The notes beneath the pieces were generated by a model, which was not told where the DNA came from, made no database searches, and saw only the letters and a list, made by a program, of their open reading frames with translations. DNA of 64,000 nt from assembly GCF_001598215.1 (NCBI RefSeq), contig NZ_BCXJ01000002.1:124001-188000 (forward strand). The letters are read 5' to 3'. Below, piece by piece: positions 1 to 64,000 of the stretch; position 1 is the first letter of the stretch, and every line of letters starts with the position of its first letter. Origin of the DNA: Shouchella clausii. GTDB lineage: Bacteria > Bacillota > Bacilli > Bacillales > Bacillaceae_D. The translations under genes and the position numbers were made by a program.

Positions 1-492
1 CAAAAATGCAAGCAACACTGCGTATCGTTCTTCTTCTCGGTCGAGGGGCTCTTGGCTCCCGATTTTATCTAGCACCGCCCGAAACAAACGATAGGCGTGG
101 ACGTGTAAGTCGTTTCGTTCTAAATGGTATTCATAACTTGGAAAGAGGCCAAGAATACGTGTTTTACGAACCGTTAGCTGGTCCTTTTCCTCAAGCAATG
201 TTGCCACGTCTTGATGAGTGCGGGAAGAAGAGAGGCCTTGCACCCAATAATTGAGAGCGCGAGGCTTTTTCTCTTTCATGCGTGCAAGTGTTTGCCTAAG
301 CAATGGATCATTCGTATCTTCATTAACAATGACTGCTTTCTTACGTTGCAATTCAATATTGCCATTGATCATCAATTCAGCCAGTAGCGCGCCATTAAGC
401 GCATAAGGTAGAGCCGTTGTTGCTCGGTAATAAGGCTTCGCTGTTTGCGGATTAATCGCTAATAGGAACAATTGCTCAGCAATAAAAGGCAA
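1..492 (-). CDS. GPP34 (GOLPH3-like) family protein, partial
   Basis: The reading frame is open from a TTG at 492 down to the left edge (164 codons), so the C-terminus lies outside the window. The N-terminus LPFIAEQLFLLAINPQTAKP, followed by a YALNGALLAELMINGNIEL stretch, a DPLL motif and LGLFPSYEY, fits the GPP34 domain (Pfam PF05719). That domain binds phosphoinositides in eukaryotic GOLPH3; its role in bacteria is not settled. TTG is chosen because GGAGT sits 8 nt upstream; the ATG at 497 in another frame meets a stop after seven codons. The gene is monocistronic as far as can be seen. Confidence 0.75.
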   Translation of the reverse strand, partial: MPFIAEQLFLLAINPQTAKPYYRATTALPYALNGALLAELMINGNIELQRKKAVIVNEDTNDPLLRQTLARMKEKKPRALNYWVQGLSSSRTHQDVATLLEEKDQLTVRKTRILGLFPSYEYHLERNDLHVHAYRLFRAVLDKIGSQEPLDREEERYAVLLAFL

Positions 493-708
493 GGCCCATC
501 ACTCCTTTTTTTCATCTATATACTGTTTTACGAATTGATGTTAAAAAAGTTTCACCCCGCTCGCCAAGACTAGATAAAAGGCACACAGAAGACAACAAAA
601 CCAAAATCAACTGAGATTGTTATTGGTAGTATGCATGACTTGAAAAAAATTATAAGATTAGAGTAGTAAAGTTTAAAAAGCAATGATGCTTAGAAAAGGG
701 AGGAAGAG

Positions 709-999
709 ATGACTACTTCAAAAGAACGAAAAACGTGCAATAAAGGGCATAACTATTATAAAAGTACAGATCGTCCAAGCTGTCCAACATGCCAACGAGA
801 AAGTAAACCAAGTAGTGGGTTCCTTTCAAAGCTTTCATCTCCCGCTAGAAATGCATTGATACATGAGGGAATAACGACATTAGAACAGCTATCAAACTTT
901 AGTGAAAAGGAAATTTTAAAGATTCATGGAATAGGACCAGCTTCCTTGCCAACTCTTAGCGCTTCATTGGAAGAAAAACAACTCTCATTTAAACGTTAA
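709..999 (+). CDS. RNA polymerase alpha-CTD-like helix-hairpin-helix small protein
   Basis: This 96-residue protein has two parts. Residues 8-30 hold a CxKGHxY...CPxC pattern that looks like a small zinc ribbon. Residues 36-90 (LSSPARNALIHEGITTLEQL ... ILKIHGIGPASLPTL) match the helix-hairpin-helix fold of the RNA polymerase alpha C-terminal domain. Small proteins of this type are common in Bacillus and probably bind DNA or protein; the function is unknown. A GGGAGGAAGAG ribosome-binding site directly precedes the ATG. The gene stands alone, with a gap of more than 200 bp on its left. Confidence 0.75.
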   Translation: MTTSKERKTCNKGHNYYKSTDRPSCPTCQRESKPSSGFLSKLSSPARNALIHEGITTLEQLSNFSEKEILKIHGIGPASLPTLSASLEEKQLSFKR

Positions 1000-1127
1000 A
1001 TTGTATTTAAATTTCTGAACCTGCAAGTGTATGTTGAACTTCAAAAAAGTGGCGTGAGAAGGTTTCCATAGCTTCTTACATACTAATGATGTCGCCAAAA
1101 CAGATAGAGAAGGAGTTGTATCCCTCA

Positions 1128-1724
1128 ATGACAAATAACAGCATGAATCCCAAGGTTGATGAATTTTTAACGAACGCTAAAAAGTGGAAGGAAGAATATA
1201 AGAAGTTAAGAGATATTATTCTTGACTGTGACCTGACTGAAGAATTTAAGTGGATGCACCCTTGCTATACATTTGAAAATAAAAACATCGTATTAATACA
1301 TGGATTTAAAGACTACTGTGCGGTTCTCTTTCATAAAGGTGCCTTGTTAAAGGATGCCCATGGGATGCTCATCCAACAAACAGAGAACGTTCAGGCAGCC
1401 CGCCAAATTCGCTTTACAAATGTTCAGGAAATTATTGAAAGGGAGCCGATTTTAAAAGACTATATATATGAAGCAATTGAAGTAGAAAAAGCCGGATTAA
1501 AAGTAAAAAACGATAAAGACAATACCAACTTGATCATTCCAGAAGAGCTTCAAAGTAAATTCGCAGAAATCCCCGCTTTGAAAACAGCTTTCGACGCATT
1601 GACGCCAGGAAGGCAACGAGCATACATTCTTTATTTTTCAGGAGCCAAACAACCAAAAACACGAGAAGCAAGGGTTGAAAAGTACGTCCAGAAAATTCTA
1701 GATGGATTAGGATTGAAGGATTAG
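1128..1724 (+). CDS. YdeI/YdhG-like DUF1801 family protein
   Basis: A protein of 198 residues. The N-terminal two thirds (KVDEFLTNAKKWKEEYKKLR ... EEFKWMHPCYTFENKNIVLI ... YCAVLFHKGALLKD) match the YdhG/YdeI domain (DUF1801, frataxin-like fold). The C-terminal part (LKTAFDALTPGRQRAYILYF, then KTREARVEKYV) is the OmdA/YdeI tail that often accompanies it. The biochemical role is not established. I start at ATG 1128, which has AGGAG 12 nt upstream. An in-frame ATG at 1086 has no ribosome-binding site, and 1143 is a further possibility. Confidence 0.8.
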   Translation: MTNNSMNPKVDEFLTNAKKWKEEYKKLRDIILDCDLTEEFKWMHPCYTFENKNIVLIHGFKDYCAVLFHKGALLKDAHGMLIQQTENVQAARQIRFTNVQEIIEREPILKDYIYEAIEVEKAGLKVKNDKDNTNLIIPEELQSKFAEIPALKTAFDALTPGRQRAYILYFSGAKQPKTREARVEKYVQKILDGLGLKD

Positions 1725-2459
<735 letters not shown>

Positions 2460-2975
2460 TTAGTCAGCTTCTTTCAGTTGCCATGCGATCACTTTCCCAA
2501 CTGCTTCAGCCGCGGCAAATGGGGTTACTTCATTCGTCGGCTGTTCCTGCTCAGCTTTCAAACATCCGATCATATCCGGATCCAACAGAGAAGGATCGAG
2601 CCAGGATATGGCCCAACAAGCCCAGAATTTCGTTAAACCCACTGACTTCTTGGCTGTTTCTTCCAATAATGGTAGACTGTCAGATCCGATGCGCATCAAC
2701 GAGAGAGCTGCAGCCATCCTTGTCTCCTCAGAGCTTGTTTGCATCAGCTCGATCAGTTTCGGCACCGCCTCTCCTGCGTCTGGACCTAACTCTCCGAGAA
2801 CGGCGCATGCAATGTCACGCAACATCGGATCCTCACCATGAAGCCCATCTATCAATAGTGGCAAAGCGGCTTTACCAGACCGCCTCACTTCTTTCAGCCC
2901 CGCAGCTACCTGGTTAATTTCACTGGAATTGGCGATCTTTCTAAGCGATAGAGATACTTCCTCGTTCTTGTCCAT
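2460..2975 (-). CDS. HEAT-repeat domain protein
   Basis: A 171-residue protein built of helical repeats. Residues about 20-110 carry two to three HEAT/PBS-lyase-like units (KAALPLLIDGL ... LRDIACAVLGELGPDAGEAV, then TRMAAALSLMRIGSDSLPLL). The C-terminal part is Trp/Ala rich (KFWACWAISWLDPSLL). Such repeats serve as protein-protein scaffolds; the partner is unknown. The start has AAGGATGG about 7 nt upstream. No operon partner is visible. Confidence 0.75.
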   Translation of the reverse strand: MDKNEEVSLSLRKIANSSEINQVAAGLKEVRRSGKAALPLLIDGLHGEDPMLRDIACAVLGELGPDAGEAVPKLIELMQTSSEETRMAAALSLMRIGSDSLPLLEETAKKSVGLTKFWACWAISWLDPSLLDPDMIGCLKAEQEQPTNEVTPFAAAEAVGKVIAWQLKEAD

Positions 2976-3101
2976 AGAGACACCATCCTTTTGTATTACG
3001 TATTCCGTCTCAAAATTGCAATAACATCATCATCGAGAATACAGCAGTGAGCGATGGGTTATACCCTTGACCTTCCGGAGTTTAGTGAAATAGGTGATTT
3101 A

Positions 3102-3379
3102 TTACTTTATATTGCTCTCAGAATAGTAACTTACTAATTTATCTTGTTGTTTTGCATACTCAATTTCTTTTTTTGTGCTTTCCCCAATATACTCATTAAT
3201 ATCAATAACAAAAAATTTCGTCAGACATATTATTTTTTCATAATGGATTTTCCCATTCCTTCACTTTGCTCGAAAAACCCGAGACTTATCACAATATTTC
3301 CTTGCAATGTATGATAAGCATTTGCTTTCTCGAATTGTTCCTTAAATTTTGTAGAGCCGCATAACGTAATTACTTTCAT
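3102..3379 (-). pseudogene. Nucleoside 2-deoxyribosyltransferase-like gene, internally deleted and frameshifted
   Basis: The N-terminal part reads MKVITLCGSTKFKEQFEKAN ... IVISLGFF and stops at TAA 3230. In another frame directly downstream comes TKFFVIDINEYIGESTKKEI followed by EYAKQQDKLVSYY, the normal C-terminal half of this nucleoside-processing Rossmann family, ending at TAA 3102. From family knowledge roughly 20-30 codons between EQSEG and the FVIDI strand are missing, and the frame is shifted. Neither half alone would make the fold, so this is a decayed gene. Confidence 0.7.
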
Positions 3380-3592
3380 CAAGAGAACCTGCTTTCTACT
3401 ATTCATATCATATGAATTGCAAAGGCTTCCAACGTACATCCCTCTACTGGCTTTCTGATATGCGTATTTCTACTCGCTCTAATAATCTAGATGCCGGTGT
3501 CAACTCCAGATCAATCATTTTCTTCGTTTGTATAGAGTCATTTCCCTATCTTCTTTTACTTCTACATTGCCTCTCCCACTTCCCTCTTCTCT

Positions 3593-4048
3593 TTAAAATT
3601 CACTAATCTGTGCATTTGGACACCGTTTTCTCAACTCAGCAATAAATTCCATTTTACCCTTTGGTAATATTTTTATCGTTCTAGAAGCATTGGATGTTTT
3701 GTAACGCAATTCAATTCCCTTATCAGACGAGGAAATTTGATAACCGGTGAATCGAGCGGTCGTTGGGACGACTTTTATTATGTTTAGGTACAATATTTTA
3801 CGTTTAAATGGACCTGCTTTGATTAGTAGATGTTCCTTCGTCAAAACAAATTTAATGGAGGTTATGTACAACAAGAGAAGGCTAACTGTAACAATAAACA
3901 TCGCAACCGAAATGAAAAAAATAAGGGATGAAGACACCCCTCCGAGAATAAAAGTGAGAGGAAGAACAGCAATTGCGACCATTGCGCCTACCAATAAAAA
4001 TATAAATATACTCATAGGAAGAATCGCTATTTTCGCATGAAAAACCAT
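3593..4048 (-). CDS. Membrane protein with bacterial PH domain
   Basis: 151 residues. Two hydrophobic helices at about 6-35 and 38-62 are followed by a beta-rich domain starting KFVLTKEHLLIKAGPFKRKI, with a later NIIKVVPT, and ending near KGKMEFIAELRKRCP. This matches the bacterial PH-like (YyaB/bPH) family of membrane-tethered proteins of unknown role. Its ATG overlaps the stop of the hydrolase gene (TAATG at 4050-4046), so the two are probably translationally coupled. Confidence 0.75.
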   Translation of the reverse strand: MVFHAKIAILPMSIFIFLLVGAMVAIAVLPLTFILGGVSSSLIFFISVAMFIVTVSLLLLYITSIKFVLTKEHLLIKAGPFKRKILYLNIIKVVPTTARFTGYQISSSDKGIELRYKTSNASRTIKILPKGKMEFIAELRKRCPNAQISEF

Positions 4049-5001
4049 TATTTACTCACATCCTTGTTAAAGTATATGTATGCGCCACTGCCCATTTCTA
4101 CAAAGCGCCATTCATCCTGTAACAAAAACGCAGACACAATTCGATAATAGACATCTGGACATTCGGCATGGGGCGTATGCCCACAATTGTTAATCATCAC
4201 TTTATGACCGTTTGCCATTTGATTATAGGCTTCCACATGTTTATCGCATGTGACTGGGTCCGCGTCCCCCATGACAAGCAAAGAAGGAATCGAAAGACTG
4301 GGAAGCAAGGAGACGATCGATTGGAAGATCCTTCCCTCTTCTCGTAAACGCTCAAGATGAATGTCCGTTCGGTCATCAAACGCCTCCCATTCTTCATCCG
4401 TATATGCCGAATAATCTATTGAAGTATCGGCATTTACCCGATAAATATCCTCTTTATGTTCTCCTAGCTCCTCTCCTAGGCGTAAATACGAATCGAATAG
4501 GTGCTCACTTGATAAGTTGCTGGCTGCTAGATTTAGACATTCCTCGGATTTCTTTTCGACTCCTAGCTTTAAAAAGACAGAAGCTGCTCTGCGCAACAAA
4601 CTTTTTGCCGTCCATGCAAAGTCAAAGGTTGGACATTCAAAAACAACGTTTGTGATAGAGTTTGGATATACTGAGGCATAAAGCAAAGCAAGATACCCAC
4701 CAAACGAATGGCCAATGACCGCCCATCGGTAAATGCCCAGTTGTTTCCTCAATTCCTCACAGTCTTCCACTAAATCTTGAAGCTCGAATGGTTCAGTTTC
4801 TGATAAACCTTCCGAGCGACAAACCCCTCTTTGGTCAATCGCTACCAATTGAAATTGATCCGAAAAACGGTTGGACTGATGATAGACAAATTCGTAACAG
4901 CTTTCTCCAGGCCCGCCATGAAGAAAAAGCACAGCCGGTAGTGACCGATCTCCGAAAATCTCTACATGGATTTTTTTACCTCGTACTATATATGTATTCA
5001 T
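4048..5001 (-). CDS. Alpha/beta hydrolase, proline iminopeptidase-like
   Basis: 317 residues of alpha/beta hydrolase fold. The oxyanion motif HGGPGESCYEF is near residue 28. The nucleophile elbow GHSFGGYLALLYA (Ser) is near residue 95. The acid region is VMGDADPVT, and the catalytic His lies in NCGHTPHAECPD near the C-terminus. HGGPG is typical of proline iminopeptidase-like members, but the natural substrate cannot be read from sequence. ATG 5001 is chosen because GAAGGAG lies 8 nt upstream. It forms a two-gene unit with the PH-domain gene, whose start overlaps its stop. Confidence 0.8.
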   Translation of the reverse strand: MNTYIVRGKKIHVEIFGDRSLPAVLFLHGGPGESCYEFVYHQSNRFSDQFQLVAIDQRGVCRSEGLSETEPFELQDLVEDCEELRKQLGIYRWAVIGHSFGGYLALLYASVYPNSITNVVFECPTFDFAWTAKSLLRRAASVFLKLGVEKKSEECLNLAASNLSSEHLFDSYLRLGEELGEHKEDIYRVNADTSIDYSAYTDEEWEAFDDRTDIHLERLREEGRIFQSIVSLLPSLSIPSLLVMGDADPVTCDKHVEAYNQMANGHKVMINNCGHTPHAECPDVYYRIVSAFLLQDEWRFVEMGSGAYIYFNKDVSK

Positions 5002-5084
5002 AATTGTGGCTCCTTCGTTGATGCAATCATTCTTTTTATTTGCGGTGAAAAGGGCTTGTTGAGGTAAGGATGAGGTGAACTGAC

Positions 5085-5309
5085 ATGGATACATTTATCT
5101 ATAAGAAAAGAGGACGCTTTTATCCGCGAGCATGGCTGAGTTCACGTATGTTAAGCACAGCCATGAGGAATATGCAATGGGCGTCACGCTACGCGGCGTA
5201 CAGTAGTACAACCTGGACGGTAGCTTCCAATCTTCCTATCGGGGCGGCGTCATGCTGTTTCATCCGGAGCAGATACATGACGGAAAGTCACAGGACCGAA
5301 GTGGTCTGG
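5085..5309 (+). pseudogene. Fragment of AraC-family regulator (N-terminal sensor domain)
   Basis: From 5126 the frame reads ASMAEFTYVKHSHEEYAMGV, then TLRGVQ, an in-frame TAG at 5204-5206, and YNLDGSFQSSYRGGVMLFHP followed by EQIHDG. This is the AraC-type cupin sensor (His-rich HSHEEYAMGV; FHPEQIHDG). The 5' end is out of frame with the ATG at 5085, and the HTH half is absent: the sequence runs into a terminator hairpin. So only about 60 codons of a former regulator remain. Confidence 0.75.
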
Positions 5310-5311
5310 AA

Positions 5312-5340
5312 CCACAAAAACGCCCTGCGATGAGGGCGTT
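5312..5340 (-). terminator. Terminator of the AraC gene 5363-6223
   Basis: The inverted repeat AACGCCCT/AGGGCGTT (5319-5340) is followed on the minus strand by a T-rich run. It lies just downstream of the AraC regulator stop. Confidence 0.75.
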
Positions 5341-5362
5341 GAAGGGTATGGCTTTCTAAGAA

Positions 5363-6223
5363 TCAACCTTTTCGAAAAGAAGTAGGCGTGACACCGATAT
5401 TTTTCTTAAAATATCGCCCGAAGTATGAAGAGTCTCGGAAACCAAGATAGCTCGCGATCTCCGCTATATGAGCGTTTGAGTACCGTAGTAGACGCTTTGC
5501 CTCAAGGAGCTGTCGATCGCGGAGTACTTTTCCCGCGGATTTCCCCAATGTTTTTTTGACCGATTCATTGAGATGATTGGAGCTGACATGAAGCATGGAA
5601 GCATATTCGGAGACGCTATGTACGGTACGATAATGGGACTCCACTGCTGCGACAAACTCTTTCGTTAGCCTAAATCCCGCCTCTTCTCGGTGGCGTTGTT
5701 GCCACGAATCCTGAATGCGACTCATCTCAACTAGTATAAGACGGATATAGCTATTGACGGCTTCCAATTGCTCCTTGCGCTCTATCTCCTGCTCCCGTTC
5801 AAGCAGACCAAACAGCGTATTGAATATCGTTGCCTGGTCAGCAGCAATGCGATGAAAAGGGGTTCCTTCCATAAGATCAAGCAAGGAAGTGTGTGGCCAT
5901 TCCAACTGCTGTCCAACCAACAGCTCTTTGGAGAAGACGAGCAACCAGCCGGAAAATGTTTCGCCAGGTTTACATTCAATCAATCCATGAACTCGCCCTG
6001 GTGGTATGAGGCAAAGCGTATTGGGATAAAAGCTGTAGCTTTGGAAGTCGATTTGAGCCGTACCGTGCCCTTCATTGATCCAAAACAGTTCAAAGCAGTC
6101 ATGCCGATGCATTTCGTAAGAGTCAAGCTTTTCAGGTATAAGTGGTAGCAATCTGAACCCTTTCACGTCTAGCGTAGCTGCTGGGATGACGGGAATCGTT
6201 TTTTGTCCGCTTTTATGTCTCAT
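5363..6223 (-). CDS. AraC family transcriptional regulator
   Basis: 286 residues from the chosen ATG. The N-terminal cupin sensor (MHRHDCFELFWINEGHG ... YPNTLCLIPPGRVHGLIE) is followed by a C-terminal double helix-turn-helix (VSEYASMLHVSSNHLNESVK ... IAEIASYLGFRDSSYFGRYF, ending GVTPTSFRKG). ATG 6223 is preferred: AGGGG lies 5 nt and AAGGAGG 14 nt upstream, while the in-frame ATG at 6256 has no ribosome-binding site. It probably controls sugar or siderophore-type genes, but no target is adjacent; the neighbouring AraC fragment is on the other strand. Confidence 0.85.
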   Translation of the reverse strand: MRHKSGQKTIPVIPAATLDVKGFRLLPLIPEKLDSYEMHRHDCFELFWINEGHGTAQIDFQSYSFYPNTLCLIPPGRVHGLIECKPGETFSGWLLVFSKELLVGQQLEWPHTSLLDLMEGTPFHRIAADQATIFNTLFGLLEREQEIERKEQLEAVNSYIRLILVEMSRIQDSWQQRHREEAGFRLTKEFVAAVESHYRTVHSVSEYASMLHVSSNHLNESVKKTLGKSAGKVLRDRQLLEAKRLLRYSNAHIAEIASYLGFRDSSYFGRYFKKNIGVTPTSFRKG

Positions 6224-6409
6224 ATGTTCCCCTAGCGCCTCCTTGAAACCGTCCATTTATCCCACGATTGTAGCATGTTTCTGATAATGTGGCTTGTTGC
6301 CAATCCCTACGGCGCAAATCGTTGTTTTTCTTAGCTTTTCGTCCTTAACAAAACAATGCTCATTAAGGCCGAAACTTTACCGAGAAAGTGAACTCTTCCT
6401 GCTACCATC

Positions 6410-6628
6410 CTATTGCCTTTTCCATAGCCTGCTGGGCAACCGTTTTGCAAAAATCAAATAAAGCAAAGTCGCCGTAGGAAAATTCAGCAGACCAATCATT
6501 CCCCATAACCAGTAATTATGGCCGTGTCGCCGGGCGTTGATAAATAGAATCGTACTTTGCGTAAATAAAATGGCGGCTAAGATTACCCATAGATAGAAAG
6601 GAACGTCAGAAGGAGGCATGTTCGTCAT
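6410..6628 (-). CDS. yxlD: YxlD-like small membrane protein of the SigY operon
   Basis: 72 residues with two transmembrane helices (FYLWVILAAILFTQSTILFI and YWLWGMIGLLNFPTATLLYL followed by IF). The layout resembles the PLDc_N-type small proteins YxlD/YxlE of Bacillus subtilis, which take part in negative control of SigY. ATG 6628 overlaps the yxlC stop as ATGA. It is the last gene of the operon read from 9589. The assignment to YxlD rather than YxlE rests on its position after yxlC. Confidence 0.7.
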   Translation of the reverse strand: MTNMPPSDVPFYLWVILAAILFTQSTILFINARRHGHNYWLWGMIGLLNFPTATLLYLIFAKRLPSRLWKRQ

Positions 6629-7005
6629 GAAGGTTTGTTCACCTCTTTTTTCGTCGTAAAATATACGATGAACGGCAGTATGACAACAGCGGTCCCTTGC
6701 AAGATCAGAAAGACCGTTGGCGAATGAAAGTAGGTTGTCGTCCAAAACGCTAAAATAACGAGGGCGAGCCCCCACAATCCTACTAGCTCCTTAAGCAGCT
6801 TTTTCCTGCTATTGGCTTTTGTTTCCTTTACTTGCTGCAGGAAAAAAGAAAGGTCTGGCTCATCCACTGAATCGAGCTGATCAAGACGTTCTAAACCCGA
6901 ACGCAGCTCCATAATCGTCTGTTTGTCGGTTAGCTGTGCTGATGGTCTTCCGTTTTCCCCCTTCGGTTCCAGATCCAATTTGTTCTGCTTCTTATCCTTC
7001 GTCAT
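6625..7005 (-). CDS. yxlC: YxlC-like anti-sigma factor component (DUF5345)
   Basis: 126 residues: a charged N-terminal cytoplasmic part (about 1-72, with a LDSVDEPDLSFFLQQVKETK segment) and two transmembrane helices (LLKELVGLWGLALVILAFWT; VFLILQGTAVVILPFIVYFT). In B. subtilis YxlC acts as the anti-SigY factor. The gene overlaps the end of sigY by 14 nt, and its stop overlaps the yxlD start, so production of sigma and anti-sigma is coupled. Confidence 0.8.
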   Translation of the reverse strand: MTKDKKQNKLDLEPKGENGRPSAQLTDKQTIMELRSGLERLDQLDSVDEPDLSFFLQQVKETKANSRKKLLKELVGLWGLALVILAFWTTTYFHSPTVFLILQGTAVVILPFIVYFTTKKEVNKPS

Positions 7006-7522
7006 TCACGTTCAACTCCTTCCTTAACAGACCTAATGCGTGATGAACCCTTGACTTCACAGTTCCTTCTGGTATGCCTAACATCTTGCCTATTTCTTCA
7101 TACCTATAGCTGTAATAGTGCTTCAAAATCAAGGGCAGACGATACCCTTCTGATAATTTCCCTAACCCATCTACAACATCCATCCATTCAAGCTGACGGT
7201 GGGCAAATTCCCACTTCAACTGGTGCAAAGGCGTTTCTGTATCTGCCATTAGCTCCTCTCTGTTCTGCTTGCGGCCCATATCAATATATAAGTTAGAGGC
7301 GATGGAAATCAACCATGTTGAAAACTTAGAACGGCCTTTATAAAGATGAATTTTTTCGATCGCCTTGGTCATGGTTTCCTGTGTTAAGTCATCGGCCAAT
7401 GATGGTTTTAATGTAATCTTTAACGCATATCTTTTCAAAAACGAATAATTCTCGTGCAGGAGAGTAGCTAGCGCCACTTGGTCTCCCTTTTGGGCTTTAC
7501 GAATAAGTGCGGTTTCGTCCAT
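6992..7522 (-). CDS. sigY: ECF sigma factor, SigY-like
   Basis: 176 residues. Sigma region 2 (ADDLTQETMTKAIEKIHLYK ... FSTWLISIASNLYIDMGRKQ) and region 4 (LPLILKHYYSYRYEEIGKML, then GIPEGTVKSRVHHALGLL) are both complete. The neighbours (ABC transporter, YxlC, small membrane proteins) are those of the B. subtilis sigY locus. ATG 7522 has AAGGAGA six nucleotides upstream; longer in-frame starts lack a site. A near-perfect SigY-type promoter at the operon head suggests autoregulation. Confidence 0.87.
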   Translation of the reverse strand: MDETALIRKAQKGDQVALATLLHENYSFLKRYALKITLKPSLADDLTQETMTKAIEKIHLYKGRSKFSTWLISIASNLYIDMGRKQNREELMADTETPLHQLKWEFAHRQLEWMDVVDGLGKLSEGYRLPLILKHYYSYRYEEIGKMLGIPEGTVKSRVHHALGLLRKELNVNDEG

Positions 7523-7580
7523 ACATGTCTCCTTAAACAAGGCAGGTCGTTCTTTTCTATCATGCTCATTGATACTGAAG

Positions 7581-8360
7581 CTAGTCAACAAGCTCTTTGT
7601 GTGTAAAAATGGCGATTGCTCCAAGTTGCAAGCCGATGATCCCGAATAGAGTGGACAACAGAACAGGTGTATAATCAGCCAAACCCTCTCCTTCCAACAG
7701 AACCAATGTGGCGTGATTGGCCAGCTGTGCAGGACTCCATGAGAACCAGGCCGGAAATGACGATGACAGCAGGCTGATGAGAAGGATGGTAGCTAAGGCA
7801 CAGAAGGCTGCTGCGCCTGTTTGTTTAAGAATGGTGCTATAAAACAAAACAATGGTCATAACAAACGTTAACCACAATCCAAAATGAAGAAAACTGCTGA
7901 ACCAACGTTCAAGCGAAACGGCATCGAATAAAAGGTTTGTGTAATACATCGCTAAGCCGTAACCGAGACCAAGTGACACCCATGAAAAGCAAGTAATCGC
8001 CGCCCATTTGGCCGTGAGATAAGAAAAGTAAGGCACTGGCTTCAGTAAAATGATCGCCGCTACTCCGCTACGACGTTCAGCTGATACGATCCCCATCAAC
8101 GCCAACGTCAAGACAAGGACGCCGAGCAATCCGAAATCAGATAACGTTTGTGCGAGCACCTCAGTTCCTGTTGGCGTAGGAATGTCGATGACGGCCCCTT
8201 CTGGCAATCAGCCGAAGTCCTCTAAGATTTGTGGCATAAAGTAGGTGGAGAGCGGCGTCGAACTTCCTAGTAACAGAAACACAACAGGAACCCATATCCA
8301 CTTATAATTCCTCCATAGTTCTACTTGTTCTTTTTGAAACAAAACGAGCCATTGCTTCAT
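7581..8360 (-). pseudogene. yxlG: YxlG-like ABC transporter permease, interrupted by in-frame TGA
   Basis: From ATG 8360 the frame reads MKQWLVLFQKEQVELWRNYK ... MPQILEDFG, then TGA (8208-8210), then continues in the same frame as LPEGAVIDIPTPTGTEVL to a stop at 7581. The intact product would have 259 codons and several transmembrane helices (VLVLTLALMGIVSA, FAAYs replaced by FCALATILLISLLSSS, TLFGIIGLQLGAIAIF). One base change (for example GGA to TGA) explains the break. The start overlaps the stop of the ATPase gene as ATGA. A TTG directly after the TGA could allow reinitiation, but the first membrane helix would be lost. Confidence 0.8.
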
Positions 8361-9271
8361 TTTTGCACCACCTTTAAAAATAAATCTTCAAGAGACATTT
8401 TAGCTACTTCGAATTTCGTTAACCGAATCTGCTGCAAAGCAAAAGCGTGCAAGAGGAAGGGCACCGCCAACTCAATATCCTCTACCAATACTCTGTAACT
8501 ATCGTCTTCTGAGACAAAGTCAACAATACGTTTCTGTTCCCGCCAGTTCTTGAGCTGATGGGTCAAGTCATCCTTGGCTTCGATTATGATTGCCGCATCT
8601 TGCCATTCTTGCTGAAGCGAGTTAAGCGTCCCCCCATATTTTAGCTGGCCTTGATCAATAATGAGCACTTCGTCACTTACTTCCTCCGCGTCATGCAGGA
8701 CATGGGTTGAGAAAAGAACTGTTGCTTCCTCCTTTAGTGTTTGCATCAGCTGGAGCATTTCCCGGCGTCCGACTGGATCGAGAGCAGATACCGGTTCATC
8801 TAGCATGACCAGCTTAGGCTGGTGAATCAGAGCTTGGGCAATGCCGAGACGTTGCTTCATACCACCTGAATATTGGACAATACGCTGATGAGCTGCTTCG
8901 GCCAGCCCCACCTTGTCCAGTAATTCTTGCGTTCTACGCTTCGCTTCCCCTCTCGGCAAATGAGCGAGTTGCCCGACATAGAGAAGAAATTCAAAACCGG
9001 TCATCCAATCGCAAAAAACGGGAAACTGAGGCAAATAGCCGATATGGGCGCGAATGTCGCCCTTTCCGTGTGCTGATTGTTGGTGGAACTGTATGGTTCC
9101 TGATGTAGGTTTGACTAATCCTGATAACATCTTTAATGTAGTCGTTTTGCCAGCCCCATTCACACCTAATAAAGCGATGCAGGAATGCGGCTCCAGCTCG
9201 AAAGTAAGATTGTCCACTGCAGGGTACTCGGCATATGTCTTCGTTAATTGCCGTACAGATACGAAACTCAT
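8357..9271 (-). CDS. yxlF: YxlF-like ABC transporter ATP-binding protein
   Basis: 304 residues, complete. Walker A is GVNGAGKTTT (about residue 36), the ABC signature YSGGMKQRLGIAQAL (about 135) and Walker B LVMLDEPVSALD (about 158). A C-terminal extension of about 85 residues is typical of drug/antibiotic exporters of the CcmA class. GGGGGAGCCAGCG precedes the ATG. It pairs with the adjoining permease gene, which is broken, so transport may be lost. The start overlaps the original stop codon of yxlE (ATGA). Confidence 0.87.
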   Translation of the reverse strand: MSFVSVRQLTKTYAEYPAVDNLTFELEPHSCIALLGVNGAGKTTTLKMLSGLVKPTSGTIQFHQQSAHGKGDIRAHIGYLPQFPVFCDWMTGFEFLLYVGQLAHLPRGEAKRRTQELLDKVGLAEAAHQRIVQYSGGMKQRLGIAQALIHQPKLVMLDEPVSALDPVGRREMLQLMQTLKEEATVLFSTHVLHDAEEVSDEVLIIDQGQLKYGGTLNSLQQEWQDAAIIIEAKDDLTHQLKNWREQKRIVDFVSEDDSYRVLVEDIELAVPFLLHAFALQQIRLTKFEVAKMSLEDLFLKVVQK

Positions 9272-9589
9272 CGCTGGCTCCCCCTACCGAAGATCAAGTA
9301 CATTACCGGACCAATAAAGCTAACAAACAAAATCAGCGGAATCCAAAACGGATGCGCGCCTTTCGTCTTTGCTTGTTTCCCATAATCGATGAGCGCGACG
9401 ATGACCAAAATTAAATTCAACCGGACCAATAAAGCTAACAAACAAAATCAGCGGAATCCAAAACGGATGCGCGCCTTTCGTCTTTGCTTGTTTCCCATAA
9501 TCGATGAGCGCGACGATGACCAAAATTAAATTCAAAATGATTATGGGCGCAAGCAGCCCCCAAGGAACATCATTAAAATCCGTATTCAT
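9268..9589 (-). pseudogene. yxlE: YxlE-like small membrane protein, frameshifted by a 115-bp tandem duplication
   Basis: The native frame starts at ATG 9589 (GGGGAAGGATAGG upstream) with MNTDFNDVPWGLLAPIIILN ... HPFWIPLILFVSFIGPV and should continue MYLIFGRGSQR to the TGA at 9268, giving 68 residues. A perfect 115-bp duplication (9306-9420 = 9421-9535) is inserted. As 115 is not a multiple of three, the frame now runs into EFNFGHRRAHRLWETSKDER and stops at 9320 after 89 residues. The first and second membrane helices remain, but the C-terminal tail is replaced. Confidence 0.85.
9306..9535. repeat. Perfect 115-bp tandem direct duplication
   Basis: Bases 9306-9420 are repeated without a mismatch at 9421-9535. 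The copies abut exactly, inside yxlE. The absence of divergence implies a recent event or an unstable, reversible repeat. Confidence 0.97.
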
Positions 9590-9631
9590 CCTATCCTTCC
9601 CCTTTAACTGTAAATTCAAGTTCACATATAA

Positions 9632-9657
9632 GACGGACCAGATGACAAAATCGTTCA
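9632..9657 (-). promoter_or_regulatory. SigY-type ECF promoter
   Basis: On the minus strand, TGAACG (9657-9652) is separated by exactly 16 nt from CGTC (9635-9632). This is the reported form of the autoregulated SigY promoter in B. subtilis (from memory). It lies about 43 nt before the yxlE start, so it would drive the whole yxlE-yxlF-yxlG-sigY-yxlC-yxlD operon. Confidence 0.75.
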
Positions 9658-9665
9658 TGAGAAAA

Positions 9666-9695
9666 TTAAAAAACGCGAGATTCCTATCATCTCGC
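9666..9695 (-). terminator. Terminator just upstream of the SigY-type promoter
   Basis: Minus-strand hairpin GCGAGAT/ATCTCGC followed by GTTTTTT. It would shield the SigY operon from upstream transcription. Confidence 0.65.
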
Positions 9696-9870
9696 ATTCA
9701 TAGGGCCGTTTGCTTCTTTTTAACAGTCACTGAAGCTTTGCCTTGTAGATTTTATAGTAGTGGCTTTTCTGTGATTAATTTGGTACGTGAAATTATAAAT
9801 AGGACTAATATGAATCGCAAATTAAAGTAGTTTCAATCAAACTAATCTGCAGAAAACATCAGCATATAAA

Positions 9871-9910
9871 GATGAGAAGGTGCATATGATTGCGCCTTCT
9901 CATCTTTTGC
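9871..9910. terminator. Terminator after gene 9927-10421
   Basis: 10-bp inverted repeat GATGAGAAGG (9871-9880) / CCTTCTCATC (9895-9904), followed by T-rich sequence in both directions. It lies just 3' of the minus-strand hypothetical gene. Confidence 0.7.
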
Positions 9911-9926
9911 TTCTCTGCTCTTGCTG

Positions 9927-10421
9927 TCATTTCGCAAAGACCATTGCGCCGCCAGAACCAATCACCATAAATTTATTACCCGACGGAGCAAAACCACATT
10001 TTATCCAGCCATCCAAACGGGTAATGTCTAACATTGTCGCATTCAGCAAGTATTCATGCCCTTGAACAAACACATGGTCGATGATGACAGATGCTCGTGG
10101 CCACCAAGGATAAATCACCTCTAAACTCCATCCTTCAACCGTTAAATGGACTCCATCTCCCGCTTCTATGCCAAAGAGATCAATCTCTTCCCCAGAATCT
10201 GGAATGATAAATTTCAATCCCCTGTCTATGATATTGTTTTCAGTTCTGTCGGTGTCCCTGTCCCTTAGAATTCTCTCACCAGTCATTGCATGATTGATGC
10301 TATAACCTGAGCTTGTTAAGAGGATGATATTTTCGTTTGAGTCCCAGCCTGCTGCTATTACTCCAGAGGCAGACAGTACAGCCTGCTGCCTCCACGGCAA
10401 AGGAGGCGCTTTGGGGACCAT
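9927..10421 (-). CDS. Hypothetical protein
   Basis: 164 residues, not recognised. It is rich in aromatic residues and glycine, with beta-propeller-like phrases (GVIAAGWDSNENIILLTSSG; WIKCGFAPSGNKFMVIGSGG) and a central GEEIDLFGIEAGDGVHLTVE segment. No signal peptide or membrane helix is seen. The ribosome-binding site is weak (AGAAAG... upstream of ATG), so the start is uncertain. It is bounded by a clear terminator, which supports it being transcribed as a single gene. Confidence 0.6.
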   Translation of the reverse strand: MVPKAPPLPWRQQAVLSASGVIAAGWDSNENIILLTSSGYSINHAMTGERILRDRDTDRTENNIIDRGLKFIIPDSGEEIDLFGIEAGDGVHLTVEGWSLEVIYPWWPRASVIIDHVFVQGHEYLLNATMLDITRLDGWIKCGFAPSGNKFMVIGSGGAMVFAK

Positions 10422-10746
10422 CTTTTGTGCTTTCTACAATAATGCCAATTCGTAGCTTGTTCTTATTTCTTGCTTTTTGTTTTTAAACATTCAACTGCCA
10501 CTCCGTACAAGTTTTATGGGTTTCACTAATGTTTGCTTACCACTCAGCCCACCAAGATGATGCAGAGGAGATAAGTATGTATCATCATCATGCTTCCAGC
10601 TGGCCAGTTTTGCCCCACTTAGCTTTTTTATTCCTTCTAACTTGTGGAGAATTTTTGAACCACATTAGATGATTTTCAGCAATCAGAATGAAGCGAACGT
10701 GGCGATTTACTGGTGGCGCTTATCCCCACTCATTTTTTCTAGTCTG
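10422..10746. other. 325-bp intergenic stretch
   Basis: No gene, RNA or strong hairpin was recognised between the hypothetical gene and the MFS gene. Confidence 0.5.
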
Positions 10747-11958
10747 TTACACGGCCGAGCCTGGCGACCGTTCCGTTTGCTTGCGCATCCAGCGCAGACT
10801 AAGGATCCAGCCGCCTAAAGCGATCAGGCTGCCTACCAGGAACGGGGAGTTGATTTGAACATCAAACAAGGCTCCGGCAAGGATCGGCCCGAAGATGTTC
10901 CCGAGACTCGTGTAGGAAGCATTCAACCCAGCGACAAGCCCTTGTTCGTTGCCGGCAATTCTGGAAAAATAAGTGCTAATCGCCGGGCGTACAAAATCAA
11001 CCGCCAAAAAAACAAGCGTTACCGATACAACCATCATCCAATATTGGGCCGAAAAGATCGTCGCAACCATAAAAACAGCCATCACCAGCAAGCAATAGAC
11101 CGTCAGCTTCTTCTCCCCGATCCAATTGATTAGCCGCCCGAAGAGCGTCAGCTGCATCACTGCGCCGACGATCGCGCTGATCATGATTAACCACGCAATT
11201 TCATTGGGCGTATAGCTGTACTTATGGTCAACAAAAAGTCCTAACACTGTCTCAAATTGGGACAATCCGAGCGAAGTGATCAAGATGATTAACAGCCCTG
11301 TAAAATAAGGGGTGCGGTAAGATTTGGCAAGCTGTGCGAGTTGGGACTCTTTTCGGTCCATGCGTGCCTGTGGGGCAGGCAACTTGTTCTTATCCAGCGA
11401 CTCTGGCAAAATGCTCATCGAAACGACAGCGGATAAGGCAGCTGCTCCAGCAGCGGCAAAGAAAGGCACTCGCATACCGTACTCGACTAAAAAACCACCG
11501 ATCGCCGGACCGATGATAAAGCCTGTCGAAATCGCCGCATTAATCCAGCCCATTCCCATTCCCCGATCCTCTTCTGTCGTAATATCAACGACGTAGGCCA
11601 TGACGGCGGGCATAATAAAGGCGACAGATACACCGCCAAGCAGTCTTGAGATAAACAGCAACACCGCATTCGTAGCGAGGCCAAAAAGCAGCTCGGATAC
11701 AGCAAAAAGCAGCAGACCGGCGACAATGATCCACTTCCGCCCATAACGATCGGACCAACTGCCTGCATAAGGAGCCACCAGAAATTGAGTTAATGAAAAG
11801 ACTGCCACCAGCAGGCCGACGATCGTCCCAGAGATGCCAAGAACGTTCATATACGTCGGCATAATCGGAATAACCAAGCCGACGCCTACAAATCCTATAA
11901 ATATATTAAACATGAGCAATAAAATAGCCCCTCTGTTTCTTGTTGCCAATGCCTTCAT
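10747..11958 (-). CDS. MFS multidrug efflux transporter, NorA/Bmr/Blt-like
   Basis: 403 residues with about 12 transmembrane helices. Motif A (GSWSDRYGRKWIIVAG, residues about 65-80) and the drug-antiporter motif C region (GFIIGPAIGGFL, about 150) point to a 12-helix proton-drug antiporter (DHA1). AGGAGG-like sequence (CGGAGG) lies about 10 nt before the ATG. The specificity is unknown. There is no intact regulator next to it, only a start-less fragment upstream at 12018-12215. Confidence 0.87.
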   Translation of the reverse strand: MKALATRNRGAILLLMFNIFIGFVGVGLVIPIMPTYMNVLGISGTIVGLLVAVFSLTQFLVAPYAGSWSDRYGRKWIIVAGLLLFAVSELLFGLATNAVLLFISRLLGGVSVAFIMPAVMAYVVDITTEEDRGMGMGWINAAISTGFIIGPAIGGFLVEYGMRVPFFAAAGAAALSAVVSMSILPESLDKNKLPAPQARMDRKESQLAQLAKSYRTPYFTGLLIILITSLGLSQFETVLGLFVDHKYSYTPNEIAWLIMISAIVGAVMQLTLFGRLINWIGEKKLTVYCLLVMAVFMVATIFSAQYWMMVVSVTLVFLAVDFVRPAISTYFSRIAGNEQGLVAGLNASYTSLGNIFGPILAGALFDVQINSPFLVGSLIALGGWILSLRWMRKQTERSPGSAV

Positions 11959-12549
11959 CCTACAAATTCCTCCGAATTCTTCTCTTATGACTATCTATCA
12001 TTTATTCTATATGATTACTATCTACGGAGCTTATTTCTAAGAGCCGCTTTCATCAGTTGTTCTGGATCGCTTTTCAGCTTTAAAATCGGCGTCTTATTTG
12101 ACTGTTTGTTTAATGGCAAAATTGACCTTTCACTCAAGGGCAAATAATCCTCAATCATACATTGCGTCATCAATACCCTATCCGTCAGTGATCCGAGATA
12201 ACCGCTTGCGTGAAGACTTCATTAATATTTTGAAAATGGATTTTTTGATTCTGAAAAGAATAAAACATTATTCATGAAAATAATGTTATTTTTCCTTGCC
12301 AGGCGAACTACGTTGGCTTGCCAACGATAAAATTCATCACTTTGCATGGCAATAGGTTCTTCAAAAAAGTGTGATAGCTCGAATCATTTTTTGTACATGA
12401 GATGGTGATCATTTTATTTTTCCTTTCTAGTCCCTCATACTCCGTCTCTGTACAATATACCATATCTTTCTGCAAACGATTAATGTGTATGCCTCCTACA
12501 CTCAATTATTCCATAGCCCTAAACACCTTCTTAAACGTGGTCGAGTATG
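11959..12549. other. 590-bp stretch with a start-less coding remnant
   Basis: On the minus strand an open frame (12215 down to the TAG at 12018) reads SLHASGYLGSLTDRVLMTQC ... KSDPEQLMKAALRNKLR, about 65 codons without a start. It looks like the C-terminal tail of a lost protein directly upstream of the efflux gene, possibly its former regulator, but the family is not recognised. The rest holds no convincing gene. Confidence 0.4.
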
Positions 12550-13014
12550 CTATACGTTCTTTAATCGGTTTTTCATAGTGGAATGCATGTCTGTTGCATA
12601 GGAAGAACATGCAGCAGCCAGCCCTCTCGGTTTATTCATATTGACATAAATAGATTCATAGCTTCCTGCTTTTACGATATACGTTTCATGGAAAAAACCA
12701 ACTCCTTTTGAGTTTGCGGCTTTTTTATAAAAACGGGTCCAAGCTTTCATATGTGTTTTTCCATGGGCAAAATCATGTAGATTCTCGATGTTGTCCCAAT
12801 ATTGGGTAATCACTATGTTCCTACCACTCCACCCTGCTTCATAATGAAGAAAACCAGTGTCTTTTTTGCTGGAAAGTTCTTTTAGCATCGGTGGCATGGC
12901 ACTAAAAACGGGTCCCCATGCCTTGATATTCCACCACTGCTGAATTTTCATACCAACGATAAAAATCACTACATCTTGGTTATTTGGAGCACTAACTCGT
13001 TTCGCTTTTGTCAT
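12550..13014 (-). CDS. DUF4188 family protein (monooxygenase-like fold)
   Basis: 154 residues. The DVVIFIVGMKIQQWWNIKAW opening, the GFLHYEAGWSGRNIVITQYW segment and the C-terminal FFHETYIVKAGSYESIYVNM region fit DUF4188 (Pfam PF13826), a dimeric alpha/beta-barrel-like family. It may act on small toxic organics; the reaction is unknown. ATG 13014 has AAGGAG 8 nt upstream and overlaps the padR stop as ATGA. It is therefore the regulated partner of the PadR gene. Confidence 0.82.
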   Translation of the reverse strand: MTKAKRVSAPNNQDVVIFIVGMKIQQWWNIKAWGPVFSAMPPMLKELSSKKDTGFLHYEAGWSGRNIVITQYWDNIENLHDFAHGKTHMKAWTRFYKKAANSKGVGFFHETYIVKAGSYESIYVNMNKPRGLAAACSSYATDMHSTMKNRLKNV

Positions 13015-13523
13015 CTCAGTTTCTCCTTTGTTTTTTTGCACCACTGCAGTTCGGCTTCAGCTACTTCTTTTCCATAATCTAACGTATATAACCAAAATTC
13101 AGCGCCAGGATGAGTGCTTAACTGTTTTTCCATTTGTTCGTAAACTTTCATTTTCCCTTGTAACAACCGTTCATGTTCACAAATGTGGTCAAATGCTTGC
13201 TCCCGGTTCATTTCGTTTCCGAAAAACAATTTTACGAGCAGTTCATTTTTATGAAGCCCAGTATCGTAAATAGGGGCCGCCAGCCAATTATGAAGTTTAT
13301 GCTTACCCGCTTCCGTTATCTCATATTCCTTCCGATCCCCCTCTCCTCCGATTTGAATAACGTACCCGTCTTTGACCAATGTTTTAAGTGCGGGATAAAT
13401 TTGTCCATAACTCATTTTCCAAAAATGCTCAAAACTATTATCGATGACCTTTTTTATTTCGTATCCCGTCCTACATCCTCCCGACAATATGCCGAGCACA
13501 ATCCATTTAGCCTCTGTTTTCAT
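13011..13523 (-). CDS. PadR family transcriptional regulator
   Basis: 170 residues. The winged helix (WIVLGILSGGCRTGYEIKKV ... SYGQIYPALKTLVKDGYVIQ ... YEITEAGKHKLHNWL) and the C-terminal dimerisation domain (LLVKLFFGNEMNREQAFDHI ... ERLLQGKMKVYEQ) define PadR with a Vir_act_alpha_C tail. GGAGG lies 5 nt before the ATG. A 32-bp perfect palindrome just upstream is a likely operator, giving autorepression of the padR-DUF4188 operon. Confidence 0.9.
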   Translation of the reverse strand: MKTEAKWIVLGILSGGCRTGYEIKKVIDNSFEHFWKMSYGQIYPALKTLVKDGYVIQIGGEGDRKEYEITEAGKHKLHNWLAAPIYDTGLHKNELLVKLFFGNEMNREQAFDHICEHERLLQGKMKVYEQMEKQLSTHPGAEFWLYTLDYGKEVAEAELQWCKKTKEKLR

Positions 13524-13535
13524 CTCATCCTCCAG

Positions 13536-13567
13536 ATATATCTTTTAGATATATCTAAAAGATATAT
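13536..13567. promoter_or_regulatory. 32-bp perfect palindrome, probable PadR operator
   Basis: The 16-bp half ATATATCTTTTAGATA is followed immediately by its exact reverse complement. It ends 13 nt before the padR start and contains nested TATCTNNNAGATA-type repeats. Position and symmetry suggest a binding site for the PadR dimer. Confidence 0.75.
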
Positions 13568-13975
13568 AGACATGAACTATTTGTCAACAGTGTCTTTTAA
13601 GTAAATAATTAACGAAAAAGCAGCGCTGAATTTCAGTCTTAGCAAGATCGTATTTAAACACTCCAATCTTTATAAAATCGGGGTATTTCAGACCCTTTCT
13701 GTAACGTTAACGCGATTGCATTTAGGCCTTTTTGTCCCATTGAACTCTGTCATGATTGGAGTATATCCTGTTTCGTTTCAACTGTTTTTGATCTCCCCCT
13801 TTTCGCATGATAAAGTTTTATCATGCCCATCTACATAGCTACATCTTCTCCCTACAAATGATGGCATGCTTTTCCTAAATCATTTGGAGCGAAAACCCTG
13901 TCACCATTGAGCACAGATAAACAGGAAATGGCTAACTCCTTGTTGGTAGACTGAGTTTAGGAAGGAGAACACACG

Positions 13976-14836
13976 ATGGAAAGCCTTCAAAGAATGCTTG
14001 ATAGCATTGAGTATATAGAAAGCCATTTAGACAACGAGCTTTTGCTTGACGAAATTGCTGCGATTGCTTGTATGTCTAGATTTCACTTTCAACGGATGTT
14101 CCATATGTTAACTGGTTATACCGTAACTGAATATATTCGGAATCGCCGTCTTACTGTAGCTGCACAAGAACTAGTTCATTCCAAATCTAAAGTAATCGAT
14201 GTGGCAATGAAGTATGGGTACGAAAGTCCAGAATCTTTTACGAAGGCATTTCGGCGAATACACGGTATTCCTCCATCAGACGCTAAGAAACATCGTCATT
14301 CCTTGAAGGCTTACCCAAAGATCTCTTTTCAAATTCAGTTAAAGGGTGATGTAGAAATGGATTACAAGATTGTCGAGAAAGACGCGTTTACCGTGGTAGG
14401 GAAAAGCATTCGTACAACGACAATGGGCGGAGAGAACAACCAAAAGATTGCAGCTTTCTGGAATGAATCAAACCAGAATGGATTGTCAAAACAACTTGCC
14501 AAAAATTGCGGTCCTCTTGGATTGCTTGGTATTTGCATTGATTTTGACAAACAGCAAGAAAATTTAACCTACTTAATCGCTGCAGAAAAGAATAGTGAAC
14601 AAATCCCTGTTGATTGGGAGGCCAGACAGATTCCTGCAGCAACTTGGGCTATTTTTCCGGTACACGGTGCAATGCCTCATGCAATGCCAAAGATATGGGA
14701 GCGAATCTTTTCTGAATGGTTTCCGGCAACGGGATATGAACACTCAGGTGGACCAGAAATGGAAGTATACGTAAGTGATGCTAATCCTTATTCAAAGGAT
14801 TATTACAGCGAGATATGGGTTCCAATAAAAAAATGA
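13976..14836 (+). CDS. AraC family regulator with GyrI-like effector-binding domain
   Basis: 286 residues. The HTH comes first (LLLDEIAAIACMSRFHFQRM ... VIDVAMKYGYESPESFTKAF, then RRIHGIPPSDAKK, residues about 20-110). It is followed by a GyrI-like/AraC_E_bind domain (DYKIVEKDAFTVVGKSIRTT ... WAIFPVHGAMPHAMPKIWER ... GPEMEVYV), the Rob/YdeE arrangement. Such proteins sense small hydrophobic compounds. GGAAGGAG precedes the ATG. No target is adjacent; a terminator follows. Confidence 0.88.
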   Translation: MESLQRMLDSIEYIESHLDNELLLDEIAAIACMSRFHFQRMFHMLTGYTVTEYIRNRRLTVAAQELVHSKSKVIDVAMKYGYESPESFTKAFRRIHGIPPSDAKKHRHSLKAYPKISFQIQLKGDVEMDYKIVEKDAFTVVGKSIRTTTMGGENNQKIAAFWNESNQNGLSKQLAKNCGPLGLLGICIDFDKQQENLTYLIAAEKNSEQIPVDWEARQIPAATWAIFPVHGAMPHAMPKIWERIFSEWFPATGYEHSGGPEMEVYVSDANPYSKDYYSEIWVPIKK

Positions 14837-14842
14837 TAAATA

Positions 14843-14879
14843 AAAAAGCGCATGACAACCTTTGTTATGCGCTTTTTGC
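14843..14879 (+). terminator. Terminator of the AraC/GyrI-like gene
   Basis: Stem AAAAAGCGCAT/ATGCGCTTTTT directly after the stop codon, with a T-run. Confidence 0.85.
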
Positions 14880-15293
14880 TATTGCCCTTTAGTATAAGTA
14901 GCAACGTGGCTGCCCTCTGACACAGGTAGGATCTTTTTAATGGCTCTTCCCTCTATAGTCTACAATCACTCCATTTACTCTATCTATAAATTGGGAAAAA
15001 AATATGTTAAAACCATCCTATGTTTCATAAACGCCACGGCCAGTTAGTATGATTGAATATGGCCGTCATTCCATGATGCCATTTATGAAAGCGATTACAA
15101 AAAAGAGGAGGTCAGCTAAATGCACTGATGACATCGCAAATCCCTCCCCCATTTGCTAGATAATTTGGGAAATCAAAACCCTTTATTTTGATTTTTTTCA
15201 GAAAATATCTTTTCAAATTAAGCCAGAAGCGGTAGACTTTTGGAGAAAGAATGTTTTTTAAACATTTCATCATTTATAGAAGGAGGAGTACAC
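14880..15293. other. Intergenic stretch with an orphan cre-like site and dead start
   Basis: Contains a perfect cre-like site at 15086-15099, then AGAGGAGG and ATG CAC TGA (15121-15129): translation signals with no gene behind them. The rest is AT-rich with no gene. Confidence 0.5.
15086..15099 (+). promoter_or_regulatory. Perfect cre-like (CcpA) site
   Basis: TGAAAGCGATTACA matches the cre consensus TGNAANCGNWNNCA at every position. It is placed about 195 nt before the NSS transporter start. Confidence 0.6.
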
Positions 15294-16793
15294 TTGGCTC
15301 GAGAACAATGGGGAACAAGAGCCGGCTTTATTATGGCCGCTATTGGGTCCGCAGTTGGGTTGGGAAATATATGGCGTTTCCCTTACGTAGCTTATGACAA
15401 TGGAGGGGGCGCGTTTTTTCTCGCATATTTGTTTGCCATGCTTACAGCTGGGATCCCACTTTTATTAATGGAATTTTCAATTGGTCAAAAATTTAGAGGA
15501 TCTTCCCCGCTTTCCTTTGCACGCCTCCACAAAAAGACGGAGTGGCTTGGTTGGTGGCAAGTTGCGATTTCTTTTGTTGTGGCGACGTATTATTCGGTTA
15601 TCATCGCTTGGGCTCTGTCCTATATGGTGTTTTCATTTAATCAAAGTTGGGGTAGTGACACCCAAGGTTTCTTTTTAGGAGACTACCTTGAAGCGACTGA
15701 AGCAGGTGTCCTTGGTGGATTGAATGGCAATGTGTTGATTCCGCTTGTCGTTGTTTGGGCGGGCGTGTTTATCATCATGTTAGCTGGTGTAAAAAAAGGC
15801 ATTGAATGGGCAAACCGCATTTTTATTCCTTTACTTGTTGCCATGTTTTTAGCAATTGTTGTACGTGCCCTTACATTAGATGGTGCCGTTGATGGATTGG
15901 ATGTCTTTTTCCGGCCTGATTGGCAAGCATTAGGTCAGCCTGGTGTTTGGGTAGCCGCCTATGGGCATATTTTCTTTAGCTTATCTATCGGATTCGCCAT
16001 TATGATTACTTATGCAAGCTATTTGCCGAAGAAAGAAGATTTAAACAACAGTGCGTTTATTACTGCATTTAGCAACGGGAGCTTTGAGCTACTTGCAGGG
16101 ATCGGCATTTTTGCGACACTTGGTTTCATGGCTGGCAATCTCGGCGTTCCTGTGGCAGAAGTAGCCACTAGCGGCATTGGTCTGGCCTTTATCGCCATTC
16201 CCGAAATCATTAATACAATGCCAGGATTCAACGGTTTGTTCGGCGTCTTGTTTTTTGGCTGTCTTGTGCTGGCTGGTATTTCGTCTTTAATATCCATTAC
16301 AGAAACGTATATAGCTGGCGTGCAAGACAAATTTAAAGTATCACGAACAAAATCGGTTATCATTGGCGGCGGCTTGTCAGCGATCATTTCATTGTTGTAT
16401 GCGACGCGCGGAGGCATTAACGTGTTAGATGCCGTCGATAACTTCATTAACCAGTTCGGCATCGCTTTTGCCGGTCTTGTGTCTGTCATTATTGTTGCGT
16501 GGATTTTACGCAAGCTCGATTTCTTGCAAGCGCATATGAATGAAGTGTCTGATTTCCGGATTGGCTCATGGTGGAAATTTAGCTTAATGTTTATTACTCC
16601 TCTCGTCCTTGGCGCGAATATTGTTCTCTCGTTGATTAGTAACATTCGCGCGCCTTACGAAGATATGCCCCTTTCTTTCTTGGCTATTTCAGGCTGGGGC
16701 GTTGCCGGAGCGGCATTCGTTGTTGGCCTTTTACTTAGCCTGATTAAATGGCCTTATGGCAAATTGGAAGCCTATAAGAAGGAGGATGGATAA
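15294..16793 (+). CDS. Neurotransmitter:sodium symporter family transporter, MetP-like
   Basis: 499 residues, about 11-12 membrane helices. The N-terminal GFIMAAIGSAVGLGNIWRFP is the SNF/NSS signature forming the Na+ and substrate site in helix 1. Helix 6 is SLSIGFAIMITYASYL. TTG 15294 is chosen because AGGAGGAG lies 7 nt upstream and the conserved REQWGTRAGF follows. The next gene overlaps and encodes a MetS-type subunit, so the pair is likely a methionine/alanine importer as described for MetPS of Corynebacterium; substrate is inferred. Confidence 0.85.
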   Translation: MAREQWGTRAGFIMAAIGSAVGLGNIWRFPYVAYDNGGGAFFLAYLFAMLTAGIPLLLMEFSIGQKFRGSSPLSFARLHKKTEWLGWWQVAISFVVATYYSVIIAWALSYMVFSFNQSWGSDTQGFFLGDYLEATEAGVLGGLNGNVLIPLVVVWAGVFIIMLAGVKKGIEWANRIFIPLLVAMFLAIVVRALTLDGAVDGLDVFFRPDWQALGQPGVWVAAYGHIFFSLSIGFAIMITYASYLPKKEDLNNSAFITAFSNGSFELLAGIGIFATLGFMAGNLGVPVAEVATSGIGLAFIAIPEIINTMPGFNGLFGVLFFGCLVLAGISSLISITETYIAGVQDKFKVSRTKSVIIGGGLSAIISLLYATRGGINVLDAVDNFINQFGIAFAGLVSVIIVAWILRKLDFLQAHMNEVSDFRIGSWWKFSLMFITPLVLGANIVLSLISNIRAPYEDMPLSFLAISGWGVAGAAFVVGLLLSLIKWPYGKLEAYKKEDG

Positions 16794-16909
16794 TGAGTGG
16801 AAGCGCAATTGTCATGATGATTATTGGTATGGTTATCCTATGGGGCGGCATGGCGACAAGCATTACCTATGCCTACATTGTCTCCAAACGTCGCAAAAAA
16901 ACAAACTAG
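16793..16909 (+). CDS. MetS family NSS transporter small subunit
   Basis: A 38-residue protein, MSGSAIVMMIIGMVILWGGM followed by ATSITYAYIVSKRRKKTN: one transmembrane helix with a basic cytoplasmic tail. Its ATG overlaps the transporter stop (TAATG). Size, topology and position match the MetS subunit family that accompanies NSS-type methionine/alanine importers. GAAGGAGG lies 5-8 nt before the start. A terminator follows at once, so the operon has just these two genes. Confidence 0.85.
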   Translation: MSGSAIVMMIIGMVILWGGMATSITYAYIVSKRRKKTN

Positions 16910-16921
16910 CCCATATATGAG

Positions 16922-16953
16922 GAAGACGGCACAAGAGACGCGCCGTCTTTTTT
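16922..16953 (+). terminator. Terminator of the NSS transporter operon
   Basis: AAGACGGC/GCCGTCTT stem with a TTTTTT run, just after the metS-like stop. Confidence 0.88.
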
Positions 16954-17071
16954 GGTTTTCCGCGGTCAATAAAGAAGGATAACTTGGACAGACTAGGCCC
17001 ATAAGCAGATTGCTGGTATCATTCACTATCTATCTGTACAATTAGAAGAAACATCTATCGGAGGTGAGCTT

Positions 17072-17407
17072 ATGCCTACAGAAGAAGAACGAAACGAAAC
17101 GAAAGAACGGGTAATGGCGCAACTAGAAGAAGTGATTGACCCTGAACTTGGCATTGACATTGTCAATCTCGGCCTCGTTTATGGCGTCGAACTTGACGAT
17201 GAGTTGAACGTTACCGTAGAAATGACGCTGACGACCATGGGTTGTCCACTAGCAGGAACGATTCAAGCGGATGTGAAGCGCGCGCTTGCAGAATTACAAG
17301 AACTTGGGGAGATTGGAAAGGTTGATGTGAATATCGTTTGGAGCCCACCCTGGTCAAAAGATAGAATGTCACGTTATGCCAAAATTGCCCTCGGCCTTCC
17401 TGATTAA
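17072..17407 (+). CDS. yitW: MIP18/DUF59 family Fe-S cluster assembly factor
   Basis: 111 residues. VIDPELGIDIVNLGLVYGVE, the MTLTTMGCPLAGTIQ motif with the conserved Cys, and VDVNIVWSPPWSKDRMS are diagnostic of the DUF59 family (SufT/PaaD/YitW). These proteins assist late Fe-S cluster delivery. GGAGGTGAGCTT precedes the ATG. The gene is monocistronic. The link to B. subtilis YitW is by length and motif. Confidence 0.9.
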   Translation: MPTEEERNETKERVMAQLEEVIDPELGIDIVNLGLVYGVELDDELNVTVEMTLTTMGCPLAGTIQADVKRALAELQELGEIGKVDVNIVWSPPWSKDRMSRYAKIALGLPD

Positions 17408-17600
17408 ACCGTACTGCTTGCCTGTTTTACGAGTACTTTTACGCTTAAAAAGAAAGGCATGGCTTTTGCAGGGCGAAATAAGGCCCACGTTATGTGACAA
17501 CAATTAAAAAAGAATAAAGTCTTTGCAATAAAGATTGCCTTAAACCGCCATTTGCTGCAAACTAACATTGTATCCACTACAACAAATGGAGGTCGGCCAT

Positions 17601-17792
17601 ATGTATACCCTTGCTCGTTTGCATGACGGCACGGTAACTGTCCTTCACAGCCAGTCCTATTGCCCCATCAAGGCTTTTACTGATGTGATGGCAGCAAAAG
17701 AATGGGCTCGACAAGTACATGCCCGCTTAACCGAAAGTGGCAAATGGCATGTGTTGAAAGTGGGAACAACAATAAAGCAACACCGTTCATAA
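17601..17792 (+). CDS. Small hypothetical protein
   Basis: 63 residues (MYTLARLHDGTVTVLHSQSY ... AAKEWARQVHARLTESGKWH). Not assigned to a family, though similar small proteins seem to occur in bacilli. ATG 17601 has GGAGG about 8 nt upstream, and a strong terminator follows the stop, which supports a real gene. No membrane segment. Confidence 0.65.
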   Translation: MYTLARLHDGTVTVLHSQSYCPIKAFTDVMAAKEWARQVHARLTESGKWHVLKVGTTIKQHRS

Positions 17793-17820
17793 GCAGGCCC
17801 CCCTCCTGCTTATTTTTTTT
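17791..17820 (+). terminator. Terminator after gene 17601-17792
   Basis: AAGCAGG/CCTGCTT stem and a run of eight T. Confidence 0.88.
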
Positions 17821-17832
17821 GATTAACACCGC

Positions 17833-18717
17833 TTACTGTGAAAAACTGCGTTTTGATCGTGTTTGTTTTGGCGTAATGGAAGCCAACAACAGGCCAAGCA
17901 ACAGCAACGCAATGCCGCCCCACGAGTAAAAGGAGAGCGACTCGCCAACAAGGCTGACTCCTAGAAGGGCCGCAGTAAGCGGTTCGGCTAATGCAAGCGT
18001 TACGGCAAGAGAGCCTGGAATTTCTTTTAGTCCTTTCGCGAACAGCATATAGGCCAAGCCAGTCGCAATCCCCCCTAAATGCAAAACAACGAGCCCATTT
18101 TGCCAATGAAGCAGCCAGCTGACCTCAAATAAAAACAACGTTGGCAACAACACGATCGCGCTGATAGAAAATATGAATGCGACGACGACTTCAGGTTCTC
18201 CTTTGGCTACAAGCCCTTTGCTTGCTAGTGTATAAGCGGCAAAGGAAAGCCCTGCCCCTATAGCAAACAAAAGCCCTATCGGCGTCACAACAACCGACTG
18301 ATCGCCAGCCGTCATTAGCAGCACACAGCCGGCAATCGCCATGGCAGTTGCTTGCATCCATCGCTTTCCTGGAATCCGCTTAAAAAAGGCCCATTCAAGC
18401 AAGCCTGCTAATATAGGGGCGCTTCCAATTGCGATAACCGTTCCCGCAGCAACGCCAGTCATTGACACAGCCGTAAAAAAGAACGGTTGATAGGCAGCCA
18501 TAGCCGCGACACTCACAAAAAATGGCCATTTCGGCCACCCCTTTATATTTAGCGATTTGCCTGTCAACATAGCAAACACTAGTAAACTAATTCCCCCGAG
18601 CAATAGCCGCACTGCCCCCACAACTAACGGATGGGCGCCTGTTAAAAACGCTTGAGCTGTCCCGGTTGTTCCCCACAACATCGCAGCACATAGCACGAAA
18701 ACAATCGCCATCGGCAT
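17833..18717 (-). CDS. EamA (DMT superfamily) permease
   Basis: 294 residues with ten predicted helices in two EamA repeats (AIVFVLCAAMLWGTTGTAQA at the N-terminus; GLLFAIGAGLSFAAYTLASK opening the second). Such proteins export metabolites or amino acids; the substrate is unknown. ATG 18717 has GGAG 9 nt upstream and is preferred over a TTG at 18732. The gene is convergent with the small hypothetical gene. Confidence 0.87.
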   Translation of the reverse strand: MPMAIVFVLCAAMLWGTTGTAQAFLTGAHPLVVGAVRLLLGGISLLVFAMLTGKSLNIKGWPKWPFFVSVAAMAAYQPFFFTAVSMTGVAAGTVIAIGSAPILAGLLEWAFFKRIPGKRWMQATAMAIAGCVLLMTAGDQSVVVTPIGLLFAIGAGLSFAAYTLASKGLVAKGEPEVVVAFIFSISAIVLLPTLFLFEVSWLLHWQNGLVVLHLGGIATGLAYMLFAKGLKEIPGSLAVTLALAEPLTAALLGVSLVGESLSFYSWGGIALLLLGLLLASITPKQTRSKRSFSQ

Positions 18718-18851
18718 CGTCAATCGCTCCAATCGTTCTATATGTCTTATTTAGTGGCGTTGGCCTATACGACGCTATTTTTAAGCAGTCTTTGCCTAAT
18801 GCCCGTACTGTTTAAACAGCGGTTAAACCAGTGCTAGCCTTGCTCGTTGTC

Positions 18852-19568
18852 CTAAGCCAAGTCAACATTGTGATAGACTTGTTGTACATCTTCCAAGTCT
18901 TCAATCGCGTCAATCATTTTTTCAAACTGTGCTTGCACTTCCTCTGAAAGCGTCACTTCGTTGTGGGCAATCATCGAAAATTCGGCAACAGAAAATTCCT
19001 CTATTCCGGCGTTTCGAAACGCTTCTTGGACAGCGTGAAACTGGTCTGGTTCCGCGTAAATAATTACCGTGTCATCTTCTTCAATAATGTCTTTGGCATC
19101 AACATCGGCGTCCATTAAAATCTCTAGTGCTTCGTCGGCTGTTTTGCCTTCAAAACCGATGACAGCCACTCTGTCGAACATATAGGCGACTGAACCACTG
19201 ACACCCATGTTTCCGCCATTTTTTCCAAAAGCAGCGCGAACGTCAGACGCGGTGCGGTTGACATTGTTTGTTAAAGCATCGACAATCACCATCGCCCCGT
19301 TTGGCCCAAACCCTTCATAACGACGTTCCTCATAACTTTCATCTGAGCCGCCTTTTGCCTTCTCAATGGCGCGGTCAATGATGGATTTCGGGACATTGTA
19401 CGTCTTCGCCCGTTCCAGTACCGCTTTTAAGGCTTGGTTTAATTCAGGATCAGGCTCCCCTTGTCTGGCAGCTACATAAATCTCACGGCCAAATTTGGCG
19501 TAAATCCGGCTTGTATTGGCGTCTTTAGAAGCTTTTTTTTCTTTAATGTTATTCCATTTACGGCCCAT
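18852..19568 (-). CDS. yeeI: YebC/PmpR family protein (YeeI-like)
   Basis: 238 residues, opening [20 protein letters not shown], with the conserved [20 protein letters not shown], then [20 protein letters not shown], and the acidic C-terminal part. It was long annotated as a transcription factor; recent work ties YebC proteins to relief of ribosome stalling. The start is the conserved MGRKW at 19568 rather than a GTG four codons upstream. The B. subtilis counterpart by sequence feel is YeeI rather than YrbC. Confidence 0.9.
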
Positions 19569-19749
19569 ATTCGTACCCACTCTCTTTCCCTTTTCAATTC
19601 CAGGCCACAGCGCTGGTTCTCAACGTTATTATAACGCATAATGACCGTCTTGCGTAAGCAGAAGTGGCGAATGAGCCCAGTGTCCTTTCATTGTCGGCAA
19701 TGCCACTTGCTTATAAAAAAGTATGGTTACACTATCGATAGGAAGACCG

Positions 19750-19786
19750 AAAAAGCTAGTTGGACAAGAGCAAGCAACTAGCTTTA
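19750..19786 (-). terminator. Terminator of exoA
   Basis: AAAGCTAGTTG/CAACTAGCTTT inverted repeat with a T-run on the minus strand. Confidence 0.8.
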
Positions 19787-19799
19787 AAGCGGTCCCGAT

Positions 19800-20567
19800 T
19801 TATTCATTTGGCTGCAAATCGAGGCGTAGTTCTATCGGGCAGTGATCACTGCCTAAGACCGATGAATGAATAGAAGCGTCGGCAAGATAAGGCATCAACG
19901 CCCTGGAAATAAGGAAATAATCAATGCGCCAGCCAATGTTACGGGCCCGGACATTGGCCATGTACGACCACCATGTAAAGGCATCCTCATCATCAGGGTA
20001 AAAATGGCGAAATGTATCGACAAATCCCGCCTCGAGCAGCTTGCCAAACTCGGCTCTCTCTTCATCGGTAAAACCAGAATTGCCGATATTCGCCCGGTCA
20101 TTTCGAACATCAATCGGCTGGTGTGCGACATTGAGATCACCGCAGAAAACAACAGGTTTTTGCTTTTCCAGTAGAGTCAGATGTTCCCTAGCGGCTTCCT
20201 CCCACTGCAACCGGTATGGCAGTCTGCTTAAGTCCCGTTTAGCATTAGGCGTATACATCGTTACGACATAGTAGTTCTCAAACTCAAGGGTGATGACGCG
20301 CCCTTCGTTATCTGGAAAATGATCGCCGATTCCATATGTGACAGACAGCGGAGAGTGTTTAGTAAAAATTGCTGTCCCTGAATAACCTTTACGCTCCGCA
20401 TCGTTCCAGTATTGTTCATAGCCAGGCAGCTCAAGCGTGATTTGCCCTTTTTGTAGCTTCGTTTCCTGTAAACAAAACACGTCTGCATCAACTTGATGAA
20501 AAAAATCTAAAAAGCCTTTTCTTACACATGCGCGGAGGCCATTGACGTTCCACGATACGAATTTCAT
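19800..20567 (-). CDS. exoA: Exodeoxyribonuclease III / AP endonuclease
   Basis: 255 residues of the ExoIII family in base excision repair. Motifs: KFVSWNVNGLRA at the N-terminus, LQETKLQKGQ (metal-binding Glu), VVTMYTPNAKRDLSRLPYR, CGDLNVAHQPIDVRN (catalytic Asp/Asn), and GSDHCPIELRL (catalytic His) at the C-terminus. ATG 20567 has GAGGGAG 10 nt upstream. It is followed by a strong terminator. Confidence 0.93.
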   Translation of the reverse strand: MKFVSWNVNGLRACVRKGFLDFFHQVDADVFCLQETKLQKGQITLELPGYEQYWNDAERKGYSGTAIFTKHSPLSVTYGIGDHFPDNEGRVITLEFENYYVVTMYTPNAKRDLSRLPYRLQWEEAAREHLTLLEKQKPVVFCGDLNVAHQPIDVRNDRANIGNSGFTDEERAEFGKLLEAGFVDTFRHFYPDDEDAFTWWSYMANVRARNIGWRIDYFLISRALMPYLADASIHSSVLGSDHCPIELRLDLQPNE

Positions 20568-20855
20568 AGTTATTGAACTCCCTCTCTCTTTATCCAGTGC
20601 CCAGTGTAGCATAGATGAGAGAAAACCAGTACCGTTTTGCTTACTTGAGCCTCCAACATGGCTATAGCCATGGAATTCTTAGCTAGTTAACCCATGCAGG
20701 CCATTTCTGTTTTGTGACCATTAAGCTGTCTAAAGAAAGCCCTGCTAATGTAAGAGCTTTCTCGTCTAATAACTGTAACCTAAGTGTTCTTTTCCCAAAT
20801 AATCAGTCCGAATATTCTTTTCCTGAACCTCGACGCGAGTACTTGCCTACTAAAT
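20568..20855. other. Intergenic stretch with a 16-bp palindrome
   Basis: CATGGCTATAGCCATG at 20657-20672 is a perfect palindrome between exoA and dsdA. No gene is seen. Confidence 0.4.
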
Positions 20856-22166
20856 CTACAGTTCAGCCCGCAAGTTGACACCTATTTGGTAATCGGTTTC
20901 CATGACCTCTTTAGGCACCATGCTTCCTCCTGTCGCCCAGACAAGATGAGTCGCTGCATCGGTATATAGCCCTCTCTTTTCGAGTTGTATAGGGCCGTAT
21001 AATCCCGCAACCGCTGATGGTTCTATAAAGAGGCCTTCTGCATCAGCGAGATCGGCGAGGAGTGTATAGAGCATCGGATCAGCGATCGTGTAGATGCCCT
21101 CAAGCAATGGAGCCATCATGCGACCAACAAAGCCAGACGGTCTCCCTACCGCAAGGCCGTCGGCTGCTGTCTGGTTGTCGATTCCAAAGTCTTGGACAGA
21201 GACGCAATGGTGCTTTCTAGTTAACATACATGGCGAATGGGTAGGCTCCGCGAAAAAACAGCGGACCGCGTCGCCGAAAACGAGCTTCAAGCCGAAAGCA
21301 ACCCCACCAGGACCGCCGCCAACGCCACAAGGAAGATAGACATGGAGCGGTTGGTCTTTTGTGACGGCAATTCCCTTTTCCTGCAATTGTTCTTTTAAGC
21401 GAAATGCGGCGACAGCGTACCCTACAAATAGATCGATTGAATGTTCGTCATCGATAAAATAGCTGTACGGATCAGCGTCTGATTCTTTCCTCCCCTCTTC
21501 GACTGCCTTGCTGTAATCGGCGGAATGTTCCACTACACGCACGCCTTTTTCTCGTAACATGTCTTTTTTCCATTGCTTTGCATCGGCTGACATGTGCACC
21601 GTCACGCGAAATCCTAGCTTTGCGCTAATGATGCCAATGCTCAACCCTAAATTACCTGTTGACCCAACAACAATGGCATAAGAAGAAAAAAACGATTGAA
21701 TCGTGTTCGTAGCGATCAATGAATAATCGTCTTGTTTAGTGAGAAGTTGCTGTTCCATCAACAAGCTTTCCGCATGCTTCAACACTTCATAAATACCGCC
21801 CCGCGCTTTAATTGATCCTGAAATAGGCAACTCGTGATCGCCTTTAAGCAAAAGCCTGCCTGGCAAGTTTTTGCCAAAGCGTTGTTCAAGCTTGTGCTTC
21901 ATTGATGGAATGTCGATAAGCGGCGATTCGATCAAGCCCCTTGCCCCTTTCGTTTCCGGAAACACGCTCGCTATGTATGGGGCAAAACGTCGCAACCGCT
22001 GTTCTGCTTTCTTCACGTCCTCTTCTTTTAAAGGAAGGCCTGCTAGCCCTTCGTTTACAGGCTGCCTGTCAGGGTTGGCCCACCACACTTCCTTTGTCGA
22101 GACAATCTGTCGTAAAAGTGGGTAAGCTTCCAACCACTGCTCTCGATTTCTGCCTGCTATGTCCAT
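20856..22166 (-). CDS. dsdA: D-serine ammonia-lyase
   Basis: 436 residues, PLP-dependent fold II; converts D-serine to pyruvate and ammonia. Motifs: [20 protein letters not shown] (Schiff-base Lys), [40 protein letters not shown], and the PLP-phosphate loop [16 protein letters not shown]. Length is close to E. coli DsdA (about 440). ATG 22166 has GGAGGGGG 6 nt upstream. No dsdC or dsdX partner is adjacent. Confidence 0.93.
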
Positions 22167-22311
22167 GTTTATCCCCCTCCTTTTTTCTTTTACTTTAGCA
22201 CATTTAAGGACCATCCGGCTGGGGATATTCCCCTTTGTAAATGCACATCGTAAATGGGGGACGACACTTTTACACAACCAAGGATTTGGGAACATCAAAG
22301 GGAGGATCAAC

Positions 22312-22857
22312 ATGAAACAAGCCGTTTTTTTAGACCGTGATGGGGTCATTAACGAAGTATTATCCAAGCGTGTTAAATTCGTCAACGATGCAAACGACTT
22401 CCACTTGCTAGATGGGGTAGCCGAAGCGATTCGCTTCTTCAACAAAGCAGGCTTCCTCGTCTTTGTTGTTACCAACCAAGGCGGCATTGGACTTGGCTAC
22501 ATGAAAGAAAAAAAGCTCGAGCGCATTCATGAAAAAATGCAGGCCGACTTAAAAGCGCTAGGGGCAAAAATCGACGATGTCGCCTATTGCCCCCATAAAC
22601 CTAATGAAGGATGTCCTTGCCGTAAACCAAAAGCTTATCTACTGGAAAAACTGACGGAAAAACATCACGTTGACTTGTCCAAGAGTGTCATGGTAGGCGA
22701 CCGCGAACCAGACATTCGTGCGGGCCAAAAGGCAGGTTGTCAAACGGTCTTAGTTCACGCCCGCACAAATGACGATTTCCAAGCAGACGCACGCTACCCG
22801 GACTTGCGTGCCGCCGTTCCATGGATTCTTGCCCAAAAGAGAGCTGCTGCGCATTAA
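22312..22857 (+). CDS. HAD-IIIA family phosphatase, GmhB-like
   Basis: 181 residues. Motif I is [11 protein letters not shown], motif [11 protein letters not shown], then the zinc loop [16 protein letters not shown] and motif [17 protein letters not shown]. This is the GmhB/histidinol-phosphatase type of HAD enzyme. In Gram-positives lacking heptose lipopolysaccharide, its substrate is unclear. GGGAGGATC lies before ATG 22312. The gene is divergent from dsdA. Confidence 0.88.
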
Positions 22858-22867
22858 AGCAGCTCTT
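22840..22867. terminator. Bidirectional terminator between gmhB-like gene and asbF
   Basis: AGAGCTGC/GCAGCTCT stem at the convergent gene ends; the minus strand continues with CTTTT. Confidence 0.6.
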
Positions 22868-22891
22868 CTAATGTGAAACAAAGGAACCGCT

Positions 22892-23710
22892 TTACATGGG
22901 GACTGTTTTCCATTTCATTAATTGCTGGCAGTCTTGTGCTAATACTTGAAACGGATCGTTCCCGAACCATTCAAGCGAGACATTGACCCCGTCTAATTGA
23001 TTCGCTGACAGAAAGGATTCATAATCAAAACACCCATTAAACAGCCCAGTCATTCCCTCTCTAGATCCGGCAGCGGCATAAACGTTTTCAGGAGCAAATA
23101 CATCTAAGTCGCCTGGCGAGCGAATGTTTTTTAAATGTAGATGGCGAATATGAGGTTGCAATTGTTTAAACGCACCGTTTACATCCGCTCCGCTTTCCCA
23201 TACATGAAGGACATCAAAATTGATCGCTAACCCTGGGTGGTCGACTTCCGCCAACAGTTGCAGCGTGGATGGGACCGTATCACATAATGTATGGGGGTGC
23301 GTTTCCACTAACACATATTGACCTTTGTCAAAAAAGTGGTCACAAAGACAAGCTAACCGTTTTACAAGATAGGCTCGTTCTGTTTTTGTCGTATGCTTGC
23401 TCCCCTTTGCACCGGCAAATGTACGGATGTGGTTCGTATTCCATCTTGTCAACAGAAGCGATGTTTGTTTTGCAGCGTTTATTAACGTATTCCATTCTTC
23501 ATAAAGCGGAAAGTAATCGCTTACCATTGGTACGATAAGGCCATATTTTTTAAGCCAGTCGCCATTGTAGGAGGGAGTGGCAAGCAAGTGGCGGGCATGA
23601 GGGGCCCACAATTCAATGCCATCGACATTGTGCGCCTTCGCCCAGTCAGCAAGCTGGTCGATCGACACTAGCGTATGACGAAAAGAAATGGTACAAATTG
23701 ACACGTTCAT
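22892..23710 (-). CDS. asbF: 3-dehydroshikimate dehydratase, petrobactin biosynthesis AsbF
   Basis: 272 residues, xylose-isomerase-like TIM barrel. Metal-site residues are visible in YVLVETHPHTLCDT (Glu), AINFDVLHVWESG (Asp/His), IRHLHLKNI (His) and VSLEWFGNDP (Glu). AsbF dehydrates 3-dehydroshikimate to 3,4-dihydroxybenzoate, the catechol of petrobactin. The start overlaps the asbE stop as ATGA, and GAGGGGGGT lies upstream. Last gene of the operon; the five genes before it fix the assignment. Confidence 0.92.
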   Translation of the reverse strand: MNVSICTISFRHTLVSIDQLADWAKAHNVDGIELWAPHARHLLATPSYNGDWLKKYGLIVPMVSDYFPLYEEWNTLINAAKQTSLLLTRWNTNHIRTFAGAKGSKHTTKTERAYLVKRLACLCDHFFDKGQYVLVETHPHTLCDTVPSTLQLLAEVDHPGLAINFDVLHVWESGADVNGAFKQLQPHIRHLHLKNIRSPGDLDVFAPENVYAAAGSREGMTGLFNGCFDYESFLSANQLDGVNVSLEWFGNDPFQVLAQDCQQLMKWKTVPM

Positions 23711-24681
23711 GCGTTCACCCCCCTCGCTTTTGCTTGTAATTGCTGCCATTCCTTAAAATAATCGTACAGGCAGTGTTTTATCCGCCTTTCCCGTACATCT
23801 TGTTTTTCCAGTTGGGCAAGCACCGCTTGGTAATCCTGCTCATTTTTGGTTCTAGAAAGCTTCATTGCCCGGTAGTGAACAGTTGTATAGCCTTTCGCCA
23901 ATTTCTCGATTTCATCGCACCATGCTTCAAATTCAGCTTCCTTAAAGCCAAGCTCTTTCCAAAAGTAAGCAAACGCATGCTCATACGCATATTTGCGAAT
24001 CGCCAGCACAGGCAACTGTTTTAAGGCAATGGAAAGCTCTGAAAAACGCGCCTTTTCACTTCCGTTCACATAGGCTTTAACAATCGTTCGTACTCCTTCG
24101 GTAAGGGGATTCGAATGCAGCTTCATGCATGTTTGAAAATAGGCCTCGACCGTTTCTGGCGTCGGATGATGGATCCGTTTTGCATCAAAATAAAAGCCAC
24201 CGCCCACATCAGGGGAACGGATCGCCTCTAAAATCCGCTCTTTTTCCATGACGCCTTCCCACCGGTAGTCAGGATCAAGCATAAGCCACTGACCATCCGT
24301 GTCTGTTTTTTCTAACAGCACATAGTGAGGGAACGGCTTTTGGTGGAATTTGTTTTCCCGTTCTGGTAAAAGTGCCAAATCAAGCATCACCATCACGTTC
24401 CGAAAAGGAGGCCTCGTTTCAAGTAACGTTTCAAGCGCGGCGATATTTGCCTTTTTCGATTGCTCCTTTTTATACCACTCCTGCATGTCAATTCCGTATA
24501 AATGACGATACCAGTTTTTCAAAAATGAATGGTCGATTTTTTCAGAATGATATGCTAAAGCATACGAATCGTCGATTGCAAAATCAGCATCCCACACACC
24601 AAAATAATAAGGACGATGGTCAACGCCGCTTTTTTTAAGAATTTCACATATGCAACTGACAAAACAGTGGACTTTAATCAT
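23707..24681 (-). CDS. asbE: Petrobactin biosynthesis protein AsbE
   Basis: 324 residues, DUF6005 type. In Bacillus anthracis AsbE transfers the 3,4-dihydroxybenzoyl group from the carrier AsbD onto spermidine. The N-terminal KVHCFVSCICEILKKSGVDH contains a Cys-rich start with HRPYYFGVWDADFAI next, resembling the papain-like catalytic entry of this family (inference). It overlaps asbD by 8 nt (starting at ATG 24681) and asbF by 4 nt. Confidence 0.9.
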   Translation of the reverse strand: MIKVHCFVSCICEILKKSGVDHRPYYFGVWDADFAIDDSYALAYHSEKIDHSFLKNWYRHLYGIDMQEWYKKEQSKKANIAALETLLETRPPFRNVMVMLDLALLPERENKFHQKPFPHYVLLEKTDTDGQWLMLDPDYRWEGVMEKERILEAIRSPDVGGGFYFDAKRIHHPTPETVEAYFQTCMKLHSNPLTEGVRTIVKAYVNGSEKARFSELSIALKQLPVLAIRKYAYEHAFAYFWKELGFKEAEFEAWCDEIEKLAKGYTTVHYRAMKLSRTKNEQDYQAVLAQLEKQDVRERRIKHCLYDYFKEWQQLQAKARGVNA

Positions 24682-24940
24682 AAAGCGGCTCTTCCTGTTT
24701 GTCGGCAACAAATGCAGCCAATGCGCCGACTGTGTAAAATGCTTTTACATCAATGTGCTCATCTGGGATGGCAACGCCATATTTCATCTCTAATTCAAGC
24801 AAGAGCTGCAAAATCATAATGGAATCAAGCGCCAGATCTTCGTTCATTCGTGCGTCTTGATGGAACTGTTCAAGCGTTGGCAATTTTAATTCATTCTCTA
24901 AAATCGCATAAATCGCATCAATAGCTTCCTTTTTCGTCAT
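24674..24940 (-). CDS. asbD: Aryl carrier protein AsbD
   Basis: 88 residues of acyl-carrier fold; the phosphopantetheine serine lies in NEDLALDSIMILQLLLELE. AsbD holds 3,4-dihydroxybenzoate as a thioester between AsbC and AsbE. The ATG overlaps the asbC stop (ATGA), with GGAG 10 nt upstream. Small size and position within asb genes make the call firm. Confidence 0.92.
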   Translation of the reverse strand: MTKKEAIDAIYAILENELKLPTLEQFHQDARMNEDLALDSIMILQLLLELEMKYGVAIPDEHIDVKAFYTVGALAAFVADKQEEPLYD

Positions 24941-26175
24941 CCTTTTGCTTCTCCTAACTTTACGCGGCTTATTTTTCCGTTCGCGTTTTTTGCAATCTCT
25001 TCAACAATGGTGATTTCATGTGGGACTTGATGGGGCGCTAGCCGGCTTATGCAAAAGCTCCGCAATTCATGAAGCGATAGCGTCTCCTTTCCAGCAGATA
25101 CTTGGGCACAAACACGCTCTCCCGCATAGGAGTCTGCCTTTTTATAGACGACCGCCTCTTCTACGCTAGGATGTTCGCGCAGTACTTGTTCGACTTCGTG
25201 GGGATAAACATTTAACCCGGCGACATTAATCATGTCGTCCGGTCGTTCCCGAAAGCAAAGAGTTCCATCTTGATCAATGTAGCCTAAATCACCTGTATTG
25301 ATTGTACGGCTGCCAATGGTGACTTGAATTTCAGAAGGGTTATCTCTCGCTGTCCCTGCTTTTGTCTGTATATGGCTAAGGGGCACACCCAATTCTTCAG
25401 AAAAACGGAGTGGCATGGCAATGCTAATACAGCCGGCTTCCGAGCAGCCATATTGTTGAAGCAGCATTAGGCTGTTTGATTGGATTAACCGAAACCATTC
25501 CTCTGGCAAGCGTGTTCCGGAGGTCATTACAGCATGAAGTGTTTTGCCGTTGCTTAGCTTTGCTAATGCGTACAGAAGTGGCGGGGCACCATATAACAAA
25601 TGGTTTGGGTAATCGGTTAGTTTTTTGAGTACATATTTAGGATTTTGCGCTGTCACCACTACTACATTCTTATTTTGGAACAGTCCGGCTAACACCCCAC
25701 TGATGAGGCCATAGGAATGGGTGACTGGACAGGCGACTACGACCGTATCGACATCCATACGAGCCAAACGCTCGACGTAAGCGCCAAGCTCCTCATCAAT
25801 CGATGACCAACTGCGCTCCATTTGTTTTGGTACCCCTGTCGTACCTGAACTAAACTGGACAAGGCCTGGTGGAAAGTTACTGACCAGGTTTGAAAGCGTC
25901 AGTGGCGCTTCAAACGTATGAAAGAATAAATAAGAACAGCCAGCTTGCGCGGCAATCTTCTTCGCTGCAGCGAGAGGCGTATTTGGGTGGATCGGTACTA
26001 AGCTGCCGCCTCTTTTTTTGACGTACAAAAGGAGCGCAATCCATTTTCCAATGTCTTGTGGGCAGACAGCAATCCGCCATTGCTCTGCTGTTTTCCAGAT
26101 AGGGTGCATAGCAAATTGTTGTTCGTACCGCTCCCAATCTGCTTTTGTATAGTTGCAGTCGTTTACAGCTAACAT
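24937..26175 (-). CDS. asbC: 3,4-dihydroxybenzoate-AMP ligase AsbC
   Basis: 412 residues, ANL superfamily adenylating enzyme. The P-loop is VQFSSGTTGVPKQMERS. The central motif QQYGCSEAGCISIA, the INTGDLGYID motif with its Asp and the C-terminal NANGKISRVKL catalytic Lys are present. It activates 3,4-dihydroxybenzoate and loads AsbD. Length equals the known AsbC. The start overlaps asbB by 7 nt, and GGGAGGGG lies upstream. Confidence 0.93.
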   Translation of the reverse strand: MLAVNDCNYTKADWERYEQQFAMHPIWKTAEQWRIAVCPQDIGKWIALLLYVKKRGGSLVPIHPNTPLAAAKKIAAQAGCSYLFFHTFEAPLTLSNLVSNFPPGLVQFSSGTTGVPKQMERSWSSIDEELGAYVERLARMDVDTVVVACPVTHSYGLISGVLAGLFQNKNVVVVTAQNPKYVLKKLTDYPNHLLYGAPPLLYALAKLSNGKTLHAVMTSGTRLPEEWFRLIQSNSLMLLQQYGCSEAGCISIAMPLRFSEELGVPLSHIQTKAGTARDNPSEIQVTIGSRTINTGDLGYIDQDGTLCFRERPDDMINVAGLNVYPHEVEQVLREHPSVEEAVVYKKADSYAGERVCAQVSAGKETLSLHELRSFCISRLAPHQVPHEITIVEEIAKNANGKISRVKLGEAKG

Positions 26176-27911
26176 GAACGGCTTCCCCTCCCAAGTTCAT
26201 TGTTGACCAAATGGCGGCAGTTCGCCTTCCCTGTCACCTTGCTCGTTAGCAGTGACTCTGTAGCGATAACAGGAGCAGCTACCCGTAAAGCTTGCAAACG
26301 CTCTGATGGCACGAGTTCCCTAGTAGCGTAATCGTGGATGGCGCAGTCGACCAATGACCAAAATCGCTGCTCGCTATAGTGAAAATGCTGTTCCAGTCGC
26401 CACGATAGTTCTGTGAGCTGATAAACAAAAAGAGTATCCATCACCAGTTCCCTTAGTGCTTCAAGGGAAGACATCCAATAATGCTCGTCCATTTTGCCTG
26501 TTTGAAATGTTTGATGCAGTGTGGAAAAGTGCGGGATCCAAGCACGGTTTTTCACGAAGTTCTCTTTATATTCGATACTTTCATGAAAGTCGCGCAAAAT
26601 CACTCGTTTTGGCCACCCCTGTTCAGTCACAAGGATGACGTTTTGTCCGTGTGCTTCGATTGCGATCCCGTGGCCAGCTAGTAAATGGATTATAGGGACC
26701 ACGCTTATTTTGAACAACTGCATAAGCCAAGCCTCTATCCCAAACTGTTCTATAAGAGGGGCGATAAACAACGCGCCGTCTTCTTCTAGCAATGGCAACG
26801 CATTCATTGGAATCGCTTGCTCCCCTGGCCTCAATTTGGAGGAAACGCTTTCGCGCCAAATGCAGCCAATTTGGCCAAGGAGCGCTTTGTTCCATCGTTT
26901 GCCTTTAGGTTCGTACGCCACCCCTGCATACTCCGCTAACCGCTCAACGCCGATTTCGTCTTTTAAAAACGGGTCACTGTCAATGATGCGTTGTAGCCAC
27001 ACTGAAATAGCTGGAGCCGCTGCAATCAAATGAGGCGGGATCGTGCGAACTGAAGACGTGTTGACGACATTTAACGACAATTTTAATTGCGCTTTTGTTA
27101 CATGCTCTACATTCATCACTGTTCTTAGTGATTGAGTCGCACAGTACCCGTCGCCAAAACGGCCTAAGTACAATACGTCTCTGCTTTTGATCGCTTGTTG
27201 AAGCAAATTCCCATTAAGCGCTTGCCATTGCCACGGATGAACAGGGATGAATTCGTATTCACTAAGTTGGCCGCCAGCTTCCGATAATGCTTTCACGAGC
27301 GCTTGCCAGACAGAGGTGCCTAATTCCTGCTGCAAAAAGCAACCTGCTTCTTGAGGATAATGGACAATGGCATCTTGTTTGCGAACGCCAAGCCAGACAA
27401 GGTGAAATGATTGTTTTGCTTCTGGCCCATAATGATAATGATCGTCAAGTGAAAATCCTTTCCGTGCTTTAAAACAAGGATGGTAGAGATGGCCTTCGAT
27501 CAGCGCTGCTTCCAGTTGCTCATAAGCCAAACCCCTTCTGGATGATGTCATTCCAAGCCTCGTTTCATTCCAATCGCTCAGCTTAATTGTTTGTAACAGT
27601 TCATCCACCAGCGCTTGTTTTCTCGTTTCTTTGGCTGTCAGTTCACTGACAATTTCCTCTAGCTTCGCAAGTCGTACCTGACGTTTGCCTATGAGTCGGT
27701 ACGGTCCTTGCTGTAAACGAATCCGTCCAAAAGCAGACCGCTTTCCTATGCATTGGAACAAAAACGAACGACCATAGACGGTAAATACCGTATCACCATT
27801 GCTTTTGTTCGTTTCCTTGACGTCCAGCAACCTTTCAAATAGGATCGCTTCCATTAATTGACGTCGTACACGCAACGCAGTTTTAGAACATGGAGCTGCC
27901 TGCATGTGCAT
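26169..27911 (-). CDS. asbB: Petrobactin synthetase AsbB (IucA/IucC family)
   Basis: 580 residues, NIS siderophore synthetase. Family motifs: GHLYHPCFKARKGF (ATP region), EFIPVHPWQW, SLNVVNTSSVRTIPP, GIAIEAHGQNVILV and LRDFHESIEY. It condenses the second dihydroxybenzoyl-spermidine with the citryl intermediate. ATG 27911 with AGAAGG 8 nt upstream is preferred; an in-frame GTG sits three codons before. The gene overlaps the end of asbA by 29 nt. Confidence 0.92.
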   Translation of the reverse strand: MHMQAAPCSKTALRVRRQLMEAILFERLLDVKETNKSNGDTVFTVYGRSFLFQCIGKRSAFGRIRLQQGPYRLIGKRQVRLAKLEEIVSELTAKETRKQALVDELLQTIKLSDWNETRLGMTSSRRGLAYEQLEAALIEGHLYHPCFKARKGFSLDDHYHYGPEAKQSFHLVWLGVRKQDAIVHYPQEAGCFLQQELGTSVWQALVKALSEAGGQLSEYEFIPVHPWQWQALNGNLLQQAIKSRDVLYLGRFGDGYCATQSLRTVMNVEHVTKAQLKLSLNVVNTSSVRTIPPHLIAAAPAISVWLQRIIDSDPFLKDEIGVERLAEYAGVAYEPKGKRWNKALLGQIGCIWRESVSSKLRPGEQAIPMNALPLLEEDGALFIAPLIEQFGIEAWLMQLFKISVVPIIHLLAGHGIAIEAHGQNVILVTEQGWPKRVILRDFHESIEYKENFVKNRAWIPHFSTLHQTFQTGKMDEHYWMSSLEALRELVMDTLFVYQLTELSWRLEQHFHYSEQRFWSLVDCAIHDYATRELVPSERLQALRVAAPVIATESLLTSKVTGKANCRHLVNNELGRGSRSC

Positions 27912-29703
27912 AAGCGACACCTTCTTTTTTTCCCGTTCTATTAAACGGGTTTTTTATTGAGGTATATACCGCTTGTTCTAACTCTTCGGCTAGTTCATCG
28001 ACATCATGGAAACGCGTAAGTAAATTTGCTTTGCAAGCGAGCTCTTCGTTTCCCAGTAAGCCTTGTACAAAGCGCTTGCCTGCGCCAATCAAAGTAACCT
28101 CCATTTCAGTAAGCGCTGACCGCAACACGCCCAGCAAAACCGCTTCTTCCTGGAGACTGTCAACGCCAAAACGGCAGATTAATGAAAACACTTGGTTTAA
28201 GACCAAGTAATAAGCAAAGCGATCGTCAATAAGGGCATCGTTGTAAAACAGACCATGGGCTTCCTTTAATTTAGGCTCTTTTGCCAACAGAGTGTCCTTA
28301 TAAGAATTTGCCAAGTAATAGCCTTGATTGTCACGGTAATAAAAAGCGCTCGGATAGCCGTTATAAATGTTGATTAGGCTATTTTGCTGGTGTGCTTCAA
28401 GTGCCAAACCAAGTTCGTCGTACAAATGGATAAGTGGGCGAACAGCTATGTCAATATATTGTTTAAACCAATTAAGGCTAACTGTGGAGACTGGCAGGCA
28501 TTCGCGCACAGCGATTGTTTGAATTAAGCCTGCAAGCTTTGAGCGATAGCCAGGCAATGGATCTTGTGTAAGAGCAGCAATAGAAGTGACGCCAACACCG
28601 CCATCTTGAAAGGGATTTTCTCGAACGATCGTTTCGAACCCACTTTCTTCCATTCCAGGAAAACGCACCGTCATATAAGCTGGATCCCTGATCATGTGGA
28701 ATCCCTTGTACATCTGGATCGTCTCCGAATGGTGCAGCAACGTTGCTACCAACATTCCTGCCTGGAGTTCATGACGCCGATTCAATCGGAGTGAGTTGGT
28801 GACTTTTACTGGAATCGAAAACTTATACATCCATTTTCCTGATTCACTTGTAACCGTTCGTATTGAAGAGGTCGCGCTAAAAAGCTTTCCCGCTGGTCCT
28901 ATGTCTTTTATCAACCCTTGCTCCATCACGTTTATAACAGGAGTTTGCTTTAGCAAGTATTGCGCTTGTAGCGGATGCATCGGAAAAACGATCCATTTTT
29001 TATTGCCTTCATTTAGAAATGTAGCAGCGCCAACGTCTTGTGCCACCAATTCACAGGCACTGTGCTCAAACAACGAGCCGTGTTCAACAAGGTCATGGTG
29101 GATAAGAAAATAATGGAGTTGAAACCGCGCTTTTAGCTCTGGTGCATATAATGAATGTTGCCAGTAAGCCATGCCTTGCCTGCTTTTCGGCGTGGGATGG
29201 AGCCAATGTCCATATAAGAGCGACTGCTCCGAATCAATAAAACGTTGTTTACTTTCGTATAGTTTTTCCCCATCTTTTTGCCGCGCTTCAATATAGGATT
29301 CCATCGTTTGAAGACTATCAATCATGCGCAATAAGCATTCTCCAAAACAAGAGCTTCGCTTTTCCGGGTTTGATTTTGTTTGTGCATGCAGCTCTTGTAC
29401 AAGCAAAATCATTGCTGAAAAAGGCTCTTCTAGTTGCCACTTCCCACCTTGCTTAACCTGGAAAACATCCCCAAACGTGTGGCGGCCGACAAGGGATCTG
29501 TAAAGCAGATCGATCCATAACGTGGTTTTTTGCTTTGGCAAATGTAGTTCCATAATGAAAGGGCCGTGCATCTTTTGTTGTAATTCGACCTCATCCACGC
29601 TCGTTAATGGCCTCATGCACCCTGTCCCCGTTTCGCGAATAAAGCCGTTTACAAACGCTTGAAATGACGCACTTTCGGCAATATGCTTCGTTGATGGAGC
29701 CAT
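27883..29703 (-). CDS. asbA: Petrobactin synthetase AsbA (IucA/IucC family)
   Basis: 606 residues, NIS synthetase that condenses citrate with spermidine in the first committed step. Family motifs: GHWLHPTPKSRQGM, WIVFPMHPLQAQYLL, SATSSIRTVTS, VTNSLRLNRRHELQ and ALEAHQQNSLINI. AGAAGGGATG precedes the ATG. A Fur-like box 25-40 nt upstream implies iron-responsive expression of the whole asbABCDEF operon. Confidence 0.93.
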   Translation of the reverse strand: MAPSTKHIAESASFQAFVNGFIRETGTGCMRPLTSVDEVELQQKMHGPFIMELHLPKQKTTLWIDLLYRSLVGRHTFGDVFQVKQGGKWQLEEPFSAMILLVQELHAQTKSNPEKRSSCFGECLLRMIDSLQTMESYIEARQKDGEKLYESKQRFIDSEQSLLYGHWLHPTPKSRQGMAYWQHSLYAPELKARFQLHYFLIHHDLVEHGSLFEHSACELVAQDVGAATFLNEGNKKWIVFPMHPLQAQYLLKQTPVINVMEQGLIKDIGPAGKLFSATSSIRTVTSESGKWMYKFSIPVKVTNSLRLNRRHELQAGMLVATLLHHSETIQMYKGFHMIRDPAYMTVRFPGMEESGFETIVRENPFQDGGVGVTSIAALTQDPLPGYRSKLAGLIQTIAVRECLPVSTVSLNWFKQYIDIAVRPLIHLYDELGLALEAHQQNSLINIYNGYPSAFYYRDNQGYYLANSYKDTLLAKEPKLKEAHGLFYNDALIDDRFAYYLVLNQVFSLICRFGVDSLQEEAVLLGVLRSALTEMEVTLIGAGKRFVQGLLGNEELACKANLLTRFHDVDELAEELEQAVYTSIKNPFNRTGKKEGVAYAHAGSSMF

Positions 29704-29728
29704 GTTTTCATCCCTTCTGGAAATCCAA

Positions 29729-29743
29729 TGAGATTTATTCTCA
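29729..29743 (-). promoter_or_regulatory. Fur-like box before asbA
   Basis: TGAGATTTATTCTCA, a 7-1-7 inverted repeat with one broken pair, close to the Bacillus Fur box. It ends 26 nt before the asbA ATG. Confidence 0.75.
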
Positions 29744-29751
29744 ATTGAGTT

Positions 29752-29774
29752 GAAAAAAAACGGGTTTCCCCGTT
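29752..29774 (-). terminator. Terminator between hmoA-like gene and asbA
   Basis: AACGGG/CCCGTT stem with an eight-T run on the minus strand. It separates the heme monooxygenase gene from the asb operon. Confidence 0.8.
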
Positions 29775-29828
29775 ATACTTGTACAACAACCGGTTAATCG
29801 ACTCCTTTTTTCATCTTCTAGTAGCCCA

Positions 29829-30167
29829 TTAGCTTTCATGTTTAACAGGTTTGCGATACGATTTGCCTGCTAATTGGTTGTATACTTTTTGGTTGGAATC
29901 AATTATATACGCTGGCTTAGGCTTGCCGCGATTGGCACGATGGCCAGCCAAATGGGCATCACTTTTCTCCCAAGCCTTCCAAGCCTCTTCTGACTCCCAG
30001 CGAATAAGCACTAAAATCTCTTCTTGGCCTTTTCGTGGTTTTTGCTTCATTACTTGTAATTCAATAAACCCTGGCTGCTCTTCAATTACTCCGTCAGCAG
30101 CGAATTTTTCAACCATTTTGTCTCCATGCCCTTCTTCCACAATGAGCGTTTTCGTTTGTAAAAACAT
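29829..30167 (-). CDS. hmoA: Heme-degrading monooxygenase, HmoA/IsdG-like
   Basis: 112 residues, ABM-fold. GFIELQVMKQKPRKGQEEIL, VLIRWESEEAWKAWEKSDAH and the C-terminal RKP are typical of HmoA/IsdG-type enzymes that open the heme ring and free iron. AGGAGGG precedes the ATG, and a good Fur-like box lies at 30204-30218. Its own terminator isolates it from asbA, but both serve iron supply. Confidence 0.87.
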   Translation of the reverse strand: MFLQTKTLIVEEGHGDKMVEKFAADGVIEEQPGFIELQVMKQKPRKGQEEILVLIRWESEEAWKAWEKSDAHLAGHRANRGKPKPAYIIDSNQKVYNQLAGKSYRKPVKHES

Positions 30168-30203
30168 TGAAATCCCTCCTCGTCTTATCTACTTACATTA
30201 TAT

Positions 30204-30218
30204 TGATAACGATTCTCA
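30204..30218 (-). promoter_or_regulatory. Fur-like box before the heme monooxygenase gene
   Basis: TGATAACGATTCTCA (plus-strand reading), a 7-1-7 repeat matching the Fur consensus closely, 37 nt upstream of the start. Confidence 0.8.
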
Positions 30219-30376
30219 TTTTCAACTGTTTTTTTGAAATTGCTTCCATTTGCTCATGGCTGATCGACTCCGATTACGAACACTAGCCCCTTGTCTTCCG
30301 CGGTTAACCTGAACAATATACACTGCCATTCCTATCATCTTTGCTTCCTTAAGACGCGACAATGGTCCTAGTTACT

Positions 30377-30406
30377 TAAAAAACACGCGCGTATCGCACG
30401 TGTTTA
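30377..30406 (-). terminator. Terminator of mccAB
   Basis: Hairpin of ACACG...CGTGT type overlapping the mccB stop, with six T on the minus strand. Confidence 0.78.
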
Positions 30407-31540
30407 AAAAACCGTTAGCCCTATTTCCAAATCTTCGGCCAGATCTTCAAAGTCTTCTAAACCAATAGACAAACGAACGAGTGTATTTGTAATGCCAAGA
30501 GCGCGCCGCCTGTCTTCTGGGATCGAGGCATGGGTCATTTTAGCTGGCAATGAAATCAGGCTTTCGACCGCTCCGAGGCTCTCTGCTAAAGTAAAATAGG
30601 TCGTTTTGTTTAACACATTGTTAGCAATGTCTTCACTCGCAGCCTCAAAGGAAATAATGCCGCCAAACCCTCTCGCTTGCAAAGCATGCGTCGCATGGCC
30701 AGGATGTTCAACTAAACCTGGATAGTAAATCCGGCTGACATTTGGGTGGCCAAGCAAAAACTTTACGAGCATACGCGCATTCGTTTCGATTTCTTCCATT
30801 CTTACCGCAAGCGTTTTGATGCCCCGCATCAATAGCCAACTGTCAGTTGGTCCAAGAACAGCGCCTGTCGCATTTTGGATAAAAGCGAGCGTTTCAGCTA
30901 GTTTTTCGTCTTTTACGACTACCGCTCCGGCAACAACGTCACTATGGCCGCCTAAATATTTCGTAGCGCTGTGGACGACAATATCTGCTCCTAATACAAG
31001 AGGGTTTTGCCAATAAGGGGTGGCAAACGTATTATCAACGATAAGGAGTAATTCTTCCGCTTGAGCATAGCTGGCCAGTTTCCGTATATCCGTTACTTTC
31101 AGTAATGGATTTGTCGGCGTTTCGATAAAAATCGCTTTCGTTTTGCTTGTTTTTGCCCTTGCGATGGCTGTTTGATCCTCCGTATCGACAAAACTGGCTG
31201 CAATCCCTTCCCTTTGCAAAATAGTTGTAAATAGCCGGTATGTCCCGCCATACACATCATCTGTTACGATGATATGATCACCGGACGAAAAAAGCTTCAT
31301 CACCGCGGTGATCGCAGCTAATCCTGAGGCAAAGGCAAACCCATGGGTCCCGCTTTCTATATCAGCAAGCAAAGACTCGAGCGCATGGCGCGTCGGGTTG
31401 CCCGTTCGCCCATACTCATATTGAAAGTTGCCAATTCCTTTTTGTTTAAACGTGCTGGCTGGATGGATCGGTTGCGTGACTGCTCCAGTTTCATCATCCA
31501 TTCCACTGCCACCGTGGATAAGCTGTGTCTTTTTCCTCAC
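30404..31540 (-). CDS. mccB: Cystathionine gamma-lyase / homocysteine gamma-lyase
   Basis: 378 residues, Cys/Met metabolism PLP family. The Schiff-base Lys lies in VHSATKYLGGHSDVVAGAV; the N-terminal TQPIHPASTFKQ and the C-terminal LVRLSIGLEDFEDLAEDLE are canonical. With MccA it converts homocysteine to cysteine through cystathionine. ATG overlaps the mccA stop (ATGA). Unlike the B. subtilis operon, no mtnN or methyltransferase gene precedes the pair here. Confidence 0.9.
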   Translation of the reverse strand: MRKKTQLIHGGSGMDDETGAVTQPIHPASTFKQKGIGNFQYEYGRTGNPTRHALESLLADIESGTHGFAFASGLAAITAVMKLFSSGDHIIVTDDVYGGTYRLFTTILQREGIAASFVDTEDQTAIARAKTSKTKAIFIETPTNPLLKVTDIRKLASYAQAEELLLIVDNTFATPYWQNPLVLGADIVVHSATKYLGGHSDVVAGAVVVKDEKLAETLAFIQNATGAVLGPTDSWLLMRGIKTLAVRMEEIETNARMLVKFLLGHPNVSRIYYPGLVEHPGHATHALQARGFGGIISFEAASEDIANNVLNKTTYFTLAESLGAVESLISLPAKMTHASIPEDRRRALGITNTLVRLSIGLEDFEDLAEDLEIGLTVF

Positions 31541-32463
31541 AAAGGTTCCTCCTCATAAATGCCTTTGCTCATATACCGTTCCGCCCCATCAGGAAAGACA
31601 GTGACGATGCAGGCACACTCGTCAGCGATTTTTGCCTCTTGTAGGGCAGCTTCAAGAGCAGCACCAGAAGAACTGCCGACAAGCACACCTTGACGTTCAG
31701 CAAGTTCCCGTGTCCGCTTGAACGCTTGGCTGTCCGAGATCGTATAAATGGCTTCAAACAAAGACTTGTTTACAAAGTCTGGAACGAATTCCATCCCAAT
31801 CCCTTCAGTCCGGTGCGGACCTGGCTTCCCGCCATTTAAAATCGAGCCCTCTGGTTCAACAACAACAGTGCGGATGCCAGGGATAACTTCCTTTAAATAA
31901 GCGGCTGTTCCTGAAAACGTCCCTCCTGTTCCGGCGCCCGCAACAAAAACATCAACTTTTCCGTCAAGCTGGTGAACAATTTCTGGTCCGAGCGACTCAT
32001 AATAAGCGAGTGGATTCGCTTTATTGCTGAACTGCTGCGGACAATAAGCATCATCAAGCTCTTGTTCTAATGCTTTTGCTTTGGCAATTGCCCCCTTCAT
32101 GCCATGTTCACTCGGTGTATGGACGATGACAGCTCCGAGTGCGCGCATCAACTGCTGCTTTTCGACGCTAAATGCCTTTGGGACGACACAAATGACCTTT
32201 ACATCCGTGCCAATGGCTGCGAGAGCAAGGGCAATCCCTGTATTTCCAGCCGTTGGCTCAATTAACGTGCCCTTTGCTGTGATTTTCCCTGTGGCGATTG
32301 CTTCCTTGAGGAGTTTGACGCCTAAACGGTCTTTAATGCTTCCTCCAGGATTGGTATACTCCAATTTCGCAAATAAACGCACACGGCGTGGGAGCGGAAA
32401 GGCCGTCAGCTCAAGCATGGGCGTTGAACCGATAAGTTCATGGATATGGCGGTACACTTCCAT
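31537..32463 (-). CDS. mccA: Cystathionine beta-synthase-type (O-acetylserine-dependent) enzyme
   Basis: 308 residues, fold II PLP enzyme. The PLP Lys lies in YTNPGGSIKDRLGVK, the substrate loop is PTAGNTGIALA and the PLP-phosphate loop is AGTGGTFSGTAAYL. CysK and MccA look alike; the coupling with mccB, the EGIGMEFVPDF segment and lack of other CysK context favour MccA. GAGGTGG lies just before the ATG. Confidence 0.88.
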   Translation of the reverse strand: MEVYRHIHELIGSTPMLELTAFPLPRRVRLFAKLEYTNPGGSIKDRLGVKLLKEAIATGKITAKGTLIEPTAGNTGIALALAAIGTDVKVICVVPKAFSVEKQQLMRALGAVIVHTPSEHGMKGAIAKAKALEQELDDAYCPQQFSNKANPLAYYESLGPEIVHQLDGKVDVFVAGAGTGGTFSGTAAYLKEVIPGIRTVVVEPEGSILNGGKPGPHRTEGIGMEFVPDFVNKSLFEAIYTISDSQAFKRTRELAERQGVLVGSSSGAALEAALQEAKIADECACIVTVFPDGAERYMSKGIYEEEPL

Positions 32464-32544
32464 CTAACCACCTCATTTGCGCTGCCGTTTATTCCAACGT
32501 ATGTCGTGAACTTGGATTGGTGCCTACTTTTGAAGAAGAGAAAA

Positions 32545-32571
32545 AGCGCCGCCAGAAACACGGGCAGCGCT
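32545..32571 (-). terminator. Terminator of LLM monooxygenase gene 32582-33586
   Basis: AGCGC.GCC/GGC.GCGCT stem with TTTTT on the minus strand. Confidence 0.75.
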
Positions 32572-32581
32572 ATAGGGGAGA

Positions 32582-33586
32582 CTACAAAGAAACAAGTTGT
32601 GGGTAAATTTCAGCTAATAGCCGGTATGAATGGAGGCGATCGCTAAGCTCTGGCGCATGCGTCAACACCATCAACTCATCGACATTAAGCTCGCTAGCAA
32701 TGGCATCAAGACGTTCTTTCACATGCTGTTTGTCGCCTACAATTGCGGTTGATGGCACGTCCATTACAGCAGCGCGCTCTTCTTCGTTCAACTGGGAAAG
32801 AAAATAAGCCGTTTCCGCTTCAGTCGGAATAGCGGCCATCATCCTCCCTTGTTGATTGGCCGTTTGCCACAGCCTCACAGAACGGTAAAGCCGCCTCGCT
32901 TTTTCGTTGGATTCCGCGCATAGAACAAACACACAAACAATCGGTTTCGTAGCCCGATTCGCACGCTTCCGATAGTGGGCAATGACATCTTGGCCGTTTT
33001 GATCATCCATAAAATGACCATAAACATAATGGAGGTTATGTTTAGCCGCTAAGGCAGCGCTTTTCTTAGACGTTCCAAGCATATACACAGTCGGCGGTTC
33101 ATAAGGAAGAGGTTCAGCTTGTAAAGAGGCGTATTTATGCCCTTCTGGAAAATCCCGGTTGAGAAAATGCATCAGCTCTGCCATACGCTCATCCATTGTA
33201 TGAATGCGTTCAATAAAGTTGCCAGAAAGGGCTTCCGCTGCTTCTGCCGAACCTCCTGGGGACCGGCCCAAGCCAAGATCGATCCGCCCTGGAAGAAGGT
33301 TGGCAAGCATGTGAAAAGACTCTGCGACTTTAAAAGGGGCATAATGAGGAAGCAGGATCGCGCCAGCTCCTAAGCGGATAGAGTTGGTTTTAGCGCCGAT
33401 GTAGGCCAGTAAAATTTCTGGGCTTGGCGAAAGCAAGCCATGCAAATCGTGGTGTTCGGCCACCCAGTAACGGGAATATCCCATGCTTTCAGCTGCTTGA
33501 GCCAAGTCGGCCGTTTCCTTTAAGGCAAATTCATTTGTTGTCTCACTGGAGCGAGGAACTTGGTCTAGCACACTAAGTTTTATCAC
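32582..33586 (-). CDS. LLM class flavin-dependent oxidoreductase
   Basis: 334 residues, bacterial luciferase-like fold. [55 protein letters not shown] and YMLGTSKKSAALAAKH are the family blocks. It resembles MsnO8-type enzymes (FMN- or F420-like cofactor, substrate unknown). The start is GTG with AGAAGG 6 nt upstream. A second family member lies 1.2 kb away with spoIISAB between them. Confidence 0.88.
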   Translation of the reverse strand: MIKLSVLDQVPRSSETTNEFALKETADLAQAAESMGYSRYWVAEHHDLHGLLSPSPEILLAYIGAKTNSIRLGAGAILLPHYAPFKVAESFHMLANLLPGRIDLGLGRSPGGSAEAAEALSGNFIERIHTMDERMAELMHFLNRDFPEGHKYASLQAEPLPYEPPTVYMLGTSKKSAALAAKHNLHYVYGHFMDDQNGQDVIAHYRKRANRATKPIVCVFVLCAESNEKARRLYRSVRLWQTANQQGRMMAAIPTEAETAYFLSQLNEEERAAVMDVPSTAIVGDKQHVKERLDAIASELNVDELMVLTHAPELSDRLHSYRLLAEIYPQLVSL

Positions 33587-33658
33587 AAGAATCCTTCTTT
33601 CATTTAGTCTTCCTTTACCGTATCGAATTTTGCAGGAATTAGCAACTTAAACACAAAA

Positions 33659-33686
33659 AAGCAGAATGGACGAGCCCATTCTGCTT
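33659..33686 (-). terminator. Terminator of the spoIISA-spoIISB module
   Basis: AAGCAGAATGG/CCATTCTGCTT stem overlapping the spoIISB stop, with a T-run on the minus strand. Confidence 0.85.
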
Positions 33687-33831
33687 AGCGCGCTTTCCGT
33701 TTTTTGCCTGAGTTCCATTTCTTAAAAAGCTGAATCGCTTCTTTGTTCTTTTTTTGCAAATCAGCCGTATACGGAGAGGTAGCAAACGCAGGAAGCACAC
33801 TGTTAGTTGACTTCTTTGTCGTTTTCTTCAT
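33685..33831 (-). CDS. spoIISB: SpoIISB-like antitoxin
   Basis: A 48-residue basic protein, MKKTTKKSTNSVLPAFATSP then YTADLQKKNKEAIQLFKKWN and SGKKRKAR. The KKSTNSV ... SPYTADLQKKNKEAI pattern parallels B. subtilis SpoIISB (KKRSTTSV ... SPHTARIFKENERLI, recalled from memory). It lies 86 nt downstream of the toxin gene with a strong terminator over its stop. A TATAAT at 33854-33859 suggests a private promoter, as known in B. subtilis. SpoIISB wraps the toxin's cytosolic domain and blocks it. Confidence 0.8.
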   Translation of the reverse strand: MKKTTKKSTNSVLPAFATSPYTADLQKKNKEAIQLFKKWNSGKKRKAR

Positions 33832-33917
33832 CAACCCTTCACCCACTCAACTCATTATAAGATAGACTATTCCTGCATGCTTTCATCGGTGAGAATGGCT
33901 ATGCCTATTTTTCCCAA

Positions 33918-34670
33918 TCATTCTTCAGACGGATCTTCATCCCCACCTTGAGACAAGAGATCATAGATGGCCACAAGTGAGGCAAACAAGAGTGCATCGA
34001 ATTCGGTAAGCCGCTCTTCAGAAGACAGTTTAATGACATGGTTCTCACCTTGTAAAATCACAGGAATGAAAACAAGTTTATCTTTTTCTCCGTAGTAGAC
34101 ATCCTGTCTTTCCAATGTCGCTCTTACCGTCGTGCGATCTTTGAAATGCACAAGCAAATGGTCTTTATCGCCTTGTGTCATGAAGGGAAAGACGCTTGCT
34201 TGGATTTCAGTCTTGTCGGCAAACCTTGCTAGAATTTCTCTCACACCGGTAATATATGCACGCTGCCCTCCGTAATAGACGTTAATCGAGTCACTTTTTA
34301 GTAAACGAAAAAAAGCTTTTAGCCTGTCTTGTTGCGCTTTGAGCACTTGGTCGTTTGCTTCAATCAGTTGACCGGTATCGATTGTAAACATATTGGAACC
34401 AATTCGTTGCACGTAAGCGCTCAAAAAAACAAAGGCGTCGACAACAACGAAAAGCATAGCAATAATCAGATAGTGATTCCACTGAGTAAAAATACTTTCT
34501 GGGTAAAACGTCCATGTAAATGCTGCTCCAGCGACAAACCATGCGTACCATAATCTTCGTATGATTGGCAGCCGTTTTTTTGTCTCCTCTTCCCACCGCC
34601 AAGACGCAAATACATATAGCCCTAGCCCTAATACGGTCAACCACACAAGTAATTGGTACAGTAGAAGCAT
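33918..34670 (-). CDS. spoIISA: SpoIISA family membrane toxin
   Basis: 250 residues. Three transmembrane helices in the first 90 residues (LLYQLLVWLTVLGLGLYVFA; RLWYAWFVAGAAFTWTFYP; YLIIAMLFVVVDAFVFLSAY), then a cytosolic GAF-like domain (SINVYYGGQRAYITGVREIL ... VYYGEKDKLVFIPVILQGEN ... LTEFDALLFASLVAIYDLL). All blocks match B. subtilis SpoIISA, a programmed-death toxin that damages the membrane. GGGGGTGAAC precedes the ATG. Forms a toxin-antitoxin pair with the small gene downstream. Confidence 0.92.
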   Translation of the reverse strand: MLLLYQLLVWLTVLGLGLYVFASWRWEEETKKRLPIIRRLWYAWFVAGAAFTWTFYPESIFTQWNHYLIIAMLFVVVDAFVFLSAYVQRIGSNMFTIDTGQLIEANDQVLKAQQDRLKAFFRLLKSDSINVYYGGQRAYITGVREILARFADKTEIQASVFPFMTQGDKDHLLVHFKDRTTVRATLERQDVYYGEKDKLVFIPVILQGENHVIKLSSEERLTEFDALLFASLVAIYDLLSQGGDEDPSEE

Positions 34671-34756
34671 GTGTTCACCCCCTATTTTTGCATGCTGTTA
34701 TAAAGTCTATGACAGCAACTGGACAAATAGAAATATTTCCCAACATGAATTTGCAT

Positions 34757-34791
34757 ACAAAAAAAGCTTGACCTTTTCGATCAAGCTTTTT
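34757..34791. terminator. Terminator of LLM gene 34804-35802
   Basis: AAAAAGCTTGA/TCAAGCTTTTT stem, usable in both directions. Confidence 0.85.
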
Positions 34792-34803
34792 CAATAACGA
34801 TAT

Positions 34804-35802
34804 TTAGGAAAGGAGCCCAAATTGCTCAGCAAGGAGACGAAACGATTCATATTGTTTCTGCTCATCGTAAATAGTGGTATGCAACATGAACTCGTTTGTT
34901 TCTGTTTTTTCGGCAAATCGAAGCAATCGGTCGTGAACATCAGCGGCTGTACCAATGAAAGAGCCACCTAATTGTTCCATCACCATTTGCTTTTCGTAAG
35001 GTGTCCATACGTCATCCATATTTTCTACAGCAGGTTTCAGTTTGCCTGGCCGGTTGCGGATCATCGCCAAAAACTGCTGGTAAAGACTCGAAGCAAGCAC
35101 TTCTGCCTCTTTGGCTGTTTCCGCAACAATCGCGTTAACCGCCACCATGCTGTATGGTTCGGCCAACACAGCAGAAGGTTTAAAGGACTCTTTATATACC
35201 ATTAACGCTGGCATCATATGTTGAGGGGCGAAGTGGCCAGCAAACGCGAACGGCAACCCCATTTCACCTGCAAGCCTGGCACTAAACCCACTGGAACCGA
35301 GAAGCCAAATAGGAATGTTTTCCCCTTCTCCTGGATAGGCACGGACACGTTTGGTCGCGCTTTCTGGTTGGAAATAATTTTGCAATTCTTCTACAAGCTC
35401 AGGAAAGTCATTCGCATCTTGGCCATGGCGTCTAAGCGCATGGGCCGTTAGCTGGTCGGTTCCTGGCGCACGCCCAAGGCCTAAGTCAATGCGCCCGGGG
35501 TAAAGGGCGTTTAACGTTCCAAATTGTTCTGCAATCGTTAGTGGGGCATGGTTTGGAAGCATGATCCCCCCAGAACCGACACGAATTGTTTTCGTGGCTC
35601 CTGCAATTTGCCCAATAAGCACAGCGGTAGCAGAACTTGCAATTCCTGGCATGTTATGGTGCTCTGCGACCCAGAATCGGCGGTAGCCGAATTCTTCTAC
35701 TTTTTGGGCTAATTTAATTGATTGCCTTAGTGCGTCGCTCACGCCCATTCCTTCACGGACGGGAGCCAAGTTTAAAACCGATAATGTCACACTCGTTTCC
35801 AT
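34804..35802 (-). CDS. LLM class flavin-dependent oxidoreductase
   Basis: 332 residues, luciferase-like. [55 protein letters not shown] and [18 protein letters not shown] mark the same MsnO8-like subgroup as the gene at 32582, yet the two differ widely, so they are old paralogs. AGAGGGC precedes the ATG. Substrate unknown. Confidence 0.88.
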
Positions 35803-35877
35803 TATAAGCCCTCTTTTCTATATGTGCGCTTCGCCTTTATTGTAGCGAAGGTAGTCAGCCGTTTCAATGTAGACGAA

Positions 35878-35907
35878 TTGACTTTGCCTCTTTGGTTACG
35901 ATAAAAT
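35878..35907 (+). promoter_or_regulatory. Sigma-A-type promoter of the TetR gene
   Basis: TTGACT (35878-35883), 18-nt spacer, TAAAAT (35902-35907). The -10 box runs into the operator palindrome. Confidence 0.6.
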
Positions 35908-35923
35908 GACTGATAATCAGTCA
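35907..35923. promoter_or_regulatory. Perfect 17-bp palindrome, probable TetR operator
   Basis: TGACTGATAATCAGTCA is an exact palindrome around a central A. It covers the promoter exit and lies 12 nt before the TetR start, implying autorepression. Confidence 0.78.
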
Positions 35924-35935
35924 GAGGAGTTGGAT

Positions 35936-36523
35936 ATGGATAAAAAACAAAAAATCATTGCTGCCGCACTCGTAGAATTTCAAGCAAATGGCGTGGAAAA
36001 AACGAAAGTATCCGACATTGTGAAACGGGCAGGCGTTGCCCAAGGAACGTTTTACCTCTACTTTCCGTCCAAACTTGCGCTCATGCCGGAACTTGCCCGC
36101 ATAATGGTTGGCAAGACATTGGAACGAATTGAACAAGATGTCACCAAGAAAGAAGATTTCCATAGCAAGCTGCATCAGTTAATCGAAAGCACGTTTTCGT
36201 TGACAAAGGAATACCGTGGTATTTTTGCGATCATTTACACAGGCCTAGCTGCAAGCGATTATTTGCAGCAATGGGAGCTGATTTATGAACCTTATTACGA
36301 ATGGATGACCGCTTTTTTTGAGCAAGCCGACAAACAAGCGACGATCCACCTCCCCCTTCCTGCCACCCGTTTTGCTAAATTGGCTATTGGCTTAATCGAA
36401 TCGGCTGCTGAACAAACGTATTTGTACGACAGCGGTAGTCAACAAGAAGCATGCAAAACAATCGCTGATACGTATGCTTTTTTAACGCGCACCCTCTGCG
36501 CCGATAAACCGGCATCTTTTTAG
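35936..36523 (+). CDS. TetR family transcriptional regulator
   Basis: 195 residues. The HTH is KIIAAALVEFQANGVEKTKV then SDIVKRAGVAQGTFYLYFPS; the remainder is an all-helical ligand domain. ATG 35936 has GAGGAG 6 nt upstream. The palindrome before it is a likely operator. It precedes the Eis-like acetyltransferase by 32 nt, so the two form an operon. Confidence 0.88.
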   Translation: MDKKQKIIAAALVEFQANGVEKTKVSDIVKRAGVAQGTFYLYFPSKLALMPELARIMVGKTLERIEQDVTKKEDFHSKLHQLIESTFSLTKEYRGIFAIIYTGLAASDYLQQWELIYEPYYEWMTAFFEQADKQATIHLPLPATRFAKLAIGLIESAAEQTYLYDSGSQQEACKTIADTYAFLTRTLCADKPASF

Positions 36524-36555
36524 AAAAATTACATGTAGAAAAGGATTTGACAATC

Positions 36556-37761
36556 ATGGCAAGTAACCGAAGAGATTCACTGGAAATCCGCCCTGTTAGG
36601 GATTCGGATATGCAGCAATCCATTGATCTGTTAAACTATGTCTTCCAAGTGACGAACCAAGATGTTTCTGAAATAGGCGAACAACAAATGCAAGCATGGA
36701 AAAAGCCCATTATTGACCACTGTGATGTGATAGGCTGGTTCTCAGGCGATCAACTCGTTTCGCAAATGGTCGTCTACCCATTTTCGGTTAACATCCATGG
36801 ACAACCTTTTCAAATGGGCGGTGTTACAGGTGTGGGCACTTACCCTGAATATGCAGGCCTTGGTTTGATGAATGACTTAATGAAGAGAAGCTTAACAAAC
36901 ATGAAAAACCGTGGCCAAACGATTTCTTACCTTTTCCCTTACTCGATTCCTTATTACCGCAAAAAAGGCTGGGAGATCATTTCTGACGTCATTACTTACA
37001 CTGTTAGAGACACGCAAATTCCTAAACCTTATGATGTTCCAGGCCGAATCGAACGGGTCGAATTTGCAGACAAAGACATCCGTACGGTGTATGCCCAATT
37101 CTCGCAAAAGGCAAACGGCGCGATGATTCGCAATCGCCTTGCTTGGGAGGAGCATTTTAAATGGGAACGTGACGAACTGACAGGTTGTGTCTACTATGAT
37201 GAACATGACAAACCGACAGGCTATATGTATTACAAAGTTGAAAATGAAACGTTTTATGTCAAAGAAATGATTTATAACAACGAAGAAGCACGTCGCGGGA
37301 TTTGGAATTTCATCGGCGCCCATTTCTCCATGGTCTATTACGTAAAAGGAAAGATCTTTGCAAACGAGCCGTTATCCTTCTTTTTGGAAGACAGTGAAAT
37401 TGAAGAAAAAATTTCTCCTTATTACATGGCGCGTATAGTTGACGTAGAACGATTCCTTGCCTCGTTTCCCTTTACTTCACAAGCGAACGGCACACTCACT
37501 TTTGCCATTTCTGATCCTCTGCTAGAGTGGAACAACGGAACGTTCGTTTTATCATTTGCCAACCAAAAGAGAGTAACGATCGAAAACGGTGTAAAAGCAG
37601 ACGTTAAAACCGACATCCAAACACTCGTTACGCTTCTGTTAAACTATAAAAGGGCATCCACTTTAAAAGAAATGGGCCGGCTCGAAGCGAGCGAAGAAAC
37701 GATCGCCTATTTAGAAGCGATCGTTCCTGACAACAAACCTTGGTTTTCAGATTACTTTTGA
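36556..37761 (+). CDS. Eis-like GNAT family N-acetyltransferase
   Basis: 401 residues: an N-terminal GNAT domain (MGGVTGVGTYPEYAGLGLMN, the acetyl-CoA pyrophosphate loop), a second GNAT-like fold and a C-terminal SCP2-like sterol-carrier domain (FTSQANGTLTFAISDPLLEW ... VTIENGVKADVKTDIQTLVT). This is the Eis architecture; Eis enzymes acetylate aminoglycosides and other amines. ATG 36556 has AAAAGGA 10 nt upstream; a TTG at 36547 is the alternative. Linked to the TetR gene. Confidence 0.85.
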   Translation: MASNRRDSLEIRPVRDSDMQQSIDLLNYVFQVTNQDVSEIGEQQMQAWKKPIIDHCDVIGWFSGDQLVSQMVVYPFSVNIHGQPFQMGGVTGVGTYPEYAGLGLMNDLMKRSLTNMKNRGQTISYLFPYSIPYYRKKGWEIISDVITYTVRDTQIPKPYDVPGRIERVEFADKDIRTVYAQFSQKANGAMIRNRLAWEEHFKWERDELTGCVYYDEHDKPTGYMYYKVENETFYVKEMIYNNEEARRGIWNFIGAHFSMVYYVKGKIFANEPLSFFLEDSEIEEKISPYYMARIVDVERFLASFPFTSQANGTLTFAISDPLLEWNNGTFVLSFANQKRVTIENGVKADVKTDIQTLVTLLLNYKRASTLKEMGRLEASEETIAYLEAIVPDNKPWFSDYF

Positions 37762-37794
37762 AAGGGCAGCGTTTTATTTCACGTTGCCTTTTTC
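37761..37794 (+). terminator. Terminator of the TetR-Eis operon
   Basis: Imperfect AAAGGGCAGCGT/ACGTTGCCTTT stem followed by TTTTTC. Confidence 0.7.
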
Positions 37795-37985
37795 TTGCCA
37801 ACAACATGTTAAAGTAGATTCGAACAGCAGGCGATATAGCCATCCCTCTACTTATTTCCCCGCCAAATATAGAGCATTTCTACCATATTAAAACAGAAAT
37901 CTTCCTTTTAAAATGACATTTTTCCAGAAGGTTTGTGTCTATTCATGCTGGAATATTACGAGAATTGCAGGTAAAGAAAACCATT

Positions 37986-38002
37986 TGTAACCGTATTGTA
38001 AT
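37986..38002 (+). promoter_or_regulatory. WalR (YycF)-type box
   Basis: TGTAAC-CGTAT-TGTAAT fits the WalR consensus TGTWAH-N5-TGTWAH exactly. It lies about 107 nt before a cell-wall hydrolase gene, a typical WalR target. Confidence 0.7.
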
Positions 38003-38108
38003 TTTATTTAAAAGAAACTGTGATGTTCATACGTTAAATTAGGACTTGGGAAAAAGATTATATGACATCAAGTCAAGTTTATTAATTTACTTATGGGGGA
38101 ATAATAAT

Positions 38109-39077
38109 ATGTTTAAGGCAAATATGAAACAATTAATCGTACGTACTTCAGTCGTAGTTGGACTAGCTGGCACAGCTTCTGTTGCGACAAGCCAATCTGC
38201 AGACGCTAGCGTTGACATGAACAAAGTAAACGCAGCAGAAAAGAACCAAAACCAAGCACAATCGGAAACAACTTCTGAATCAAATACAGTTTCTCAAGAA
38301 CAATCAACTTCTACCACTGTCCGTTTCGGTGACCGTAATGACACTGTTCGTGAAGTTCAAGAAAAATTAGGCATCTCTGCTGACGGCATTTTTGGACCGC
38401 AAACAGAAAAAGAAGTTCGCGAATTCCAAGCAAACAACGGTCTTTCCGTTGACGGCATTGTAGGACCGGCCACAAAAAAAGCTCTTGATAACGGTGGACA
38501 AGTTGCCTCTGCTTCTGAAGAAAGCACAACTTCAAATGAAACGGCTTCAAATGAAACAACTTCAAATGAAACAGCTTCAAATGAAACAGCTTCAAATGAA
38601 ACAGCTTCAAGCGAGTCAACAGCTTCAACATCTGAATCTGACTCTTCTTCTAACGAAGTAAACGAAGAAGTAAGCACATCCGTTGCTGGTACATCTGTTA
38701 CAAGTGCTCCTAGCAACAGTGGTGGTTTAGTAGGAGTTGCACAAAGCCAAATTGGTGCTCCTTACGTATGGGGTGGAACGACTCCAAGTGGATTTGATTG
38801 CAGTGGTTTCATCAACTATGTCTATAATTCTCAAGGAATTTCTATTCCAAGAACTGCACAAGCAATCTACGATGCATCAGCTAAAACGTCTAACCCTAGC
38901 CCTGGAGATGTTGTCTTCTTCACAGGCACATACAATTCTGGTTCGTACATAACGCACGCTGGCATTTATGTAGGAAACGGCCAATTTGTTCATGCAGGTT
39001 CTAGCGGTGTTCAAACTGCAAGCTTGAGCAACTCTTACTGGAGCAGCCACTACGTTGGTGCTGGAAGCCTCCGTTAA
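38109..39077 (+). CDS. Secreted peptidoglycan hydrolase, PG_binding_1 + NlpC/P60
   Basis: 322 residues. Signal peptide (VRTSVVVGLAGTASVATSQS, cleavage near ADA-S). PG_binding_1 domain (RFGDRNDTVREVQEKLGISA ... IVGPATKKALDNG, about 82-140). Then a Ser/Thr/Glu linker with SNETA repeats. The C-terminal NlpC/P60 domain has catalytic Cys in GFDCSGFINYVYNS and His in ITHAGIYVGNGQFVHAGS. It likely cleaves D-Glu-diaminopimelate stem peptide bonds. ATG 38109 has GGGGGA 9 nt upstream. WalR-type box upstream, terminator downstream. Confidence 0.92.
   Translation: MFKANMKQLIVRTSVVVGLAGTASVATSQSADASVDMNKVNAAEKNQNQAQSETTSESNTVSQEQSTSTTVRFGDRNDTVREVQEKLGISADGIFGPQTEKEVREFQANNGLSVDGIVGPATKKALDNGGQVASASEESTTSNETASNETTSNETASNETASNETASSESTASTSESDSSSNEVNEEVSTSVAGTSVTSAPSNSGGLVGVAQSQIGAPYVWGGTTPSGFDCSGFINYVYNSQGISIPRTAQAIYDASAKTSNPSPGDVVFFTGTYNSGSYITHAGIYVGNGQFVHAGSSGVQTASLSNSYWSSHYVGAGSLR
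38531..38605 (+). repeat. Five 15-bp tandem repeats in the linker
   Basis: Unit TTCAAATGAAACAGC repeated five times (the first two with one or two changes) encoding SNETA/SNETT, followed by a degenerate sixth unit. The number of units may vary between strains and change linker length. Confidence 0.92.
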
Positions 39078-39079
39078 TG

Positions 39080-39110
39080 AAAAAAGTCCTCATAATGAGG
39101 GCTTTTTTGT
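39080..39110 (+). terminator. Terminator of the NlpC/P60 gene
   Basis: GTCCTC/GAGGGC stem flanked by A5 and T6. Confidence 0.85.
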
Positions 39111-39156
39111 TTTCTCTTTAATGGCACCTAAAAAAGAGGAGCATCGCCCCTCTCTT

Positions 39157-39747
39157 TCACCCATTCTTTGTCCATTTTGATACATGCTGATGACGATAAC
39201 CTTGTAAACGCTCCATTAGCGCTTGAGGTTCTTTCTCGACAATAAACAAATCTCGGTATGCTTCAGACATAAAGCCTTGTTCAATTGTATGGTCAAGCAT
39301 GGCCAAAAGCGGATTAAAGAAATCGGCTACGTTTAATAAACTGCATGGCTTTTGATGGTAATCTAGCTGAATCCAAGTAAACACTTCAAACCATTCTTCA
39401 AGCGTTCCCGCTCCTCCTGGCAAGGCAACAAAGGCATCGGCATGCTCAGCCATGAGCGCTTTCCGCTCGTGCATCGTATCGACGACATAAAGCTCAGACA
39501 ATTTGTCATGTGCAATTTCTACATTTTGCAGTTTTTTTGGAATCACGCCAATGACACGCCCTCCTGCTTGCAAACAAGCATTGGCCACGGCACCCATACA
39601 ACCTACTTGTGCTCCGCCATAAACAAGGGTGATTTCGTTTTCGGCAAGGAGTTTGCCAAAGGCTGTCGCTTGTTCTATATAAACTGGATCCTTGCCAGCA
39701 CTCGATCCACAAAACACTGCTAAAGATTGTATCTCCAATTCTCCCAT
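39157..39747 (-). CDS. LOG family protein (TIGR00730, cytokinin riboside monophosphate hydrolase-like)
   Basis: 196 residues, Rossmann-like. LAVFCGSSAGKDPVY, LVYGGAQVGCMGAVANACL, and the PGGAGTLEEWFEVFTW signature mark the LOG (lysine-decarboxylase-like) family, which removes ribose-phosphate from nucleotides. The start is uncertain: ATG 39747 has GAAAGGA too close, and in-frame TTG codons at 39774 and 39735 are options. It follows the AAG gene closely (24 nt), so the two are probably cotranscribed. Confidence 0.85.
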   Translation of the reverse strand: MGELEIQSLAVFCGSSAGKDPVYIEQATAFGKLLAENEITLVYGGAQVGCMGAVANACLQAGGRVIGVIPKKLQNVEIAHDKLSELYVVDTMHERKALMAEHADAFVALPGGAGTLEEWFEVFTWIQLDYHQKPCSLLNVADFFNPLLAMLDHTIEQGFMSEAYRDLFIVEKEPQALMERLQGYRHQHVSKWTKNG

Positions 39748-39770
39748 TCCTTTCTCGTCACAACATTCTA

Positions 39771-40373
39771 TCAAGGCCGATAAGCCGATACAGCACGGCT
39801 GTTGGCATCAATAAAACGCCATGGGTGGTGGCTGCATGGACCAGCGCCTTTGATGCCGATACGTTTCGTCGCCACAATCGCTGCGTCTCTATTGTCCCCT
39901 TTTGCAAAATAGAGCGGAGGTTCGGTTAAAAGCCGTCCATAGTCTGCCATTGTAATTCCCATTGCTTTTGTTAATTTACCTGGTCCATTTGCAAATTCAC
40001 GGCTTGCATGTGGTTTGCCGCGTAGTCGTTCCATTTCTTTAATTCCACTGATAGGTTCAATTGCACGAATGAGCACAGCCTCAGGCTGTCCTTTTTGTTC
40101 ACATACAACGTTTAGCAAACAATGGGTGTGCATCGTATACGTGTAACATCTTCCAGCTTCTTCGTACAAAATAGCTGTCCGTTTTGTCCGCCGTCTGCCA
40201 TAGCTGTGGCACGCTCGGTCAAGCACCCCTAAGTATGCTTCGGTTTCTGTTATTCGGCCAACCAACGTTACGCCGTCTAATTCATGCACCAAATGCATGC
40301 CAATGAGCCCTTTTGCCACTTCGATTGTTGATTGCTCAAAAAAAGACAGATCGAGCGCTTTTTGTTGTTTCAT
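39771..40373 (-). CDS. DNA-3-methyladenine glycosylase, AAG/MPG type
   Basis: 200 residues. EVAKGLIGMHLVHELDG, the catalytic region GRITETEAYLGVLDRACHSY, YGRRRTKRTAILYEEAGRCY and the late ANGPGKLTKAMGI define the AAG family, which excises alkylated adenines and hypoxanthine. ATG 40373 with AAAGGA 9 nt upstream is preferred; the ATG at 40397 sits directly on a GGAGG without spacing. Confidence 0.9.
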   Translation of the reverse strand: MKQQKALDLSFFEQSTIEVAKGLIGMHLVHELDGVTLVGRITETEAYLGVLDRACHSYGRRRTKRTAILYEEAGRCYTYTMHTHCLLNVVCEQKGQPEAVLIRAIEPISGIKEMERLRGKPHASREFANGPGKLTKAMGITMADYGRLLTEPPLYFAKGDNRDAAIVATKRIGIKGAGPCSHHPWRFIDANSRAVSAYRP

Positions 40374-40425
40374 TATGACAGTCCTTTCTCCGATCATCCT
40401 CCTTTATTTAAGCACAAATTGGCCA

Positions 40426-41223
40426 TTATTCATAGTGACGCACATCTCCTACAGGCAAAAACCATTCTAGCCCGCCAAGCAAGGCACTTGCACTTACTAA
40501 CGTAAGGCATGTGGTAAGGAAAACCGCATCCCATTTTGAATAGCCGATTTCATAAAAGTACGTTCGCTTCGCTGCCCCTTTAAACTGTTTAGCCTCCATA
40601 GCGATCGCAATACGCTGAGCGCGCCGTATCGCCTGCGCCAATAATGGGACGCTATAAAAACGCATTTTCTTTAAAAAGCCTGTTGCGCCTTTCCCAAGAT
40701 CAAGGCCCCTAATCCGGTATGCATAGTGAAGCGTTTGAAATTCGCTTACCATAATGGGCAGCATCCGGATCGAAGCCATAAAAGAATAGGCAATGTTTGC
40801 AGGTAGTTTCAGTTGCTGCATGAGCGAATAAAATAACAGCACAGGTTTCGTTGTTAAAGCAAACAACAAACCAAGTACGGCGAATGTGGACGCGCGTAAA
40901 CCTAAGTGGATGCCCCGGTAAAAGCTTTCCTCCGTTATATGGATAAGCCCATACTGAAACCACGTCGTCTCCCCTTTCCCGAATAAAACCATCGCGCTGG
41001 AAGAGGAAATGAACAATAGCAAAAATGGCAGACAGTATAACAACACAAACTTGCGAGGATGGCCAGAAAAGCAGAAAAGTAATAACAGGGAAGCGAGAAA
41101 CAAGATAAGCAACGCGTTAGGATTATGCACGAATATAATCCCAATAAAGCCGATAATCGTTATCACTAATTTTAAACTCGGATTCACTCGGCTAAGCCAT
41201 GTCTCTCTCCATTTGTATTCCAC
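40426..41223 (-). CDS. ykoC: ECF transporter T component, YkoC-like
   Basis: 265 residues, CbiQ family membrane protein with about six helices. The coupling motifs appear in the cytosolic loop (SEFQTLHYAYRIRGLDLGKG and a later IRRAQRIAIAMEAKQFKGAA). It joins the ATPase YkoD to the substrate-binding YkoE. Start is GTG 41223 with GGGGGTGA upstream, overlapping ykoD by 32 nt. Last gene of the TPP-riboswitch operon. Confidence 0.87.
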   Translation of the reverse strand: MEYKWRETWLSRVNPSLKLVITIIGFIGIIFVHNPNALLILFLASLLLLFCFSGHPRKFVLLYCLPFLLLFISSSSAMVLFGKGETTWFQYGLIHITEESFYRGIHLGLRASTFAVLGLLFALTTKPVLLFYSLMQQLKLPANIAYSFMASIRMLPIMVSEFQTLHYAYRIRGLDLGKGATGFLKKMRFYSVPLLAQAIRRAQRIAIAMEAKQFKGAAKRTYFYEIGYSKWDAVFLTTCLTLVSASALLGGLEWFLPVGDVRHYE

Positions 41224-42661
41224 CTACGTCACCCCCTGTTCCACTGCGCGGCCGCGCGACTACTGTGTCAAGGGTTCCGCTTTTGATGATCCATTCATGC
41301 GTGGCAAAATAGTCAACAATCGTTTCATCATGTGTCACCATCAATATCGCTGCCCCTTGCCTGCGGCGCTCTTCTAGCGCTTCAAGCAACAAGAATGTAT
41401 TTTTTGCATCTTGGCCAAATGTCGGTTCATCGAACAGCAAAAGCGGCCGCGGCTCCATAAAGGCTGTTGCTACACTCAGCCGGCGCTTTTGGCCGATGGA
41501 AAGCATATATGGGTGGTTGTCTTTTTTGTCTGCTAATTGGAACGTCTCAAGCAACGATTGGGCCTGGGCGTTGGCTGACTCCATGGGGCAGCCGGCTAAT
41601 AGCTCTTGCCAAACCGTATCAGCGACAAACTGAAATTCAGGGTTTTGAAAAACAAAGCCAATTTGCTCAGAAAGCGGCTGCTTTTGTTTAACGGCCTCCC
41701 CATTTAGCTGATACACCCCTTTCCATTTTAGCAAATTCATCAAAGCGTACAGAAAGGTCGTTTTTCCAGCACCGTTTTTGCCCGTTATGCAAATCCAGTC
41801 GCCAGCATGGACAACCGCTTCGTCTACTTTTCCCACTCGTTGCTTACCACGATAAGCAGCCCAATTGTTAAGCAACAGAAGCGGCTTGTGCGTCTTCCCC
41901 TTTATTTTGTCAATGGCGTTTTGGGACAAGTAGTTTTTCCACGAATATGGGTGCCAGATTCCATACTCGTCAAGTTGGCGGCGATAGCGCTGAAACAATT
42001 CCTGTGGAGGGCCATCGTCAAGCAATTGGCCCTCTTCATTAAACAACACAATCCGATCAACAAAATCAATGATTTCAGAAATTTTATGTTCGATGATGAT
42101 GATTGTTTTGCCGCTACACGCTTGGCGGACAGTCTGCCATATTTGCGCTGTCCCGTCAGGATCAAGCAACGCTGTTGGTTCGTCAAGAAAAAGGACATCG
42201 CTTTCTGCCGCTAGTGCACAAGCAATAGCTAGGCGCTGTTTCATCCCTTGTGACATTGCAGCAATCGGCCAATGGCGATCAGGCAAATCAAGGCCTACCT
42301 GCGCTAAAAGACGCTCTATCATCACGTCCATTTGTTCACGGGGCATGCGGCGGTTTTCTAAGACAAACGCTATTTCTTCATCGACATAAGGCATACAAAA
42401 TTGCGTATCTGGATCTTGGAATACAATAGCAGGTTGCTTGGCGAGAACAAGCTCTTCAGCATGATAAGGCAACTCTATTGCGCCTGGTATGAGGCCCGCC
42501 ATCATATGCACTAGCGTTGATTTTCCCGAGCCACTCGGGCCAAGCAAAAGCACTTTCTCACCTGAGTAAATATCAATGGACACGTCTTCAAATAACAACG
42601 TGCCACTATTCGGATAAGACAGCGACAACTGCTTAATGGAAACAGCCTGTTCTCTACTCAT
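41192..42661 (-). CDS. ykoD: ECF transporter duplicated ATPase, YkoD-like
   Basis: 489 residues, two ABC domains in one chain. First: Walker A LLGPSGSGKSTLVHM, signature MSQGMKQRLAIACAL, Walker B VLFLDEPTALLD. Second: ITGKNGAGKTTFLYAL, LSIGQKRRLSVATAF, LLLFDEPTFGQD. Fused paired ATPases are typical of YkoD. ATG 42661 has AAGGAG 8 nt upstream and overlaps the end of ykoE by 8 nt. Confidence 0.9.
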   Translation of the reverse strand: MSREQAVSIKQLSLSYPNSGTLLFEDVSIDIYSGEKVLLLGPSGSGKSTLVHMMAGLIPGAIELPYHAEELVLAKQPAIVFQDPDTQFCMPYVDEEIAFVLENRRMPREQMDVMIERLLAQVGLDLPDRHWPIAAMSQGMKQRLAIACALAAESDVLFLDEPTALLDPDGTAQIWQTVRQACSGKTIIIIEHKISEIIDFVDRIVLFNEEGQLLDDGPPQELFQRYRRQLDEYGIWHPYSWKNYLSQNAIDKIKGKTHKPLLLLNNWAAYRGKQRVGKVDEAVVHAGDWICITGKNGAGKTTFLYALMNLLKWKGVYQLNGEAVKQKQPLSEQIGFVFQNPEFQFVADTVWQELLAGCPMESANAQAQSLLETFQLADKKDNHPYMLSIGQKRRLSVATAFMEPRPLLLFDEPTFGQDAKNTFLLLEALEERRRQGAAILMVTHDETIVDYFATHEWIIKSGTLDTVVARPRSGTGGDVGGIQMERDMA

Positions 42662-43259
42662 CCTTTTTTCTCCTTTTCGAGGCAAACAAGTCGTAATCGG
42701 CTTGGGAAACGGGACGCAAAAGCGTGCTGACGCCTGTCTTTTCTAGTGCGCGTACAAGGACAGACGCTAAAAAGCCAGCAATGACAATCGAGCCGAGGGT
42801 ACGAAAAACAATGCGCAATGTAATATTCCAAGTCGTTAAGTCGCTTAAATAAGCATTAAAATAATCGAACCCAAGTGAGGCGAACGAAGCGAAAGCAGCG
42901 CCAAGGCTAGCTGTCCAAACCGTGTATACCCGGTATTTAAATAAGGCAAAGGCAAGCTCGATTCCAAGTCCTTGCAAGACGCCGTACAACAGCAACAATG
43001 GTCCGTAAGGGGAACCGGCGAAAAATTCCCCTGAAGCAGCCGCCGTTTCAGCAAGTAACGCGACCCCTGGCTTTTTGATCAGCAACGCTGCAATCGTTCC
43101 GGCAATAAACCACATACCATACAGCAGCTGGTCTGCTTGCAATCCTGGGAGGCTGACTAAGTCCGTTATTGGCGTCCACAAGCGGTATACGACCGCAAAC
43201 ACAACCGAAATCAAAATCGTCACAATCATGTCTGTCAAACGTAAGCGATTTTTGTTCAT
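42654..43259 (-). CDS. ykoE: ECF transporter S component, YkoE-like (thiamine precursor)
   Basis: 201 residues, about five or six helices (LTDMIVTILISVVFAVVYRL; LLYGMWFIAGTIAALLIKKP ... GPLLLLYGVLQGLGIELAFA). It is the binding subunit, thought to take up hydroxymethylpyrimidine or thiamine. The TPP riboswitch upstream fixes the link to thiamine. AAAGGAGACAG precedes ATG 43259. Confidence 0.9.
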   Translation of the reverse strand: MNKNRLRLTDMIVTILISVVFAVVYRLWTPITDLVSLPGLQADQLLYGMWFIAGTIAALLIKKPGVALLAETAAASGEFFAGSPYGPLLLLYGVLQGLGIELAFALFKYRVYTVWTASLGAAFASFASLGFDYFNAYLSDLTTWNITLRIVFRTLGSIVIAGFLASVLVRALEKTGVSTLLRPVSQADYDLFASKRRKKDE

Positions 43260-43291
43260 TTTCTGTCTCCTTTTTCCACTGGAAAGGGCAC

Positions 43292-43322
43292 AAAAAAACG
43301 CTCCCCCGAAACGGATGGAGCG
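43292..43322 (-). terminator. Riboswitch-controlled terminator before ykoE
   Basis: CGCTCC/GGAGCG stem with seven T on the minus strand, between the aptamer and ykoE; the expression platform for TPP-dependent termination. Confidence 0.85.
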
Positions 43323-43366
43323 ACGCACACGACCCTGCAATGGGCAAACCAAAGCAGCACCTATTG

Positions 43367-43455
43367 TACACCGCACTTCCCTTCGCTAGCATTACCTAGA
43401 TCAGGTAAAGGGTTAAGGCTAAACGCCTTTCTCAGCAAAACGCACCCCTAGTGGT
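43367..43455 (-). ncRNA. TPP riboswitch (THI element)
   Basis: Minus-strand reading gives CTAGGGGTGC, then CTGAGA, ACCCTTTACCTGATCTAGGT, AATGCTAGCGAAGGGAAG: all conserved THI-box elements in order. It lies about 110 nt upstream of ykoE with a terminator between. Confidence 0.95.
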
Positions 43456-43493
43456 TGTAATTTATGATGTTATTTAAAGTTAACCATATGTTT

Positions 43494-44297
43494 TTACAAG
43501 CTGCAATCTTTTTTTTCGGCAATCACGTTTTTAATTTCGATCAAGCTACGAATTTCATAGGTTGGGCGAATGTCGGTTGTGTTTTCCACCCCATCACGAT
43601 TTAGCCAAATCGTTTTAATGCCAGCTTGGTTTCCGCCAAGAATATCTGTATGCAAGTTATCGCCAACCATGAGCACTTCATCTTTCGCTACCCTTGATAA
43701 TTCGAGCGCATGTTCAAACATCGCTACATCCGGTTTGCCTTTCCCGTAAGCGCCAGAAATCAAAATATGGTCAAAATAAGGGACAAGTTGAGGAGTAATC
43801 TCCAATTTCGTATTTTGCAAATCAGGAGAGCCATTCGTTAAAAGCAAAAGCCTGTAAGATTGTTGCAGCTCATCAAGCACTGCAAACGTATCGTCAAACA
43901 CATAGGGGTTTTTTCGCCGTTCTGATGGAAAATGAATCGCCAATTGACTGGCCAATTCCCCATCTTCTATGCCCATTTCTGCTAACCCTTTTGCCCATGC
44001 GGCTTGTTGGTAAACAGGAGCGATTTCTCGTAGGCGGTTAAAGTCTTCTGTGTCATCACGGAAAGCCCCCCACAATCCTTCAAATGGATTAATGCCGATC
44101 ATTTTTGTAAACTCGTACGTTTCATATGATTGATATAGCTGCGTGGCATGAGTGCGCACCGCTTCTTCTAGCGCGTCCGGGTCAATGTCTGTATGCACCG
44201 TTGCCGCCAAAGCGCACGTCTGCCTAAAAGCTTCCTTTATACTTTTTTTATCCCATAATAACGTATCATCTAAATCAAAGAAAATAGCTCGTATCAT
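43494..44297 (-). CDS. HAD family hydrolase, YsaA-like
   Basis: 267 residues. HAD motif I FFDLDDTLLWD, motif II LLLTNGSPD, motif III Lys in AYGKGKPD, motif IV MVGDNLHTDILGG. The cap domain (TYEFTKMIGINPFEGLWGAF ... AIHFPSERRKNPYVFDDTFA) resembles B. subtilis YsaA, a phosphoserine-phosphatase-type enzyme; substrate is inferred. The start has a CGGAGG-like site upstream. It is followed, on the same strand, by the riboswitch operon. Confidence 0.85.
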   Translation of the reverse strand: MIRAIFFDLDDTLLWDKKSIKEAFRQTCALAATVHTDIDPDALEEAVRTHATQLYQSYETYEFTKMIGINPFEGLWGAFRDDTEDFNRLREIAPVYQQAAWAKGLAEMGIEDGELASQLAIHFPSERRKNPYVFDDTFAVLDELQQSYRLLLLTNGSPDLQNTKLEITPQLVPYFDHILISGAYGKGKPDVAMFEHALELSRVAKDEVLMVGDNLHTDILGGNQAGIKTIWLNRDGVENTTDIRPTYEIRSLIEIKNVIAEKKDCSL

Positions 44298-44315
44298 ACT
44301 TGCCTCCGGATGTGG

Positions 44316-45398
44316 TTATTCCTCTTCTTCCAAACGGACAGTCCAGCCAAACGGATCTTCCTGTTCTCCTGTTTGGATGCCTGTCAATTCCGTGTACAAA
44401 CGTTTGGCCAACGCTCCTGTTTCATTGTTGTTGACAACGATTTTGTGGTCTTTCCATAAAAGTTCTCCGACCGGGGAGATGACCGCCGCTGTACCAGTAC
44501 CGAAGACTTCTTCAAGCGTACCACTTTTGCTTGCGCTCACGATTTCTTCAATTGAAATCCGCCGTTCGAACACCGGAATTTCCCAACTTTTTAGCAGCTC
44601 AATCACGCTTTTGCGGGTAATGCCCTCCAAAATGCTGCCTGACAATTCAGGTGTATGCACTTCTCCGTTCAATTTAAAGAACACATTCATGCTGCCTACT
44701 TCTTCGACGTACTTCTTCTCCATCCCGTCCAACCATAGAACTTGTGCTTGTTTGTTCGCTGTAGCCCGCTCTTGCGCTTTGTAAGCAGCACAGTAGTTGC
44801 CAGCCGTTTTCGCAGTCCCTGTGCCTCCTGGTGCGGCGCGCGTATATTGGTCTTCTACAAAAATGCCAATTGGGTTTATGCCTTCTTTATAGTAAGCGCC
44901 GACTGGAGACAAGATAATCATAAATTTATAATTACGTGAAGGTGCTACGCCTAATGTAGGTTCTGTTGCAATCACAAATGGACGAATGTAAAGGGAAGTA
45001 CCTGGCATCGTAGGAATCCAGTCTTTATCGATACGGATCAATTCTTTTAAATAAGCGAGCATTTGTGCTTCATCAATCGGCGGGATGCTCAAACGGTCGC
45101 TTGATTGATTCAAGCGCTTAAAGTTTTCTTCTGGGCGGAATAAACGGACGCTCCCATCTTCAGAACGGTACGCTTTTAAGCCTTCAAAAACCGTTTGACC
45201 GTAATGAAATACCATTGCAGCAGGATCAAGGGTTAATGGTTGGTAAGGAATAATGCGGGGACTGTACCAGCCTTTTTCTTCAGAATAATCCATGATAAAC
45301 ATATGGTCTGTAAAATACTTGCCAAACTCTAAAGCGGAAGACTCGGGTTTTTGTTTTTTGTGCGTACATTTCATAATTTCGAGTTTTTGTGTTGTCAT
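44316..45398 (-). CDS. ilvE: Branched-chain amino acid aminotransferase
   Basis: 360 residues, fold IV PLP transaminase, the last step of Leu/Ile/Val synthesis. Key blocks: FGKYFTDHMFIMDYSEEKGW, VFHYGQTVFEGLKAYR, the Lys in GTAKTAGNYCAAYKAQ, the EVGSMNVFFKLNG segment and GTLEEVFGTGTAAVISPVGE. ATG 45398 has AAGGAG 9 nt upstream. It reads 18 nt into the HAD gene, so the two share a transcript. Confidence 0.93.
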   Translation of the reverse strand: MTTQKLEIMKCTHKKQKPESSALEFGKYFTDHMFIMDYSEEKGWYSPRIIPYQPLTLDPAAMVFHYGQTVFEGLKAYRSEDGSVRLFRPEENFKRLNQSSDRLSIPPIDEAQMLAYLKELIRIDKDWIPTMPGTSLYIRPFVIATEPTLGVAPSRNYKFMIILSPVGAYYKEGINPIGIFVEDQYTRAAPGGTGTAKTAGNYCAAYKAQERATANKQAQVLWLDGMEKKYVEEVGSMNVFFKLNGEVHTPELSGSILEGITRKSVIELLKSWEIPVFERRISIEEIVSASKSGTLEEVFGTGTAAVISPVGELLWKDHKIVVNNNETGALAKRLYTELTGIQTGEQEDPFGWTVRLEEEE

Positions 45399-45814
45399 GA
45401 ACGAGCGCTCCTTCATTTTTTCTCTAGTAACATCGATGACATGATTTAGGAACAAGACGACAAACAAAAAAATGCTTACCCTTTATGAAATTGATCAAAT
45501 CGTCTATTCTCCCCAATAAAAACTGCTTAATTGTCTATACTAGGCAATAAAACGAGTTATTATTATCACTTTACTATATCATAATATCACATATTCAAAC
45601 AGTTTTTTGCTATCATCTGTGATTCTTCCTCTATTTTTCCGTTTCTAACTGGGGGGAAATGTTGGTTCTAGGAAACATTGTTCCATAAAAGCCATAGTGC
45701 TGCGAGCAGGGAAACATGTTGCTGTAGACCCACTCGCTACCTGTTTGGTAGGATAAAGAAACGCAAAGAAACATATTTTTTGCATGATATTTTTTGGAGA
45801 AAGGGTTAGCCTTG
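45399..45814. other. 416-bp divergent intergenic region
   Basis: AT-rich spacer between ilvE and mneP. No T-box, riboswitch or gene was recognised. Confidence 0.5.
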
Positions 45815-46693
45815 ATGAAACGATATGAAGAATTAAAAAAAGGGGAATCTGGCGCATGGCTTAGTATAGGCGCTTATATCTTTTTGGCTGCGGTAAAGCT
45901 GACGGTCGGTTATTTGTTTTTTTCGCAAGCGCTCGTCGCTGATGGATACAACAATGCTTCTGACATTATTATTTCTATTGCTGTTTTAATTGGCTTGCGC
46001 ATTTCCCAAAAGCCGCCTGACAAAGACCATCCCTATGGCCATTTTCGCGCGGAGCATATTTCGGCTTTGTTGGCAGCATTCTTGATGGCAATTATTGGCA
46101 TTCAAGTGTTAATCGAGGCAGGAACGACCCTTCTTAGCGCAAATGAAACAGAGGCGCCAAGCATGGTCGCTGCATGGACAGCGGCAGGGGGCACGGTCAT
46201 CATGTTTTTTGTCTATCGCTACAATAAACAGCTCGCTGAAAAGATCAATAGCCAAGCTCTCGCTGCCGCCGCTCAAGACAATAAAAACGATGCACTCGTC
46301 AGTTTAGGGGCGCTCATCGGCATTATCGCTTCCCATTTCCATTTAGGCTGGCTTGATTCATTGACTGCGTTGCTGATTGGCCTTATTATTTGCTATACAG
46401 CTTGGACCATTTTTAGAGACGCCACCCACTCATTAACCGATGGCTTTGATGAAGAGATGCTTGAAGTGTACAGAAATACAATTGAGGAAAATGAGCAAGT
46501 CCATCTATTAAAAATGGTAAAAGCACGCCAAGTTGGCAGTTCTGTTTATGCCGATGTAACGATTGAAGTAAAACCTACTTTAACGGTAAAAGATAGCCAC
46601 GACATTGCGGACCAAATCGAACGAGATTTGCGAACAAAGCATAACATTCTTCATACCACTGTGCACATCGAACCGAAAAAAGATGATAAATAA
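45815..46693 (+). CDS. mneP: CDF family manganese exporter, MneP (YeaB)-like
   Basis: 292 residues, six helices plus a cytosolic C-terminal domain. The first metal motif is ALVADGYNNASD and the second QDNKNDALVS; DKDHPYGHFRAEH lies between. These phrases match B. subtilis MneP (YeaB), a Mn2+ exporter, more than zinc CzcD proteins. ATG 45815 has GGAGAAAGGG upstream. Monocistronic with a terminator. Confidence 0.88.
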   Translation: MKRYEELKKGESGAWLSIGAYIFLAAVKLTVGYLFFSQALVADGYNNASDIIISIAVLIGLRISQKPPDKDHPYGHFRAEHISALLAAFLMAIIGIQVLIEAGTTLLSANETEAPSMVAAWTAAGGTVIMFFVYRYNKQLAEKINSQALAAAAQDNKNDALVSLGALIGIIASHFHLGWLDSLTALLIGLIICYTAWTIFRDATHSLTDGFDEEMLEVYRNTIEENEQVHLLKMVKARQVGSSVYADVTIEVKPTLTVKDSHDIADQIERDLRTKHNILHTTVHIEPKKDDK

Positions 46694-46707
46694 AGAGAAC
46701 AGAGAAA

Positions 46708-46733
46708 AAGGAAGCGCAGTGCGCTTCCTTTAG
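46708..46733 (+). terminator. Terminator of mneP
   Basis: AAGGAAGCGC/GCGCTTCCTT stem with a short T-run. Confidence 0.75.
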
Positions 46734-46963
46734 AAGTATGGTCTTTTGGCGCAGCGCTACGAATAATGAACTTCACTCAAAGTATTTTTATATGCCACTT
46801 AACTTTGGTTTGGAAGAATGGGCGCTATTTATACTTAGCATACATTGTTTTTAAATTGAATTGTAGGTCCCTTGTATCTGACTCCGTTCCTTCAGAAACC
46901 TCTTATTCTCAGCTTGTAACGTAGATAATGGAGTGTGGCACATTCGGTTGAATGTCTTTCGAT

Positions 46964-48421
<1,458 letters not shown>

Positions 48422-48462
48422 CTATCGTAGTCTAGCAGGAACTCTAAAAAGCTTCTGCCAGA

Positions 48463-49410
48463 CTATTTATTTTCTTTGCTAGTAAAAAAGTGATATAAAG
48501 CACCATATAAGTTTGCATCATTTTGGAAGTGACAGGCGACAACATTAGGTTGTACATTGTGTAATGGATTCGTTTCAATGATTTCATCCATCGCCCGTTG
48601 AATGCGTTCCACAAGGATTGGCTGAGCACTGACTCCGCCACCAATCGCTATTTTCTCAGGATCTAGTATATATTGCATATTTAGAACGAGGGCCGCTATC
48701 TGTGTACAGAAATCATCAAAGATTGCCATCGCTTCTTCGTCCCCATTGTTGATATACTCAAATACAGCCAGCCCATCCGTGTGGTCTTCAAGCTGCTTTA
48801 ACTCAGCAATTTGTTTCACCATTTCCACCGCAGAACATTCCAAGCCGACAAATCGAGCTTCCTTCGTCGCTGGGTTTACTTCGCTCATCACATAACTCAC
48901 TTCACCAGCTGATAGATTGACTCCCCGATGAAGCTTGCGATCGAGAATGATTCCTCCTCCTACACCACTTCCTAATACGAGAATGACGGAATCATCTACA
49001 TCTTTTACACTGCCCAGCCATAATTCAGCTAAGGCAGCACATTTCCCGTCATTCTCCATGAAAACATCTTTAGCGTATCGATTCCTGATGATTTCGACTA
49101 CATTTACTTCATGTAAAAACGGAAATGATCCTCCATTGTAAATAACTCCGCTTTCCACATCAATCGTTCCTGGACAGCTCATCGCAATTCCTTTTATATT
49201 TGCCAGGTCTTGATTATCAATGATAGAGAAAAGCGTATTTATCAATTCCTCCAGCTGCTTTTTGGCATCTGGATTTTCCTCTCCTGTTAGAACACGACCA
49301 ATTGCATTTGTCTTTGGAGTAGGTACTTTACTCTTTTCAATCATTTTCCCCGCAGCATCCATTAATGCATGCTTAATAAATGTCCCACCAATATCAATTA
49401 CTAAATACAT
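48463..49410 (-). CDS. ROK family kinase, probable beta-glucoside kinase
   Basis: 315 residues, actin-like ATPase fold. LVIDIGGTFIKHAL is the phosphate-1 motif, MENDGKCAALAELWLG holds the catalytic Asp, and VLGSGVGGGIILD the ROK signature. The usual ROK zinc motif CxCGxxGC is not visible (only GLECSAVEMV), as in BglK-like kinases. Position between a GPH importer and a phospho-beta-glucosidase points to beta-glucoside phosphorylation (inference). AGGAGAATGG precedes the ATG. Confidence 0.85.
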   Translation of the reverse strand: MYLVIDIGGTFIKHALMDAAGKMIEKSKVPTPKTNAIGRVLTGEENPDAKKQLEELINTLFSIIDNQDLANIKGIAMSCPGTIDVESGVIYNGGSFPFLHEVNVVEIIRNRYAKDVFMENDGKCAALAELWLGSVKDVDDSVILVLGSGVGGGIILDRKLHRGVNLSAGEVSYVMSEVNPATKEARFVGLECSAVEMVKQIAELKQLEDHTDGLAVFEYINNGDEEAMAIFDDFCTQIAALVLNMQYILDPEKIAIGGGVSAQPILVERIQRAMDEIIETNPLHNVQPNVVACHFQNDANLYGALYHFFTSKENK

Positions 49411-49451
49411 ACGCCATTCTCCTATTTGTGAGTGGAATCAAAAAGCTGCTC

Positions 49452-50843
49452 TTAGCTTTGTGCTCTTCTCGCTTCCAGCTCGGCTATAATTTCTTCATGT
49501 GGTTTCTCCCACTTGTAAAATATCATTAAAATAAATAATATAACACCTAAAATCACCGGAACCCATATATAACTGAATGCAATCATATTTAGTGACGTTG
49601 CCGTTTGAGCTGTGCCGGCCACATAACCACCTGCTGCAAGCAACCAAGCTGGGAGTGCACCACCGAGCCCTGATCCTAGTTTAATACCGATCCCCGCAGC
49701 AGATACAAGTAAACCTTGCGCCCGGACACCTGACTTCCATTCACCGTAATCTACGGTATCCGCCATTATCGCAAATAATAAACCTGCCGGCAATCCTAAA
49801 CCTATTCCCCCAATAACCGTCCCAATTGCAATAACTGGTATACTTTGACCACCTAAATAGATAACGATTTGTCCAACAATACTAATTAGGGCACCAATCA
49901 TAATCACGCTTCTCTTAGAAAGTGTCTTTGTTAGAAATGGTACGATTAGAATTCCGATAATTGTAACCATTCCCAGAGAGTTGATTAATGATATTGCTTC
50001 TGGTTTCTCAATATAATACGTAATGTAGTAGATTGCTGCCGATAATTTCGTTATATACATCATAAAGAATACAAGACCAAGTAAAGAAACGATAATCCAC
50101 GGGTGGTTTCCTTTAATTGCTTTGACACTTTCTTTTAATGGGATCGATTCTACTTTGCCTGATGCAGCTTGTACTCTTTCCTTCGTACCGAAAAAGGTTA
50201 TCAGGAATAGAATTAATCCAATGACTGCAAAGAGAGTCATCGTATAGAAAAAACCTTTTTGTTGATCTCCTGCTCCAAGGTACGCTACGAGTCCAAGTAA
50301 GCTCATATTTACAATTAGCCCACCTAATTGGCCACCAATCATACGGTACGTATTTGCTACTGTTCTTTCTTGAACATTACTTGTCATACTAGGAAGCATT
50401 GTCGCTAACGGGTTATTAACCGCTGCATACAAAACGCTTACAAGAATGTAGAAAATATATGCATAAACTAATTTACCGCCTTCACTTAAATCAGGTCCTA
50501 AAAATAGTGCAATCGCTGATATAGCAAAAGGCACGGAAGCCCATAAAATCCAAGGTCGTGACTTTCCCCATCTCGTATTCGTTTTATCGATCAATATTCC
50601 CAAAATCGGACTATCAACCATATCTACAAAACGAACAACCAACATCAATGTACCGACAGCTGCGGCACCTATCCCAAAGACATCCGTAAAGTAAAACGTT
50701 AGATAAGTCGTAATGACCGTATAAATCAAGTTAGAAGCAAGATCTCCTAAACCATAGCTAATCTTTTCTGACAATGGAAGTTTTTGATTTGTCCCTATTG
50801 AATCCTGGGCATTCTTATCTGACATTTTTTCATTCAACTCCAT
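49452..50843 (-). CDS. GPH family sugar:cation symporter (MFS_2)
   Basis: 463 residues, 12 helices. SEKISYGLGDLASNLIYTVI, FTDVFGIGAAAVGTLMLVVR and FVDMVDSPILGILIDKTNTR WGKSRPWILW (in two pieces) are the glycoside-pentoside-hexuronide family blocks, and the internal ADTVDYGEWKSGVRAQGLL motif is canonical. It probably imports an aryl- or oligo-beta-glucoside. GGGGTG lies before the ATG. First gene of the operon, with two cre-like sites upstream. Confidence 0.9.
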   Translation of the reverse strand: MELNEKMSDKNAQDSIGTNQKLPLSEKISYGLGDLASNLIYTVITTYLTFYFTDVFGIGAAAVGTLMLVVRFVDMVDSPILGILIDKTNTRWGKSRPWILWASVPFAISAIALFLGPDLSEGGKLVYAYIFYILVSVLYAAVNNPLATMLPSMTSNVQERTVANTYRMIGGQLGGLIVNMSLLGLVAYLGAGDQQKGFFYTMTLFAVIGLILFLITFFGTKERVQAASGKVESIPLKESVKAIKGNHPWIIVSLLGLVFFMMYITKLSAAIYYITYYIEKPEAISLINSLGMVTIIGILIVPFLTKTLSKRSVIMIGALISIVGQIVIYLGGQSIPVIAIGTVIGGIGLGLPAGLLFAIMADTVDYGEWKSGVRAQGLLVSAAGIGIKLGSGLGGALPAWLLAAGGYVAGTAQTATSLNMIAFSYIWVPVILGVILFILMIFYKWEKPHEEIIAELEARRAQS

Positions 50844-50904
50844 CTTCGTACACCCCTTGTTTTATTATGCCTAGCCGAAAACAAAATGAAGACTTCCTAA
50901 ATCC

Positions 50905-50918
50905 GGTAAGCGCTTTCC
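50905..50918 (-). promoter_or_regulatory. cre-like site 1 upstream of the GPH operon
   Basis: GGAAAGCGCTTACC (minus), a symmetric site matching the cre core (AANCGNW) with both terminal bases off; 62 nt before the GPH start. Confidence 0.6.
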
Positions 50919-50929
50919 GTGACTTAATT

Positions 50930-50943
50930 ATAAAACGTTTACA
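50930..50943 (-). promoter_or_regulatory. cre-like site 2 upstream of the GPH operon
   Basis: TGTAAACGTTTTAT (minus) matches 12 of 14 cre positions; 25 bp from site 1. Confidence 0.5.
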
Positions 50944-51078
50944 GGTATATTTATGGTATAATTATTTGATAAACGGTAATTATCAACTTATATTATTTAT
51001 AAATCCCACCTAATTATGGTATAATTCTAAGTATAAAGGTATATTAGTTCTTGCTAAGACGAAGGAGTCGATTAACAT

Positions 51079-52275
51079 ATGCAAGATAAACACTTTCAAA
51101 TTGCTTGTAAGTTAGTTTATAATGCCTCAACCATTCCAATTTTATTGTTTAATAAAGATCAAGAGATTGTCTGGACTTCTATGAGTAAACACACTTCTAT
51201 ACTCGAACAAAAACAAATGCCACAAAGTTTAGTCAATGAACTTTTTTCGATAAAAGACGATCGTCCCATCCAATTAGCTTATGTAAATTCCCAAAAAGAC
51301 AAAATTGTATTAATCCCTTACCCCTACAATCCAACTAAACTACTTGTATTTTGGCCAAATGTTGAAATATATTTTTCAACAAACTATCGGAGAGAACAGG
51401 AGGAAAATCCTCCCCTTGAATTTGATACAAACACACTTTTGAATACAGCTATTTTGCTTTACTACATTTTGTATGGTGAACAGCTTTCCATCAATGACGT
51501 CATTAAGGAAAACCAAGATTTAAACACCGCCCTGACACCAGATATCATTGAGTTGAAGATTGTGGAGCAAAGGAAGAATAACGTTTATCATAATTCATAC
51601 CTTCTTGAAAAACAGTTATTTAGCGCCATCAAGCTTGGCAATAAACAAAAAATGATCCAATATATGCAAATTCATTCAGACGGCGGAGTTTATGGGACAC
51701 TCTCCAAAAATGATTCCTTAAGAAGCAGAAAGAATTTAATTATTACGGCGATTACTTTAGCAACTAGAGCAGCGATTGATGGGGGTCTTTATCCTGAAGT
51801 TGCCTATAATCTGAGTGATTCTTATATTCAACATATCGAGGAATTAAATTATATTGATTCAACAAATAAACTGATGGAGGAAATTTTTATTGATTTTATC
51901 GAAAGGGTAGTTAGAAGTAATCGTTCCAACTATTCGAAGCCGATTACTATTTGCCAGGAATATATTTTCAACCATCTTTATGAGGATTTAGCCGTTGAAA
52001 CAATTGCTTCTCATCTCAATTTAAGTCCCTCTTACCTCTCGAGTAAATTTAAAGAGGAGACTGGAATTACATTGAAAAAATTTATTCAACAGCAAAGGAT
52101 AGAGGAGGCAAAAAGATTAATTGTGTTCTCCGATTTGAGTTTAAGTGATATTAGTTCCTTGTTAAACTTTTTTGACCAGAGTTACTTTGTAAAGGTTTTC
52201 AAAAAATATACTGGTCAAACGCCTAAAAATTTCAGAGATAAAGTCATCATTAGTAATCCTAGTAACTCTGAATGA
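51079..52275 (+). CDS. AraC family regulator of the beta-glucoside operon
   Basis: 398 residues. The first 290 residues form an uncharacterised sensor/helical region (KLVYNASTIPILLFNKDQEI ... KLGNKQKMIQYMQIHSDG), and the C-terminus is a double HTH (LAVETIASHLNLSPSYLSSK ... LSDISSLLNFFDQSYFVKVF, then KKYTGQTPKNFRD). The gene is divergent from the GPH-ROK-GH1 operon and shares its regulatory region, so it probably controls it. GAAGGAG lies before the ATG. Confidence 0.87.
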   Translation: MQDKHFQIACKLVYNASTIPILLFNKDQEIVWTSMSKHTSILEQKQMPQSLVNELFSIKDDRPIQLAYVNSQKDKIVLIPYPYNPTKLLVFWPNVEIYFSTNYRREQEENPPLEFDTNTLLNTAILLYYILYGEQLSINDVIKENQDLNTALTPDIIELKIVEQRKNNVYHNSYLLEKQLFSAIKLGNKQKMIQYMQIHSDGGVYGTLSKNDSLRSRKNLIITAITLATRAAIDGGLYPEVAYNLSDSYIQHIEELNYIDSTNKLMEEIFIDFIERVVRSNRSNYSKPITICQEYIFNHLYEDLAVETIASHLNLSPSYLSSKFKEETGITLKKFIQQQRIEEAKRLIVFSDLSLSDISSLLNFFDQSYFVKVFKKYTGQTPKNFRDKVIISNPSNSE

Positions 52276-52294
52276 TCTTTCATTATAATCAAAT

Positions 52295-52332
52295 AGCCTG
52301 TATGAATTTCTAAGATGAAATTCATACAGGCT
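52295..52332. terminator. 16-bp perfect hairpin after the AraC gene
   Basis: AGCCTGTATGAATTTC, a 6-nt loop, then its exact complement. There is no T-run, so termination is probable but not certain. Confidence 0.6.
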
Positions 52333-52433
52333 GGTTAATCCTACAGTCCCTATTTCCGAATAAAATAAGTCGGTGTGCAGCTCCATGCAATCGTTCTACA
52401 CTGTGATATCAGCGAAACTGACATGTGTGCACG

Positions 52434-52562
52434 CTACATGATTGAAGGAAACCTGCACTTAGGAGAGGTCCCCAATACGTCAAATCCATGTATGGTTGAT
52501 TGCTCCGTTATAAGTGGAAAAGTCTTCTGCACAGGCATTTCAGCAAAAGTCACTTTGTCCAC
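52434..52562 (-). other. Possible 42-codon remnant after the DUF5605 gene
   Basis: An open frame starting at GTG reads VDKVTFAEMPVQKTFPLITE, then QSTIHGFDVLGTSPKCRF and stops. A GGAAGGG site lies upstream, but the nearby ATG is in another frame and closes after eight codons. It looks like the head of a truncated next gene in the operon; the family is not recognised. Confidence 0.3.
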
Positions 52563-52570
52563 TCATCTAA

Positions 52571-54097
52571 TCACCCTTCCTTATATAATCTCAGGGCCAA
52601 GTACGGCTGTTGTGGTAATGAAATGCGTGTCCCGCGATCGATCCTTCCTTCCAATGGAGTAATAGTCATATTCCACGTGTCGATAAGCTCCCCTGTAAAC
52701 GAAACATTTTCTGGAAGAAAATCGAGTATTTTAAAGGCTGGTTGGCTGTCACGAAAATAAACAAGAACATAGGAATCATTTGAAATTCCTGCCACCAATT
52801 CCCAGTGAGAGCTGTCCGCACCAAGTGGTTTTAACCGTTTAGGCTCCCCTTCTTCGATTATTTCCTTCAAGAAAGCGATTTTTTCTTGGCTTTTTCCTTT
52901 TAGCTTGCCCCCATGAGACCACCAAATAACATTTTCTTCATCTATATACGTTTCTCCATGCGTTACATAAGCGCCTTGTACAACACCTTCCCAGAAATGC
53001 TTCACCATATTTTCCGCCGTCATATTTCCCCAACCATTACTTAAATTCCCTTCATAACGGCATTCATCAATCATAATTGGTTTATTATATTTCTCTAACC
53101 AGCTTGGTATATAAAATAAAACATCATGCTGGATACTAACATGGCTAATATTCAGATTTGCATGGTCATACCAGTGACTGGAATCAAAATAATGAATCGG
53201 AGGATGATGCCAATTATGAATCGAAATCGGATGGTTATATACATCTTCTTCCATGACACATTGAATTAAATCTTCCCAATCTTCCTTTTTCTTCTGTTTC
53301 GCCATTTCCATTAGGTCATATTCGTTCGCCATCGCCCACCAAATATTGCTGTAAGCACTCAATCTTGCAATGATATATTGTAAGTAGCGGATATCATTTT
53401 CCTTTCCCATGGAAGCAAAGCCCCAATGGTCGTATGGATGGAATAAGATTAGATCGACTTGGATATTTAATTCTTTCAACGTTTGGATTTGTCGATCTAA
53501 TCGTTGGAAAAATTCTAGGTTGAATACCTCAAAGTTGAAGTCACTTTCTGTCACTGTCCATTCAGAAAAATCAAATGCCCCAGAAAAAAGCTTCGTTTGC
53601 TCGCCCTCGTATGGATAAATTTCCGGTTCATCCGTATTAAATTCATAGTATTTTGGGAATACACACATCCTAATCTTATTAAATGGCGACCCTTTCAATG
53701 TTTCAAGCGTTTGTTGCTGCAATTCTTCTGACTGATGTATCCAAGCATACGCGGTTGTTCCAAATGGATAGAAAGGTGTGCCATCTGCATAAGCAAAATG
53801 GGTTCCATCAGCGACATAAACGGGACCATGATTCTCTTTCTTTTGTTCCACACAGGAAATCGTCCCACTCTGTCCATCCAACTCCGGCTGATTGCTCATC
53901 GTCCGGTAAGACCATTCTCCCACTTGATCTGGCATAAAGCGGACTTTATATTTTCCTTCCCCATCATAGAAGCCGCGGATAATCACCTCTTTCTCATTAC
54001 ATGAAAAAGTCGCTTTCAATTCTGTATCCAAAAATGGATTTTCAGTTTCCTGGCCAGCAAATGTCAATTCAACCATTTCCCAACGTTCAGTTTGCAT
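52571..54097 (-). CDS. DUF5060/DUF4038/DUF5605 glycoside hydrolase-like protein
   Basis: 508 residues, three parts. DUF5060 beta-sandwich at about 8-90 (FLDTELKATFSCNEKEVIIR GFYDGEGKYKVRF in two pieces). DUF4038 TIM barrel at 95-400 (PFYPFGTTAYAWIHQSEELQ, IRMCVFPKYYEFNT, DLILFHPYDHWGFASM, the NEYD motif in WWAMANEYDLME, and IMIDECRYEG), with Glu in NEY and DEC as likely catalytic residues. DUF5605 sandwich at the end. Resembles GH140 apiosidase-like enzymes. ATG 54097 has AAGGAGG 8 nt upstream. Cytoplasmic: no signal peptide. Confidence 0.87.
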   Translation of the reverse strand: MQTERWEMVELTFAGQETENPFLDTELKATFSCNEKEVIIRGFYDGEGKYKVRFMPDQVGEWSYRTMSNQPELDGQSGTISCVEQKKENHGPVYVADGTHFAYADGTPFYPFGTTAYAWIHQSEELQQQTLETLKGSPFNKIRMCVFPKYYEFNTDEPEIYPYEGEQTKLFSGAFDFSEWTVTESDFNFEVFNLEFFQRLDRQIQTLKELNIQVDLILFHPYDHWGFASMGKENDIRYLQYIIARLSAYSNIWWAMANEYDLMEMAKQKKKEDWEDLIQCVMEEDVYNHPISIHNWHHPPIHYFDSSHWYDHANLNISHVSIQHDVLFYIPSWLEKYNKPIMIDECRYEGNLSNGWGNMTAENMVKHFWEGVVQGAYVTHGETYIDEENVIWWSHGGKLKGKSQEKIAFLKEIIEEGEPKRLKPLGADSSHWELVAGISNDSYVLVYFRDSQPAFKILDFLPENVSFTGELIDTWNMTITPLEGRIDRGTRISLPQQPYLALRLYKEG

Positions 54098-54132
54098 TAT
54101 CTGTTCCTCCTTCTCCATGATGTCTTCTCCTA

Positions 54133-55179
54133 TTATTGAACGTTAAAATGGACTACTTCATGCTCATCGGCACTTTGATAAGTAGCAAATACGAGTTGAA
54201 GTGTTTTCAGATTATCCCTTGCACTCGTCTGAAATTTAGCGCCGGTATTTAAACATTCAATAAAGTGACGCTGCAATTTAATATGACTCTCTTCATAATT
54301 TATTTCAGTATGTTCGACTAAGGTTTCTTCCATACCGTCATTATTGATGAACGTGATCGTTCCATTCTTATAGAGCTTGATTGTTCCCAGATCTCCCTCT
54401 ACAAAAAGCTGTTCTTTATGATCAGGAAGAACCGGTTCACTTAATGCTGTTTCCAGTTCTCTTCTCGTCGCCCAGCTCATATCCATCAAGCCAATGAAGT
54501 CTTCATGAGCAATGGAAATAAAACCGGAATCTTCCCCCTTCACGTATGGACTGATTTGTACATGTTCCGCATAAAGACGTTTCGGTTCGCCAAACAAAAA
54601 TCTCCACGTATCAAACCAATGTACACCCATCTCATAGAAGAGCAGTTTCGGCATATCTCTAAAGAAAGGTTGTGGAAGCGGCTTGGACTCGCCAAATCTT
54701 GGGGAATAAAAATCAGTATGACTATATCGGACAGAATGAATTTTCCCTACCTTCTCTTCCTCTAAAAGGGTTTTGATTTTCTGAAAAGGCTCCAGCCAAC
54801 GCCAATTTTCTGTTACCATCAACCTTACTCCAGCCTCTTCCGCAATGTGAATTATTTTTTTAGCTTCTTCTATACTTCTTGCAAACGGCTTCTGACACAT
54901 AATATGTTTTCCATGCTTTGCCGCAATACCAACTAATTCTACATGTGTTTCTGGTGGGGTGATTATATCGATTACATCAATTTCTGTCGAAGCCAGCATG
55001 TCATTTATGTCTTGGAAGCAAATGTCGTTCGCCAAATTAAATTGCTCTGCTCTTTGCTCTGCCTGCTCAAGATTAAAATCACATATCCCCTCAACTGAAA
55101 CCCCATCTATACTTGTCCATGCATTCAAGTGCTTTTGGGACCAGTAACCCGCTCCGATTACACCTATTTTCCACATATG
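54133..55179 (-). CDS. Gfo/Idh/MocA family oxidoreductase
   Basis: 348 residues. Rossmann motif IGVIGAGYWSQKHLNAW at the N-terminus, the DIITPPETHVELVGIAAKHG loop, and the conserved KHIMCQKPFARSIEEAKKII with the catalytic Lys. The C-terminal domain has ...LLFYEMGVHWFDTWRFLFGE with a conserved His. Such NAD(P) enzymes oxidise sugars or inositols. ATG 55179 is chosen at the conserved start. It lies 35 nt before the DUF5605 gene, so the two work together. Confidence 0.88.
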   Translation of the reverse strand, partial: HMWKIGVIGAGYWSQKHLNAWTSIDGVSVEGICDFNLEQAEQRAEQFNLANDICFQDINDMLASTEIDVIDIITPPETHVELVGIAAKHGKHIMCQKPFARSIEEAKKIIHIAEEAGVRLMVTENWRWLEPFQKIKTLLEEEKVGKIHSVRYSHTDFYSPRFGESKPLPQPFFRDMPKLLFYEMGVHWFDTWRFLFGEPKRLYAEHVQISPYVKGEDSGFISIAHEDFIGLMDMSWATRRELETALSEPVLPDHKEQLFVEGDLGTIKLYKNGTITFINNDGMEETLVEHTEINYEESHIKLQRHFIECLNTGAKFQTSARDNLKTLQLVFATYQSADEHEVVHFNVQ

Positions 55180-55371
55180 CTTCACTTCTCTTTCTGTCTC
55201 ATTCGTCTGTTTTGTTATCCAGCTCTCACTACTACTATGGTTATTTCCAATATCATTCAACGCTTTTTCCTCTGTTCTCCCATCCAAGTAAATATCTCTA
55301 TTGGAAACAATTGTGCCACCATATGTTAATTCACCATCTGAACGTTTAGAGGTTGCATAAGCTCATGGTTT

Positions 55372-55680
55372 TCAAAAAGATGAATAAATCAAATAGTACG
55401 TGTCACCGATTTTTCTAATAGAAGGGGCGTCAAAAAAATTCATGCCCTTCAAAGTCAGTACTTTCCCATGACGTTTATCCGGAAGAATAACACGTGGTGC
55501 TTCTCAACCGTCACCGTAACAGGTTCCAGTTCAATGACCATTCCACCTTCAATGAGTGGCTCTGCTTTTCCTCATAAAATTTACCATTAAATTTGTCATG
55601 ACTTTCATAAATACCATACGGCTCCATCTGGGATATATTCGTAACTAGATAAATAAGGATGATACGCTTGTATGAAAAAG
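55372..55680 (-). pseudogene. GH43-like glycoside hydrolase remnant
   Basis: In different minus-strand frames there are HPYLSSYEYIPDGAVWYL, then GIYESHDKFNGKFYEEKQS, IEGGMVIELEPVTV and finally LKGMNFFDAPSIRKIGDTYY followed by LIYSSF and a stop. The last piece is the GH43 pattern (F.EaPSIRKI..YYLiYSS). Several frameshifts and lost ends leave a non-functional fragment of about 100 codons. Confidence 0.65.
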
Positions 55681-55707
55681 ACCCCTTTCTAAATTAAATC
55701 CTTTTTC

Positions 55708-55721
55708 GGATAGCGCTTTCA
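55708..55721 (-). promoter_or_regulatory. cre-like site before the GH43 remnant
   Basis: TGAAAGCGCTATCC (minus) matches 13 of 14 cre positions. A TTGACA at 55733-55738 (minus) fits a -35 box. It may still control the Gfo/Idh-DUF5605 genes. Confidence 0.6.
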
Positions 55722-56176
55722 TTTTGTTTATATGTCAAATATATACCTTACTTCAAGTATTTAATAGTATTTTTTTATTGTTTTCGGTAAATTTTCAATG
55801 TAATCGTGTTAAAAATTAAAGCTGAAAATAAATTCAGCCTAGACTTTAATACTCTTATTAAAATAATTAACACGCCACAAAATCGTTCAGGAAATTACTT
55901 CCAACCAATCAAAGTGGAAGATACATATTACCTACTGTTTTGGATTTGAGTGCCGAAAAAATCTCAGAAGCGCCATAACGACTAGAATGGTATTCAAACA
56001 CAAAACCCCTGGTCTCCAATACTGGAAGAACCAAGGGCTGAAAAGCTTATTAGAACGTTAGGAACAACTTCGTTCGACTTAGAAAACTGCCGTGTACGGA
56101 ACCTAACGTCGCCTGTACCCCTCGTCTGACAAGCGTTTTTTATCAGTCTGAATGATGTTAACAAACGAATAGCTCG
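55722..56176. other. Intergenic border of the glycoside island
   Basis: AT-rich and without an intact gene. At 56000-56036 a CCC.TGGT/ACCA.GGG hairpin and at 56056-56109 a CGTTAGG...CCTAACG pair enclosing CCGTGTACGG form structured DNA, perhaps a mobile-element end; not identified. Confidence 0.35.
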
Positions 56177-57127
56177 TTATTCAAGCAAGGTGACGGTCAC
56201 TTGTTGCCTGCCAAATGCATAAGCATCCGCTTCTGATTGCATATAGAGATCAATCTTTTGTCCTTTAATCGCCCCACCTGTATCTCCGGCAATCGCTTCC
56301 CCATACCCTTCTACATATACACGGCTGCCAAGAGGGATGACTGCTGGATCAACGGCTACCACTTTTTGATTTGGATTGGCACGCAAATCAATCCCCGTCG
56401 CTGTTGTGCCAGAACAGCCATTGCAATACGCTGTATAAGCAGTTGCTTCCATCTGAAAGGTCTTTTTCCCTTCGCTTTTGTGCGTAGAAGAAGGCGCGTT
56501 TGCTGGCTCTTCCTCTTTTTTCTCTGTTGGCTGCTCTACTTCAACGTTTGTGTTTTCGTTCAGTTCGTGTTCCTCTTCCACATTCTTGTTTTCATTTGCT
56601 TTCTCACTTGTTTTTTCTGGCTGCACAGTTGTAGGTTCTGCCCCACTATAATACAATGCTTTAAAGGTCAGCGGCCCAGCAATTCCGTCTGCCGCTAAGC
56701 CGTTCTGTTTTTGGAAAGCGATAACAGCAGCTTTTGTCAATACACCATAGTACCCGTCAAAATCTGCTTGGTAATATTGCAACTGCGCCAATTTTTGTTG
56801 GAGCATGTAAACAAGGGGCCCTTCGCTTCCTTCTTGTAATACAGCCATTGAACCAAGCGTTTGCACCCCAGCAATGCCGTCAACCAATAGGTTGTTGTCT
56901 TGTTGGAATTGCTTAACCGCTTCTACTGTCTTACTGCCATATGTATCGGACCGATCCTGATCCTCTAAGTAGCCATTCTCCACCAGATAGTCTTGTAGTT
57001 TCTCAACACGCTCGCTTTTTTCACCTTCGTTTATTGGACTGAATGTGTCGGCGTCTGCCAGTTCAGGTAAACTAATCAAACTAAACAAGAGTACGCTCAT
57101 AAAGAAGAAACAAAGTTTTATAGGCAT
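56177..57127 (-). CDS. Secreted PG_binding_1 x2 + 3D domain protein
   Basis: 316 residues. Signal peptide (LCFFFMSVLLFSLISLPELA). Two PG_binding_1 repeats at about 37-95 (EGEKSERVEKLQDYLVENGY) and 100-155 (VYMLQQKLAQLQYYQADFDG). A Glu/Asn-rich linker. The C-terminal 3D domain has the three Asp in VAVDPAVIPLG, AGDTGGAIKG and QKIDLYM, and CNGCSGTTATG before them. 3D-domain (MltA-like) enzymes are lytic transglycosylases or resuscitation factors. ATG 57127 has GGGGAG 8 nt upstream. Paralog of the next gene. Confidence 0.88.
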   Translation of the reverse strand: MPIKLCFFFMSVLLFSLISLPELADADTFSPINEGEKSERVEKLQDYLVENGYLEDQDRSDTYGSKTVEAVKQFQQDNNLLVDGIAGVQTLGSMAVLQEGSEGPLVYMLQQKLAQLQYYQADFDGYYGVLTKAAVIAFQKQNGLAADGIAGPLTFKALYYSGAEPTTVQPEKTSEKANENKNVEEEHELNENTNVEVEQPTEKKEEEPANAPSSTHKSEGKKTFQMEATAYTAYCNGCSGTTATGIDLRANPNQKVVAVDPAVIPLGSRVYVEGYGEAIAGDTGGAIKGQKIDLYMQSEADAYAFGRQQVTVTLLE

Positions 57128-57528
57128 GGTAAATCTCCCCTTAATTCCGGTGCTTTTTTCAACAGGTTCTCCTAAGTGGCGGCGGCGGCTTTCCTCGTAA
57201 GCAATAGTCAACTTGTTCGCCTCGCTTTCTCGTAATCTGCTACCATACCTACTCGCTCATGTCCCTCTTTAACCCTTGTTACAACCTTTTTAATCTGAAT
57301 GTAACTTGGCTGTAACATAACAACATGTGCCCAAGGGCGCGTCTTCCAGACTGTAGCCAAACGCTCGCATACATCGTCGTTTGCCTCGGTCATATGCTTT
57401 GAAACGGTCGTTTCATGCGCAAGAAAACCGTTGCTCATGAACCCCCGTTCTATTCGCATCTTCCCTTGGCTGCACTTCTTGTCTGACAAGCGGTTTCTAT
57501 CAGTCTGATTTTGTCGACTTCGTCGCCC
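57128..57528. other. Leader region between the 3D-domain paralogs
   Basis: No convincing gene. Holds the WalR-type box and a block (57482-57508) that resembles 56129-56155 after the first paralog (TCTGACAAGCG and TATCAGTCTGA), a trace of the tandem gene duplication. Confidence 0.5.
57300..57316 (+). promoter_or_regulatory. WalR (YycF)-type box
   Basis: TGTAAC-TTGGC-TGTAAC is an exact match to TGTWAH-N5-TGTWAH. It lies 173 nt upstream of the 3D-domain gene at 57127 but in the opposite orientation. Confidence 0.55.
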
Positions 57529-57560
57529 AAAAAAAACGATGCGCCCTTGGGCGCATCGTT
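57529..57560 (-). terminator. Terminator of 3D-domain gene 57573-58679
   Basis: 12-bp stem AACGATGCGCCC/GGGCGCATCGTT with a two-base centre and an eight-T run on the minus strand. Confidence 0.88.
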
Positions 57561-57572
57561 CGCATTTTCCTA

Positions 57573-58679
57573 TTAATTTAAGACAGTCACTTTGACAGTT
57601 TTACGGCCAAAATTAACGGCGTCGCTTTGAGATGGGACAAACACATCAATTTTGTTGCCGCTTATTGCACCGCCAGTGTCTCCAGCAATGGCTTCACCAT
57701 AACCTTCAACGTACACGCGGCTGCCAAGAGGGATGACACTTGGATCTACCGCTATCACTTTTTGGTTTGGATTCGCTTTTAGATCAATACCTGTTGCCGT
57801 TACACCTGAGCAGCCATTGCAGTCGGCTGAATAAGCGGTAGCTTCCATTTGATACGTAGCTGTGCCTTCTGTAGTCTTAGAGTCTTCTGTAGTTTTAGAA
57901 GTTTCTTCTGCTGGTTGTTCGCTTTTAGCAGGAGCTGATTCTTCTGCTGGCTCTTCTTTCTTACTTTCTTGCTGTGTCTCTGGTTCTGGTTCTGCTTTTG
58001 TTTGTGGTTCAGCTTGTGGTTCCTCTACCGGTTCTTCCTCTACTGTTTCAGGAACTGTTTCAGGCTGTTCTTGAGTCTGCTTTGCTTTCGGTTCTTCGCT
58101 TGCTTCTTCTGACTGTTGTTTTGGTTCAGCTTGCTTTTCTTCTACTTTTACTGGCTCGGCTGAAACTGACTTTTGGTTGTAATAGAGCTTGCTGTATGTA
58201 GCCGGGCCAGCTATACCGTCTACTTCAATCCCGTTGTCAGACTGAAAGTTTTTCACTGCCCGTTCCGTTAAGGAACCGAATAGCCCATCCACTTCGCCTT
58301 TATAATAGTTTAAGCTTAGTAATTGTTCTTGTAGTTCTTCAACTAATTTGCCTTCATCGCCATGTTCAAGGGCGTGCAAGGCACCTAGTGTTTGCAATCC
58401 AGCGATCCCATCAACAAGCAAGTCCTCAGATGCTTGGAATTCCTTAATCGCTGATGTCGTGGAGTTTCCAAATGTTCCGTTTATGTCTTCTTTATCAAAA
58501 ACCCCGTTGTCTGTCAAAAGTAGTTGCAATTGTTCCACTTGTTCGCCACTGTCGCCTTGTGAAAGGGTGCGGTCTGACATGGCGTTAGCCATTGTTGGTG
58601 CACTGAAGAAAATAACCCCTGCAGTCACAACTGGCAGCCCGATGCTGCGAAAGACTTTGAATGGAATTTGTTTTTTCAA
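57573..58679 (-). CDS. Secreted PG_binding_1 x2 + 3D domain protein (paralog)
   Basis: 368 residues. Signal peptide ending near MANAM. Two PG_binding_1 repeats at about 37-95 (LSQGDSGEQVEQLQLLLTDN) and 105-165 (EELQEQLLSLNYYKGEVDGL). A 105-residue linker that is almost only Glu, Pro, Gln, Lys, Ser. A C-terminal 3D domain nearly identical to that of the neighbour (ANPNQKVIAVDPSVIPLGSR, AGDTGGAISGNKIDVFV). TTG start with GGAGG 7 nt upstream. Tandem duplicate; only the linker differs strongly. Confidence 0.88.
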   Translation of the reverse strand: MKKQIPFKVFRSIGLPVVTAGVIFFSAPTMANAMSDRTLSQGDSGEQVEQLQLLLTDNGVFDKEDINGTFGNSTTSAIKEFQASEDLLVDGIAGLQTLGALHALEHGDEGKLVEELQEQLLSLNYYKGEVDGLFGSLTERAVKNFQSDNGIEVDGIAGPATYSKLYYNQKSVSAEPVKVEEKQAEPKQQSEEASEEPKAKQTQEQPETVPETVEEEPVEEPQAEPQTKAEPEPETQQESKKEEPAEESAPAKSEQPAEETSKTTEDSKTTEGTATYQMEATAYSADCNGCSGVTATGIDLKANPNQKVIAVDPSVIPLGSRVYVEGYGEAIAGDTGGAISGNKIDVFVPSQSDAVNFGRKTVKVTVLN

Positions 58680-59110
58680 AGTAGTGCCTCCTTCAATTAC
58701 TTGCTGATATGGATAGTAACAGTCTTCAGGCCAGGAGACAATCGTCTATCGCTCTTCTTAAACAACACGAAATCAAACTGTAATAAAAGTTAATTTAGAG
58801 ACATATAACTGGCACTTTCTTCCCTAGCCCTTCCTTCTGATTACACATTTACTCACAATTAGCCGTTTTTGTACATTTTTATGCCGTTCTTGTCATAGAA
58901 AGACGCTATATCCGAGGACACGAATGCAAATTCCGCTTATTTTTTGCTTAAATCCGCTTATTTCGCTCATTTTTGCGATTACAATTGAAACATAGCTGTC
59001 ATATAAGCACAATAAAAGAGCGGCTGCATAATCTGCACTAAACGCCTGATGGCCCATTCTAACGGAGTCCCCTTTAGGTCACGAAGCCTAAGAGGACGGA
59101 AAGAGGGATT
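58680..59110. other. 430-bp intergenic region with candidate RNA leader
   Basis: AT-rich. At 58929-58978 the string TCCGCTTATTT occurs twice in close succession. The right end holds the stem-loop at 59067-59097. No gene seen. Confidence 0.4.
59067..59097 (+). promoter_or_regulatory. Long stem-loop just before the methyltransferase gene
   Basis: GTCC.CTTTAGG and CCTAAGAGGAC pair around an 8-nt loop, ending 13 nt before the ATG and next to the ribosome-binding site (AGAGGG). It could be a regulatory leader; it does not match a riboswitch class known to me. Confidence 0.4.
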
Positions 59111-59830
59111 ATGGATTACACAGATATGTTAGCTGCATTTGGCATTGGCAGCGCCCACCCAGGAGGGTTTGCCGAGTCTAAAAAAATGATCATCAATATG
59201 GACATTGATGATCATACCGTCATCCTTGATTGTGGGTGCGGTACCGGGCAAACCGCTGCTTATTTAAAGCACATTTATGACTGCCACGTTTGGGCGATTG
59301 AGCAACACCCTGTCATGCTGGAAAAAGCGAGACAACGCTTTTCTGAACAAAATGTTGCTGTGTCTTTGTATGAAGGAACAATTGAAGCGATGGATTTCCC
59401 TAGTAATAGCGTCGATATTGCCTTATCGGAATCGGTGTTAGCTTTCCTTGATTTAGAGAAAGCGTTAAAAGAAATAAAGCGAGTCCTAGCCTTTAATGGG
59501 AAAATGTATGCGAATGAGCTTATATGCACACAATCTCTAACGACAGAGGAAATCGCTGAATTGAAAGATGGCTATGGCTTTCGATCACTCTTCACGGCCC
59601 AAGATTGGATAGCGGCTTTGACAGAGAATGGGTTCGGCCATGTAAAGATAGTAAAAGAAACAGTGGCGGAAGCGCTCCAACAAGATGAAAGCGATAAAGG
59701 CAATGACCTTATGCCATCACCGCTTCTTTCCCCCGATTGTTTTGCGCAAATGCAACAGCACCAAATGAGGATGGAAAAGTTCAGGACAAAACTTGGCCAT
59801 GCTTGGATTATCGCAAGTCGGTCAACTTAA
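59111..59830 (+). CDS. Class I SAM-dependent methyltransferase
   Basis: 239 residues. Motif I is VILDCGCGTGQTAAYL, motif II CHVWAIEQHPVMLEKA, post-II SLYEGTIEAMDFPSNSVD, then IALSESVLAFLDLEKAL. This is a UbiE/small-molecule type methyltransferase; substrate unknown. AGAGGGATT precedes the ATG. The stop codon lies inside a perfect hairpin. Confidence 0.85.
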   Translation: MDYTDMLAAFGIGSAHPGGFAESKKMIINMDIDDHTVILDCGCGTGQTAAYLKHIYDCHVWAIEQHPVMLEKARQRFSEQNVAVSLYEGTIEAMDFPSNSVDIALSESVLAFLDLEKALKEIKRVLAFNGKMYANELICTQSLTTEEIAELKDGYGFRSLFTAQDWIAALTENGFGHVKIVKETVAEALQQDESDKGNDLMPSPLLSPDCFAQMQQHQMRMEKFRTKLGHAWIIASRST

Positions 59831-59847
59831 GGTTTCTTAAGTTGACC
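59820..59847 (+). terminator. 12-bp perfect hairpin over the methyltransferase stop
   Basis: GGTCAACTTAAG, 4-nt loop GTTT, then the exact complement. Without a T-run, so it may be an mRNA-stabilising element or weak terminator before gndA. Confidence 0.5.
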
Positions 59848-59923
59848 AGCTTGCTGAAAAACGCTTACATATGGTATGTTCATATCGATTTATATGAAAG
59901 CAAGTTTGGAAAGGAAGAAGAAT

Positions 59924-61333
59924 ATGGCAAAGCAAAATATTGGCGTCGTCGGCGTCGGTGTCATGGGACGCAGCCTAGCTTTGAACTTTGAAAGCAAAGG
60001 GTTTTCTGTCTCTCTTTATGACGTCTCAGAAGAACGGATCAAAGAAATTCTTGACCACAACAAAGGCAAGCGTTTAGTCGGTACTTTTTCATTAGAAGAG
60101 TTTGTTCATTCTTTGGAAAAGCCGCGCAAAATTATGCTTATGGTTCAAGCAGGCCAAATCACAGATCAAGTAATTGATTCCTTAATCCCGCTATTAGATA
60201 AAAAAGATATTCTCATTGATGGCGGCAACACTTATTATACCGATACAATACGCCGTTCCCAAACAGCAGCTGAGCATGGGATTCATTTTATCGGCACAGG
60301 CGTTTCCGGAGGTGAAGAAGGGGCGCTAAAAGGCCCGTCCATTATGCCAGGTGGGCAGAAAGAAGCCTATGAACTCGTCAAACCAATGTTTGAAAAAATT
60401 GCGGCTCAAGTAAATGGCGAGCCTTGCACGACTTACATCGGTCCCAATGGAGCCGGCCATTATGTAAAAATGGTCCATAATGGCATTGAATATGGGGATA
60501 TGCAACTGATTTGCGAAGCCTATTCGCTATTAGTAAACGTGCTCGGCCTTAACGCTGAAGAGTTGCACAGTGTGTTTAAGGAATGGAATGAAGGAGAACT
60601 CGATAGTTATTTAATTGAGATCACCGCCGATATTTTTACAAAAGTAGATGAAGAAACAGGAAAATCCATGGTTGATGTGATTTTGGATACAGCCGGTCAA
60701 AAAGGGACTGGAAAATGGACAAGCAAAAGCTCACTTGATCTAGGCGTACCTCTCCCTGTTATTACTGAATCGGTCTTTGCCCGCTTCCTTTCCGCTATGA
60801 AAGAAGAACGCGTTAAAGCGAGCCAAATATTGTCTGGCCCAGAGAAAAAACCATTCACAGGTGATAAGCAGGCATTAATCGAACGAATTCGCCAAGCGTT
60901 GTATTTCAGTAAAGTCCTTTCCTATGCCCAAGGATTTTCGCAGCTAAAATCAATGTCCTTAGAAATGAATTGGAACCTTCAGTACGGGGAAATCGCAAAA
61001 ATTTTCCGTGGCGGCTGTATTATCCGCGCTGCCTTTTTGCAAAACATCACGGATGCATTCGAGCGCGACGCCAACTTAGACAACTTGCTGCTCGATCCGT
61101 ACTTCGAAAACATTTCCAGAAAGTATCAACAAGCACTGCGCGAAGTGGTAGCTCTAGCAGTTGAATACGGCATCCCAGTACCTGGGTTTTCGAGTGCTAT
61201 TTCTTATTATGATAGTTACCGAAGTGAGCGTCTGCCAGCTAACTTGCTCCAAGCGCAACGGGATTACTTTGGCGCCCATACGTATCAACGCATTGACAAA
61301 GAAGGCGTTTTTCATACAAATTGGCTTGACTAA
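59924..61333 (+). CDS. gndA: 6-phosphogluconate dehydrogenase (decarboxylating, GndA type)
   Basis: 469 residues. NADP site [20 protein letters not shown], the substrate motif [36 protein letters not shown] and catalytic [20 protein letters not shown] are all present. The length equals GndA of B. subtilis (469). Oxidative pentose phosphate pathway: 6-phosphogluconate to ribulose-5-phosphate. ATG 59924 has GGAAGGAAG upstream. zwf lies nearby on the other strand. Confidence 0.95.
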
Positions 61334-61406
61334 GGCGGCTCATAACAGCAAAAGAGCTTGGTCTAACTATTACCAAGATCTAAACTGAAAAAAGTTAGAT
61401 AAATTA

Positions 61407-61448
61407 GAGGACATAACATATTGTATATGACTAATATGTTATGTCCTC
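61407..61448. terminator. 16-bp perfect inverted repeat between gndA and the ClbS-like gene
   Basis: GAGGACATAACATATT, 10-nt loop, exact complement. Convergent gene ends suggest a bidirectional terminator, though no T-run is present. Confidence 0.55.
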
Positions 61449-61487
61449 CCTCATTCAGCTAACACACCGATATTTAAGTAATTTATT

Positions 61488-62015
61488 TCACAACTCTTGC
61501 TTTTCCCCTACTTTTATGGCCTTCGCAATAACTTCACATTTTTTTATAGCCCAATTGTAATGATTAAAAGTGTTTGCTGCAAAATAGCTATATAAGTTAC
61601 TTGTTTTAGTCCATTTATAATATTTTTTTGTCATGATTTCTTCATTTGTATGTAATCGAATTAGATCCATTACTCTTTCATGACTTAACTTCAACTTTTT
61701 TATTGCTTGATTTAATGTTACATCTTGATAATTTTCCCAAATTTGCATATTAAGTAACTCGATCGTTCTCCATTTATAACCTGGTGCAGGCATAAATGGA
61801 ACATCTCCATCCATACCCTCTCTATACCATCTCTCAAGCATTGTGTGCCATTCATACAGATGCATGATGATATCACGGAAATTCTTGTCTCTTTCGTGAG
61901 TTTCAATCGTAATAGTCCGTTTTCTGCTAGGCACTGATTCAATTATTTCAAGCAGCGCTTTAAAACTTTTGTCGCTATCCAATAATAGAGTTTCTTTTTC
62001 GCTTTTCGCTACCAT
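61488..62015 (-). CDS. ClbS/DfsB family four-helix bundle protein
   Basis: 175 residues, DinB-like bundle. KFKALL-like opening (SFKALLEIIESVPSRKRTIT), DIIMHLYEWHTMLERWYREG, PGYKWRTIELLNMQIWENYQ and YFAANTFNHYNWAIKKCEVI are ClbS/DfsB blocks. ClbS hydrolyses colibactin in E. coli for self-protection; members without a toxin cluster are common and of unknown role. No toxin genes are near. ATG 62015 has AAAGGGAG 6 nt upstream. It is AT-richer than gndA and zwf, which suggests insertion between them. Confidence 0.85.
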   Translation of the reverse strand: MVAKSEKETLLLDSDKSFKALLEIIESVPSRKRTITIETHERDKNFRDIIMHLYEWHTMLERWYREGMDGDVPFMPAPGYKWRTIELLNMQIWENYQDVTLNQAIKKLKLSHERVMDLIRLHTNEEIMTKKYYKWTKTSNLYSYFAANTFNHYNWAIKKCEVIAKAIKVGEKQEL

Positions 62016-62068
62016 TAAAATCTCCCTTTTTACTAGTATCATACTATGTACAGCCTAATCTAAATAAC

Positions 62069-62116
62069 AAAAAAGAGGATATATGCTCATATAATGAACA
62101 TAATATCCTCTTTTTT
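62069..62116. terminator. Bidirectional terminator at the end of zwf
   Basis: AAAAAAGAGGATAT (62069-62082) pairs with ATATCCTCTTTTTT (62103-62116) around a 20-nt loop. Confidence 0.8.
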
Positions 62117-62154
62117 GTTTTGTCTATTCAATTTTTCAGCCAAGCTTTTTTATT

Positions 62155-63642
62155 TTACATTTCTTCAACAGGCCACCATGAAAAGCCGTCTGCTTCAAGA
62201 AGCTCATCCGCTTCTTTTGGCCCCATCGAACCTGCTCTATATGCTGGCAGCTTTTCTCCATTTTCTGACCACGCTTTGGAGATCGCATCGACAAGGGACC
62301 ATGACAAACTGACTTCATCCCAATGGGCAAAGTTTGTTGCATCGCCCATCATGCAATCAAAGAGCAAACGCTCATATGCTTCAGGCGTGTTAAACCGGTC
62401 TTCGCTATCATGCCGGTATTGCAAATGGACAGGCGTCGTGTCTGCCGAGCCAATCTTCTTGCCGTTCAAAACAATCGTCATGCCTTCATCAGGCTGAATA
62501 TGGATAATCAACAAATTCGGCCCAGTCTGTTTGTTTTCCTTGCTATACAGATTTAAAGGCAGTTCCTTAAATTCAACCACGATTTTCGTTGACTTCACCG
62601 CCATCCGCTTTCCAGTACGGATATAAAAAGGCACGCCTGCCCAGACATGATTGTCAATCATTAACTTTGCTGCAACATAGGTCTCTGTTTTTGACGAGTC
62701 GCTTACATTTTCTTCTTCCAAATAGCCAATCACTTCTTGGCCGTTGATCTCCCCTCGGCCATATTGCCCCCGTACAACATTTTCCTTAATGCTCTCGCCG
62801 ACAATCGGGCGCAACGCGCGTAACACTTTAATTTTTTCGCTACGAATATCATCCGTTGACAAGCGAAGAGGTACATCCATTGCCAAGAGTGACACCATTT
62901 GCAGCATATGGTTTTGCACCATATCACGAAGGGCTCCTGATTTTTCATAATAGCCGCCCCGTCCTTCTACACCGAGCTGCTCACTGGAAGTCACTTGAAT
63001 ATTAGCGATATGTCTATTGTTCCACAATGAACCGAATAAAGCATTGGCAAAACGGATCACTTGAATGTTTTGCACCATTTCTTTTCCTAAATAGTGGTCG
63101 ATCCGGTAAATTTCATCTTCTGAAAACGCCTGGCGTATTTCGTCATTTAAACGGATGGCCGACTGCAAGTCTGTCCCAAAAGGTTTCTCAATCACAAGAC
63201 GAGTCCATCCTTGCGTGTCCTTTAGCCCTTCGTTATGTATTGACTGAGCAATTTGCCCAAAAAATTCAGGTGCCATTGCCATATAAAAAATTCGGTTTCC
63301 AGGGATATGGAATGTCTCATCCAAAATGTGCAACTTGTCATTCAGCTCGCTATAGGAATCCTTGTTGGTGACGTCAAATGATAGATAGGAAAAATGCTTT
63401 AAAAATGGTTCGGCGACTTCAGGAGTTTGCTCGCCGAGTTCTTCTTGGATCGATTCCATAACGACTGTTCTTAGTTTTTCATCATCCCATTCACGGCGCC
63501 CTAAACCCACTACAGCAAAATGTTCGTTCAAATTGCCTTTTCTGTATAAATTGTATATAGACGGAAACAATTTTCGTTTCGCTAAATCACCTGTAGAGCC
63601 GAAAATAACAAAAACCGCTTCCGCTTGTTCGATCTGGTTCAT
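62155..63642 (-). CDS. zwf: Glucose-6-phosphate 1-dehydrogenase
   Basis: 495 residues. NADP motif FVIFGSTGDLAKRKLFPSIY, the active-site RIDHYLGKEMVQNIQVIRFA with catalytic His, and late GVPFYIRTGKRMAVKST. First step of the oxidative pentose phosphate pathway; gndA nearby supplies the third. ATG 63642 has AAGAGG 9 nt upstream and begins the conserved part, so the ATG at 63690 is not used. Confidence 0.95.
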   Translation of the reverse strand: MNQIEQAEAVFVIFGSTGDLAKRKLFPSIYNLYRKGNLNEHFAVVGLGRREWDDEKLRTVVMESIQEELGEQTPEVAEPFLKHFSYLSFDVTNKDSYSELNDKLHILDETFHIPGNRIFYMAMAPEFFGQIAQSIHNEGLKDTQGWTRLVIEKPFGTDLQSAIRLNDEIRQAFSEDEIYRIDHYLGKEMVQNIQVIRFANALFGSLWNNRHIANIQVTSSEQLGVEGRGGYYEKSGALRDMVQNHMLQMVSLLAMDVPLRLSTDDIRSEKIKVLRALRPIVGESIKENVVRGQYGRGEINGQEVIGYLEEENVSDSSKTETYVAAKLMIDNHVWAGVPFYIRTGKRMAVKSTKIVVEFKELPLNLYSKENKQTGPNLLIIHIQPDEGMTIVLNGKKIGSADTTPVHLQYRHDSEDRFNTPEAYERLLFDCMMGDATNFAHWDEVSLSWSLVDAISKAWSENGEKLPAYRAGSMGPKEADELLEADGFSWWPVEEM

Positions 63643-63870
63643 CTTTTTACCTCTTTTCTTGACTGTCTTTTTCTTTCGCTCGCTAAGCAATTGGCAATAG
63701 GTGTTTGTTGCCCTCCCCCATTATACCGAAAATGTTGCTCAGACAGCTAAAATTTGCTTAGCAACCGTCTAACTTTCTCCCTTTAATGCTTTGCTGTACT
63801 TATTTAAAAAGATTTTTTCTATTATACACTTGATTAACGGCAATTGCACTCCTTGTTTTTTTGTGCTGGA

Positions 63871-63979
63871 TTGATTTAACAGCCCCATCCCGCTATACAA
63901 TAGGCTCAAGCTGTGGTATAGTAGGAACTGCCTTAATATTTTCCCCGACATTCTGCCTTTTCCCAGCAGAATGTTTTTT
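63871..63979 (+). ncRNA. Candidate small RNA or attenuated leader
   Basis: A sigma-A-type promoter (TTGATT 63871-63876, 17-nt spacer, TATACA 63894-63899) is followed about 45 nt later by a strong terminator: ACATTCTGC/GCAGAATGT (63948-63974) with TTTTTT. The RNA would run from about 63906 to 63979 (roughly 75 nt) and encodes no clear peptide. It could be a leader of a gene beyond the window. Confidence 0.45.
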
Positions 63980-64000
63980 ATGTTTAGCGTCTTCCTCTCG

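Follow-up and report, generated by a model that had tools for sequence, protein, structure and literature searches.

An apparently strain-private tandem duplication in yxlE and a nonsense codon in yxlG point to recent loss of function in a SigY-type operon of Shouchella

Results

Organization of the operon

The window, by which we mean the whole 64,000-nucleotide stretch of DNA analyzed here, lies on contig C2 of a 14-contig, 4.66-Mb assembly. Its minus strand carries six genes in the order yxlE-yxlF-yxlG-sigY-yxlC-yxlD. The first, yxlE (9268-9589), is frameshifted and has 57 native residues followed by 32 out-of-frame residues. Next comes yxlF (8357-9271), an open frame for a 304-residue ABC transporter ATPase (Pfam ABC_tran, E = 3.5e-34) with a Shine-Dalgarno-like GGGGGAG before its ATG. 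It is followed by yxlG (7581-8360), which we assign as an ABC-2-type permease by position and which is broken at codon 51 by a TGA at 8210-8208. With this stop read as X, YxlG matches ABC2_membrane_2 with an E value of 2e-5, but its score of 24.4 bits falls below the cut-off of 27.2. The ECF sigma factor gene sigY (6992-7522) is open and scores 252.8 bits against NF007216 (cut-off 194); its longest open reading frame (ORF) begins at a TTG at 7624, and its likely start is the ATG at 7522. Also open are the yxlC-type gene (6625-7005; Pfam DUF5345, E = 4.6e-26) and a gene for a yxlD-type small membrane protein (about 6410-6628), which has no Pfam match at 0.001 and was assigned from its position after yxlC and from tblastn similarity to small proteins at other loci.

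About 43 nt upstream of yxlE, on the same strand, lies an ECF-type promoter-like site, TGAAC-N17-CGTC (9632-9657), which is present in all four aligned genomes and is one of two matches to TGAAC-N15-18-CGTC on both strands of the whole window. We take this site to resemble SigY-type promoters. The locus thus holds a SigY-class sigma factor with yxlC, yxlE and ABC ATPase genes alongside, and the assignment to a SigY-type operon made in the preliminary description is upheld by the NF007216 equivalog, by DUF5345, by the PLDc_N match of single-copy YxlE, by ABC_tran and by the promoter-like site. The set of components parallels sigY-yxlCDEFG of Bacillus subtilis, with SigY, YxlC (DUF5345), a YxlD-type protein, YxlE (PLDc_N), an ABC ATPase and permease, and an ECF-type promoter site ahead of the genes. 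The two operons differ in that yxlE-yxlF-yxlG here precede sigY-yxlC-yxlD, whereas the B. subtilis operon begins with sigY, and in that yxlE and yxlG are broken in the window strain. We infer the function of the module in Shouchella by analogy, from the B. subtilis gene names. In PMC2749860, sigY, yxlC and yxlE are listed as members of a single module.

We viewed the conservation of operon order through tblastn and six-frame matches only. A YxlE query was matched in 11 of 13 genus genomes and lay ahead of sigY in four of them (G000, G056, G010 and G008); in the other seven a weak match, possibly to YxlD, shares the strand of the sigY match and lies downstream of it.

A 115-bp tandem duplication shifts the yxlE reading frame

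Within yxlE, a 115-bp unit is doubled perfectly head to tail, forming an array at 9305-9535 that consists of 2 x 115 bp plus 1 bp. An exact lag-115 match extends over 116 bases from 9305 to 9420, so that the breakpoints of the duplication have 1 bp in common, and TRF agrees, with a 100% match and no indels across the array. No other exact self-match of at least 40 bases at lags of 20-3000 turned up in the contig's first 400 kb; since the array is the sole such match, the repeat is not a product of chance. Inspection of the nine short inverted-repeat pairs in 9200-9650 revealed no hairpin that pairs the two breakpoints.

The allele of a same-species genome, L002, gives the single-copy state. 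There the yxlE product has 68 residues, and the last bases of the gene overlap yxlF in an ATGA. In the two-copy allele, the frame is lost after residue 57 and ends after 89 residues at a TAG (9322-9320), and the native end and the ATGA overlap with yxlF are still in the DNA downstream. The shift removes the last part of the second membrane segment, including a YLIFGR motif common to the four aligned genomes, and puts 32 unrelated residues in its place; the PLDc_N score is 18.2 bits for the shifted product vs 35.7 for single-copy YxlE of L002, with the cut-off at 23.3. The shifted frame terminates 49 nt short of the yxlF start, and because yxlF carries its own Shine-Dalgarno-like GGGGGAG, strong polarity on yxlF would not be expected.

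The preliminary description had reported identical, abutting 115-bp copies that frameshift the 68-residue yxlE and leave its C-terminus and ATGA coupling intact, and had stated that one copy would give an open gene. The exact lag-115 match, TRF and comparison with the L002/G056 allele bear out each of these points. It had also proposed that two further copies would restore the frame, which proved wrong. The TAG of the shifted frame sits within the repeat unit, and arrays of two to seven copies consequently all terminate after codon 89, including those of four and seven copies that are in frame by length. Across copy numbers one to seven, yxlE is open only with one.

Related genomes carry a single copy

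We compared the locus with three genomes. L002, contig NZ_JAODPB010000002.1 of Shouchella tritolerans FJAT-45399, and G056 were treated as one genome of the same species as the window strain, and G010 (locus L084) and G008 (locus L085) are congeners. A literature search under the name 'Shouchella tritolerans' returned nothing. Over the locus, three of 40 genomes, the window strain's own among them, gave a DNA match, and protein search added G056. The duplication junction, allowing up to three mismatches, occurs in one of 13 genus genomes; nine of the 13 have no DNA match, so three are informative besides the window strain. All three have one copy and an open yxlE. Copy number across the four alignable genomes, two in one and one in three, thus amounts to a single between-strain event. 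Within the species, the description of the duplication and of the yxlG stop as private rests on one other genome. The 29 loci from other genomes that yxlF brought in (L002-L030) hold no exact tandem run of at least 30 bases at lags of 20-999.

Between 6350 and 9800, the window strain alone has the duplication and four substitutions: one at 7434 that replaces a SigY arginine with lysine, the yxlG stop at 8210, a synonymous change in yxlE at 9467, and one at 9696 upstream of yxlE. L002, for its part, carries five private differences. The private 9467 substitution is found in both copies of the repeat (9352 and 9467), indicating that, barring gene conversion, the duplication is younger than the substitution.

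Where the two genomes align closely, over roughly 300 kb, the window strain and G056 differ by 57 indels, four of them at least 10 bases long and the largest 16. The 115-bp duplication, which splits this alignment, is additional to the 57 and larger than any of them. A scan of the matching 400 kb of G056 for tandem runs of at least 95% of their period returned one case, of 36 bp.

A second lesion lies in yxlG

In L002, codon 51 of yxlG reads GGA, and in both L084 and L085 it reads GGG. It is thus glycine in all three comparators, and the stop is private to the window strain. To place this lesion against a background, we took 363 G056 ORFs of at least 100 codons from the 400 kb compared, a limit that passes over yxlE with its 68 codons. 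Nineteen had no match and 344 had a counterpart. Of 23 flagged ORFs, 12 were dropped for small length changes, a stop near the end or a position at the edge of the compared stretch, leaving 11 of the 344 whose reading in the window strain runs into a stop by codon 51. Most of the 11, in our judgment, are start-site artefacts that the longest-ORF rule produces. Inspection of the first 60 residues and of gap positions showed yxlG to be the sole one whose break clearly follows the true start; the remainder have a plausible later start or lie in divergent blocks. Real breaks are possible in at least three further ORFs (at 133689, 259885 and 288624 in joined-G056 coordinates), and the background of lesions is therefore above zero. 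To our eye, the two breaks that this operon carries are unlikely to be coincidental, though they could be.

We also considered a mutational bias behind nonsense changes and set it aside, as 770 SNPs over 300,130 aligned positions show no striking bias. The strand-collapsed, unpolarised classes, written from G056 to the window strain, are 63 C>A, 48 A>C, 274 C>T, 264 A>G, 42 C>G and 79 A>T.

Discussion

Our data make it likely that the yxlE-yxlF-yxlG part of this operon has undergone a recent, strain-private loss of function, and that sigY-yxlC-yxlD have stayed open. In the account that we propose, a 115-bp stretch inside yxlE was doubled head to tail after the split from G056, and the window strain separately gained the stop at codon 51 of yxlG. 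A homology of 1 bp may have sufficed for the joining or copying event behind the duplication, whether slippage or end joining, and Ku is encoded in the genome (184.9 bits, cut-off 25). The YxlE-YxlF-YxlG membrane module would no longer work. The frames of SigY, YxlC and YxlD, the latter two being its likely regulators, are open, so SigY may have lost one negative input. That the duplication persists would then reflect a module that the window strain can dispense with or does better without. Should the strain serve in laboratory or industrial work, users ought not to regard its SigY operon as wild type.

A nearly neutral duplication, with either the 89-residue product or a restarted one still at work, is an unlikely alternative. 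Truncated YxlE keeps 57 of its 68 residues and could be partly active. A frame that starts at a TTG in the second copy (9441-9268, 57 codons) keeps the native end and matches PLDc_N at 5.8e-9; by eye, no Shine-Dalgarno-like sequence precedes this TTG. Set against these points, the shifted product falls under the PLDc_N cut-off and yxlG is also broken.

Loss of function also has to be weighed against the reading put forward in the preliminary description, in which the repeat collapses and re-forms as a reversible switch that holds yxlE on with one copy and off with two or more, and so tunes SigY. Perfect repeats of this size can be removed by slippage or single-strand annealing, and the array is indeed a perfect tandem repeat that breaks a frame open with one copy. 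If the repeat flipped at useful rates, it would provide an off-but-recoverable state for a sigma-factor regulator. The gene of the pneumococcal type 3 locus is reportedly cap3A, with duplications there that are said to be perfect tandem ones. By their titles, two papers in the reference list of PMC4022640 (Waite et al, 2001; Waite et al, 2003) describe spontaneous duplications in pneumococcal capsule genes that cause or control phase variation. As far as these references tell, the type 3 locus, cap8E and tts resemble yxlE in having a duplication inside a reading frame that breaks the frame and is able to collapse, so that collapse is possible in principle here as well. They differ in that reversion frequencies of such lesions are discussed in PMC4022640, whereas the window strain has a second, unrelated lesion in the operon and the duplication was not seen to recur. 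Among the literature matches listed for anti-sigma factors and tandem duplication, no title concerned such a case.

Several further observations make the switch improbable. All three comparators are single-copy, and related strains are thus without variation as far as three genomes go. The yxlG stop lies in the same strain, and loss of a copy would not mend the module, although YxlE might act without YxlG, which would leave room for a switch. Arrays of two to seven copies all end at the same stop. The loci L002-L030, without an exact tandem run of at least 30 bases at lags of 20-999, give no hint of a standing repeat from which new duplications might start, and because the breakpoints share 1 bp, re-formation of the duplication is expected to be rare. 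The striking perfect repeat invites a switch story; the same-species genome, the stop inside the unit and the second lesion point instead to plain gene decay.

We consider it very unlikely that the chromosome holds one copy only and that the second is an artefact of assembly. The assembly is a draft in 14 contigs, and the three comparators have one copy each. When we compared one contig end and the starts of the unmasked contigs with one another, three pairs of starts proved to have exactly 87 bases in common, a length that suggests de Bruijn assembly at k = 87. Assemblers of this type tend to collapse short perfect repeats and not to create them. An unmerged k-mer overlap would have given a repeat of length k, 87 and not 115, and would recur, whereas no second lag-115 run of at least 40 bases is present in the 400 kb scanned of 4.66 Mb. 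We hold such an overlap to be unlikely on these grounds, and the junction is probably in the reads. How many copies an assembly loop contains is something that the assembler infers, and the two copies are best read as at least two.

A one-way contingency lock, with the YxlFG permease already inactive in the lineage, yxlE as a negative regulator of SigY off, and only collapse to one copy able to reopen it, strikes us as highly improbable.

The loss of yxlE-yxlF-yxlG function that we favor stands in a genome with other differences from G056. Downstream of the operon, a block at about 1734-6348 has no BLASTN match longer than 1.5 kb in the compared 400 kb of G056; it is a strain-variable segment that ends near yxlD. 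Just upstream of the operon, an ORF of 188 codons (with stop) in G056, which has no Pfam match up to an E value of 1, carries a GAG to TAG change at codon 19 (10434-10436) in the window strain. A later ATG leaves a 164-residue ORF (10421-9927), so this TAG may be harmless.

Short tandem duplications vary between G056 and the window strain in both directions. G056 has two tandem repeats (L173:12404-12435 and L175:14996-15016), a perfect one of 2 x 16 bp and a partial one of 12 bp, and the window strain is without these 16 and 12 bp. TRF and alignment also identified a 15-bp tandem repeat of 5.7 copies at 38526-38610 that is one unit (15 bp) longer than in G056; the ORF holding it has 344 codons vs 339 in G056 (both with stop), an in-frame length polymorphism.
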